A DNA stretch of 64,000 nt from Struthio camelus (taxonomy: Eukaryota > Chordata > Aves > Struthioniformes > Struthionidae). Positions 1-64,000 of the stretch are shown here, piece by piece. Position numbers and translations under genes: made by a program. Numbering within the stretch: position 1 is the stretch's first letter; each line of letters starts with the position of its first letter. The notes beneath the pieces were generated by a model. That model searched no databases, was not told the DNA's origin, and saw nothing but the letters and a program-made list of their open reading frames with translations. The DNA is taken from NCBI RefSeq assembly GCF_040807025.1, contig NC_090953.1:488501-552500 (forward strand), written 5' to 3'.

Positions 1-126
1 GGAGGCAGGCAGTGCTACCGCCCCGCTGTACGAAGCGGAGATCACAGCGGTGACCGTCTGCTTGGCGCCCAGCCGCTGCCTCCTGCATCCTCACACAGGA
101 CCGACCTGCCTGACCGTGTCACCTAC

Positions 127-1818
127 TTGCGGATGAAGACAGGTTTGAGACGTGGCTCCATTTCATCCTCACTGTCTGTGTACTCCTCATACTCGGACTC
201 TGACTCAGACTCTTCTCCAGATCTACCCTCATCTTCCAACTCCATCACCTCCATTTCCTCGGTCTTCCTCTCCTGCGCTCGCTGGCGCATCATCCCACGG
301 CGACGCTCAATCTCCTAACGGAGGTGCATCAAACACAGAGGAGTCAGTGGAGCAGCCCTGCTACCGCTCCCTTCCCCACAGACTTTCTGCCTCAGGCAGG
401 AAGCCAGTTCCTTTCAGATTCTTTGTGCCAGAAGTGACATGTCTGGAACCTCTTTGTTACAAAAAGATGTTCCCGTCCCTCAGGATGGAAGGTGGCCTCA
501 CCCAGCGTCCCACCTCGCAGCAAGAGACAGGTAACCCAGAGTTAAGTCATGGCCAGCTATGGAGTGACCTGCAAGTCCTGAAACTCCCTAGTTTCACCAG
601 ATAGCCTTTTCCACACGTACATGGGTTATTCCAGCCTGTGTCATTCAGGGGCTTTCTTAAGCCAAGTCTGTTCAGGTCTGCAAGCATACCTCATCATCGA
701 TCTCTTCCTCTTCCTCTTCGCTGGTGTCCTCCCGTTCGAGCCGCCAAGCTTCTCCCTCCACCTCTGAATCGCTGTCTCCAACCACTTCAGGCTCCACAAT
801 TTTACGGTGTCTGGCCAGCCTGTAACAGACCCTAGTTGAACTACAGCACTTTGAGCGTAAAGAGACCGCAGAAAGATGGCTATTTGTGAATTGTTCTTAA
901 TGAGGCCATAGTAAAAACTGGAACGACTGAGTCTGGGAGTGAAACAGCATGTCCTTTCCTAAAAGGCAGGAGCAGCCAGGCAGTGGCTTTTCCTCCCCAT
1001 TTGTGTTTTTGGTGGGAAGCCTCCCCTTTACTAGTGCTGAAGGCTGAAGTACCTCTATGGGGGAAGGTAAACAGTGCTCAGATACTTTCTGCCCTGAATA
1101 CGATTCAGATGAAACCATATCTTCCCGCTAGCCTAGAGAGGTGTCGCTGTGTTAATTTTTATTTCAGAACCCGCTGTTCCCCTGGGCCAGCCAAACCGCT
1201 CCTGAACGCGGGGCTGCCGTGACCCTTGGCTTTCAGGGGTGCTCACGGCACAGCGGCGGCCCGCGGCACGATCCAGCACCCGCGCCAACAGCGCTGGAGA
1301 CCGCTCCCGCAGGGCTGGGAGAGCGCGGCCGTGCTTGGGTGACGGTCAGCGGCAGAGCGGGGCCGGAGGCAGAGGCTCTGGGGAAGGCCGGGTCTCCTCC
1401 GGGGGCAGGCGCTGCTCACCGCTCCTCCACGTCCTCGCTGATGCGGTTCTGGAGGCGCCGCAGCCGCGGGTCGTTGGCGAGTTCCTCCTCCTGCTCCTCG
1501 GGCTCCACCTCCTGCTCCTTCGCCTTCTTGATGAACTGGAACTCCTCGTCCTCCTCCTCCGAGGACTCCATGGGCGCGTAGTCGGGCCGCTTCCCCGACA
1601 CGTACCGCTTCACCTTCACCTTCTCCATGGAGAGCTCGCCTGCGGGCGGGGCGGCCGTCACCGGGGCCCGGCCGGCCGCCACCGGGCCCGGGCTTCCCCC
1701 CCCCGCCGCCGCCGCCGGCCCCCCCGGTGCCCCGCTCACCCTTCTCGTTGCGGACGGGCACGGCGCCCGCCGTGGACTGGATCGGCGGCTGCTTCATGAG
1801 GGCGCTGGGGACCGACAT
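127..1818 (-). CDS. MFAP1: MFAP1, 5' coding exons 1-4 (partial, continues before base 1)
   Basis: Microfibril-associated protein 1, in fact a nuclear component of the spliceosomal B complex. Four coding exons read on the minus strand: 1818-1740 (begins MSVPSALMKQPPIQ), 1639-1420, 819-690 and 314-127. Each is bounded by AG acceptors and GT donors, and the phases join exactly (79, 220, 130 and 188 bp). The 617 bp encode about 205 residues, including KVKRYVSGKRPDYAPMESS, SEDVEER-LARHRKIVEPEVV, an acidic run of Glu, EIERRRGMMRQRAQERK and SESESEYEEYTDSEDEMEPR, all hallmarks of MFAP1. The charged, highly acidic and Arg-rich character fits the long helices used in the B complex. The last exon seen ends AA with donor GTAGGT, so the frame must continue with an exon upstream of base 1; the C-terminal half is outside the window. 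Start chosen by the conserved MSVPSAL N-terminus. Confidence 0.95.
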
Positions 1819-2330
1819 GGTGGCGGCGGGTCGGGACGGGACGGGACGGCGGCAGCAGCGGCGGCGGCTCTGGCGGCGGCGGGCACCCTCCTCCCCCGGA
1901 ACCGGAACTGCGGCCGCCCCCGCTTCCGGCGGAACCGCCGCCTCCCGCCCCCGCGAGCCGTTGGCCGGAAGTGACGCCACTGGCGGCGGTCACTTCCGGC
2001 GCGCCGGGGCGGGGCGGGGGAGCGGCCGGCGGGGGCGGCTGCCGGTGCCGCCTGGGGCCGGGCCGGGGGTGCTGCGGGCCGCGGCGCTGGGCCGCGCCGC
2101 CCGGGGGAGCGCCCCCCGCGGGCCGCTGCCCCCCGCCGCCGCCGGCACCCAGGCGACGGGCGGCGTCGCGCCTCGGCGGGCGGGGCGGGGGCGTTCGGCT
2201 GCGCCACCTGCTGCGTGTGTTTTCCCCGTGGTCCGCCGGGCGGCGGGGGGAGGCGCTGGCGGCGCAGCGCGGGTGCGGAGTTGCCCCGAAGGGCCCTCTC
2301 GAGCGCTGGGGAACGGGGGACGCGTGAGCA
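1819..2330 (-). promoter_or_regulatory. MFAP1: MFAP1 CpG-island promoter with two inverted ETS sites
   Basis: The region just upstream of the MFAP1 ATG is extremely CpG-rich. Two perfect ETS-type cores face each other: CCGGAAGTGAC at 1965-1975 and TCACTTCCGG at 1990-1999. Paired ETS (GABP-type) sites are typical of TATA-less housekeeping promoters. No TATA box is visible. Promoter assignment is inferred from position and composition. Confidence 0.6.
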
Positions 2331-5300
2331 GGCCTTTCCTGCTGGCCGGAGCTTCCCTCGGGCCTTGGGGCTCTGGCCCTCCGCTGCTCGGGCTGCGATT
2401 TTCTTGGGGCATCTGGTCGCCTCTTCCCTAATCCACGTCCTGGTGCTCAGGGCCTTTGGCTCTATCTAGAGTCTTGGTCTCCGCCTGCTGCCAGCCTTTT
2501 GGGTTTCGAATTATTTGCCCGAGGTAGTGTCGCTCTAGATAAAGCACACCATCATGGGGTGAGAGATGACTGAGGCACAGATGCTCACGGCCCCCTTCTT
2601 CCAATTTAGTGACTGAACTCTGAATGGAAAAGATGTTCAGCCCGTGATGTAAGTTCCTGCTCCTTCTCCATTTGTGCAGCTAAAGTGGAGATGATGAGCA
2701 GCAAAAGCAGAGCCAGCAGCTGCTGTACAGCTGTATGGATATTGGATGTCAGCGGCTCCACGGTGCCACCGTCCCTCTAACTCCTGCAGGGTCTTGCTGA
2801 GGCTGTGGGACGCATCCTGTGCTTGGTGGGGCTGCAGAGCTCCTCCTAGCACGGCCAGGGGAACCTGTTGCTCTTTGGGTGGATGGTAGGGTCCGACTGC
2901 AGAAGCTGCTGTGGGTTCAGTTCGTGCTGTGCCTGTTGCCAGCCACGCTGGGTCTTAGTTCGTGCTGTGCCTGTTGCCAGCCACGCTGGGTCTTGGGGTT
3001 GATGTCTGACCTGAGACAAAGCCTGGAGCTGTGAAGGTTTTTCACTGCTGTGTTGATCAGAGTCTTGTCCCGGGCCCTCCTGCTCTGTAAACTAGCAGCA
3101 AACCAAGCCAAGCAGGAGCTTCGCTGCTCGGGTTCGTGTCTTCCCAGGCTGCCAGGACGCCTTCACAGCTCCCTACGCAGCAGCGCTTCTCGCTGCAGCA
3201 CCGTGAGCACCTGGAGGCTGACTTACCCTGGAGGAGCGGGACTCTCCTGCTGTTCTGTGGGGGGAGATGCTTCTCCCACTGCCACCACTGCAGAACCTCC
3301 TGGGGCTTTCCCAGTGCAAGTGACGGGAGGTTTGTGGCATGTGTGTGGCAGGAAGGGCCTGGGGGCGTGGCTGTTTCATAGCAGGGGAGAAAGATTTTCT
3401 GAATGTGGCAGGGTGCTGCCCACGTAAGCACGCATTCACCACGGTCATTGCCTCCGAGGAGGTGCTAGAGTTCACAGAGGAAAACGGCTGTTCGGGAACT
3501 GATCAGCTTGCAAGAGCTGCCCTGCTTTTCTGTGGCACGGAAAACAAGATTTCTGAAGTAGGGCAAAACTATGTCACAAACCACCAAGCCAACGTCTGCA
3601 ATTTTGTGCTGCCTTGAAAGAAAGGAAGAGGTTTTTATCTTCCAGGAAACCTAGCTGCAGGACTTGAGCCAGTCTGCGACACATCTCGTAACAGGAATTT
3701 GGGAAGTGGGGAGGGATGAGTGCTGTGTTAGCCGTGCGCGTGGCAGGTGGTCGCCCTGCCCAGCCCCGAGCAGGGGCCCTCGTGGGCACGTTGCGGAGGC
3801 CACGGGGTGTGATGGGCATTGCTAGAGGTGGATGCCCAGGAAATCCAAAAGCAAGTGTGTTTTCCCAGATGGAGGTTCAGCGCTGGAGCATGCTCCCAAA
3901 GGAAAGGCAGCAAACTCTTCCTTTTGGTGTCCTGGGCTGCAGGCTGGGAGGTTTCCTCGTGGGAGGATGTGATTTAGCCAGTGCAACTTACTGTTCTGAG
4001 GGAGCGGGGTAGTCCGGGGTGTGGAAGGAAGCGGCAGAAAGTGGTTCTCAGCAGCAGCACTGCCCCTGGGTCCGGGCTCTGCTCGTCGGGGGCCGCGGGG
4101 CGTCCCAGGGCTGCTGCAGAGGTCTCCAGGCTGACGCTGCGGGGGATTCTGTCTTGGGGGAGCCTCTCGCCTTGTCCTCGGCCCCTCTGCGAGAGGCGGG
4201 GCAGGACCAGCTGGGTAAAGCGGCTCCTGCCAGCGTGGCTAAGGCCCTGGCTGCAGGCCGAGAGCGCGAGGAGGCCCCTGGGCCTGGGGCAGCGCCGCCA
4301 GAGCCAGCCCATCTCGCAGCGCTGGCTGCCTGTGGCCAGGGCATCCCGGGCGCAGCCCGTGGCGTGGCGCTGCGTGAAGGTGCTTACTGCAGCGCTCTTC
4401 GGTAGCTTTGCGTCTCAGACAATCCCTGTTTCTGCTGGCGAGACCCAGGCAGACCTTGCTGCCTTCGCAGGAGCCTCTGTGCTTACAGGAGCTGGGGGAT
4501 TTGGCCAGCCTGGCTGCAGAGCTGCGAGAGGAGGAGGGATGGAGCGCTCGGGCAGGGCCCCAGTGCTGTGGGTCTCCCTCGGTGCCCTGCCAGCTTGCGG
4601 TTTGCCCTCGCAGACAAGGCATTAGTGGCTTTATAATCCTACAGCAACTGATGCCCAGGAATAAGCAAGAGCTCTCGGTGTTTCTGGCATTTACGTCCTG
4701 ACGGCAATTGGAGCTCCAGGCCCAGCTCCCTGCTCTGCGTTTGATCATCTGATGAGATATTAATCTTGTGTGGTTATCACAGTGTGTTCCCACCTAATGA
4801 ATCCAGTGTCACCATGGCAAGGAGTGAGCTTCAACATGTGACTCAGTAGGTGAAACAATTAGACCTAACTGTTAAAGGAGAGCTTGGGAATTGCACACAA
4901 AGCACATAATGTGCCATTCAGGTGGAGTTAAAGACCTCAGCAAACAGGGACGGGCTCTCCCTGGCTGGCTTCGGTTCTGGGGGACGGCAGAAGCCTGAAG
5001 CAACGGCCGAAAGCAGCCCGGAGCCCGCAGCGTGCCTCCTCTGCCCCGCGTGCCCTTGAGAGCCGCAGCCGAGCTGCAGAAACCGAGTGCTGGAGTCGCC
5101 TGAGCTGGTGCAGGGGGGCTGAGGGAGCCTGCTGCGGTGCGGCCTGGCCCTGCCCTGGCCAGGGAGAGCCAGCCCGCGCCGGGCCGGGAGCGGCGGTGTC
5201 CTGTCGCTGCTCCTCCCTAGCTGATCCCCTGCGGACAGGGCAGGCTGGCAAGAGCCTGTGCCTCCGGGCAGCGGCCCCAGCCGCCTTCCTCCGCAGACCA

Positions 5301-8300
5301 GGGACCGATGCCCCTCAGCCCCGGCCCCGGGCGCCAGCGGCGACGTGTCGGCCCCGAGCCTTCAGCCAGCCTGGCGGTCCGCACGGGGCCGGGCTCCGGC
5401 GGGGGCGGCGGCGCGGCGCGAGCCTGAGCTGCCCCTTCCCTGCGCTCGCGGAGCCGGGGTGCCGTGGGGCGGCGTGCGAGCTCGCTGCGCCCCGGCACCC
5501 GACACGGGCAGCTCCGTTCCCTGCTGCGTTGTCAACTTGCTGGCTAAAACCTCTGCCCGTCAGGCTTTGGACTAAATTTCTTTGTTGAGATCTATGAGCG
5601 ACCCCCCATGCCTCACTGCAGCCTAAGGAGAAAAAGGGGGTCCTGCCCACGGGCTGGCACGGGTGTTTCCTGCGCGCGCGCACCTGTGTTCCTGTTTGCA
5701 CTGCTGTTTGTGCTGAGACCCCCGACTGCGGCAGGGACCTTGGGGTGCTCAGGCCAGACAGGGGTGTCCCTTGCCGTGAACAGCGATAAGCTGTACACAG
5801 GGCATGAGGTGGCAGGGTGTAAAGCAGCAAAGCTGAAGAGGGGCGGTAGCACGGCGGGCTGCGGATTTGATACCTCGGCGGCCTTATGGCTGTTGACGGC
5901 AAAGTCAGAAGGCAGATAAAGTTACAGCCCCCTTCTGAGCCGCCACTGTTTGTGTCTGCAAACTGTACCGCAGGGCAAGGTCAGCGTGTTTGGGGTGGAT
6001 CTCGAGAATCCCATGTGTGTGACCACAATAAAATGTTATGTCTAGGAGCGTGACTATGAATAGCGCCTCGTGAGCCATCGGGACCTTGCAGACGCAGCTC
6101 CAGCCCGGGGACTGCAGCCGCTGCAGCTCCGCACCCTCCTCCCGGCGCGCCAAGGCCGTCTCAGGAACCTGCTGGTAGCGTCCGGCAGTGAAGTGACGTG
6201 AGGTGAAGGGGTTGGAGAGATTCCAGAGGAAAGTGGGATCTGCACCCCGAGGTTTGGGAAAGGGAGCAGAACTGTGCAGGAAGGGGGGGCTGGGGAAACG
6301 TGTCCGCAGCAACGCGGAGGGCTGCGGACTCAGCCCCCCCCCTGCCGTGGGAGGGTTGCATGGGAGCAGCAGGCAGTGTGGCCACTGCGCTCTAAGTAAA
6401 TATTTAGTTATTGATTTGGTCCCTCTTGATGTCCTCTCTGTGATGTTATTGCTGTTTGTTTGGTTTTCTCCTCTGTGAGGGCCTCTGTCCTTCCTCCGCT
6501 GCCTTTCCTTACGGGAACCCCTAGAGCGCTTCCCTGCTTTGCCGTCTCCGCTCGCCCTGTCGCTGCTAGGCGCAGCTCAGCTGCGGCCCCGTCAAACTCC
6601 CCGGGTCACCCCCATGCAGGTGCCTGTGGACGAGGGCGCTTCCCCGTCACTGCTCAGCCTCTCGGCAGCTCGGGCAGACTGGCAGTCGCCTTGCTGCTGA
6701 AGCTTGTGCAATCTCTGCAACCAGGACAAAATTTGACCTGATTTTTACATGCAAGTTGATTTCTATTTATTTTTGTGCACAACCTGACTGTGCCACGTAG
6801 AGCGTGTGTTTGATGCTGATGAGGGTAGGGAGGCCTCGCCCTTGCCTCGGTGTGGGCCCCGCAGGGGATGGTGTGCAGCCTCCGTGCTGATGGCACGCCT
6901 AGCAGGTAGCTGGCGGGCTGGCTTGCAGCAACACACTGCTGGTAGGATGGTCAATTAGGAATCACTGAGCAGAACAGCCAGCTCCTGGCTGTGCCCTTGA
7001 ATGCCTTGATACATCCAAGGAATGGCAACCAAAATCAGTGAAATGTTAAAGGGGAAGGTTCATGGGTTTTTGCAGACGCTGTTGTGGTAACTACTTCATC
7101 CCCTTTCGCTGCTGCCTACAGGGGAACAGCAAAGGAGAGAAGCATTCAGCAGCGGTTGTAAGATCTGACACTAGCCCTGCTGTCCAGTTCTTGAGCAGCC
7201 TTCCAGGAGGGGCTGCTGGAAAGCAGATCCCATTCACACAGGAGGCCTCACCCTGTGCTCCAGGTGCTCCCAGGGTACAGGCATCATCTCTGGCAGGAGC
7301 AAAGAGAGGTCAGCTGTGTAATTCCAAAGCTAATAGTTTATGCAACAGATAGGTGCTTCCCGTTTGCCTCCCCTGGAGCACTGAGATAAGCATGCGGTGG
7401 TGACAAGGGGCCCTTTGTCAGCTCCTCTCCCCCAGCATGGTATGTCAATAAGATCCAGGTGGAGCAGCTCTGTCACCTGCCTGGGCACAGCCACAAGCTC
7501 CTGCATGATGTATCTGAGGATGCCCACAGGGGTCCGGGGGGGGAACAGCCTGTGCCACTCCTTCGCTCCCACTGCAGAGCTGTCATCGGATGTAGGACCT
7601 GCTTCCAAACCACGTGGACCTGGGAGACCCCTGTCTCCGTGGGCAGCTCGAGTCTTTGGCCGTGCATCAAGGAACTGGGACAGCGGGAGGGCCGCCAGGG
7701 AGCGAGCAGGGCCTGCCCTGACTGGCAGCACGCAAAGGACAGTTTTTCACGGTCCTGTTGTTGTGGTGGGGTGGCCGGTGATCGCCGAGCTGGGAGGGGG
7801 TGCGGGGCCGTGCCCCCTGGATGCGGACGACGGGCCCCGGGGGGGGGGGCAGCTCTGACTTACCAGAACTCAAGCGGTTTGTGTTTCCAGGAGGGACTTT
7901 TTGGGGACAGATGTCGTTATCACCTCGGCAATCTAGAGTTTCTGTTTCTGAAGCGATGTTAGAATCGGATATTTGCCCTTCAAAATTAACCTAGTTTAAC
8001 AAAGAAAACTACCCTGTGCCAGATTTTCTGGGTTGTTCTCAGCATCTCAGTTTCCAAGGTGACTGTTTCCTGTACGATTGCTAATGCTTTATAATCTCAG
8101 TCATGATATCTAAGTGACTTCCTCCTCTTTGTCAGGAGATGTAAGATCTGCTCTTATCCTGGGCTTCTCTGAACCCCCTTCTGAAGTGCAGAGGATTCAG
8201 GTCAGTTCGGGCTCTGCTGGTTTTTGCTTTTGCATTGCTCTTAATGCGGATCCTATGCATGTGAGGGATGAAAGTATACGTGCACATGTATATGTTTTGA

Positions 8301-8430
8301 AGAACGACTAAAGCTGAAATGAACTGCAGTTCACTTCTCACCTTTTCTCCTTGGTGGGAGTCTGTCTCCTGAAATTTGAAACTAGAGCGTGATTGATTTT
8401 CCTGGTGTCGCTGCCTTCCCGGTAGTTTCT
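2331..8430. other. Intergenic / upstream FURIN region, no gene recognised
   Basis: No open frame here shows protein-like composition or splice structure that I recognise. Composition alternates between GC-rich stretches and lower-GC islands (about 4620-4930, 6960-7130, 7900-8420). The first contains an AP-1-like TGACTCA at 4839-4845. The low-GC islands could be conserved non-coding elements, but that is only a guess from composition. Confidence 0.5.
2919..2994. repeat. 38-bp tandem duplication
   Basis: Two adjacent, essentially identical 38-bp copies starting AGTTCGTGCTGTGCC, the first at 2919 and the second at 2957. It lies in non-coding DNA between MFAP1 and FURIN. Confidence 0.85.
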
Positions 8431-9314
8431 GCGGGAGGCTCCTGCGCGCCGCCCGGGGCCGCAGCCGTCGCGCCGCGGTCCCGCAGGGGCCGGCCGCGGA
8501 GCGGGTGAGCGGCGGGGCGGGACGGCACCGGGCGGGACGGGACGGCACCGTCGGCTCCCGGGGCGGCGGCGCGGCGGAGCGGAGCGGAGCGGAGCGGGGC
8601 GGGCGGCGGTGACGGCATCCGGCGGCGCCCGGCGGAGCGGCCGCCGCGCCGGGCCGCGCCGCGCCGCGCCGGGCCGGGCCGAGCCGAGCCGAGCTGAACC
8701 GGGCCGAGCGGGTCTGTGCCGAGCCGAGCTGGGCTGAGCGGGTCTGTGCCGGGTCGGGTTGTGCCGGGCTGAGTGGGTCCGTGCCGAGCCGGGCCGAGCC
8801 GGGCTGAGCGGGTCCGTGCCGAGCCGGGTTGTGCCGAGCCGGGCCGGGCCGGGCCGAGCTGAGCGGGTCTGTGCCGGGTCGGGCCGGGCCGAGCCGAGCT
8901 GAGCGGGTCGGGCCGAGCTGAGCGGGTCTGTGCCGGGTCGGCTCGGGTCGGGCCGGGCCGAGCCGAGCCGAGCCGAGCTGAGCGGGTCGGGCCGGGCCGG
9001 GCCGAGCCGAGCTGAGCGGGTCTGTGCCGGGCCGGGCCGGGCCGGGCCGGGCCGAGCCGAGCCGAGCCGAGCCGAGCGGGTCCGCTCGGGGCGGGGCGGC
9101 GGCGCTGACAGCTGCCGCGCGTAAACAGGCGGCTCCGCTCGGCTCGGCTCGGCCCGGCCCGGCCCGGCTCGGCTCGGCTCGGCCGCCCCCTGCCTGGGCC
9201 GGGCTCGGTCCGGGGCGGGGGCTGCGCGCTGCCCCGCGGCGTGACGCGGCGCCGCCGCCGCCAGACGGGCCCGGCCGCCGGCGGGACACAGCGGGCAGGG
9301 CCGCCCGCGCCGCG
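8430..9314 (+). promoter_or_regulatory. FURIN: Large CpG island, probable FURIN promoter and untranslated exon 1
   Basis: Dense CpG island that begins abruptly near 8430 after AT-richer DNA and runs on to about 11.3 kb. A strong donor, CGCG|GTAAGG, lies at 9314/9315, suitable for an untranslated first exon joining the acceptor at 11078. A further good acceptor (polypyrimidine tract then CCAG) lies at 10291-10294 and might serve an alternative 5' exon. FURIN is known to use several alternative untranslated first exons, so this is plausible. The transcription start cannot be placed from sequence alone. Confidence 0.45.
8650..9180. repeat. Degenerate pentamer array (GAGCC/GGGCC) in CpG island
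   Basis: Long run of GGGCC, GAGCC and GAGCT pentamers with interspersed GGGTCTGTGCC, on the plus strand up to about 9080. After about 9130 the reverse-complement form (GGCTC/GGCCC) appears, so the array is partly inverted around the CTGACAGCTGCC segment at about 9105. It creates long stop-free frames on both strands that are not genes. Confidence 0.85.
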
Positions 9315-9512
9315 GTAAGGGCGCCGCGCCGGGCCGGGCCGGGCCGGGCCGGGGTTCGGGCCTCTGCGGGGCCGGGGGCGGCGGGGGGCGCGGGGGGCCG
9401 GGGGCGCCGCGGCCCCGGGCCGAAATCTGCCCCGCTCCCAGCGGGGACTTCGCTCCGGCCGCGCCGCGGCGGCCGCCGCCATCCCGGCTGCCTCCTCCGG
9501 GCCGCTGCGGAG

Positions 9513-9727
9513 CCGAGCCCGGCCCGGGGGGCAAAGCGCTGGTGTGGGGCGATGCCCGGGGCAGCCGAGCCCGGCCCGGGGGGCAAAGCGCTGGTGTGGG
9601 GCGATGCCCGGGGCAGCCGAGCCCGGCCCGGGGGGCAAAGCGCTGGTGTGGGGCGATGCCCGGGGCAGCCGAGCCCGGCCCGGGGGGCAAAGCGCTGGTG
9701 TGGGGCGATGCCCGGGGCAGCCGAGCC
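9513..9727. repeat. 52-bp minisatellite, four near-identical copies
   Basis: Unit of exactly 52 bp beginning CCGAGCCCGGCCC and containing AAAGCGCTGGTGTGG. The GGTGTGG motif recurs at 9541, 9593, 9645 and 9697. Copies look identical, implying recent expansion or gene-conversion homogenisation. It lies just 3' of the probable FURIN first exon. Confidence 0.95.
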
Positions 9728-11078
9728 CCCGTGGCCGCCGCGCTGCCTCGCCGTCGTGTCGCGCCAGGCGGCCGCTCCGCGGGCCGGACCCCCTTGGCCC
9801 GGGGCGCCCAGCGCAAGCCGGTCCGTCCCGCCGCAGGCTGGGCGCCGCGCCGGGCCCCCGCGCAGCTCGGCCCCCGTGGGTGCCCGCGGGCGCCCCGCGG
9901 AAGCCTCCCGCCGCCCGCCCTGGCGCCGCACCTCAGCTCCCCGCGCTCCCTGGCTGGTTCCCTTCCCCGGCGGCTCGGAGGCTCTTTCCCCGCCGGGAGC
10001 TGTGGTTTAGGCCTGGCGTGATCCGGCGGGCAGGGCTCCCCTCCCCTGGGTGCTCGGGGCCTCGGCCGGCCGAGGCCCGGTCTGCGGAGGGGGCGGCCGC
10101 GTGGCTGACTCGCGGCGCGGTCTGCCCGCCGCGGGGTCTCCAGCCCGCCGCCGGGAATCGCTTCCCTGCCGGCCGGCGCCGCGGGCTCGTTGCGGGCCGA
10201 GGCCCTGCGCTGGCGGGAGGGGGGTGGCGTTCGGCCGGGCCCAGCCCCGTCTCCTGCGCCGCGTTGCTGGCTCCTGCCTTTCTTGCTCTTCCAGGTATCT
10301 CGCGATCCCTTTGGAGCTCGGTGTGTAGAGCCTCCCCCCGGCTGCCTTAACGCAGCAGGTTCCTTTGCGTTCGGTGGGGTCACCGGCGCCCTGCTCCCCA
10401 CCCTGCCTTCCCGGTGGTCCCTCCGAGGCCGTGTGCGCGGTCCTGCAGCGCCCCTGCGTGCAGGTCCCCGCACGGAGGAGATGCACGCGTCCTCTATCCC
10501 GGTCCCTGTGGCTCTTTCCTGTCTGCGCTGGGATGAGTCACGCTGGTGTCACCATGTTCACGTTATGCTCCTGGAAGGGCAGAGCGGAGCCGTTGACGGC
10601 GACAGGCAGCAAGGCGCTCGCTGCCGTCTGATCGACGGCAGATGGTGGCGGCGCTCGGGGCTCGGCTGACCACATGGCCAAGGCTCTCGCCCGCTTTCCT
10701 CCTTCCCGCCCCTCGCTCTCCCCCGCCGCGGCCGGTCGGCCAGGTCCCTTCCCGAGGCGCCCGCGTGTCCCCGCGGCGGTGGGGCCGCCGCGTTGGGCTC
10801 CAGCAGAGAGGTCTCGGGCCGCCCGGAGCCGAGCCGCGGCTCCGCTGCGCTCCCCGGCCTGGCGCAGCCGCCGCGACGTCGCCCCCGGGGACTGGAGAGG
10901 CCGGTTCCCCTCCCGCTTGCTCCTGGCTTCTCGCCCAGCGCCGGGCGGCTGCGGAGACGGGACGTGCCGCGGGCGGCGGGCTGGGGCGGCGCGAGCCCCC
11001 ACCGGCGCCCTCCTGCCCTGCGGCGCCTGCGCCGAGCCGGCCCGGGACGAGTCTGACCGCCCTTCCCTCTTTCCACAG

Positions 11079-11286
11079 ATCCTGGTGCTGTCCCGGCCGG
11101 GCTGCTCCGGTACCGCCGAGGGCCCGGCTCGCTGGGCTGCGCCCCCATGGTCGCTTGGACGGCGCGGGGGCCAGCGGGGCGGCGCGGGGGCCGGAGCGCC
11201 TCGGGGCGCTGACGCCGAAGAGGCCGCCGGGCCCGTCGCTGCCCGGACCCTGGTGCTCCGCAGCTAGAGGAAGCCCCGATACGCTG
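11079..11286 (+). other. FURIN: FURIN 5'UTR part of first coding exon
   Basis: A polypyrimidine tract followed by CCACAG ends at 11078, giving an acceptor directly upstream of the FURIN start codon. The exon would run 11079-11466, with 208 bp of untranslated leader before the ATG at 11287. Inferred from the splice-site consensus and from FURIN having non-coding first exons in vertebrates. Confidence 0.55.
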
Positions 11287-14200
11287 ATGGATCTGAGGTC
11301 CTGCTCGCTGCTCCTGCTGTGGACGCTGGTGGTTGCCCTCGCTCTGCTGGCCCGAGAGGTGCTGGCCCAGCGCGTTTACACCAACACCTGGGCTGTCCTC
11401 GTCCCCGCGGGGCCCCGGCAGGCGGACCGGCTGGCCAAGAAGCATGGATTCCTCAACCTGGGCCCGGTAAGCGCCCCTCCGCTCTGCCCCGGGCAGCCGG
11501 CGGCCGGAGCCAGCCCACAGCCCCGGTGCCCTTGCGGCGGCCGCCCTTTCGGGGCCGCGGGGCCGGGTCGCCGGCGTGGGCTGCGTCGGCTCCGGAGGCG
11601 TTTCCAGCCCCTTGCAGCGCTCCCGGCGGGAGCGGCGCCCAGGCGAGGGCACGGCTCAGCGCTGCCCGGCTTCGCCCCGAGCGAGCCGTCCGGCGGCGGC
11701 CCTGCGCCCTCGGCCCTGGAGCGCCCGTCCAAGCGCGTGTCAGCGGGTCCCGCGGCCGCCCGCTTTCCCACGGCCCGCGCAGGTGCCGTGTGCCGCCTCG
11801 GCCGCCCTCCTGGCGGGGTGGCGGGACGGGGTGACCGCGGAGGAGCGCGGCCGTTCCCGCTGGCGCCGGGCTGTCCGCAGCGCGCTCCCCGGCTGTGCCG
11901 CGCTCCGGGCCGCCGGCAGCTGGTCGCGTTCCTCGGCGGGTGCGGGCGGCGCTGGCTCCGCTAACGAAGGCTGCGGTGCTGGGGCGCGGGAGCCGCGGGG
12001 CCCGGCCGGCGGCCGGCAGAGCTGCCCGCCCATTGGGGTGGCACACCGGGCTCCGCTGCTGTCTTCCCCTGCCGGCAGGCCGCTTCCAGCCGCCCAGGGT
12101 CTCTTGCGCCTGTTGCTGGAGCGCGGTGAAAGCTGCCCGGCACCGCTGTCGCGGCCCCGTCGGCAGCGCTTTTCTTGGCCCGGTGCTGGGCCGCGGCTCG
12201 GGCACCGCAAGGGCAGGGCTCTCCGCCCTGCAGCCTCAGCTGCCTGGCCGGGCGCACGGCTCCCCCGCACGCGGCCGTCCCGGCGCAGCCGCCGTCCCGG
12301 CGCAGCTGCCGCAGGGAAGGGCCTGGGGAGGTCCCGCGGCGCTGGCGCAGTCGGAGCACCGCCGACGGGGCTGCCGCGTGAGACCGGCTGAGCCGCCGGT
12401 CAGGACCGGGTGTTCGCCGGCGCGCCGCGGGGCGGGTGGGGGGCTGAGGGGGCCGGGGCGAGCGACGGGCCGCTGCTGTCCCCGGCTCGGAGGCTCTGCT
12501 GCGCCCTGGCAGCTGCGCTGGCTCTGGCAGGAAGGAAGCTCGAGGTGAAATCCCAGAGGAAGTTGCACAACTCGCGGCTGCAGTGTCAAGGCCCTGCTGC
12601 GAGCCAGCTGCCTGCGAGCGGCCGCGGGGCGGGGAAGGTGGCCGCGTCGGGGCGGCTCGCTGCCCCGTCCCGGCCGCCCCGGGCACGCGGGGAGCCGCCG
12701 GGCAGCGCCCGGCTCTGGGGTGTCCCGGGGGCAGGAGGGGTGAGCGGCCAGGCCCCTCTGCGGGGTCTGGCGGCGCCGGAGGAGCGGGTGGCCTCGGTCG
12801 GCGCGCGGAGGCGTCTCGGAGCAGGTCGCGGGGCCGGGTGAGGCGCAGAGCGACGCGGGGAGCACTCGGCTGGAGCCGGCCGCTGCAGAGACCGCCGAGC
12901 GCGGGGGGCCGGGCTGAGGTGAAACCAGCCTTTTTCTGGCTGCCCGAAGCCTTTCCCGGGCTCGGCCTCTGTGCCAGCCGCCCGCTCGGGGGCCGCGGGG
13001 GCGACGGGGCTGTTGGGCCCCCGCGAGCCGGCGTGGCGCGGTGCTGCACGCGCCTGGCTGGGCAGCGCCGGCCCTCTGCCGCGCCACTGCTGCGGGCTGG
13101 CACCTCTCCACCTGGCTGCCGAGCTGCCGGCCGAGCAGGAGCGCGCAGCACCTGCAGCGCGCCAGCCCGGGCTGGGATGGGAGGCGCTGGCCTGGGCACG
13201 TTTCCCCGCGCCTGGAGCCCATCCCAGCGCCCGTGCGGCAGGACCAGGCTTGGCCCTGGCAGGAGAGCCTGAGCGGCCCGCTGGGAAGAGCAGGGGAGGG
13301 AGGAGGCCGCGCTCTCCCTCCGGGAGAGTCGTCTGCAGCCGATCCTGGGGGTGTTTGTTTTGCTGGGACAGGATGGAGCAGCCAGGCTGGAGGAGGGAGG
13401 CGGAGGAGGGCTGGGTGCTTCTGGCAGCACCGCAGCGAGAGGCCCCGGGGTCCTTATCTCAAAGGATCCTGGCCTCGGCTCGGTGCCTGGACGCTGTCCT
13501 CGAAGGCACGCCGTCCCGGCGCGCTCTCTGCGCCACCTCTGCCTGCAGCGCCGGGGCGGGCGGACGGCGGGCGAGCGCGGGCGCTCCTCCGGCCGGCGTG
13601 CCGGTGAGACGGGAGCGCGGCCGTCGTTGCCGTGGGGCCCAGGTGGAGGAGAAGGGTCCCGGCGCTGCCGGCTCCGGCAGGGCGGGAGGCGCTGGGGAGG
13701 CGCACGGCCGCTGCCCTCGGGACGTCCCGGCCGGGTGCCGGGCAGCGCCGCCCGGCAGCACCTGCCTAAGCTGGACTCGCTGTTGGGACGGCAGCGAGAA
13801 GGGGCGTTGGCAGCCGCTGCGGTTCTTCGGGGTCTGGCTGCCCCTCTGGCAGGGGAGACCTGCGCGGGGCTGCAGGTCTCCGATGACCCCCTCCCTCCCG
13901 CCGAGGCAGCCCGCGGCTCCGCTCCCCGCGACGCGGCGGGGGAGCACGGCCGCCCCGCGTGGCCTGCCCGGGGGCTGCGAGCCGCGGCGGGGGCCGGGCC
14001 GGCGGTCACCGCTGCCTGCCAGGCTCCGTCCTCGCGAGCGCGGGCGCTGCCGGCGTTGGGCCCCGCGCAGAGCGGGTCGCGCCCGGCGACCAGGCAGAGC
14101 GGTGACGGGCCTGCGGGAGCCGTCGGGACTCGGCTCTTGCCCGGAGAGGGCGGCGGCGCGCTGGGCGATGGCACCGGGGCTGCTGCCTCCGCTGCTCCCC

Positions 14201-17200
14201 TCCGCGCGGCAGCTTTTTCCCTAGCAGTTCCCGAACGGCCTGAGCTGTTTGGTGTCGCGGGGTGCAGCGCTCCGTGGGGAGGAGGCCTGGGTCCGTCTCC
14301 GCGCTGCCCCGCGAGGCAGGGCTCCCCGGGCGCTGCGGCCGGCGGCGCTGGCAGGAGCAGGGCGCGCGCCAGGGAGCGGAGAGGCGGCGGGGCGGGCGCG
14401 GGGCCTGCCGGAGCGCGGGGCGGTGCGTCCCTCGCCCCGCGGAGCGCGGCCCGGCCCTGGCGCCGGGGCGCCTGCTAGCGCCGATCCTCTCCCTCCCGGC
14501 TTGGGCCGGGGCAGCGGCGCGCGGCTCTGCGGGAGCGGGGTGGGCAGGGGCCGAGCGCTCTTTGGAGGCCCTCTCCCTCGCGTTGCACTGGCCGGCCTTG
14601 CCGCGGGCGTCCGCCCCGCGTGCCGGCAGGGACCGGCCCTTCTGTCGCGGGCGGCAGGGTGGGATGCGCCACTCCGCAGCCCGGCCAGCCTCTGGGGTGT
14701 GCCGAGGGGAGACGGAAGTGACAGGGCTGCAGAGGGTTTATAAATAACCAGCTGGGAGGCGGCGTGGCCGGCTGGGCTGCGCTGGCGTGGCGCTCTTCCC
14801 GGCCCCGGCCCGGAGCTGCTCGCCGGCCGCTCTCGGCCTCCTGCCAGGGGACGAGCCGTGGCCCAGCCGCAGGGCGGTGGGGGGACGCCGCGGGGGACAC
14901 GGGTATGCTGGGTTTGGGGTGCGCCCTGGGCCCGGTGGCGCCTCTGCAGCCCGTTGGCCACCCCCGGCGGTGCCGTGCGGTGCCGCTCACCGGCCCGGAG
15001 CTGGTGTGGGGCACAGCACCGGTCCCCTCCGCCCCTCCTGTCCCTGGCCAAGGCTGCCGGGGCGGCGGCGGGTGCGGGGGGAGGACGGGGAGCCGGGGCC
15101 GGGGTCTCATGCCCGTCTCGCCCCTTGCTCCGTTGCAGATCTTTGGTGACTATTACCACTTCCGGCACAGCGGCGTGGTGAAGCGCTCGCTCTCGCCCCA
15201 CCAGCCCTGGCACAGCCGCTTGGCCCGGGAGCCGCAGGTACGTGCCGTGCGCCGTGGGTGCCTGCCCCGCTCCTGGGGGCCCGGCCGGGGCGGTGCGTGA
15301 GCCGGGGGCCCCGCTGCGGGCATAGCCATCGTCGCTGGCCGGTGGCCTGCCGCGTTCCTGGAAAGCGGGGCAGTCCCGGCTCGGCGGAGGGCTCCTCTCT
15401 CCGGCGCGTGGGACGAGCTGTGCCAGGCCCCAGCGCGCTGGCCGGGTCGACGCGGTCTGCTGGCCCGGGGCTGCCACGCGGCCGGCGCCCTGCCCAGCGG
15501 GGCGTGCGGCACGGCCGCTGCCAGCGGGCTCCGAGCTGGCCGGCCCGCTGCTCGGCAGGGCCCGGCGCTCCGGCCCGCCGCGCCGCTGGAGCAGAACCAC
15601 CTGGCGCCAGCGCCCGGCACGGATGCCGGGAGCCCCTCTAGCGTGGCGGGACGCCCTGGACCCGCCACCCTGCTCCTGGCGAGCCCGGCTGCGGCAAGGG
15701 GCGTCTCACCGGCCCTGGGTCTGGAGCGGGCTACGAGCTCCCCCGGGCAGGTGGCTGGTGGAGAGGCCGGAGTGTGGGGAGCTGCTGGCCACCCCCAGCC
15801 CAGCGTGCGCTGTCCGGGCTGCCGGCGATGGGGATGTGGCGGGCGCGCGGCAGCGTCCTCCCTTCTGCGCCCCCAGGTGCACTGGCTGGAGCAGCAGGTG
15901 GCAAAGCGCAGGACCAAGAGAGACATCTTCATGGAGCCCACCGACCCCAAGTTCCCACAGCAGTGGTACCTGGTAGGTGCCGGCCGGGGTGCCAGGGCGC
16001 GCGCGGGGCTGTGCGGCACCTGGGCGCCGAGGGGCGGCTCTGCGGGCCCGCGGGGTGCTGAGTGCTGGCTCTGAGGGTGCGGATGCGGGGCCCGAGGAGG
16101 GTTGTCGGGCTGCCCTGCTAACCACGAGCAGGGGAGGGAGGACTGCGGCGGGAGCCCTGTCCTGGGTGCAGCTCGCGAGTTGCAGCTTCCCTGCAAGAGG
16201 CGCTGGCAGAGCTGCGGAGAGCCTGGGGCCATGCTAGCAGGGCAGTCAGCCCTTTGCCTGTCCCAGGATTTGGGACCGTACTCGTGCTGCTGTCTCCATC
16301 GACAAGCTCAGGTGGCCAGCGCAGGTCTGACCTCTGTGAAGGCAGCTTTGTTTATTGAGCCCAAGCAGAACTGAGGGCTGCTGAGTATCCCTTCTGCATG
16401 CCCCTCTGTGGCTGGCCCTGTGCAGCGCTCTGGGCCCGCGATGCAGGGTTGAGCATGTCGTCTGCCCAGATCCCGTGGGGTTTCCTCATCCCTCCACCAC
16501 AACAGAGAGTGGAGCTGAAGCTGCCACTTGCGCGCCCTTGCAGCAGGCCAGGAGGGGTCTGGGTGCACCCCTTGCCGTGCCAGCAGCTTACGTGGCACAG
16601 CTTACGCTGCCAGGACTTCTTTTGGCAGTACAACACAAACCAGCGGGACCTGAACGTCCGTCAGGCCTGGGAGCAAGGCTACACCGGCAAGGGCATCGTG
16701 GTCTCCATCCTGGATGATGGCATTGAGAAAAACCACCCGGACCTGGAGGGCAACTACGTAAGTGCGGGATGCTCCCCTGGGGCGGAGCAGCTCCTGAGGT
16801 CGGGCCGCGTGTCCGTGGGAGCTCGTTGGGGCAGGGCTGTCAGCCCGGTTCAGCCCTGGACCGCGTGGGCTCCCCTGGGCGGGGGGGTGCTGCGGGGAGC
16901 TCGCTGGGCCGGGTGGCTGTTGCTGGCGTGCCTGCTGCGGGGGGACACGGAGAGCAGCAGGGAGCGCCTGCACCCTCCGTTGCTGAGCCCAGCATCGCGG
17001 ACACGGGTTTTGGGCACAGCCCCAGGGCAGCGGCCCTCGGTGGCCTGGGTCGCCAGCCTGTAACTGCCGGGTCTGTCCTCCAGGATCCAGGGGCTAGCTT
17101 TGATGTCAATGACCAGGACCCAGACCCGCAGCCGCGCTACACACAGATGAATGACAACAGGTGAGAAAGGAGGTGGCGGTGAGGGCGGTGGAGCCCAGCT

Positions 17201-20200
17201 GCAGGAGGGAAACGTGGCTCCAGGGGGGCTCAGTGGGCCGTGGGGGGAATGCATCCTTCTGCCCCACCGAGAACCCCCTGCCTCCCTCTCTCCCGCTCTG
17301 ACCCCAGCAGCCTCCCTCCCGGCTAGAGGCCCAGTGCAGCAGGAGGGTCGGACACGGCCCCGCGCGTGGCTGTCCCTGCAGGCTGGGCACCCAGGGGCAT
17401 GGCTGGCGCGGATGGGGGAAGCAGGGCGCTGGTTCTCCGGGGTGTGGCGGGTGCCCACTCCTTGCTCCTCACCCCACGCCTGAGCGTGCTTTGCACTGTT
17501 CCCGTTGCAGACACGGCACGCGCTGCGCCGGGGAGGTGGCTGCCGTGGCAAACAATGGGATCTGTGGTGTTGGCGTGGCTTACAACGCCAGGATTGGAGG
17601 TGGGTGTCACCCTGCCCCTGCAGGGAGAGCAGAGCTGGCGGTCGGCTCCTGCGGGTGCCGGCGGCGCGGTTGCAGCACGGCATCTCGGCCCTGCCGGCCA
17701 GGGCGGTGCCGTGACGGCCTGTAGCGTGGGGCAGCAGCGGCGGGCGACAGGCTGCGGCGGTGCTGAGCGGGGCCGCCCGGCCGGCCCGGCGCTGTGACGT
17801 CTGCTCTCTGGCCCTAGGCGTGCGCATGCTGGATGGGGAGGTGACTGATGCTGTGGAGGCCCATTCCCTCGGCCTCAATCCCAACCACATCCACATCTAC
17901 AGTGCCAGCTGGGGCCCCGAGGACGACGGGAAGACGGTGGACGGCCCGGCCCGGCTGGCAGAGGAGGCTTTCTTCCGAGGGGTCAGCCAGGTGAGCTGGG
18001 GAGCGTGCTGCGGCAGGGCCGGGGCGGCTGCTGCTCTCCCTCAGGCCTGCCCTGGCGCTTCTGGGCAGCTGGGTTGTCCTGGCTCTCCCTGATGAGTTAT
18101 CTCTCACCCCGTCTCTGCAATCAGGCGCTGTTGGTTTTTCCGGTTCTTCCTGTGTGATGGCTCTGAGTCATGGCTCTTCCAGTGCTTATCTCGCCTTTCT
18201 GAGCAGCCCCGAGTCCTCCCTGCTCAGAAAGCTCCCGCAAGCCCGGCGCTGGGCCTGTCTCTCCCCGCTCCGTGAATCCCTGTGCTGGTTCCTGTCTCTC
18301 GATTCACGCCAGCAGCTCACCCTCACTCCTGCTGCCCGTCCTCCCTCCCCGCTCTCCTTGCCCACTGTCAGTTCAGTTTGTGCCTTGGCTGAGCTGTGAT
18401 GCAGCCTGCGTGGTTCGTCTGCACTGCATGTCTCTGCCTGGGGTTCCCCGCACGGAAGTACGTGTGCGCTGTGCAAGGCGAGGCTGGCAGCCCACCCCGT
18501 TGGGCCACAGCACCCGCTCACGAGCCGCCGATCCAGCACCGTTTTATGGAGCTCTTGCAGGGCTGCCAGGCAGCTGCGAATTCCACACAAATACAAACCC
18601 CCCAAAGTCAGCCTGGGTGATTTCCAAGCTCTTGGGAACCCCGCTGCTGCAGCACCCGCTGCCGTGCAGCTCCTTGTCGTTGGGGGCAGCACCCATAGCC
18701 TCTGTGGAGCTGCCCCAACATCTCCCGCGCTCCCTTCTCCCGGCGCCACCGCGGTGTGACGGTGCTGCGGTCGGCCGTGCCAGAGGGCTGCCCAGCAGCG
18801 CCCGGTGTTCCCGGTGTGCTGGCTGCATCGGCTCTCAGTCCCTTCTCTCCCACTTGGACTGAAGGCTCTCTGGGGCCGGGACTGCCCGGGAGCCCCCGGC
18901 CCTGACCCGGGGCTCTGCCCTGCAGCAGCCCGGCGCTCGCCCTCACTCTGCCTCTGTCGTTAGGGCCGAGGGGGGCTAGGCTCCATCTTCGTCTGGGCGT
19001 CCGGGAATGGGGGCCGTGAGCACGACAGCTGCAACTGCGACGGCTACACCAACAGCATCTACACGCTGTCCATCAGCAGCACCACGCAGTACGGCAACGT
19101 GCCCTGGTACAGCGAGGCCTGCTCCTCCACCCTTGCCACCACCTACAGCAGCGGCAACCAGAACGAGAAGCAGATTGTGAGTCTGGGCTGCGGTGCTGGC
19201 GGGCTGGGAGCTCGGGGGGGGTCGGAGTGGGTGGCGAGCTGCAGCCCCGGTGGGTCGCCCCTTCAGGCACTGCGCGTGCCGGGGTGCAGCGAGCAGCGCT
19301 GCTGGTCTGCGGAGCCGGCCCCGCTCGGCGTGCAGGTTTCCACCTCACAGCCGCTCCCTGGGTTGCTCCTGTGAGTTAAAGGCTCCTCAAGGGGAGCTCA
19401 TGACCTGCCCCAGGAGATATAGCATCCCTGGACATCAGAGCCAGACCAGGCCAGGTCGGCCATTCTGCCTCGCATCCCTCTGTGCTCGCCAGGGACTCGC
19501 ATGCCCTGGAGCAGGGCTCCCGGTGGATGCCCTGCAGGTGTCCGGCTGGGTGCTGCACCTCTTACCCTCGGGCTCTTTCTTGCAGGTGACAACCGACCTG
19601 AGACAGAAATGCACCGAGTCGCACACGGGGACATCAGCCTCAGCACCCCTCGCTGCCGGCATCATTGCCCTCGCCCTGGAGGCAAAGTAAGGCCAGGCAC
19701 GGAGCGGGGCGGGGGGAGGCTGTTGAAGCCCTGTGTGAGCCAACAGCCCTCGGCCTGGGACTCCTCTGGGGCTGGGAGGAGCCGCATGCCAGTGTCCGAG
19801 CCTCCTGTCTCCCTGCAGCAAGAACCTGACGTGGCGGGACATGCAGCACCTGGTGGTGCAGACGTCGAAGCCGGCGCACCTCAACGCGAACGACTGGGTC
19901 ACCAACGGCGTCGGCCGCAAAGGTGACCGGGGGGCCGGGGGCTAGCAGGCTGGACCAGGCCGGGGGCTGGCGGGCTCCTGTTCATGAGCACTGCGAGCCG
20001 AGAGGGTGCTGGGGGCACCAGCTGGGGTGCTGGTGTTCTTCATGGACGCCCTCGCTTCCCTGCCCCGCGGAGCGGCCCTGACCGCCTCTCTGTTCACAGT
20101 CAGCCACTCCTACGGCTACGGCCTGCTGGATGCTGGGGCCATGGTGAGCTTGGCCAAGAACTGGACCACGGTGGGACCTCAGAGGAAATGCGTCATCGAC

Positions 20201-22831
20201 ATCCTCGCAGAGCCGAAGTAAGGGCTGGTGAGCCCAGGTGGACATTGCCCAGCGCCAGCTGCGTGCACAGCTCCACGCGGGAGCCAGGCTGCGGAAGCTC
20301 TTGGCCCCAGGGCAGGGAGCAGGGAGGATCTTGTGGTCCTGAACTCGGCATCCAGTGGGCCACCACGTCAGGAGGGCTTGGGAAGGGCTGGAAAAGCTGC
20401 CTTCAGCTTGGTTTCTGGGAGGCACCAGAGCTTCCCTGCTCCTGCTCCGGCTGGGCAGGGCGTAGCGGGGACACGTCCAGACTGCGACAGTGTGGTTTTG
20501 GGAGCAGCAAGTGTGAGTCCTCAGACAGAGGCACTTTTCAGGGGTCAGACAGAAGCTCCTTCTTCTCCTGCTTGGCCGCAGCCTCAGTGCAGCGTTTGTG
20601 CCGTGTCTCATGTGGCTGTGACTGGGGCGCTCTCTGGGAGCTCCCGTCCCGCGCGGGGAGGGCGTCCCTGGGCACCGCGGGCGCCAGCTCTGCCTGGTGC
20701 CCTGCCCTGCTCCCCCGGGACCCCCGCCGCGGCAGCAGGACAGACAGACGATCCTCGTGGTGGGCGTCGCGCCGGGCTCTGCGGCCGGGAACCGGCCCTG
20801 CTGTGGCTGCCGGCCCTGCTTGGCTGCAGGCGAACAGGCCACCCGCGCACCAGCAGGGGGATGAGGACGCGCCAGTGGCCGTCCCATGCCTGGCGGGGCT
20901 GTGCGGGGCGGTGCTGGCCCCGTGTCCGGGGAAGAAAGGGCCCATTCATGCCGGGCACAGAGCAGGGATTCAGGAGGCGGCCGCTGGGTAGCGTGCGCTC
21001 AGCAGAGCGAAGCCCTCCCCACCCCCAGGTCCTTCCAGGAACTGGGGCAAGTCGCATGTGACACCAAGGCCGCGTGCTGCTTGGGGCCGTCTGCTTCCTG
21101 TGGCTGGGGAAGGGCTCCGTCTCGTCCCCGCGGCTCCGGGATCGTCTGCCGGCCCCGCCGCCTGCTCGCCCTCGAGCCCCTCGCGGGAGTCTGGGGGAGT
21201 TCCCGGGCTCGGGCTGCACCGCAGCAGGCGCTGGGCGCGGGGGCTCCCGCTCGCCCTTCCCTGCCCGTGCGGCTGTGGGGCTCCTGTCACCCTTGGCTTT
21301 CCTTGCCAGGGACATCGGGAAGCGCTTGGAGGTCCGGCGGAAGGTGGACGCTTGCTTGGGGAAAGCGAACTACATCAGCCGGCTGGAGCACGCGCAGGCC
21401 AGGCTGACGCTGTCCTACAACCGACGGGGGGACTTGGCCATCCATCTCGTCAGTCCCATGGGCACCCGCTCCACCCTCCTGGCCTCCAGGTAGGTGCTGG
21501 GGCTGCCGCGGGCGGGTGGGCGTGAGCGGGTCCCGGCAGCCCGGGACACGTCTCGCCTCCCTCTCGCCCCAGGCCCCACGACTACTCGGCGGATGGCTTC
21601 AACGACTGGGCCTTCATGACGACGCACTCCTGGGACGAGGACCCCGCCGGGGACTGGGTGCTGGAGATCGAGAACACTAGTGACGCCAACAACTATGGTA
21701 GGGCTGGCCGGGGTCCCTGCTGCCGTTGCCTGCTTTCCGGGCCAGGGACGGACACGGAGCAGCGGGTGCTCCTGGCACCCGCGTGGGCGCAGCGGGTGCT
21801 GGCGGTGCCTCGGGCACTTTGCACCGCGCTGGCTGGGGAGAGGCTGGAGCCGGGTGCGCTGGGAGGGGAAGCGGCCGCCCCAGGGGCGTGCGGGGTCCCG
21901 GCAGGCTGGCGCCGTGCCACGAGGAGTCCCGCTTCGTGGAGGAGGTGCCCGTGCTCCCGCGGTGCCGTGGGCTTGTCCCGTGTCGGGCTGGCTCTGCCGG
22001 GCCTGGGGCACGGCGCGCGTCCTCTGCGGCGCCGGCGGCTCCTCACCCCGCCGCGGCATTGCAGGCACGCTGACCAAGTTCACGCTGGTGCTCTACGGGA
22101 CGGCGACCGAGTCCCCGAGTCTCTCCAACCAGCTGGAGAGCAGCGGCTGCAAGACGCTGACCTCCAGCCAGACCTGCGTGGGTGAGTGGGGGGTCCGGGG
22201 GGGCGCTGGGGCCCGGCCGCAGGGCTGGCCCCGGCGCCCGCTGACCGCTGCCTCTCCTGCAGTCTGCGAGGAGGGATACTACCTGCACCAGAAGAGCTGC
22301 CTGAAGCACTGCCCTCCGGGCTTCGCGCCCGGCGTCCAGAGCACACACTACGCCCTGGAGAACAGCGTGGAGCCCATCTCGCCCCACCTGTGCCTGCCCT
22401 GCCACCCGTCCTGCGCCACCTGCTCGGGGCCCACGGCCAACGAGTGCCTCACCTGCCCAGCGCACTCGCACTTCAGCAGCCTGGACCTGTCCTGCTCCCA
22501 CCAGACGCAGAGCAGCCGCGCGTCGCCCGCCCTGGCCGAGGGCGAGGGGCTGGCCGAGGCCCCGCCACCCGCCAACCTCCCCGTCCTCATCGCCAGCCTC
22601 AGCTGCGTCCTCATCGTCGTCATCTTCGTCACCGTCTTCCTGGCGCTGCAGCTGCGCTCGGGCTTCAGCCTGCGGGGCGTGAAGGTCTACGCCCTGGACA
22701 GCGGCATCATCTCCTACAAGGGGCTGCCCTCGGATGTGTGGCAGGAGGAGGGCCCCTCCGAGTCGGACGGTGAGGAGTACGAGGCCCACAGCGAGAGGAC
22801 TGCCTTCATCAGAGACCAAAGTGCCCTTTGA
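11287..22831 (+). CDS. FURIN: Furin, paired basic amino-acid cleaving proprotein convertase (complete, 15 coding exons)
   Basis: Calcium-dependent subtilisin-like endoprotease of the trans-Golgi network and endosomes, cleaving after R-X-K/R-R. Exons: 11287-11466, 15139-15237, 15877-15972, 16629-16757, 17084-17160, 17511-17599, 17818-17990, 18964-19176, 19586-19686, 19819-19922, 20100-20217, 21310-21489, 21573-21697, 22065-22181, 22263-22831; phases join to 789 aa (human 794). Visible: Leu-rich signal peptide; pro-domain ending RTKR; catalytic Asp in [14 protein letters not shown], His in RHGTRCAGE, oxyanion Asn in WASGNGG, Ser in [12 protein letters not shown] domain with RGD ([11 protein letters not shown]); Cys-rich region; one transmembrane helix ([20 protein letters not shown]); cytosolic YKGL sorting signal and an acidic cluster with two Ser in casein-kinase-2 context; C-terminus DQSAL. 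Oddity: the internal pro-domain site reads SGVVKR rather than the mammalian RGVTKR. Start chosen as the first Met before the signal peptide. Confidence 0.98.
11467..15138 (+). other. First large FURIN intron, GC-rich, no gene recognised
   Basis: 3.7 kb between the signal-peptide/pro-domain exon and the next exon. The sequence is CpG-rich throughout. Several long frames on both strands are open simply because of low A/T content; none shows conserved motifs or consistent splice structure. It may carry enhancer or alternative-promoter activity, which sequence alone cannot show. Confidence 0.6.
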
Positions 22832-23790
22832 TGAGCCCTCCAGCCCCTCCCTGGCGCCCGGCGCCCGGGGCAGGCCAGGCCGAGGGGCCCGGACTCCGCT
22901 CCCGTCCGCTCCCGCCCGGCACCGTCCCGCTGCGCTGCCTGGGCCGCCCGGGGGCCTCGCTGCTGCCGTCCCGCGCTCGGCACCGTCCTGGCTTTGCGCC
23001 GCCCCCAGGGGAGCCTCTGCGGCGGCCCGAGCCCCCGGGCCAATGTCGCAGCGCTGAGCAGGGGTGTGCGGTCCCGCCGCCCCCGGCTGCCTCCCCGCCG
23101 CCTCCGCCTCCGCCGGGGCCGGTCCGCCTCCGCCCGTGCCCTTCAACAGCAATAATGGCCAGGCCTCGGCCGTCACTGCCTGCTTCCCGCTGCCTCCCGG
23201 CCCCCAGGGGACCCGGCTCCTGGCTGCGCCGCAGGGCAGCGGGGACGGCGCCCCGGCCCGTGCCCCGCGCGGCTCGGCCCTCCCCGGGGCGGGGGCCCCC
23301 CGCAGCCCGGGACGCCCCGGGCCCCTCGTGCTCCCCGGCGGGGCCGGCACCCGGGCTGCGCCGCGCCGGCTCTGCCCTGGGCTCCTGCCCGCGCGGGGCC
23401 ACGGCCCCCCGTGCAGGCGGCGTCCCCGCGCGCCCCCCTGCCCCCCGACGTGCCTTGCCCCCGCTCGGTGACAATCCGTTCTGCTCCCAGCCCGAGCCCC
23501 GGCCCGGCCCCTCGCTCGGCGGCTCCCGGCCGGTGGGCAGGGCCGGGCCGGGCCGGTGCCGTGGCCCCCGAGTGCCGGGCTGCGCTGGCCCCCGGCGCCC
23601 GCCCCGGTGCCGCCGCCCGGGGGCCGCAGGACTATTTTTCTATAATAACATTTTTGGTGCACAGTAATTTTTTTCTTGTAATTTAATCAGCCAGGAGCTG
23701 CCTCCTGAGCCTGTTTTTAATTTAATGGATGTGGATATAACGCTAGAGAGACTTGAGTTATTAAATGTTCAGAACTATGCAAACCAGCTC
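22832..23790 (+). terminator. FURIN: FURIN 3'UTR and poly(A) region
   Basis: After the TGA at 22829-22831 a GC-rich 3'UTR of about 0.8 kb passes abruptly into an AT-rich tail from about 23633. The best poly(A) signal is ATTAAA at 23760-23765, followed by GTTCAG. No perfect AATAAA was seen in this stretch; the precise cleavage site is inferred. Confidence 0.55.
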
Positions 23791-25044
23791 CCCACGGCCC
23801 GTGCGCTGTGTCCGCCACCCCGCGCGGCGCCGGGACCCTGTGGGACCGGGATGGGTGGCACGGGCTGGGGGCTTGCGCGCCGTTCGCGGGGCTCGCGGGT
23901 CTGGCTCGCGCCCCCCCTTCCCGCCGGGCTGGCGGGGGCCGGCAGCGCTGCTGCAGGGCCCCCCGGCTCCTGCGCTCCCCATGGTGGCAGCTTCCTGCTG
24001 TCGCGAGCACGTCCTGGCCCCGTGCAGGGACGGGGCACGGGGCAGAGCCTCGGGGGGCCGGCCGGGCGGGGCGGCCGCACTGGGGGCTGGCGGGGGGCGC
24101 ACGGCCTGCAGCCGCCCTGCCACCGCCAGGACAGAGGGTTGCACGATGGCCCTCGCGGCCGTCCCGGTGCGGTCGGCTTGGGTGCCGGCGCCCCGGCGCT
24201 GCTGCGAGCGGTCCCACGCCGCAGCCTGGGCCGGCAGGAAGGGGCCGGCGCGGGCTGGAGGTGCCGGGGGGGGGGGGATGCACCCCCTCAGCCCAGCTTG
24301 CAAAACACTTGCAAAGCTGCGAACGTGCTGTGAACTTCCCCCTCGGGAGCAGGCGGTGCCTGTGGGCGCTGCTGCTGCCGCCGCAACTGCTGCAAACCGA
24401 AGCTGGAGCCGTTCCTGGAGGGGCGCTAGGGCGGGCGCTGGGCGAGGGGCATCCGCAGCCGGCGCAGGGCCCGCGCCAGCTCCCCAAAGGCTGCACCGGG
24501 CAGGGAGCGCACGGGGCGGCGGGGATCTGTGCGCGGGGACCTCGGTGCCCGCCCGCCGCTGCATGGAGAGGTGGCCTGGCGGCCCCCGGCCCCGCTTGGC
24601 GCCTGCAGCACCGTGCCGCGCTGCTCCACCGTGGGAATGCGCGCGGGAAACCTCCCTCTTGGAAAGCTTCCCCCCACCAAGTTCCTCAGGAAGAGGAACC
24701 GGCCGGGAGCTGCCTTGCAGGTTACACAGGAGGATCAGATTAGCCGGGCGCGCTGCGAGTATGCAATGCCCCTGTGCTGGGGGGAGCCCTCGGCAGCCCC
24801 CCCGCGCCGGGCGACGCCGTCCCTGAGGCGGTAACCGGCGGCCCGGCCGCCTCTGCACCGTGGCTGCTTGCAGCGCCGAGCCCCGCGGGAGCGGGCGGGC
24901 GGCCGCGCGCTGGCAGCCGGGCCCTTTGGGACGGCTCCTTCGGCCCACGGTTGGCTGCTCCCACATGCCCGGCACCCGCCGCGCTGTACCGCGCTGCCCT
25001 GCCTGGTGCGCCACGGCGGCCGCAGGGCAGAGCAGGAGGCTGCG

Positions 25045-25330
25045 CGCTCCCCCGTGTGCACCGACCCGTGTGCGTGCTCCCCTGTGCACTCCCCTGTGCA
25101 CGCTCCCCTCGTGCACGCGCCCCCCCCCCCGTGCATGCTCCCCGGTACATGCCCCCCCGTGTGCATGCTCCCCCGAGCACGCTCCCCGGTGCACGCTCCC
25201 CCTTGTGCACTCACCTGTGCCCGCCAGCCCCTGTGCGTGCTCACCCGTGCACGCTCACCCATGCACACTAACCTATGCACACTGACCGTGCACGCTCGCC
25301 TGTGCACGCCCACCATGGGCACGCTCACCC
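25045..25330. repeat. Degenerate GTGCACGCTCCCC minisatellite
   Basis: About twenty degenerate copies of a 13-16 bp unit containing GTGCACGCTCCCC or GTGCATGCTCCCC. It consists of alternating purine-pyrimidine hexamers (GTGCAC/GTGCAT) separated by C-tracts. GTGCAC runs have Z-DNA-forming character. Confidence 0.8.
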
Positions 25331-26279
25331 ACGGCACATCGTGCCGGTGAGCCCTCCTCAGGGAAGCCCCCGGGGGCTGCAGGAGCGGGGAGCTCCCGGA
25401 GGGATGAGCAGCAGGATGAGGCTCTGCGGAGGCGGCAGGCCTGGCTGGCGGCCGGCGGCGAGCTGTGGCGCTGGGCCACGGCGGTGGCGGCTGCGCCGGC
25501 GGCGCTGCTGCAGCGGATGCGCTGCCCCGCGAAGGGAGCAGCGCGGTGCCGGGCACCGGGGCAGCCTCGTGCAGGGCCGGGGCCGCCGAGCCCGAGGCTT
25601 CGAGACCCCGCTGCCACGCGGCCGGCGGTGGCGGTGCGAGGGCCGCGCTCAGGCTGCACCAGCGGGGCGGCACGGGGGCCTCCGTGGGATGCAGGGAGCC
25701 CCGGGGCCAGGGGCCGCGGAGCGGGGCCGGGCAGCCCCCGCGGGGCGGCGGGGGGCCGGGCGGCGCGGCATGGCGGGCACGGCGGAGCCGGCCCCGCGCG
25801 GGGGAGCGGCGGGGAGGGGAGGAAACGCAGGAAATCTCGCAATGGCTGTATGGTCAGCTCGGGGTTTCCTGTTCCTCTCTCGGTGCCGGAGCTGTGCCCG
25901 GGTCCAGGCACGCACCGGCCGGGCTGCGGATCACGGTGACGCCGGCGCAGCCCCGCGCGGGACCTCGCGGCACGCGCAGGTTGGGGGGCCGAGCCGGCCG
26001 GGGGCACCGTCGCGGGGGGCACTGCCGCGGCCGAGCCGCGGGGACGTGCCGGGGTCCCGCCTGGCTCCCCTGCCCGGCAGGGCGCCTCCGGGATCGGGTC
26101 CCCGCGTCTGCTGGAGCGCCGGGGCCGGGACGCATCCTGCGGGTCCTGCAGCCAGCGCCCCTCGCCCCAGCTCCCGCCTGCAGCCCAGGCCCCGGCCCTC
26201 TCTGCTCCCAGTGTGCCCGGGCGCAGGGGTGCCCGGTGGAGACGCGCAGGCCGGAGTGGCTGGAGCGGCGGGACAGGCT

Positions 26280-26545
26280 GTGCCCCACCGGCATCTTCCT
26301 GGAGCAGCCCCGAGCAGCCTCTGGAGCAGCAGGACAAGCTGTGCCCCCGGAACAGCCCCCGGAGCAGCCTCTGGAGCAGCCCCCAGAGTGGCCAGAGCAG
26401 TGGGACAGGCTGTGCCCCACCGGCGTGCGCCCGGAGCAGCCCCCAGCAGCCCCCGGAGCAGCCCCCGGAGCAGCGGGACAGGCTGTGCCCCCGGAGCAGC
26501 CCCCGGTGCAGCCCCCGGAGCAGCCCCCCAGCAGCCCCCGGAGTA
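26280..26545. repeat. Degenerate GGAGCAGCCCCC repeat upstream of FES start
   Basis: Repeated GGAGCAGCCCCC(A/G)G units, with a larger duplicated block containing GGGACA(G/A)GCTGTGCCCC near 26270, 26330, 26400 and 26475. Lies immediately upstream of the acceptor of the FES start exon. Confidence 0.8.
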
Positions 26546-26714
26546 GCGCGTGGCCACAGAGGCGCTGCTCTTTTCCAGCGGCACTTCCTCCTCGCCGCCC
26601 CGTCCCCGCGCTCGGCCGCCCGCCGGCTCCGACTGCCCGTTGGCCGGCGGTCGGGCCGCCGGCCGCAGAGCCCTGCCGCCCCCCGGCAGCCGCCCCCCGC
26701 CGGCCCGCGGCTCC

Positions 26715-35560
<8,846 letters not shown>

Positions 35561-35779
35561 GCGCGGGGCACCTGGCCGGCGCGCCGGGAGAGCCGGGCAC
35601 GGCCGCGCGGTGCCGCCTGCACCCCGCGCCGGACGGCCCGCCGCCCCCGCTCGCCCTGCCGCAGCCGCCCTCGTCCCGGGAACGCCAGCCCGCTCCCGCT
35701 CCGGCACTGGCACCGGCACCGACCGTGGGGCGCTGGGCCGCGTCGCCCCGACGCTTTGTACTGGAGTTTGTTCCTGTGC

Positions 35780-35785
35780 AATAAA
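35780..35785 (+). terminator. FES: FES poly(A) signal AATAAA
   Basis: Canonical AATAAA in GTGCAATAAAGCC, 220 bp after the FES stop codon. It implies a compact 3'UTR of about 240 bp. Confidence 0.9.
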
Positions 35786-35919
35786 GCCAGAGCTCTGCCA
35801 CGCCGCGTCAGCTGGGGGCGGGTGGTGCGCAGCAGCCCCCCGGCAGCCCCAGGACCAGCCCAGGCCGCTGCCGGCAACCTGGACCCGGGCGGGCTGCCAG
35901 GGTGGGCTGCTTCCAGCCC

Positions 35920-36400
35920 GGGGGCTCCGGGGGGGGGGCCTGGGTCTAGGGGCTCTGGGGGGGCCCAGGGGTTCTGGATCCGGGGGCTCTGGGGGGGCTG
36001 GCTCCAGCCTGGGGACTGCAGGGGGTCTGGGTCTGGGGGGTTCAGGGAAGTCTGGGGGCTCTGGGGGAGTCTGGGGGCTCTGAGGGGGTGCAGGGGGTCT
36101 GGGGACTCCAGGGGGGTTTGGGTCTAGGGGCTCTGAGGGGGTGCAGGGGGTCTAGGGGCCACGGGTCTGGGTCTAGGGGCTCTGAGGGGGTGCAGGAGGT
36201 CTGGGGACTCCAGGGGCGTCTGGGTCTATCTGAGGGGGTGCAGGGGGTCTGGGGACTCCAGGGGCGTCTGGGTCTATCTGAGGGGGTGCAGGAGGTCTGG
36301 GGACTCCAGGGGCGTCTGGGTCTAGGGGCTCTGAGGGGGTGCAGGGGGTCTGGGGACTCCAGGGGCCTCTGGGTCTAGGGGCTCTGGGGGCTCCGGGGGG
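35920..36400. repeat. G-rich minisatellite downstream of FES
   Basis: Irregular units containing GGGGGTCTGGGGACTCCAGG, GGGTCTAGGGGCTCTG and GAGGGGGTGCAGG, about 50-60 bp in the fuller copies. It lies between the FES 3' end and the MAN2A2 CpG island. Confidence 0.9.
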
Positions 36401-36449
36401 CTGAGTCCAGGCCGCGGCTCTGGGGACCAGCTGGGTCCAACCCGGCGGC

Positions 36450-36830
36450 ACTGGCGGCACCGGGGACCGGTCCGGGGGCCCCGGGGGCGGCTGGACCCGA
36501 CCTGGGGGCCCGGGGGCTGGGCCGGGCCCGGCCGGCGGCTCCACGGGGCCCGGTGGCGGCGGACGCTTCCCGGGGGCCGGGGCCAGGCCGGGGCCGGTGT
36601 CGGGGCCGGTGTCGGGGCCGGTGTCGGGGCCGGGGCCGGGGCTGGTGGCGGTGTCGGGGCCGGTGGCGGGGCCGGTGGCGGGGCCGGGCCGGGCCGGGCC
36701 GGGCCGGGCGGGGCGGGGCGGCGGGCGGGGCCTGGCCGCATCCCGGCGCGGCGGCCGGCGGGGCCCGGGCCGGCGGCGCTGCCGGCGCGGCCGACGTGAG
36801 GAGCCGGCAGGGGCGGCCGCGCCGCCGAGG
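36450..36830 (+). promoter_or_regulatory. MAN2A2: MAN2A2 CpG-island promoter and probable untranslated exon 1
   Basis: CpG-rich block including a 12-bp GGGGCCGGTGTC array at about 36590-36650 and pentamers GGGCC at about 36680-36715. A strong donor GCCGAGG|GTAAGAG at 36830/36831 would splice to the acceptor at 37887 just before the MAN2A2 ATG. The transcription start is not determined. Confidence 0.5.
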
Positions 36831-37179
36831 GTAAGAGCGGGCCGCGCCCGGGGGAGCCCAGCCCGGCCCGGCCCGCGGCCCCCTGCGCTCCCCTGCGCTC
36901 CCTCCCCGCGCCGCGGCCGCCGCCGCCGGCCGAGAGCCCGCTGCGGCCTCCTGCGGCCTCCTGCCGCCCGGCCCCGGCCCCGCGGCCTGGTCCCCCGGGC
37001 CGCCGGCACCGCGCTCGGCCTGAGCAGCCCCGCGGGGCCGCGCTGCCCCGGCGCTGCCGCCTCCGACCCGGCCCGAGCGAGGCAGGAGCCGGCGGTGCTG
37101 GGGGGCGGCGGGCGGCGGGGGGCCGCGCAGGCCGGGGGGCGGCGGGCGGCGGGGGGTGGCGGGGCCGCCGCGCTGGTGG

Positions 37180-37640
37180 GTCAGGACGGGGCAGAACCGC
37201 GGGTGATGGAGCAGGAGGGGGCAGAACCGCGGGTGATGGGTCAGGAGGGGGCAGAACCGTGCGTGGTGGGTCAGGAGGGGGCAGAACCGCGGGTGGTGGG
37301 TCAGGAGGGGGCAGAACCGCAGGTGGTGGGTCAGGAGGGGCCAGAACCACGGGTGATGGGTCAGGAGGGGCCAGAACCACGGGTGATGGGTCAGGAGGGG
37401 CCAGAACCGTGCGTGGTGGGTCAGGAGGGGGCAGAACCGCGGGTGATGGGTCAGGAGGGGCCAGAACCGCGGGTGATGGGTCAGGAGGGGCCAGAACCGT
37501 GCGTGGTGGGTCAGGAGGGGCCAGAACCGCGGGTGATGGGTCAGGAGGGGCCAGAACCACGGGTGATGGGTCAGGAGGGGGCAGAATCGCGGGTGATGGG
37601 TCAGGACAGGGCAGAACCGTGTGTGGTGGGGCAGGACGGG
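37180..37640. repeat. 30-bp minisatellite in MAN2A2 5' intron, resembling the classical minisatellite core
   Basis: About 15 copies of a 30-bp unit built on GGGTCAGGAGGGGCCAGAAC followed by CGCGGGTGAT. Variants alternate GTGATG/GTGGTG and GCAGAACC/CCAGAACC. The segment GGTCAGGAGG differs at one position from the GGGCAGGAXG core of hypervariable minisatellites. Confidence 0.93.
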
Positions 37641-37896
37641 GCACCGCCATGTGTGGCAGAGCAGGACGGGGCACTGCCGCACATGACGGAGCAGGCTGGC
37701 ACACCACCGTGTGTGATGGAGCGCGCGTGATGGACCAGGACGGGGCACCGCCACGCATGGCCGGGCAGGACGAGGCACCGCTGCATGTATCCAAGGGGTC
37801 ATGGCGGGCGCTTCCCCTGGCAGCAGCAGGCGCCACTAGGGCTATCATCCATGCCCTATCTCGTACGTGGCAGGTCTGTCCCTGCAGCCCCCCGGG

Positions 37897-40800
37897 ATGA
37901 AGCTGAAGAAGCAGGTGACAGTATGTGGAGCTGCCATCTTCTGCGTGGCCGTCTTCTCCCTCTACCTGATGCTGGACCGGGTGCAGCACGACCCCACGCG
38001 CCACCAGAGCGGGGGCAACTTCCCCAGGGTGAGGGCAATGCCGGAGGGCTGCGGGGATGAGCTGTGTCGCCCCTGGGGCAGTGCGGGCAGGCGGCGAGGG
38101 CCAGGCCTGCTGGGTGGCCAGCTGGCACCCAGCAAGGGGCCTCTGCTGCTTGTTACCTTCTGGCATCTGCGCATGCGGCAGAGCCCCGTGCCAGGGCACC
38201 GCTCTCACTGCAATGTCTGTGGTCCAGAGCCAGATCTCGGTGCTGCAGAACCGCATTGAGCAGCTGGAGCAGCTGCTGGAGGAGAACCACGAGATCATCA
38301 GCCACATCAAGGACTCGGTGCTGGAGCTCACGGCCCACGCGGAGGGGCAGCCGGCACTGCCCTACCACACCCCCAATGGCTCCTGGGTGCTGCCCCCCGA
38401 GAGTCGCCCGAGTTTCCTCTCCGTCTCCCCGCAGGACTGCCAGTTTGCCCTGGGGGGCAAGGGCCAGAGCCCGGACCTGCAGGTGGGAGGCAGAAGTCTC
38501 AACCCTAGGGGGGGGCGGGGGGCCCGTCCCTGCCTGGGCAAGGGTCCTTGGCGTCCCGGCTCTGCTGTGCTGGGAGGACCCGTGGGGTGTTATTGCCGCC
38601 GTATCAGGGTGTCCGTGGTGTCTCAGCTCTGCTATGTCGTGGGTCTGTCGTCCCCGTGTCTGCCCCCGCTGAGCCCTGTCCTCCACCTGGCAGATGCTGG
38701 CCGTGTACTCCCTGCTGCCTTTTGACAACCAGGATGGTGGCGTGTGGAAGCAGGGCTTTGACATCACCTATGAGCCCACTGAGTGGGACTCGGAGCCGCT
38801 GCAGGTGTTCGTGGTGCCGCACTCCCACAACGACCCCGGTGAGCAGGTGGGGAAGGGCGGGCTGGGGGAGGCAAAGGGCTAGCCCAGCGCTGCCTGAGGA
38901 GGGCTTGGCTGTGCTCGGTGACAGCCCCACGTGTGCTGGCAGGTTGGATCAAGACCTTTGACAAGTACTACTACGACCAGACGCAGCACATCCTCAACAG
39001 CATGGTACTGAAGATGCAGGAGGACCCGCGCAGGCGCTTCATCTGGTCCGAGATCTCCTTCTTCTCCAAGTGGTGGGACAACATCAGTGCCCAGAAGCGG
39101 GCTGCAGTGCGGAGGTAGGGTCACCTGGCCCAGGCTCTCTGCACACTCTCTGTTCACGCTGGCAGGCTGCGTTCAGAGGGAGGCGCTGGGTGAGAGCACG
39201 GGGATGCGTGAGGGAAGGACCCTTCATCTCCCCCAGGCCTGCCTGCTCTGGCTTCAGTGCGGTGTCTGCAGGCTCCACACTGCTCACTGCAGGGTGCCCC
39301 GATGTCCTGACACTGGCAATAACCCCCTCGGTGCCACAAGACATCAAAACCACAGAGGTGCATGCAGGAAGAATGAGAAAGAGCCAGGGTGCTGCTAGCA
39401 CTGGGGCCTCTGCAGCGGGGACCTCGTGAAGCGTGGCAGGAAGCTGGTCTCACCTTGCGCTGCTCCCTGCGCTCCCCGTGGGCTGGGGAAGTCCTGTTTG
39501 TTGCTTTAAACCCAAGCACACAAGCACTGCAGCGGAGCCTGAGCAGTTTCAACAGCCCATGAGGCTCAGGGCACCCTCGAAGGGTGGGAGACCTTGAGAG
39601 CAGAAAAGTGCAGTGGGAGAAGGATCCTTTGTCAGCCCCTCAGGTCCCCAGGGAGGGCTGGAGATGGAGGATGCGATGAACACGGGCTGCAGGGCACAGC
39701 AGAGAGCTTTGGGCTGGTACTTACTGTGGGGATGGGTTCTGGTTGGGGGCCTCAGCCTGCTTCGTGCTGTGGAGGTCCGGCTGTGGCCGCGTATGGGGCG
39801 ACTGGACTTTGCACAGCAGCCGGTGATTGCGGGGGCTGCAGGTGAAACCCAGGTGGCTCCATGAGTGTGTGGGTGCTGTGCCATGGGCACACATTCCACA
39901 ACAGGGCTCTGCCCTGACCTGATCATGTCTCCCGTGTGTCCCCCTTGAAGGCTGGTTGGGAATGGGCAGCTGGAGATGGTGACGGGTGGCTGGGTGATGC
40001 CCGACGAGGCCAATTCCCACTACTTTGCCATGATCGACCAGCTGATCGAGGGGCACCAGTGGCTAGAGAAGAACATCGGTGAGAGCTGGGTGGGATGCGG
40101 GACGCAGGGTGGGAGGAGCAGGAGTGTTGGCTGGGGGCCTGGCTGATGCGCCGACAGGACCAGCACTGCCCCCGGTCCCTGGCACGAGCCTGCTCCGTGC
40201 AGCCAGGCAGGGTGCCAGGGCCTGACAGGTCTCTGTGTCTCCAGGTGTGACGCCCCGGTCGGGCTGGGCTGTTGACCCCTTCGGCCACAGCTCCACCATG
40301 CCCTACCTGCTGAAGCGCTCCAACCTGACTGGCATGCTCATCCAGCGGGTGCATTACGCCATCAAGAAGCACTTTGCCGCCACCCAGAACTTGGAGTTCA
40401 TGTGGAGACAGACGTGGGGTGAGGGGCTGCTGGGGGTGCGACCGCAGGGAGGGGACCTGCCAGGGACCGGTGACAGCAGGGGAAAAGCTACCGACCTCTT
40501 TCCTGTGTGGCCAGAGAGCTGAGTGCCAGGAGGTGATGTCTCTGCTCTGGGAGATGACCCTGCAGTGTTTCTGCCCTGGGGAGAGCCCCAGGGTGTCTGC
40601 CCAACAGTGCCAGTGCCTGGCCCTGCCAGGGAGGCTGTTTCTGTGCTCTCTGAGCTCCAAACAGGCGAGCGTGACTGCGCGCCAGGTCTGCTCTGCCCCA
40701 GCGGCCATCCCTGCTCTCGTGTGCCCTGTGCCCAATTCCTGCCAGGGGATAGGCAGGGGAGAACCGTCTTCGGTGCTCACCTGTCCTTGGTCCTGCAGAC

Positions 40801-43800
40801 CCGGACTCCAGCACCGACATCTTCTGCCACATGATGCCCTTCTACAGCTACGACGTGCCCCACACCTGTGGGCCGGACCCCAAGATCTGCTGCCAGTTTG
40901 ATTTCAAACGCCTGCCAGGTGGCCGGATCAACTGTCCATGGAAGGTGCCTCCCCGAGCCATCACTGATGCCAACGTGGCTGAGCGGTGAGTGCCCCCAGG
41001 GCAGGGGGCAGGTGGCTCTGAGCCCCGCAGTGCTGCCTCCAGCCTCATGCCTGGAGCCCTGTTGCTCCTCATGGCAGGGCCCAACTCCTGCTGGACCAGT
41101 ACCGCAAGAAGTCCAAGCTGTATCGCAGCAGAGTGCTGCTGGTGCCCCTGGGAGATGATTTCCGCTACGACAAGCCACAGGAATGGGATGCTCAGTTCCT
41201 CAACTACCAGCGCATCTTCGACTTCCTCAACTCCCGGCCCAACCTCCACGTCCAGGTACGTGCAGGGAGGGCAGGGGCAGCCAGGAGGGCTGGAGGGAGC
41301 AGGTCTTCACTTGCGGAGGAGTGCTGGGGAGCCCACACGGTGGGGAGGCTGTGTACGAGCCAAGGGAGGCTGGGCAGTCCCAGGAGGGGTGGTGGGAGCC
41401 GGCCTGGCCCAGGGAGGCACTGAGGCTCCCCGTAACGCTCAGGGCCGCGGGTGCTGTCCTGCAGGCGCAGTTTGGGACACTCTCTGACTACTTTGATGCC
41501 CTGTACAAGAAGGCGGGCATTGTGCCAGGGATGAAGCCACCCGGGTTCCCAGTGCTGAGTGGGGATTTCTTCTCCTACGCGGACCGCGAGGATCACTACT
41601 GGACAGGCTACTACACCTCCCGGCCCTTCTACAAAAGCCTGGACCGGGTGCTGGAGGCTCACCTCCGGTGAGGGACAGCAGGCCTGGGCCCTGGGGCAGG
41701 GATGTGCGTGGGGAGCACGGGTGAGTGCTGGCCAGGCAGCACCCAGGAGCCCCAGCAGTCCCCCTCTGGCCTGAGCCCAGCCGCTACCACGCTGGGGATG
41801 GCTCTCTGGCTGCTTTGCAGCCATGAAGTGGTGCCAAACCCTTGCTGAGAGCCGAGGCAGAGCATGCAGCACGTCACCCCTCCGCAAGGCCGGGTGCTGG
41901 GTCCCTAGAGGCCAAGCGGGTCGGGCACCATTCGTGCTAGGCCAGCCTGCGCCAGCTGCTCCTCTCCTGTGCCATCCCGGTGCTGCTCGATGCAGTGAGC
42001 CGAGTTCGAGGGTGCAAGTGGGCAGGCGCGCTCGATGACTCTGTCCCTGCGCAGGGGGGCCGAGATCCTGTACAGCCTGGCGCTCGCCCATGCCCGCCGT
42101 GCTGGCACGGACAGCAGGTACCCGCTCTCCGACTACGCCTTGCTGAGCAACGCCCGCCGCAACCTGGGGCTCTTCCAGCACCACGATGCCATCACCGGCA
42201 CCGCCAAGGAGGCCGTGGTGGTTGACTATGGAGTGCGGTGCGTGCGGGTGGCCGGGGTCAGCCCCAAGGGCCCTGTCTCAGCGGGGCTGGGAGCGCTGTC
42301 GGGTGCAGGGGTCCTGCGGGGCCCCTCTCCCGGGGGCGTGGGTGCTGCGGGAGGGACACTGGGAGATGTCGGAGGGGATGGCCTGGGTGACCTGCTCTGC
42401 CCTGTGCCCCAGGCTGCTCCACTCCCTCATGAACCTCAAGCGCGTCATCATTAACGCCGCGCACTACCTGGTGCTGGGGGACAATGACGCCTACCACTAC
42501 GACCCCGCTGCGCCCTTCCTCAGCACGGTGAGCAGCACCGCCCCGCGGCTGCCTGCGCCCTGGTGCCCCGTGGGTCCCAGCGCCCTGTCCCGTGCCACGA
42601 TACCTGTCCCAGTACCCCAGGGAGCACAGCCCTGCCTGCCCCCCCACTTTGGTGCTGGGTGGGGGGTCTGGGAGAAAGTGTCCCGGCCCGTGCCTGCCTC
42701 CCTGGGCTGGGCTGGGCTGGGCTGGCAGGGGGTGGCTGGCACACCCGGCTCTGACGCACTCCTCTCCCCAGGACGACACGCGCCTCAACCAGGACTCGCT
42801 CCCGGAGAGAACGGTCATCAAACTGGACACCTCACGCCGGTAGGGGATGCGGGGGCTGCTGCCGGGCTGGTCCCCCTGCCCAGCGGTGGGGCCCTGGGGG
42901 GTGGCGGTGGGGCAGTGAGAGGTGGTAGGTTGCACGAGGCGGGTTTCTAGGAGTCTGTGAAGCTGTGGGTGGGGGTGGGGTGGGGTGGGGTGGGGGTACC
43001 CGGGGCCTGCGGGTGGGGTGGAGCATGGGGGAATGCTTGGGATGGCACGGGTGGCCGTCCCTGTATGTGGCCTCCTTGCAGATTCGTGGTGGTGTTCAAC
43101 CCGCTGGAGCAGGAGCGTCTGAGCGTCGTGCCGATCCTGGTGAACTCCCCGCACGTGCGTGTGCTCTCTGAGGAGGGGCAGCCCCTGCCTGCCCAGCTCA
43201 GCGCGTACTGGGGCTCTGCCACTGACCTGGTGCCCGACGTCTACCAGGTACCGGAGCTGCGGTGCCCAGCTGCCGCCCCCTCCATCCTCAGCCTGCATCT
43301 TGGGAGCCCACGCATGCATGGCCTCCCTGTCCTCGCAGCCTGCTCACACTGAGCCACTGCAGCACCCTGTGAGCACCCATCTGTGGCAGCAAGTGTCCCT
43401 GGACTCGCCTGCGAGCGCCCACTGCTCACAGGCGCACAGCACCCCGTGCACACCCTCCCTCCCCCCAGAAGCGCTGTCACCGGGGTCTGTGATCTGCAGA
43501 CGGCCAGCGGGTCCCCACCTGCCGGCTGTCCTCCCACAGTGGGCCTTGGTCAGGGTCCTTGCTGTCCGCAGGTGTCCGTCCTGGCCCGCCTGCCTGCCCT
43601 GGGCCTGCGCGTGCTGCAGCTGCACAAGACGTTCGACAGCCACGCCACGCTGAAGTCGTCTGTGCGCCTCTACCTGCACGGCCGGGACCTGCCTGTGCGC
43701 AAGCACGAGGCGTTTCCCGTGCACGTCTTCCCAGCCACCACCGATGACTTCTGCCTGGAGAACCAGCACCTGCAGGCCTGCTTCTCGGGGCTCTCCGGCC

Positions 43801-46800
43801 TGCTGCAGGTGAGTGCGGGGATCCGATGGGTGGCAAAGGCGAGGAAGGGAACACAGCACGGCATTGTGCAAGAGGCGCTCACTGCCACGCTGGCCCGCAG
43901 AGCATCCGCCGAGCTGGGGAGGAGCGGGAGCAGAGGGTGAGCAGCGAGTTTCTCATCTACGGCACCAGGGCCTCCAAGGACAAGAGCGGAGCCTATCTCT
44001 TCCTGCCTGACGGCGAAGCAAAGGTATGAGGGCCTCGTCCCAGAGCCCAGCTGGCAGCCGTGCCAGGGACCGTGTGACAGTCCTGGAGATGTCAGCCTCA
44101 GCACAGCCCTCCTCCTTTCCCCGCAGCCCTACGCCCCCAAGGACGCCCCAGTGGTGCGGGTGACGGAGGGACCCTTCTTCTCAGAGGTGGCTAGCTACTA
44201 CCAGCACGTCCAGACTGTGGTGCGGCTTTACAACGTGGCAGGTGAGCAGGCGTGAGGCTGCGCGCTCCAGCACAGGCTGCGGGGCTGGTGGCAGTGTGTT
44301 CATGAGGGTGTTTGGGTCTGGAGACAGCGTATCTGTGAGGGTTTTCAGGTCTGGAGGCAGCACGTCCACGGAGGAGGACGTCCCCGGCCCAGGGAGCGCT
44401 GGACGATGCTGCCCATGGGGTCCAGCCCCTCGCTGTCTGCCTGCAGGGGTGGAGGGCCTGTCCCTGGACGTGTCTTGCCTGGTGGACATCCGTGACCATG
44501 TCAACAAGGAGCTGGCCCTGCGCTTCAGCACTGACATCGAGAGCGAGGACATCTTCTTCACAGACCTCAATGGCTTCCAGGTGTGCTGGCAGCCTGGAGG
44601 AGGGAGAGCAGCTGCCCACGTCGGGGACCGCCACTCTGTCCCCAGCACTGGGCACTGCCGGAGCCGCTTCCAGCCCCGACTCCCTTCCCTCGGCAGATTC
44701 AGCCCCGCAGGTACCTGCGGAAGCTGCCGCTGCAGGCCAACTTCTACCCCATGCCAGCCATGGCCTACATCCAGGACACGCAGAGCCGCCTGACCCTGCA
44801 CACAGCCCAGGCCCTGGGGGTGTCCAGCCTCGGCAGTGGTGAGCCAGCCTCATCCGGGGAGCGGGAGGGCTGTGCCCCGGGGCGTCTGTCCGCCAAACCC
44901 GGGGCTGCGGGGCGGCACTCGGCTGGGGGACGCTGGGGAGGAGAGTGCTGCAGGCTGGGCACGGGGCGATCAGGTCCTGCCTGTCTCTGGCGCCGGGGGC
45001 TCCACGGCTGCCTCCAGTCCCGTGGGGGCTTTCGCTGCACAAGGCCTGAGGGGACAGCGGCAAATGGGCTGTGCAGGGCAGGTAGCTTGTGTTAAAGCCC
45101 AGGGGCTCCGGGAATCGCTCTCGGCAGGCCAGCTGGAGGTCATCCTGGACCGGCGCCTCATGCAGGATGACAACCGGGGCCTGGGCCAGGGGCTGAAGGA
45201 CAACAAGCGAACCTGCAACCGGTTCCGCCTCCTCCTGGAGCGCCGCAGCACTGCCAACAAGGTGCGCGGGCCGTGGTGCTGCGGGCACGGGAAGCTGGGC
45301 ACAGCACCGCTCTCCCGGCGAGCCCAGCTGTGCTTCAGGATGGTGTGGGGGGGACGCGTCTGCAGGGAGCTACGAGTCCGTCTGGATGGGGGTCTCCTCT
45401 CCTGCTGTGGTGAGGCCCTGGCAGCCAACACGCTGGCACTGCTCCGTGCGGGGCTGCGCTTCACAGGGCTGGGGCCGCGCCTGGAGCGTGGGGTGTGTGG
45501 GGAGGTGGGACTGTGGAGTGGGGTCTGCCCCGCGGAGCGGGCCGTGGAGCCGCGCTGCCCTCGTAATCACCATGTCTTGTCCCGTCACCTCGTTGCTCTC
45601 GATGCATGCACCATTTCACCCATTCAGAGCTCCAGCTTCTTTTCCAAACTGGCCTCCGCGTTTAAAGCCTTGGGCTTCCCCGGCTTCAGGACTGGCAGCC
45701 CAGAGGTAACGGCCGGCCTGGCCACTGCTGTCTCTCCTCGTCTCGTGCGCTAGCTGCTGGTGACTAGTCTAGCAAGGGCCTGTAGCAGGCTCATAGTCTG
45801 ACTGTAGACGAGCCCAGGGTCCCTGCAGGCTGCCTGGCACGGCAGCCCCCTTACTGTTTGGGCACTGGGGCGGGCAGGATCATGCCTAGGCCAGTGCATA
45901 GCTCTGGGTGCATGGGGATCCCTATGCTGGCTCTGCTGGTGGGCCCCCATCCTCCGAGTGCTGCTGGAGAGGGTGTAAGGTGTGGGAGCCCTGCAGCCCC
46001 TAGCCAGGTGCTGCCCGGCCCTGCAGCTCCCCTCGTGTGCTCTTACCGCTTGCTCTCCGGCAGGTTCAGGACAGCCGCCCGATCAGCTTCCCCTCGCTGC
46101 TGAGCCACATCACCTCCATGCACCTGAATGCCGAGGTCTTGGTCATGCCGGTAGCCCAGGAGAAGCTGGCCCCACCAGCCCTGCGCTCCTTCCTGCCCCT
46201 TTCCACCACCCTACCCTGCGAATTCCACATCCTCAACCTGAGGACGCTGCAGGCGGAGGTGAGCCGTGTTCCTGCGTGCTGCGAGGGGGTAGGCACAGCC
46301 CCGGAGCACGCAGTGCTCTCAGGTGGGTCTCACACTTGCCATCCCTGGCGTTACGCCTCGTGCCGTTGCTCGCTAGCAGGATGACTCACTACCCTCAGTG
46401 GAGGCAGCCCTCATCCTGCACCGCAAAGGCTTCGACTGCAGCCTGGAGGCCAAGAACCTGGGATTTAACTGCACCACCAGCCAGGGCAAGGTAGGACTGG
46501 GCTGCCACCTCCACCCATGGGGCAGGGCAGCCTGGCTGCTGCCTGCCCTAGCCCTGCAGCAGGTCTGGCTGCCAGGCCTGCCTCACGCATCCCTGTGCTC
46601 AGGCTGAGCCAGGATTGAGGCTGGAGGGGCCCCCAAATCCCCTCAGCACTGGCCAGTCGCTGGTCATAGGTCCCACGCTGCAGCTGCTCTGTCCCTTGCC
46701 CAGGCAGGGCTGGAGGATGTTGGTCTCCAAGGCGGGGGGGGGTCTGGAGCCTGGCACAGACGCAGCATCTTGCCACGAGGATGGCAGAGACGGGGCTGGG

Positions 46801-47113
46801 CCAGCGGGGTACCCTGGGTGGCCACGCTGAAAGCCTGCAAGCTGGTGCCGGCGCAGCATGGACGTGGCTGGGTGGGGCGAGCCCCGTGCCTGGCGTCGCG
46901 CTGCCGGGCATCGGGTCCCGCTCACCTGGGCCGCCCACCTTCTCTCTCCTCTCTCCCTAGCTGGCCCTGGGCAGCCTCTTCCAGGGGCTGGAGCTGAGCT
47001 CCCTGCAGCCCACCTCACTGACCTTGATGTACCCGCTGGGCACTGCCCCCAACAGCACCACCGTCCGCCTGGACCCCATGGAAATTGCCACCTTCCGCAT
47101 CCGCCTGGGGTAG
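37897..47113 (+). CDS. MAN2A2: Alpha-mannosidase IIx (complete, 22 constitutive coding exons)
   Basis: Golgi type II membrane glycoside hydrolase (GH38) trimming GlcNAcMan5GlcNAc2 to GlcNAcMan3GlcNAc2, committing N-glycans to the complex type. Exons: 37897-38028, 38228-38482, 38694-38838, 38943-39114, 39951-40078, 40245-40418, 40799-40985, 41078-41255, 41465-41667, 42055-42237, 42413-42527, 42772-42839, 43082-43247, 43572-43808, 43901-44023, 44127-44241, 44447-44580, 44697-44838, 45128-45261, 46064-46258, 46380-46490, 46961-47113; phases join to 1149 aa (human 1150). Short cytosolic N-terminus MKLKKQ, one signal-anchor helix ([19 protein letters not shown]), stem coiled coil ([20 protein letters not shown]), zinc ligands in PHSHNDPGW, nucleophile Asp in [11 protein letters not shown], zinc His in [16 protein letters not shown]2A2 rather than MAN2A1 by position next to FES and by the N-terminus. 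A possible extra in-frame exon is listed separately. Confidence 0.97.
45628..45705 (+). CDS. MAN2A2: Candidate 78-bp cassette exon of MAN2A2
   Basis: Between the exons ending at 45261 and starting at 46064 lies a 78-bp segment with acceptor CCCATTCAG, donor GAG|GTAACG, phase 0 on both sides and no stop. It would insert 26 residues starting [17 protein letters not shown]. The local sequence (about 45560-45705) is much less GC-rich than its surroundings. Human MAN2A2 as I know it goes directly between the flanking exons, so inclusion would be optional. Use in transcripts is not proven. Confidence 0.5.
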
Positions 47114-47300
47114 TGTCTGACGAGGTGGGAGAGGAGCAGACTGGCCGCGCAGCGTGGCAGCAGCTGCTGAGCCCAGCAGCACCAGCGCTGCCCGGAGGGG
47201 CCGGCCCGCAGCCCCACGGCTCAGCACGCAGGCCCAGGGCAGGAGAAGCCGAACTTGCAAAGGCTGTTGCCTTTTTATTTATTAGTCCTTTGTTCTCAGA
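47114..47300 (+). terminator. MAN2A2: MAN2A2 3'UTR and presumed 3' end
   Basis: GC-rich 3'UTR following TAG at 47111-47113, ending in an AT-rich stretch TTTTTATTTATTAG around 47272-47285. No AATAAA or ATTAAA on the plus strand was found here, so a variant signal or a more distal site must be used. The same stretch reads AATAAATAAAAA on the minus strand, but no minus-strand gene is visible to use it. Confidence 0.35.
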
Positions 47301-48600
47301 TAGATTTCAGACTGTGAACTGTTAGAGCAGGGCTGTGCAGAGGCTGCCGGATACTGCCTGAGAGAAGAGGGCAGATACGCTCACGCTGCTCTGACCGGGG
47401 CTGGGCTGGCGGGGGGCAGCAGCCCTGACCTTGCTGCTGCCAGCAGGGAGATGCACAGCTGCCCTGGACTATTGCATGGCTGCCGCAGGAGGATGCCTGC
47501 CCTGGTGTGAGGGGCAGGGGCCCCCGCCAGCGCCTGGGCTCCGGCCGGCCCCCCTGGCGCAGCACCAGGCTGCCAGGAGCCTAGCAGGTCTGGGGCAGCT
47601 GGCCAGGGGGGTGCTGGGAACTGGAGGCGGAGCTGCACCGAGCTCACCTGGAGCTTGTAGGAAACATGAAACCGTTTCCAAGGGCCCTGGTCCCCGTCTG
47701 GTTTGTGCTTCTCCCGCTGCTAACCTGAGGGAGGCGAGAACGGTGCAGCCTGGGGGGGCGGGCAGCTCCCCCGGCTGCCCTAGATGCACCGGGGCAGGTG
47801 CTGAGCTGTGCCCAGCAGCCCGGGGCACACACCAGGTGCGATGGGGACTGCGGGGAGCCGGGCTGAGCCCTGCTCCACTGCGCACCGTGCCTGCCCTGCG
47901 GTGCTCCCCAGGGCTGAGCAGGGTGCCAGGAGCTGGGCGTTTGCGGGCAGTGGGGGGCACGGCTGGCGCAGCCATGTGTGGGGACAGGCAGTACCTGGCG
48001 CTGGCACCCAGTGAGGGGCTGGGGCGCGAGGTTCGTGCCGCCGCTGGAGGCAGGTGACCAGCAGCGCCTGGGCCGGGCTGGTGGCACCGCAGGAGCGGAG
48101 TGGCATGGCGCGGCCAGGCAGGGGCCAGGGGCTGCTGCAGTGCCCGCGCGCGCCGCGCGGCTGGGGCGAGCTCCATCCCAGCTCCCCGCACCAGGGGCTA
48201 GCTGCTCCCCGGGGCCGTAGCCAGCCGGGGTGGGGGGTGCGCGGGCTGAGGGCGCTGCTGTGGGGCTCGGCAGGCCCTGCCCCGCCGGCCGGAGAGGGGA
48301 CGGCGCGAGGCCCCGGCTGGCTGGCAACGCTCCCGAGCCACGAGGGGCTGCGTGTCTGCAGCGCTGCCGGTTGCTGCCCCCGGCGCTCTGGGAGCCGCGT
48401 TGCCAGCAGCATCCTCCCGGTTGCTGTGGGGAGCGCCGGGGCTGCCACCGCCTCCAGCTCCCTGGGGTCTGATTCCTGCAGCAGGGAGGGCAGGCAGGGA
48501 GGCCGTGCCGGCTGTGCCGTGTCTCGGTGTGCCCAGCACAGCCGCCTGCGCAACCAGCACCCCTCGGGCTGGCCTGGCAGCAGGGCCAGGGGATGCTGGG
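47300..48600. other. Intergenic MAN2A2 to SHISAL1-like, no gene recognised
   Basis: GC-rich DNA with no recognisable protein family on either strand. I specifically looked for HDDC3-like HD-domain sequence, because human HDDC3 lies between MAN2A2 and UNC45A on the opposite strand, and saw none. Confidence 0.5.
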
Positions 48601-49348
48601 CACCCTGCGATGGTGGCCCAGGCCGTGGTGCGCAGGCAGGGATGGTGATCCAGGCCATGGTGCGCAGGCGGGGATGGTGGCCCAGGCCGTGGTGCGCAGG
48701 CGGGGATGGTGGCCCAGGCTGTGGTGCACTGGCAGGGATGGTGATCCAGGCCATGGTGCGCAGGCGGGGATGGTGGCCCAGGCCGTGGTGTGCACCCTGC
48801 GATGGTGGCCCAGGCCGTGGTGCACAGGCAGGGATGGTGGCCCAGGCCGTGGTGCACTGGCAGGGATGGTGATCCAGGTCGTGGTGCGCAAGCGGGGATG
48901 GTGGCCCAGGCCGTGGTGCACTGGCAGGGATGGTGATCCAGGCCGTGGTGCGCAGGCGGGGAATGGTGATCCAGGCCATGGGGCGCAGGCGGGGATGGTG
49001 ATCCAGGTCGTGGTGCGCAGGCGGGGATGGTGGCCCAGGTCGTGGTGCGCAAGCGGGGATGGTGGCCCAGGCCGTGGTGCACTGGCAGGGATGGTGATCC
49101 AGGCCGTGGTGCGCAGGCGGGGAATGGTGATCCAGGTCGTGGTGCGCAAGCGGGGATGGTGGCCCAGGCCGTGGTGCACTGGCAGGGATGGTGATCCAGG
49201 CCGTGGTGCGCAGGCGGGGATGGTGATCCAGGCCATGGGGCGCAGGCGGGGATGGTGATCCAGGTCGTGGTGCGCAGGCGGGGATGGTGATCCAGGTCGT
49301 GGTGCACAGGCAGGGATGGTGATCCAGGTCGTGGTGCGCAGGCGGGGC
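48600..49348. repeat. 32-33-bp minisatellite between MAN2A2 and the SHISAL1-like gene
   Basis: About 22 copies of a unit with the core GGGATGGTGATCCAGG followed by CCGTGGTGCGCAGGCG. Units alternate between GTGATCCAG and GTGGCCCAG and between CGCAGGCG and CACTGGCA. Multi-unit blocks are duplicated (about 48890-48970 resembles 49060-49135). It generates the periodic Thr-Trp-Ile and Pro-rich frames seen on the minus strand. Confidence 0.95.
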
Positions 49349-49349
49349 G

Positions 49350-50016
49350 TGCAAGCTCTCTGGGGAGCCTGCGCCGGGCGGCCCTGCGCTGGCGAGCTGG
49401 CAGCCACATGCAGGCAGCAGGCTGGCTGATCTCGCCTGGCCCCTGCACAGACACATTAGTGCAACGAGCAGCTCCGGTGTCCAGCTAATGGAGCAGCTGG
49501 CGGGGGGCCAGGCTGCTCAGTGCGGGGCCCGCTGCCTGCCCAGCCGGGGTGCCCCACCGCCCTGGGGGCTGCTGGCACCGCGGTGTCTCTGCAGCCCGCC
49601 GGTGGCCCAGGACCCTCCGGCCAGGGCCAGCCCTGGCGTCAGCTGCCTTGGCAGGGGCCAGCTCCCAGCTCCCCCGGCCGAGGGCTGCGTGGGGAGGGCC
49701 CTGCCCTGTGCCCCTGCTCGGGTCCGCAGCAGCCGGGTGCCGAAGGGCCAAGATGCCCCAGGAGGGCGACGGGACCCCGCGCCCCGGCTGCGGGGCTGGT
49801 GAAGGAGCCTCCATCCCAGCCTTGGCCCCGAGGAGCTCATTAGTGATGCTCCCGCCTCCCGCTCCCGGTCCCTGCGGAGCAGGGCAGTAAGTGCAGGAGG
49901 CTCTAATGGCTCCAAGAAGCTCTTGATGGGCCGGTGATGGAGGCGGGAGCAGGAGGGGCTGCGGTTTCGCCTCAGACAGCGCTGGGGCTGCCGGTGCCCC
50001 CAGCACGGCCGGGAAG
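49350..50016. other. Region upstream of SHISAL1-like gene
   Basis: No coding exon recognised. A 10-12 bp inverted repeat (CTCCCGCCTCC near 49852 and GGAGGCGGGAG near 49939) could form a hairpin with a loop of about 75 bp. The final 200 bp are moderately GC-rich and could hold the promoter and 5'UTR of the next gene. The ATG context GGGAAGATGC has A at -3. Confidence 0.35.
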
Positions 50017-51081
50017 ATGCTGAGCGGGCTCCTGCTGGGGCTGCTCCTCTCGGCGGCGGCGTGCCCCGGGCTCCTGGGGACAGGTAGGGCCCCGCTCGGT
50101 GCCACGGCCAGGTGCCGTCCCCCGCGGCCTGTCGAGGCGTCGAGGTGGCGTGGGCTCGGCCACGGGAGCTGTGACCCCGCGCCCGGCTGCCCCACGGCGG
50201 CGCGTCAGTGGGGTGAGGCGCGGTGCCACGGGGTGGTGGGGACGGGGAGCACGGGGCCGTCGGGGGGCCGCTCCGCCGGCCGGGGGTTCGCCCCGTCCCT
50301 TCCACCGAGGCTGCGTGCCGGGGGGGGCTGTTTCCCTGCCGTCCGGGCCCGGCGGCGGGCCGGGGGGCAGCGGCGGGGCCGCAGCCCCTCTCCTCCGCGT
50401 TCGCCCTTGGCCAGCGCCGTGGGTCGCGGGCCGCCGCCCCGTCCCCGCCCGTCCCGTCCCGCCCCGCCCTGGCGGGGAGCCGCCGCCCCGCGGAGCGGCC
50501 GGAGCTGAGCCCGGTCCGGGGCGGCTCCGCTCGGGGCTCGGCGCTGCGCGGGGGGGGGGGGGGACCCGCGGCGGGGGGGACCCGCGCGGCCCCGGCCCGG
50601 CTCCCGGGAGCGCGGAGCGCTGGCCGGTGCCGCCAGCGCCCGCCTCGCCCCGGCAGCGGCCGGCGGCAGCCTGCACCTCTGCGAGGGCTACGCGGGCCCC
50701 GACGGGCGCTACCACGCCGGCTTCTACTGCCCGCGGCTCGGCGACCCGGCCGGCCACCGCTACTGCTGCCGGCCCGGCCCGCGCGCCCTCAAGTCCTGCT
50801 GCCCCCGCCCGGCCCCGGAGGCCCCCGCCGGGGCGAACGGCTCCAGCGCGCCGGCCGCCGGCCCGCTCAGGTGGGCGCCGACCCCCGACCCCGACCCCGA
50901 CCCCCGGCCCCGGCCCCGGCCCCGGCCCTGAGCCGCCTCCCCGGCCAGGAACCCGCTGGCGCTGCCCTTCGTGGGGCTCTACGGCCTCCTCGTCCTGCTG
51001 CTCGCGGCCGTCGACCTCCTGCACTTCTGCCGGCTCCAGCGGGGCCGCCCGCCGCCCCCGGCTGCCCGCGCGGAGGGATGA
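50017..51081 (+). CDS. SHISAL1-like single-pass membrane protein (complete, three exons)
   Basis: Exons 50017-50083, 50657-50870 and 50949-51081 join in phase to 137 aa. Residues 1-22 are a Leu/Ala signal peptide. The ectodomain has six Cys in the order C-EGY, YCPRL, YCC, SCC, interrupted by DGRYHAGFYCPRLGD, which closely matches the DHKGRYHFGFHCPRL region of SHISAL1. A single NGS glycosylation sequon follows. The last exon encodes one transmembrane helix (LALPFVGLYGLLVLLLAAVDLL) ending LHFC, again like the SHISAL1 helix, then only about 20 basic/Pro residues, against a much longer tail in SHISAL1. Shisa-type proteins act in the secretory pathway and as receptor auxiliary subunits; the function here is unknown. 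The extreme GC content could explain it being missed in annotations. It occupies the interval of human HDDC3. It is a SHISAL1 relative, not clearly an orthologue. Confidence 0.78.
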
Positions 51082-51279
51082 GCGCCCGGCGCCGCGGCCC
51101 CCTCCCCTCCGCTCCGCTCCGCTGCGGCCGGGGGGCGCCGGGGCACGGCCGGGGCGCCCCCCCGCAGGGCTCGGGGTGCCGGGCCCGGCAGCAGCGGCTG
51201 GCAGCCGCGGGCCCCGGCACGGCGCCTGCTCGAAGGGGCGCGGCGGGCGGGGGGGGGTCGGGGCGGCACCCGCGGGAGC

Positions 51280-51990
51280 GCACCGGGGGCAGCGGGGGCA
51301 CCCAGGGGGATACACGGGGGACAGTGGGGGCACGCTAGGGTGCACTGGCGCACCTGGGGGGGTATATGGGTGACAAAGGGGGCACAGTAGGGTGCACTGG
51401 GGCATCCAGGGGGGTACATGGGGGACAAGGGGGGCACACCAGGGTACACTGGGAACCCCCTTGGGGCACCTGGGGGGACATAGGGGGAACACCAGGGTGC
51501 GATAGGAACACCCCTAGGGGCACGTGGGAGACAATCGGGGCACAGTAGAGTGCAATGGGGGCACCCAGGGGGCACATGGTGGGCACACCAGGGTGCAATG
51601 GGAACATCCTTAGGGGCACACAGGGCACAATGGGAGCACACTAGGGTGCAATGGGGACACCCATGGCGGCACATATGGGGCAATGGGGGAACACGGAGGG
51701 GCAGCGGGAGCACCGAGGGGTGCAATGGGCAGCACCCATAGGGGTATGGGAGCTGTAATGGGGGCACCTATAGGGGTGCGCATGGTGGGTGCAATGGGGA
51801 CATTCAGGGGCATGCATGGGGGGTGCAATGGGGACACCCTTGGAGGCATATGGGGGGTGCAATGGGGACACCCATGGAGGTACATGGGGGCGCACACGGG
51901 GGTGCAATGGGGACACCCTTGGAGGCATATGGGGGGTGCAATGGGGACACCCTTGGAGGCACATGGGGGCGCACACGGAGGCACAAGGCG
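51280..51990. repeat. G-rich minisatellite between SHISAL1-like gene and UNC45A
   Basis: About 20 degenerate copies of a 33-40 bp unit with the core GGGGTGCAATGGGGACACCC followed by TTGGAGGCACATG. The 3' copies (51790-51980) are the most regular. It reaches within 150 bp of the UNC45A promoter elements. Confidence 0.92.
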
Positions 51991-52117
51991 CGCGCAACGG
52001 GGTCGCGGCGGCAGCGCGCGCAGATTGCGCGCACGCGCGCTGCGGCCGGGGCCGGGGCGCCCCCTGGGGGCGCGCGGGGGCGCTGCAGGCTCGAGCCCGC
52101 CCCGCCCCCGGGGACTC

Positions 52118-52187
52118 GTCACGTGACGCGGGGGGGGGCGTTCCGGGTTCCCCGGGCGATCGGCGGTGACGTCACGGGCGCGGCGCG
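52118..52187 (+). promoter_or_regulatory. UNC45A: UNC45A core promoter with CLEAR palindrome and CRE
   Basis: A perfect GTCACGTGAC palindrome at 52118-52127 matches the CLEAR/E-box consensus bound by MiT/TFE factors. A perfect CRE, TGACGTCA, lies at 52167-52174, only 13 bp before the ATG at 52188. The region is CpG-rich and TATA-less. Factor binding is inferred from motif identity only. Confidence 0.6.
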
Positions 52188-55100
52188 ATGGAGGCGGCGG
52201 TGAGCGGGGCCGGGGGGGGCCGGGGGGGGCCTGACCGGGGTGCTGGGACCGGGACCGGGGGGGACTTGGGGGTCGGGAGGGCCCTGGGCGGGACCGGGGG
52301 GCCGGGACCAGTGGGACTGGGCGAGGCTGATGGGACCGGGGGGGGAGCTGGCCGGGACCGGGGGGGCCGGGGGGGAGCTGGCCGGAACCGGGGGGGCCGG
52401 GGGGGAGCTGGCCGGGACCGGGGGGGCCGGGGGGGCCTGGCCGGGACCGGGGGGGCCTGACCGGGACCGAGGGGACTGGGGGGGAGCTGCCCGGGACTGG
52501 GGGGACCGGGGGGGGGGACTAGGGGGACTGAGACCGGGACTGGAACCAGGGGGACTGGGTAGAGCTGGCTGGGACCGGGGGAGCCTGGGTGGGACCGGGG
52601 GGACCGGGAATGGCCTGGCTCTTACTAGGGGGGGCTGACCAGGCCTGGCTGTGACTGGGGGGAGCTGGCCAGGACCGGGGGAGCCAGGGGGGTGCAGTCG
52701 TGACCGATGGGGTGGGGAGGGCCTGAGGGGGGGCCTGGCGTGGACCAGGGTGTTGTGGTGGGGCCGGGCAGCTGCGGGGCGAGGGCCTTTCCCGGGAGCC
52801 CCTCACAGATACCCGTCCCGGGCCCATCCCCGGGCTGTCGGGGCAATGGGGGCCCGTCCCAAGGGCCTGTCACTGCCCCGTCCTCAGGGCTGACGGGGCG
52901 ATGGCTGTCTGTCCTAGGAGCTGTCATCGCCCCGTCCCCGGGGCAGCTGGGGCGACGAGGTTTGTCCCGGGCCCATCCCTGGGGCAGTCTGGAGGGTCGT
53001 GACCTGTCCCAGGTCCGTCCCTGCATGGCATGGATGGGGTGGGGACCCTTTTCCAGGGATCCCCCCAGGCAGTGCCCCTGTCCCACCCCGGTGCTGGTCT
53101 CGCAGGTGACGGCGGGGCAGCTGCGCGAGCAGGGCAACGCGCTGTTCCAGGCGGGGGACCACGCTGCGGCCCTTGCCGCCTACACGCAGGCGCTGAGCCT
53201 CTGCGATGCCGAGTCGGAGAGAGCCGTGCTGCACCGCAACCGCGCCGCCTGCCACCTGAAGCTGGTGAGAGCGGGGGCGGGCGGGCGTCACCGTGCGCCC
53301 TGCAGGAACCGACCTGTCCGGACTGGCCTGCCGGGGCGTGCTGCTGCTCCGGCCTCTCCGGAGCTGCCTGGTAGTGTCCTGTCCCTCCCTAAGAGGCGGG
53401 TAACTCTCCGTGCCAGCAGGTAGCAGAGCAGAGTGACCAGGGTGGCCAAGTAGTATATCTCCTTGAACTGATGCTGCGGAAACATCTGTTTTCCAGGGCC
53501 CTTAGGACCCTTCCTTCTTGTTGCATTGGCTGCCTGCCCTGCTTCCTCTGCTCTTCTCTTCTCCTGGTCTATCTGATGCTGTCCCACCTCTTTAGTGGGC
53601 TGTCTGGGCCTGGGCAGCACACTACTGTCCATGTCAAAGATGCACAGATGCTCTGCGTTGGGTCCCCAGACAGTCACAGTGTCTCTGGTCTGCTGGCGTG
53701 GAACGGTCTCTGAAGCAAGTGGGAAACACAGATGGATAGGGAGCGCCATTGCAGTGGGCACTCAAAGGGCACGAGGCGGGGGCTTATGGCTCCTCAGGAA
53801 CCCTTGTGAAGGCTGTGTTCCTGCGAAGGGCCAGATGCCCCGTCATACCGGTTCATTGTCCTCGGTGACTGTGTTTCCATTCTCAAACCCCCACGGTCAT
53901 TTCCCTACACGCTCCTCTAAAGAGTCTGGTGCTGCCTCTGCCCACAAGCTGGGGTGCATGTGACCTACATGTCTACCTGTGGGCAGTGAGGCAGGCCGTT
54001 TCCTTCTCACCAGTTCTTTCTCTGCAGGAAGACTACGCCAAGGCAGAAGCTGATGCATCTAAAGGTACTGTCGGAGCATGGCTGGTAGGAGACCGGTCTC
54101 TGTGTGCTGCCTGTCTGTTGAGGCAGAGAGGAGTGGTCCAAGGGCTCTGCGACGCATCTCTCGCTTGTCCTCAGCCATCGAAGCCAATGGACGGGACGTG
54201 AAGGCGTTGTTCCGCCGTAGCCAGGCGCTGCAGAAGCTGGGCCGCTTGGACCAGGCTGTCAGTGACTTGCAGAGGTGTGTGAGCCTGGAGCCCAGGAACA
54301 AGGCCTTTCAGGAGGCGCTGCGCACCCTGGGGAGCAGCATGCATGAGAAGGTGAGCTGGGGAGACCACTGGTAGGGCTGGCTGTGTGCTGCTGTTGTGGA
54401 GCGCTGCAGGTATGGTCTGTTCAGGGGAATGGTGAGGGTTGAGCTGCTGTTTCTGATCTTTCAGATGAGGACAATGTCCTGCACGGACTCTAAGGTGGAC
54501 CAGATGTTTCAGATCTTACTGGATCCTGAAGAAAAGGATGCAGACAAGAAGCAGAAGGTCTGAACTCTAGGGAGCAGAGGGGGATATGGCTTGGACGGAA
54601 GGCAAGGAGGGGGAGGAATTACCCTTCCTGACTCAGCGCTGCTGGCTGAACTGTGCTACCCTGCGGGGGCAGAATGTGCTCTGCAAGGGTTGGGGTGGAA
54701 GGCGGGTGCTCGTGGCTGCCCTGGTTACCTGGCAAGCTCCTGTGGGGCAGGTTCCCTGCTCACAGTGAGCTCCATTCCGTGGCTGAGCCGCCCCGATATG
54801 TGGGCTGGCGCCCCAAACATGACTCTCCTCTCCTAGGCTGCGCAGAACCTGATTGTGCTGGCACGAGAGGAGGCCGGAGCAGAGAAAATCTTCCAAAGCG
54901 ATGGCGTGCGGCTGCTGACGCGGCTCCTCGACACGGCCAAAGCTGACATGATGCTGGCGGCCCTGCGCACCCTGGTGGGGTTGTGCTCCGGGCACCGCTC
55001 CCGGGTAGGTCACATCATAGCTTCTCCTGCTCGATGAGGCCTGGCCCGGGGGGCCTGATATCTGGGCGGCTGTGAAGCGTGTCAGGCAGGGAAGCGTGGC

Positions 55101-58100
55101 TGGCCTCTGCCTGTGGATAGCTGCAGCCCTGCTGAGCAGTAGAGCCCTCAGCTGTCACCCCACCAGGCCCAAGCTTAAGGGAGCCTTGTTGTGACAGGAA
55201 ACCATCTGGAGATGGTGCTGAGGAGTGCCAAGGCTTCCCTGAAGTCTCCAGCAGACAGCTGTGCTTGTACTTGCAGACCACGGCCATCCTGGCGGAACTG
55301 GGTGCCCCTCGTCTTTCAGCAGTGCTGGGTGTGGAGCATGAGCAGGTTTCTCTGGCTGCCTGCAACCTGCTGCAGGTGATGTTTGATTCCCTGAAGGAAG
55401 GGATGCAGAAGGACTTCCGTGGAAAGGAGGATGCAGTGGTGCTAGGTAAGGTTCTGCCTGCCCCAGCTAGCTACCGTGGCCGTAGTGTGTAGTGGGCTGG
55501 GGGTTCTTCTCCCTCTACCTGCCTTGCCACTGCTCCCTGATGGACTCAGAGCCAGGGACTCAAGTCCAAGGTTAATATGGCCTTGAGCTGGGAGCGGGGA
55601 TCCCCTGATTGTGGCAGCATCTCCTGCCAGCCTTGCCACGATGGGGGTGAGGCCCCTGTCCAGGGCACTGACCACTGGGCACTCTCTCTCCTGGAAGATT
55701 CCTCCAAGGATCTGAAGCTTCTGATCAAGCACCTCCTGGAGCTGTTAGCCCTGGAAGGGGCCTCTGCTCATGGACGTGACAATGCCCTCAACCTGCTCAT
55801 TAAAGTGGTGCCCAGGAAGTCGCCAAGGGAGACCAACAACAGCCTGAGCCTCTGGGTGATCGACCAGGGTGAGTGAAGCACAGCCTGCAGTGTCCCGCTG
55901 GGGTGTCACAACCCTCTGCCTGGAGGTGACACGTGCCTTGGCTCTGCAGGTGCCAGGGGCCTGTGCACCCACTTTTGCTCTTCACCAGGGTGTCTGACCT
56001 GCATGTCCTCCTAGGCCTGAAGAAGATCCTGGAGGTGGGAAGCACAGTGTGTGGGGCTCAGGACAGCCTGCCTGTGACAGAGAACAGCCGGATGAGTGCC
56101 TCGGTCCTGCTGAGCAAGCTCTACAGCGACCTGAAATGTGACGCTGAGAGGGAGAACTTCCACCACTTGTGCGAGGACTATGTGAAGTGAGCCAGGGCTT
56201 CCCTGGGAGTGGGAGGGGGCTTTGGTCTTCTGAAGGCAGCAGCCTTCTGAGTGCACCAGGTGTGTGCTCCACACGCCCTGCCTCTGCTGGAAGCAGCAGC
56301 ACCCAGACCCTGTCCCCAGGCCCTTTGCGCTTAGGAGTGAGGGCAGATTGGCAGACCCACCAAGGATCTGCTGTGCTGAGGATCCAGCAGGGCAGGGCTG
56401 CTTGTGGCTAGAGGCAGTGCACAGGATCAGCCTTATCTCTTCTGATGTTCTTCCCCTGCAGGAGCTGGTTCGAGGGGCACGAGCTGGCTGGAAAGCTGCG
56501 GGCCATCCAGACAGTGTCATGCCTGCTGCAGGGCCCCTCAGAGGCTGGGAACCGAGTGCTGGAGCTGGAGGGGATCATGGATAGCGTGCTGTCCCTCTGC
56601 GCCTCTGTCCGCGAGGCCCACCAGCTGGTAGCTGTGGAGGCGCTGATCCACGCCGCTGACAAGGCCAAGCGCGCCTCCTTCATCACTGCCAACGGTGTCA
56701 GTCTTCTCAAAGAGATCTACAAGCATAGCGAGAGGGACAGCATCCGCATCCGTGCGCTGGTGGTGAGTGCAGTAGGAGCATGGCAGGAGCAGTTGTGCTT
56801 GGCTGTTGGATGATGCTGGGACAGACTATGACTGCAAGGCCTGCAGATCCACAGTGCTGTCTCGTCCCTGGTGTGGGGCTGTCACAGGCACACTGGGGTG
56901 ACTGTGACTGTTGCTGCTCTGACACCTTGTTCCTGGCTGCAGGGGCTCTGCAAGCTGGGATCTGCTGGAGGCACCGACTTCAGCATGAAGCAGTTTGCTG
57001 AGGGCTCCACGATGAAGTTAGCCAAGCAGTGCCGCAAGTGAGTGCTGCAGACAGCAGAGTCTGTGGGGGAGATCAAGGCGGGGTGCCCTGCAGCATGGGC
57101 TCACTGTGACCCTCTCCCAGGTGGCTGTGTAATGAGACGATCGATGCGGGCACGCGGCGCTGGGCTGTGGAGGGCCTGGCCTACCTGACTTTTGATGCGG
57201 ATGTCAAGGAGGAGTTTGTGGAGGACAAGGCAGCGATGCAGGCCATGTTCCACCTGGCCAAGGTGAGTGTGGCGAGGCTGCAGCGGGGGACCAGCACAGT
57301 GGGCATGCTGGTACTGGGAAAATGTGCCCGTGTACCCCTCCTGCCAGAAAGGGTTGGAAGGTCATGCTGTGGGACTGTGGCTGGGTGTGCGGAAGGGCTG
57401 TTGCCCCATGGTGCTGAGCAGAGCCAAGCTGCTGTGTTGTGGATGTGATGAGTGTCCCGTTATCCCCACAGTCGGAGGACAGGAGCGTGCTCTATGCAGT
57501 AGCCTCCACACTAGTGAACTGCACCAACAGCTACGACCACGAGGAGCCAGACCCCCAGATGCTGGAGCTGGCCAAGTACGCCAAGCAGCACATTCCAGAG
57601 CAACACCCCAAGGTGAGGAGGGCATGGGCTGTTCTCAGGAGCTGCCAGGGAGCCTTGACCTTGGGTGTGTGGGTGGGACAGAGCCTGGTGTCCCAGGTAG
57701 GGGCAGTGTGTCTGGATGGACAGTCTCGGGGCCTTCAGCAGTACAGGGTTGGAGGCCTCGCAGTGGGTGGCTGCACGTTTGGGTGTCAAGTAGTGGTGGC
57801 GGGTTGGGTACCAGGTCTGAACCAAGTGGTGACCTTGTCTCTGGGGCAGGACAAACCGGACTTTGTGAAGCGGCGGGTGCGGAAGCTGCTGGCAGCTGGT
57901 GTGGTGTCAGCTCTTGCCTGCATGGTGAAGAGCGAGAACCCAGCACTAACCAACTCCTGCCGGGAGCTGATCTCCAGGTATGGCCATGCAGGGGATTGGT
58001 GGGCTGAGAGCTGGGCTCTGAGGCTAGTGGTGTCTTGCCTGCAAGTTTGGGTTCCTGTGGTGGCTGGGTGGGGGAATCCAAGCTTCTGGATGCAGAAGGG

Positions 58101-60360
58101 GGGTGGTCAGGAATCTGGTGCATTGCGAAGCAGCCTGGGCCTGATGCCTGGTGCCCAGGTGGTGCTGGGACCCACGGTCCCTGAGGGACAAACATGGCAG
58201 GGCCCTGACTCCAGCTGCTCCCGTGTTGTCTGTAGGGTGTTCTTGGCCCTGGTGGAGGAGGCGGAGGACCGAGGCAGTGTGGTAGCGCAGGGAGGAGGCA
58301 AGGTGAGATGATAGACCCTGGTGTGCTGCTGGAATGCCCCACACAGAATGGCGCAGGGAAGGAAGGGCTGGGGTTGCCGAGCCTGGCTACAAGCGGTCTG
58401 GGGTTGTGACTGTGGTCTGACCCCCTTGTACGTGAGACTTGGGAGAGCTGGGGCTGCGGTGACCTGGCTGCAGGACTGGCTCTGCTGCATCTCTGTCTGC
58501 AGGCTCTCATCCCGCTGTCCCTGGAGGGCACTGAAGTGGGGCAGACCAAGGCTGCTCAGGCCCTGGCAAAGATCACCATCACGTCCAACCCTGAGATGGC
58601 ATTTCCTGGAGAGCGGGTCAGTGCAGCCACTGTGGGCGGGGAGGGCAGGTCTGCCATGCAGGGGCCTGTTGGGAGGGAGGGCAGCGCGCAGGGATTTGCG
58701 TGGGAACAGCAGCGAGGAAAGGACTAGTGCAAGGGCTTGTCACTCCTTGTGTACCCAAGTTGCTGTTTGGCACCTGCTGCAGCCAGGTGTGTGTGTCTGC
58801 TCCTGAAGGCATCAGCCTGAGCAGGGGCTGCCCGGGCAGGAACTGCCAAGGCTACTGTACGCAGGACCCAGGAGAGAGTGGGTTTCAGCTCTTCCTCCTT
58901 GCCCGTCTGTAAGGAGCTTGGCAACCCTGGAGTTGAAGGCCGCAGGACTGTTTATCCGAGGCTGGATTTGCACTGGTTAAACTTCCAACATGAGTTTGGC
59001 CTTCTCCGGAGAGGAGAGACTTCCAGTGCTCCGCACAAAGGCCTGTGTGCCTAGGGCCTGGTCATGAGAGACCCTCTGCCTTACGCTGGGCTCGGGGCTC
59101 CCTGTGCGAGGGCAGGACGGCCCTACGTCACGGAGTGCAAACGGGGTCCCTGACCCCTTGTTCAGAGTGTGAGCCCTGCACTGCTGTCTCCACAGATCTA
59201 CGAAGTGGTCCGGCCCCTTGTAAGCCTTCTGCACCTTCAGCGCACAGGTCTGGAGAACTTTGAGGGTCTGATGGCATTAACCAACCTGGCTGGCATCAGC
59301 GAGAGGCTGCGGTAAGGGCTGTGGGGCTGGCGCAGAGTTTAGCTACGTGGTGGTGGTTGTTGGAGGGGGAAGGGCCCGTGATCCTATCTGGCTTGGAGGC
59401 GTGCTGCCTCGGCCAAAGTCAGTGCCGGGGAGCATTGGATAGGGAAAGCTTTTGTGCCCTGCTGCAGGCAGAAAATCCTGAAGGAGAAGGCAGTACCCAT
59501 GATCGAGGGCTACATGTTTGAGGAGCACGAGCTGATCCGGCTGGCTGCGACCGAGTGCATGTGCAACATGGCCATGAGCAAGGAGGTGAGGGCAGGTCTG
59601 GCCAGGGCTGCTCTGGGTGCCTGTGCTGGGCTCCCGGCGACTCCAGGACCCTTCTTGGTGGCAGGTGCAGGAACTGTTCCTGGCCGAGGGCAGCGACCGG
59701 CTGAAGCTGATGGTCCTGTACAGCGGGGAAGAGGACGAGAAGTTGCGGCGTGCAGCCTCGGGGACCTTGGCCATGCTGACGGCGCTGCACCCCCCCATCT
59801 GCAAGAGGATCCCCCAGGTGGTGAGTGCCCAGCAGCCGGGGGAACCCTTGCTCTAGGGCAGAACAGGGCTCCCATGGACAGCACTGCGTGTCCTGGATTC
59901 CGTCACCAGTGGGCCCTGGAGATATGTTCTAGTGCAGGCTGTGGAAGGAGATGGGGAAACCTCTTGTTAACTCTCCCCAATCATTACAGAGCCGTGGCCG
60001 GGGCTGCTGGGGTCGTGGGTGGGAGGCCAGGAGGGGTGTAGGGGAGCTGGCTCTGCTGCCGGGGCAGGCTCAGCACAGCCTCGCTTTCCCCCTCAGCAGA
60101 CAGCACACTGGCTGGAGATCCTGCAGGCCCTGCTGCTGAGCCCCAACCTGGAGCTGCAGCACCGCGGCGCCGTGGTGGTGATGAACATGATGGCAGCCGA
60201 GCGGGAGGTGGCAGAGCAGCTCATCGCCAGCGAGATGCTGGAGATCCTCTCTGTGCTCGCCAAGGAAAAGGACAAGCCACAGGTGGCCCAGGCAGCCAAG
60301 GAGAGCCTGGCGCAGGCGGTGGCTTACGGCCTCATCAAGCCCAACCCCAACCAGGAGTGA
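52188..60360 (+). CDS. UNC45A: UNC45A myosin co-chaperone (complete, 20 coding exons)
   Basis: General-cell UCS-family co-chaperone that links HSP90 to non-muscle myosin folding. Exons: 52188-52199, 53106-53264, 54028-54064, 54175-54350, 54465-54557, 54837-55004, 55277-55445, 55698-55868, 56015-56186, 56462-56762, 56943-57037, 57121-57262, 57472-57612, 57850-57977, 58236-58302, 58503-58616, 59196-59311, 59468-59585, 59665-59820, 60100-60360; phases join to 931 aa. Three TPR repeats at the N-terminus ([58 protein letters not shown]) bind HSP90. Next come the central armadillo region ([21 protein letters not shown]) and the C-terminal UCS domain ([48 protein letters not shown]), ending NPNQE. 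UNC45A rather than muscle UNC45B by synteny with RCCD1 and sequence. The four-codon first exon (MEAA) is joined to [11 protein letters not shown]; the short N-terminus resembles the shorter UNC45A isoform. Confidence 0.97.
52205..52640. repeat. G-rich simple array (CCGGGACCGGGGGG) in UNC45A intron 1
   Basis: Repeated GGGACCGGGGGGGCCGGG and GAGCTGGCC units occupying the first half of UNC45A intron 1, immediately after the donor at 52200. Long G-runs (up to 8-9) make it a strong G-quadruplex candidate. The rest of the intron (52640-53105) is GC-rich with no gene recognised. Confidence 0.85.
53288..53761 (-). CDS. Unidentified antisense ORF within UNC45A intron 2, possible membrane protein
   Basis: Minus-strand open frame of 157 codons in the 763-bp intron 53265-54027. 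Its codon pattern (CAG, GAG, CTG, AAG, GTG and GAC preferred) resembles true exons, and the DNA is less GC-rich than most introns here. The product has an N-terminal part with [18 protein letters not shown], a charged helix-prone stretch ([17 protein letters not shown]), a basic segment ([12 protein letters not shown]), and a hydrophobic segment [16 protein letters not shown] followed by RRVTRLLGR, consistent with a C-terminal membrane anchor. An acceptor-like CTTGCTTCAG precedes codon 19 on the minus strand, so the ORF may be one exon of a spliced gene. The last 35 residues are Gly/Arg-rich and less convincing. I do not recognise the family. It could be a nested gene, a retrocopy or chance. 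Confidence 0.35.
   Translation of the reverse strand: MPTAMALPIHLCFPLASETVPRQQTRDTVTVWGPNAEHLCIFDMDSSVLPRPRQPTKEVGQHQIDQEKRRAEEAGQAANATRRKGPKGPGKQMFPQHQFKEIYYLATLVTLLCYLLARRVTRLLGRDRTLPGSSGEAGAAARPGRPVRTGRFLQGAR
60094..60099 (+). other. UNC45A: NAGNAG tandem splice acceptor in UNC45A last exon
   Basis: The last UNC45A exon is preceded by CTCAGCAG. Use of the first AG adds one Gln (V-Q-TAHW); use of the second gives V-TAHW, which matches the human protein length. Both are in frame. Confidence 0.7.
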
Positions 60361-60734
60361 GGTCCTGGGCTCTGCTCTGGGACGGCTCTGCACATGCTGC
60401 TCTGGGCTCGTGCCCACCACGCTGCTCTGGGCTCGCTAGCACCCTGCGGTACAGGACCGCGCGCTGAGGGACCACGCGCTGACGGCAGAGCCTGACACGC
60501 CGCGCTGGCACCACGGCTGAGCTCAGCTCCCGCGTCTCGGGCCAGGACTGGCCCGGGGGCCCTTACGCCCGCCCTGCGCTGGGCTGCTGGGGCGAGGGGA
60601 AGGTCGGGGCCCGCTGCCTGGAGGGGCTGCGTGTCCACCACCGTGTGCCTTAACCGGGGGGGGGGGCGGGGGTCCAAGCACGGCTGTGCGACCCTGGTGA
60701 CACAGGGCGGGCGGGCAGGGCCCGGTGACACTGC

Positions 60735-60740
60735 ACTAAA
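60735..60740 (+). terminator. UNC45A: Candidate UNC45A poly(A) signal ACTAAA
   Basis: No AATAAA is present between the UNC45A stop (60358-60360) and the RCCD1 start. ACTAAA in GCACTAAAGC, about 375 bp after the stop, is a known weak variant signal and the best candidate seen. Confidence 0.4.
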
Positions 60741-60769
60741 GCTGCTCTCGGACCGGCTACCGGCTCTGT

Positions 60770-60974
60770 GTGCGCGTCGGCGCCGTCCGGGCGGGGGGTT
60801 CCAGTCCCGGTGCCGGCTGTCGGGGCGGTGCCGGCTGTCGGGGCGGTGCCGGCTGTCGGGGCGGTCCCGGGGCGGTGCCGGCTGTCGGGGCGGTCCCGGG
60901 GCGGTGCTGCCCGGCGGGGCGGTGCCGGGGCCGCTGCCGGGGCCGCCCCGTCGGGCTGCCGGAGCCGCCGCGCC
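60770..60974 (+). promoter_or_regulatory. RCCD1: RCCD1 CpG-rich promoter with 18-bp repeats
   Basis: CpG-dense DNA between the UNC45A 3' end and the RCCD1 ATG. From about 60808 it contains several copies of an 18-bp unit GGTGCCGGCTGTCGGGGC, interspersed with GGTCCCGGGGC. No TATA box. The spacing leaves only about 230 bp between UNC45A cleavage and the RCCD1 start, so the two genes are closely tandem. Confidence 0.45.
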
Positions 60975-62361
60975 ATGGCCGCGCCGCGCCGCTCCTGGCT
61001 CGTTTTCGGCTTCAGCGCCGAGGAGGCGGCGGGGGGCCCGGATCCGGGCCCGGGGCCGCGCCGCCTCCGCTCGGGCCCCGAGGGCATCCGCCGCGTGTGG
61101 CCCGCCTGGAGCTACGTGGTGCTGGAGACCGGTGAGCGCCGCCGCGGCCCGCGGGCCTCCCGCCGCGCCGCCACCGGGGCCCGGCCGGACCCCCCCCGGC
61201 CGGTGCTGCCCCGGAGACCCCGGTGCTCGGTGTGCTCCCTTGACGCCCTCCCCCGGCCGGTGCTGCCCCGGAGATCCCGGTGCTCGGTGTGCTCCCTTGA
61301 CCCCCCCCCCGGCCGGTGCTGCCCCGGAGACCCCGGTGCTCGGTGTGCTCCCTTGACCCCCCCCCCGGCCGGTGCTGCCCCGGAGACCCCGGTGCTCGGT
61401 GTGCTCCCTTGACCTTCCCCCCCCCCCGGCCGGTGCTGCCCCGGAGATCCCGGTGCTCGGTGTGCTCCCTTGACCCCCCCCCCCGGCCGGTGCTGCCCCG
61501 GTGATCCCGGTGCTCGGTGTGCTCCCTTGACCCCCCCCCCGGCCGGTGCTGCCCCGGAGACCCCGGTGCTCGGTGTGCTCCCTTGACCCCCCCCCCGGCC
61601 GGTGCTGTCCCCCGAGCCCCGTGTCCCCGGTGCCGGCGTTACCGGCTCCCCGGTGCTGCCCTTCGGTCCTAGTGACCTCTGGTGCCAGCTGTGTCCCCCC
61701 CCAACGCCAGTGCCGGCCCTGCCCCGCCGCCCGGTGCTGCCCTCCGACCCCCGTGCACCCCCCCCCCTCCCCCGGGCCGGCCCTGCCCGGTGCTCCCGGT
61801 GCCCCGTCCCCTCCCCCGGTGCCGGCTCTGCCCGGTGCCCCGTTCCCCTTCCCCCGGTGCCCCGAGGCGCGGTTCGCCCCCCTCCCCGGGCGGGTGCCCC
61901 CGCCGCGATGCCGGTCGCCCCGCGCGGGCCGGTAGCGGCGGCGCTGACGGCCGGTGCCGGTGCCGGTGCCGGTGCGGTGCAGGGGCGGGCGCGCTGGAGG
62001 TGCGCGGCGGCGGCGGCGGCGGCGGGCGGCTGCCGGCCGGGTGCGCCGAGGCGCTGCCCTCGGAGACGCACGTGGTGCTGCGGCGGGCGGCGGCGGCCGA
62101 GGCCTGGCCGCGGGCGGCGGCGCTGCGGGGGGCGCTGCGGGGCGCCCCGGCCTGGCGGCGGGTCCTGCCGCCCGACCCCGACCCCGGCCCCGGCCCCGCG
62201 CCGCCGCCGCTGCCGCTGCTGCCCGGCGGGTTCGCGGCCCCGCGGCCGCCCTTCTTCGTGCCGCTGCCGCCCGCGCTGCGCGCCCGGCGCCTGGCGCTGG
62301 GCCACGAGCACGTCCTGGCGCTGGGCCCCGCCGGAGAGACCTACGCCTGGGGCGGCGGCAG
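60975..62361 (+). CDS. RCCD1: RCCD1, 5' coding exons 1-2 (partial, continues beyond window or missing)
   Basis: RCC1-domain protein that partners the KDM8 histone demethylase and contributes to chromosome segregation. Exon 1 is 60975-61131 (MAAPRRSWLVFGFSAEEA ... RVWPAWSYVVLET) and exon 2 is 61983-62361 (G-ALEVRGG ... PRPPFFVPLPPALRARRLAL, GHEHVLALGPAGETYAWGGG). Phases 1 and 2 fit, giving 178 complete codons. The WSY and GG.LE motifs, the conserved PF..PL.P.LRAR.L.LG.EH.L segment and the WGGGR opening of the first RCC1 blade identify it, together with its position after UNC45A. Exon 2 codes a Gly/Ala/Pro/Arg-rich low-complexity middle, unusual even for this GC-rich region. The expected next exon (YGQLGHG blade) was not found before the window end. 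Confidence 0.85.
61197..61610. repeat. 56-61-bp minisatellite in RCCD1 intron 1
   Basis: Seven to eight copies of a unit with GGCCGGTGCTGCCCCGGAGA and CCCGGTGCTCGGTGTGCTCC followed by CTTGAC and a C-tract. The GGTGCTGCC motif recurs at 61202, 61259, 61315, 61371, 61432, 61489 and 61545. Length variation comes from the C-tract. Here the C-rich strand is the sense strand, unlike most arrays in the window. Confidence 0.95.
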
Positions 62362-62429
62362 GTGAGCGGGGCGCCGGGGGGCGCCGGGGGCGGGGTCCTG
62401 CCGGTGCTGGGCGGCGCAGGGGGGCTTGG

Positions 62430-63260
62430 GGCTGCCGAGGGATGCGGCAGTGTGGGGCCCTGGGGGTGCTACAGGGTGCAGGGGGGATAGGGGGGTGCAG
62501 GAGGGACGTGGAGGCGTGGGGCCCTGCGGGTGCTATAGGGTGCAGGGGGGACGTGGAGGTGTGGGGCCCTGGAGGTGCTATAGGGTGCAGGGGGGACGTG
62601 GAGGTGTGGGGCCCTGGAGGTGCTATAGGGTGCAGGGGGGATAGGGGGGTGCAGGAGGGACGTGGAGGCGTGGGGCCCTGGGGATGCTACAGGGTGCAGG
62701 GGGGATAGGGAGGTGCAGGAGGGATGTGGAGGTGTGGAGACCTGGGGGTGCTATAGGGTGCTGGGGGGATGTGGCAGTGTGGGGCCCTGGGGGTGCTATA
62801 GGGTGCAGGAGGATCTGGGGGTGCAGGAGGGATGTGGCAGTGTGGGGCCCTAGGGATGCTATCGGGTGCAAGGGGGATCTCGGGGTGCAGGATGGACGTG
62901 GGGGTGTGGGGCCCTGGGGGTGCTACAGGGTGCAGAGGGGATAGGGGGGTGCAGGAGAGACATGGAGGTGTGGGGCCCTGGGGGTGCTATAGGGTGCAGG
63001 GGGATAGAGGGGTGCAGGATGGACGTGGAGGTGTGGGGCCCTGGGGATGCTATAGGGTGCAGGAGGATCTGGGGGTGCAGGAGGGACGTGGAGGTGTGGG
63101 GCCCTGGGGGTACTATAGGGTGCATCCCTATATGTGCACATATAGGTGCATCCCTATATGTGGCAATGTGGAGTCCTGGGGATGGTATAGAGTGTAGGAG
63201 GATCTGGGGGTGCAGGAGCGATGTGGCAGTGTGGGGCCCTGGGGTGCTATAGGGTGGCAG
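62430..63260. repeat. Complex 45-bp minisatellite in RCCD1 intron 2
   Basis: About 15 copies of GTGTGGGGCCCTGGGGGTGC followed by TATAGGGTGCAGGGGG, with an optional inserted segment of about 22 bp (ATAGGGGGGTGCAGGAGGG). G-rich on the sense strand. It occupies the intron right after the last RCCD1 exon seen. Confidence 0.93.
63127..63146. repeat. 20-bp perfect palindrome inside the RCCD1 intron array
   Basis: CCTATATGTGCACATATAGG is a perfect inverted repeat without spacer. It is followed by a second CCCTATATGTG copy at 63152. It interrupts an otherwise G-rich minisatellite. Confidence 0.9.
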
Positions 63261-63591
63261 GGGGGATCTGGATGGTGCAGGGGGGATATGGGGGTGCAGG
63301 ATGGACGTGCCACTGTAGGGCCCTGGGGATGCTATGGGGTGCTGGGGGGATATGGGCACTATGGAGGGGCACAGAAGGACGGCAGCACGGAGGGGCTCTG
63401 CCAGGCGTGTCGGGGCGGTCCTGAGGGGTTGCAGGAGGGATGTTGGGGTACAGAAAGGACACGGGTGGCTACGGAGGGGTTATGGGGGGTGCAGGGAGGA
63501 TGGGGGGGATGCGGGAAAGGATGTCAGGTCCACGGGGGAGATGCAGCAGCCTTGGTGAGGGGGATGCAGAAGAGACGACGGCTGCGGCGGC

Positions 63592-63689
63592 GATGCCGCG
63601 AGCAGACACGGGGGGCTGCAGGGGGCTGCCAGGAGGGGAGGATGCCGCGAGCAGACACGGGGGGCTGCAGGGGGCTGCCAGGAGGGCGC
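63592..63689. repeat. 49-bp tandem duplication
   Basis: Two copies of a 49-bp unit beginning GATGCCGCGAGCAGACACGG, at 63592 and 63641. G-rich non-coding DNA between them and the end of the array (63260-63780) shows no exon. Confidence 0.9.
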
Positions 63690-63784
63690 AGGGGACGCAA
63701 GGGGAGGATGGGGGCACAGAAGGGACCGCAGGGGTGCAGGCGAGGAGATGGGGGATGTGGGGTCACCTCAGTCTGACGTCCTTC

Positions 63785-64000
63785 AGCTTGTGGGCTTGAC
63801 GCGGAGCTGATTCAAGCCGCTAACGTCGATAGATTAATCAACACAGTACAAATAATAAATAGATCGCCTGATCGGTAAACTAACCAGTAAGCGCACCACT
63901 GTGACTACTTCATGATTCTGTTATTCTTCACACTGTTGAACATTAATTATTAAATGTAGCTCAATAGTTATGATTAGTAACTTAAAGTCTTACAAATTAC
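63785..64000. other. Abrupt AT-rich segment at window end
   Basis: At about 63785 the composition changes sharply from G-rich minisatellite to AT-rich sequence containing TTAATCAACACAG, AATAATAAATAGATCG and TTAATTATTAAATG, with retained CpGs. No ORF. It could be the edge of a transposable element such as an LTR, or an assembly junction; I cannot identify it. Confidence 0.5.

Follow-up and report, generated by a model that had tools for sequence, protein, structure and literature searches.

A probable SHISAL1-type gene in very GC-rich DNA between MAN2A- and UNC45A-type genes of Struthio camelus

An open frame lying in very GC-rich DNA of Struthio camelus, between genes of the MAN2A and UNC45A types, raises the question of whether it is a working protein-coding gene and, if so, to which family it belongs. 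The window, by which we mean the whole 64-kb stretch of DNA that was analysed (64,000 nucleotides; G000:C12:488501-552500), carries on its + strand, in this order, FURIN-like, FES, MAN2A, Shisa-like, and UNC45A-type genes, which is presumably the order of human 15q26.1. The first gene is taken to be FURIN-like from motifs at 16713 and 17512 on the + strand, and the best PDB matches of FES (35102-35557, + strand) are Fes/Fps. An exon of the MAN2A type (38673-38879) matches alpha-mannosidase II in the PDB, which cannot separate MAN2A1 from MAN2A2, and a C-terminus ending at 47110 is presumably MAN2A-like, as judged from a motif. On the other side, a TPR exon of the UNC45A type (53106-53267) has as its best natural PDB protein SMAP-1 (2dba), which we take to be another name for UNC45A; two engineered TPR proteins outscore it. 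The location between MAN2A2 and UNC45A that was given in a preliminary description of this DNA is thus borne out by the flanking exons. The corresponding human interval is assumed to contain HDDC3. In a Pfam scan of 10 ORFs from the 39 listed between 49500 and 52000, no HDDC3-like domain was detected, the sole match being to DUF6769 below the cut-off (E 0.028), and short motifs assumed for HDDC3 had no match in the 64-kb window.

The Shisa-like gene occupies positions 50017-51081 and has the following features.

50017..50083, + strand: coding exon 1 (67 nt), encoding a signal-peptide-like N-terminus and ending in phase 1 (splice reading, hydropathy, and match to SHISAL1 exon 1)
50084..50656, + strand: intron 1 (573 nt), GT-AG (splice reading)
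50657..50870, + strand: coding exon 2 (214 nt), encoding the cysteine domain and stalk and ending in phase 2 (splice reading, Shisa_N, and SHISAL1 comparison)
50680..50802, + strand: six-cysteine core from Cys31 to Cys71, with CC-9-CC spacing (Shisa_N, hydropathy and Cys positions, and domain comparison)
50836..50844, + strand: NGS sequon at residue 83, opposite the NLT of SHISAL1 in the alignment (sequon comparison)
50871..50948, + strand: intron 2 (78 nt), GT-AG (splice reading)
50949..51081, + strand: coding exon 3, encoding the helix and a short tail and ending in the stop codon TGA (splice reading)
50956..51027, + strand: hydrophobic helix, residues ~97-120 (hydropathy and SHISAL1 alignment)
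51028..51078, + strand: 17-residue tail without a PY or PDZ-binding motif (motif check)
50000..51249, no strand: CpG-island-like stretch with a GC content of 82-85% and a CpG o/e of 0.87-0.94 (500-base windows)

The joined CDS of 414 nt encodes 137 amino acids followed by a stop, with no frameshift, and the splice sites read CAG/GTAGGG...GGCAG/C for intron 1 and CAG/GTGGGC...GGCCAG/G for intron 2. Three in-phase exons and a 137-residue product had been proposed, and every coordinate proved correct, with GT-AG sites throughout. The count of six cysteines holds for the ectodomain (residues 31, 47, 59, 60, 70, and 71), but two more lie outside it, i.e. Cys16 in the signal peptide and Cys121 directly past the helix. 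As had been claimed, a single NGS sequon and a single hydrophobic helix are present, the latter being a predicted transmembrane segment whose top 19-residue hydropathy window (2.5) starts at residue 97. The cytosolic tail, previously put at about 20 residues, is indeed short and has an exact length of 17; after residue 120 it includes four consecutive prolines. The extreme GC content described earlier was found in the 500-base windows as well as at third codon positions, where it reaches 97% in the CDS and 100% in exon 2.

Membership in the Shisa family is supported by the Shisa_N profile (PF13908), which scores 25.9 bits on the 137-residue protein against a curated cut-off of 22 (E 1.1e-5), is the sole Pfam-A family at E <= 10, and gives 27.2 bits for this gene in a genome-wide profile search. 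The protein also shows the Shisa architecture of a Cys-rich N-terminal domain followed by one predicted transmembrane segment, and it matches Shisa-3 in the PDB (5m0w, E 0.0027), the cysteine cores of the two being alignable, although the gap between the CC pairs is two residues shorter in 5m0w and an extra cysteine lies inside it. According to the accessible part of one source, the C-terminal region of Shisa proteins is proline-rich and often bears PY or PDZ-binding motifs (PMC10531659). Neither motif occurs in the 17-residue tail; both are also absent from SHISAL1 of the same genome, read to its first stop, so that neither motif is a defining feature of the SHISAL1 branch and the difference between the two proteins lies in tail length (17 versus 86 residues). 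An alignment-free fold prediction for the 70-residue exon 2 product (window:50659-50868) gave a mean pLDDT of 48 and a pTM of 0.24, and this model is therefore too poor for a fold search. Among prokaryote contigs, 588 stretches fit a pattern and none encodes a relative, as expected for a vertebrate gene.

The genome (1.45 Gb, 262 contigs) was searched in both directions, with only the best candidates being scored. Using the exon 2 and 3 residues of the window gene, three places reached E <= 0.001 among those candidates, namely exons 2 and 3 of the gene themselves and SHISAL1 exon 2 on C1 (5.6e-7). The reverse search with SHISAL1 returned nine places in total at E <= 10 among the best candidates scored, led by its own two exons, followed by the window gene (1.0e-6) and then a SHISA3-type gene (0.095). 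A weak match to the SHISAL1 helix and tail start at G000:C1:74692645-74692755 (E 0.21), which contains one internal stop, is probably due to chance.

SHISAL1 (KIAA1644) was assembled from ten genomic pieces on the minus strand of G000:C1 (ATG at 78574720, exon 2 at 78567626-78567413, and exon 3 from 78559043), its C-terminus being taken as the open frame up to the first stop. Both genes have three coding exons, of which the first two are 67 and 214 nt long in each, with intron phases 1 and 2, the same six-Cys pattern with CC-9-CC spacing, a conserved helix, and a sequon at residue 83 (NGS in the window protein and NLT in SHISAL1). They differ in the tail, which comprises 86 residues in SHISAL1 when read to the first stop, in intron length (7027 and 8369 nt in SHISAL1 versus 573 and 78 nt), in the number of sequons (five versus one), and in third-position GC content (48% in exons 2-3 of SHISAL1 versus 97% in the window CDS). 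No SHISAL1-tail-like stretch was seen in a by-eye reading of the three frames past the stop of the window gene.

The two proteins align without gaps over 120 residues, 36 of which are identical, and the identities are distributed as 20/50 in the cysteine domain, 11/26 in the helix, 4/22 in the signal peptide, and 1/22 in the stalk. When residues were shuffled, the observed score was reached in 0 of 20000 trials for the cysteine domain and likewise in 0 of 20000 for the helix, whereas the signal peptide, stalk, and tail were at shuffle level (11351, 7423, and 3471 of 20000, respectively). Codon agreement in the cysteine domain amounts to 28, 27, and 18 of 50 at positions 1, 2, and 3, against 12.4, 12.4, and 14.9 expected from composition; the helix shows 11, 19, and 11 of 26 against 6.1, 10.1, and 8.8, its third positions being slightly over expectation too, and exon 1 and the stalk are near expectation. 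Since third positions of the domain are near random while the protein is conserved, selection on the protein has probably acted over a long past, with which a recent death of the gene is still compatible. The likeness of the ectodomain core and helix to SHISAL1 noted in the preliminary description thus receives support from the shuffles, and its assignment of the gene as SHISAL1-like from the reciprocal best match, the shared spacing, the aligned sequon, and the equal exon lengths and phases. Taken together, the reciprocal match, exon plan, cysteine spacing, and codon pattern point to a very diverged, intron-bearing paralogue of SHISAL1, and the window gene is very probably a SHISAL1-type protein-coding gene that works now or did so until recently.

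A Shisa_N profile search of the genome yielded 21 places, of which 12 were over the cut-off; the nine below it were left out of the tree. CC-9-CC spacing is confined to SHISAL1 and the window gene, the remaining 10 of the 12 domains having CC-7-CC. This spacing and the 67/214-nt, phase-1/2 exon plan were treated as features of the SHISAL1 branch on the basis of the SHISAL1 gene of this same genome. A tree of the 12 cysteine domains (59 columns) grouped the window gene with SHISAL1 and SHISAL2 (SH-aLRT 95.4, UFBoot 71). Within that group, the maximum-likelihood topology paired the window gene with SHISAL2 (41.4/41) and the consensus paired it with SHISAL1 (53); FastTree also gave the window gene with SHISAL1 (0.322). 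For the relationship to SHISAL1, the exon plan, spacing, and reciprocal matches would carry more weight than a 59-column tree. The names SHISA1-9 and SHISAL2 used for the Shisa loci of this genome are our own presumptive assignments. The SHISAL2-type gene (G000:C8:31638055-31638189) resembles the window gene in having a Shisa_N domain that lacks the CCGxC cysteine found in the nine domains of the SHISA1-9 type but differs in its CC-7-CC spacing and in a Met located two residues ahead of the Cys domain, with which it shares an open frame.

In the cysteine domain, the window gene and SHISAL1 share 19 of 53 residues, compared with 42/56 for SHISA2/SHISA3, 37/52 for the SHISA8/9-type pair, 29/52 for SHISA6/SHISA7, and 22/48 for SHISA4/SHISA5. 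The distance between the window gene and SHISAL1 exceeds those of these pairs, which indicates great age, fast evolution, or both. Two other loci were encountered in the same survey. A domain on a 299-kb contig (G000:C74:84588-84740) is one that we take to be SHISA7-like, and a third cysteine domain of the SHISA2/3 type, with an altered first loop, lies on the minus strand at G000:C11:6288683-6288847. The latter may correspond to the putative bird Shisa-1 mentioned in the accessible portion of PMC10531659.

A SHISAL1-type gene at this location may already have been catalogued, e.g. as an orthologue of fish shisa-like 1a or 1b or of a predicted bird or reptile locus, and we consider this a real possibility, somewhat short of an even chance. 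Fish possess a 1a/1b pair of shisa-like genes, and automatic predictions are available in long-read genomes; the window gene could have its orthologue among the fish shisa-like genes. The available part of PMC10531659 has a table with entries for zebrafish shisa-like 1b and chicken shisa-like 1, and the name shisal1b appears in those portions of the literature that were accessible. Against this, no title or abstract start among the matches listed names a SHISAL1 paralogue beside MAN2A2, and SHISAL1 itself is present elsewhere in this genome, so that the window gene cannot simply be equated with it. Prior cataloguing would be compatible with the gene being a SHISAL1 paralogue and would affect its novelty alone.

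It is improbable, in our estimation, that the locus is instead a recently dead SHISAL1 paralogue, which was long under selection but has ceased to be transcribed or of use in Struthio camelus. Such a death would be in keeping with the lack of conservation of the signal peptide, stalk, and tail relative to SHISAL1 and with the lack of a canonical polyadenylation signal downstream before 55799: AATAAA and ATTAAA are absent from the + strand from 35780 to 55799, and nine variants of the signal have no occurrence on the + strand in 47001-53200. The neighbouring MAN2A2 is likewise devoid of such signals, however, and their absence is therefore no special mark against the window gene; if both genes end before 55799, they use other polyadenylation signals. 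The reading frame, moreover, contains no frameshift or premature stop, all four splice sites are intact, all six ectodomain cysteines are retained, and the setting is CpG-island-like with a CpG o/e near 0.9.

A chance open frame with an accidental likeness to Shisa is in effect refuted. Long frames abound on either strand of this 77% GC stretch, but GC alone produces them, which leaves frame length without evidential value and homology and exon plan to count instead. Shisa_N over its cut-off, the 0/20000 shuffles for domain and helix, exon lengths and phases equal to those of SHISAL1, and a best match that is reciprocal genome-wide all speak against chance. An origin as a retrocopy is ruled out by the introns at SHISAL1 phases and the 67/214-nt exon plan.

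We thus regard the window gene as probably a working gene and, as far as seen, an added member of the known Shisa-like family; its present expression is estimated to be likely. A role for the encoded protein can be proposed tentatively. Most likely, it would enter the ER by its signal peptide, where the six-cysteine Shisa domain would be folded with disulphides and one N-glycan would be attached to the stalk. The product would be a type I single-pass membrane adaptor that binds partner receptors through its ectodomain and helix. A tail of 17 residues would recruit few or no cytosolic proteins, which favours action through the ectodomain and helix only; these two parts alone might modulate the folding, trafficking, or clustering of the receptors, or the protein might compete with SHISAL1. 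Receptor binding of this kind is suggested by analogy with other Shisa proteins: in the accessible part of one source, Shisa2 and Shisa3 are linked to the trafficking of receptors for FGF and Wnt, while Shisa6-9 are described as auxiliary subunits of AMPA receptors (PMC7653359). As an adaptor mechanism for the window protein, this scheme is offered with less than even confidence.

Among the matches listed from the open-licence literature, no title or abstract start names a gene of this kind, and no shisa- words occur in the main text of four of the papers listed on missing or hidden bird genes. The main survey of Shisa-like proteins is reportedly that of Pei and Grishin in 2012. That the gene was overlooked because of its GC content would fit a setting of 82-85% GC. 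More speculatively, and in our judgement rather unlikely as a whole, it may represent a second SHISAL1-type gene that dates from about the time of the vertebrate Shisa duplications or earlier, disappeared from mammals, survived in at least one sauropsid, was hidden by GC, and now acts as a natural, tail-less antagonist of SHISAL1. If the gene proves to be expressed and conserved, the SHISAL1 branch, for which the visible portions of the matches listed report no tested molecular function, gains a member, and a natural tail-less version becomes available for probing the Shisa-like ectodomain and helix alone. It would also provide a further case of a gene retained at very high GC content; bird genes in such sequence are reported, in the part of the source available, to be hidden and fast-evolving (PMC8449477).

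The gene is flanked by repetitive DNA on both sides, with a 23-copy, 32-bp minisatellite ahead of it (48609-49347) and several minisatellites downstream (51298-52000). Of the seven CTAATG/CATTAG hexamers in the 64-kb window, four fall just 5' of the gene within 455 bases (49454-49908), where they form two inverted pairs. These hexamers are presumably homeodomain-type sites. As the motif was picked after being seen, the cluster serves as a lead only; in first-order simulations of 49000-50016, four or more hexamers occurred in 0 of 5000 runs (mean 0.036).
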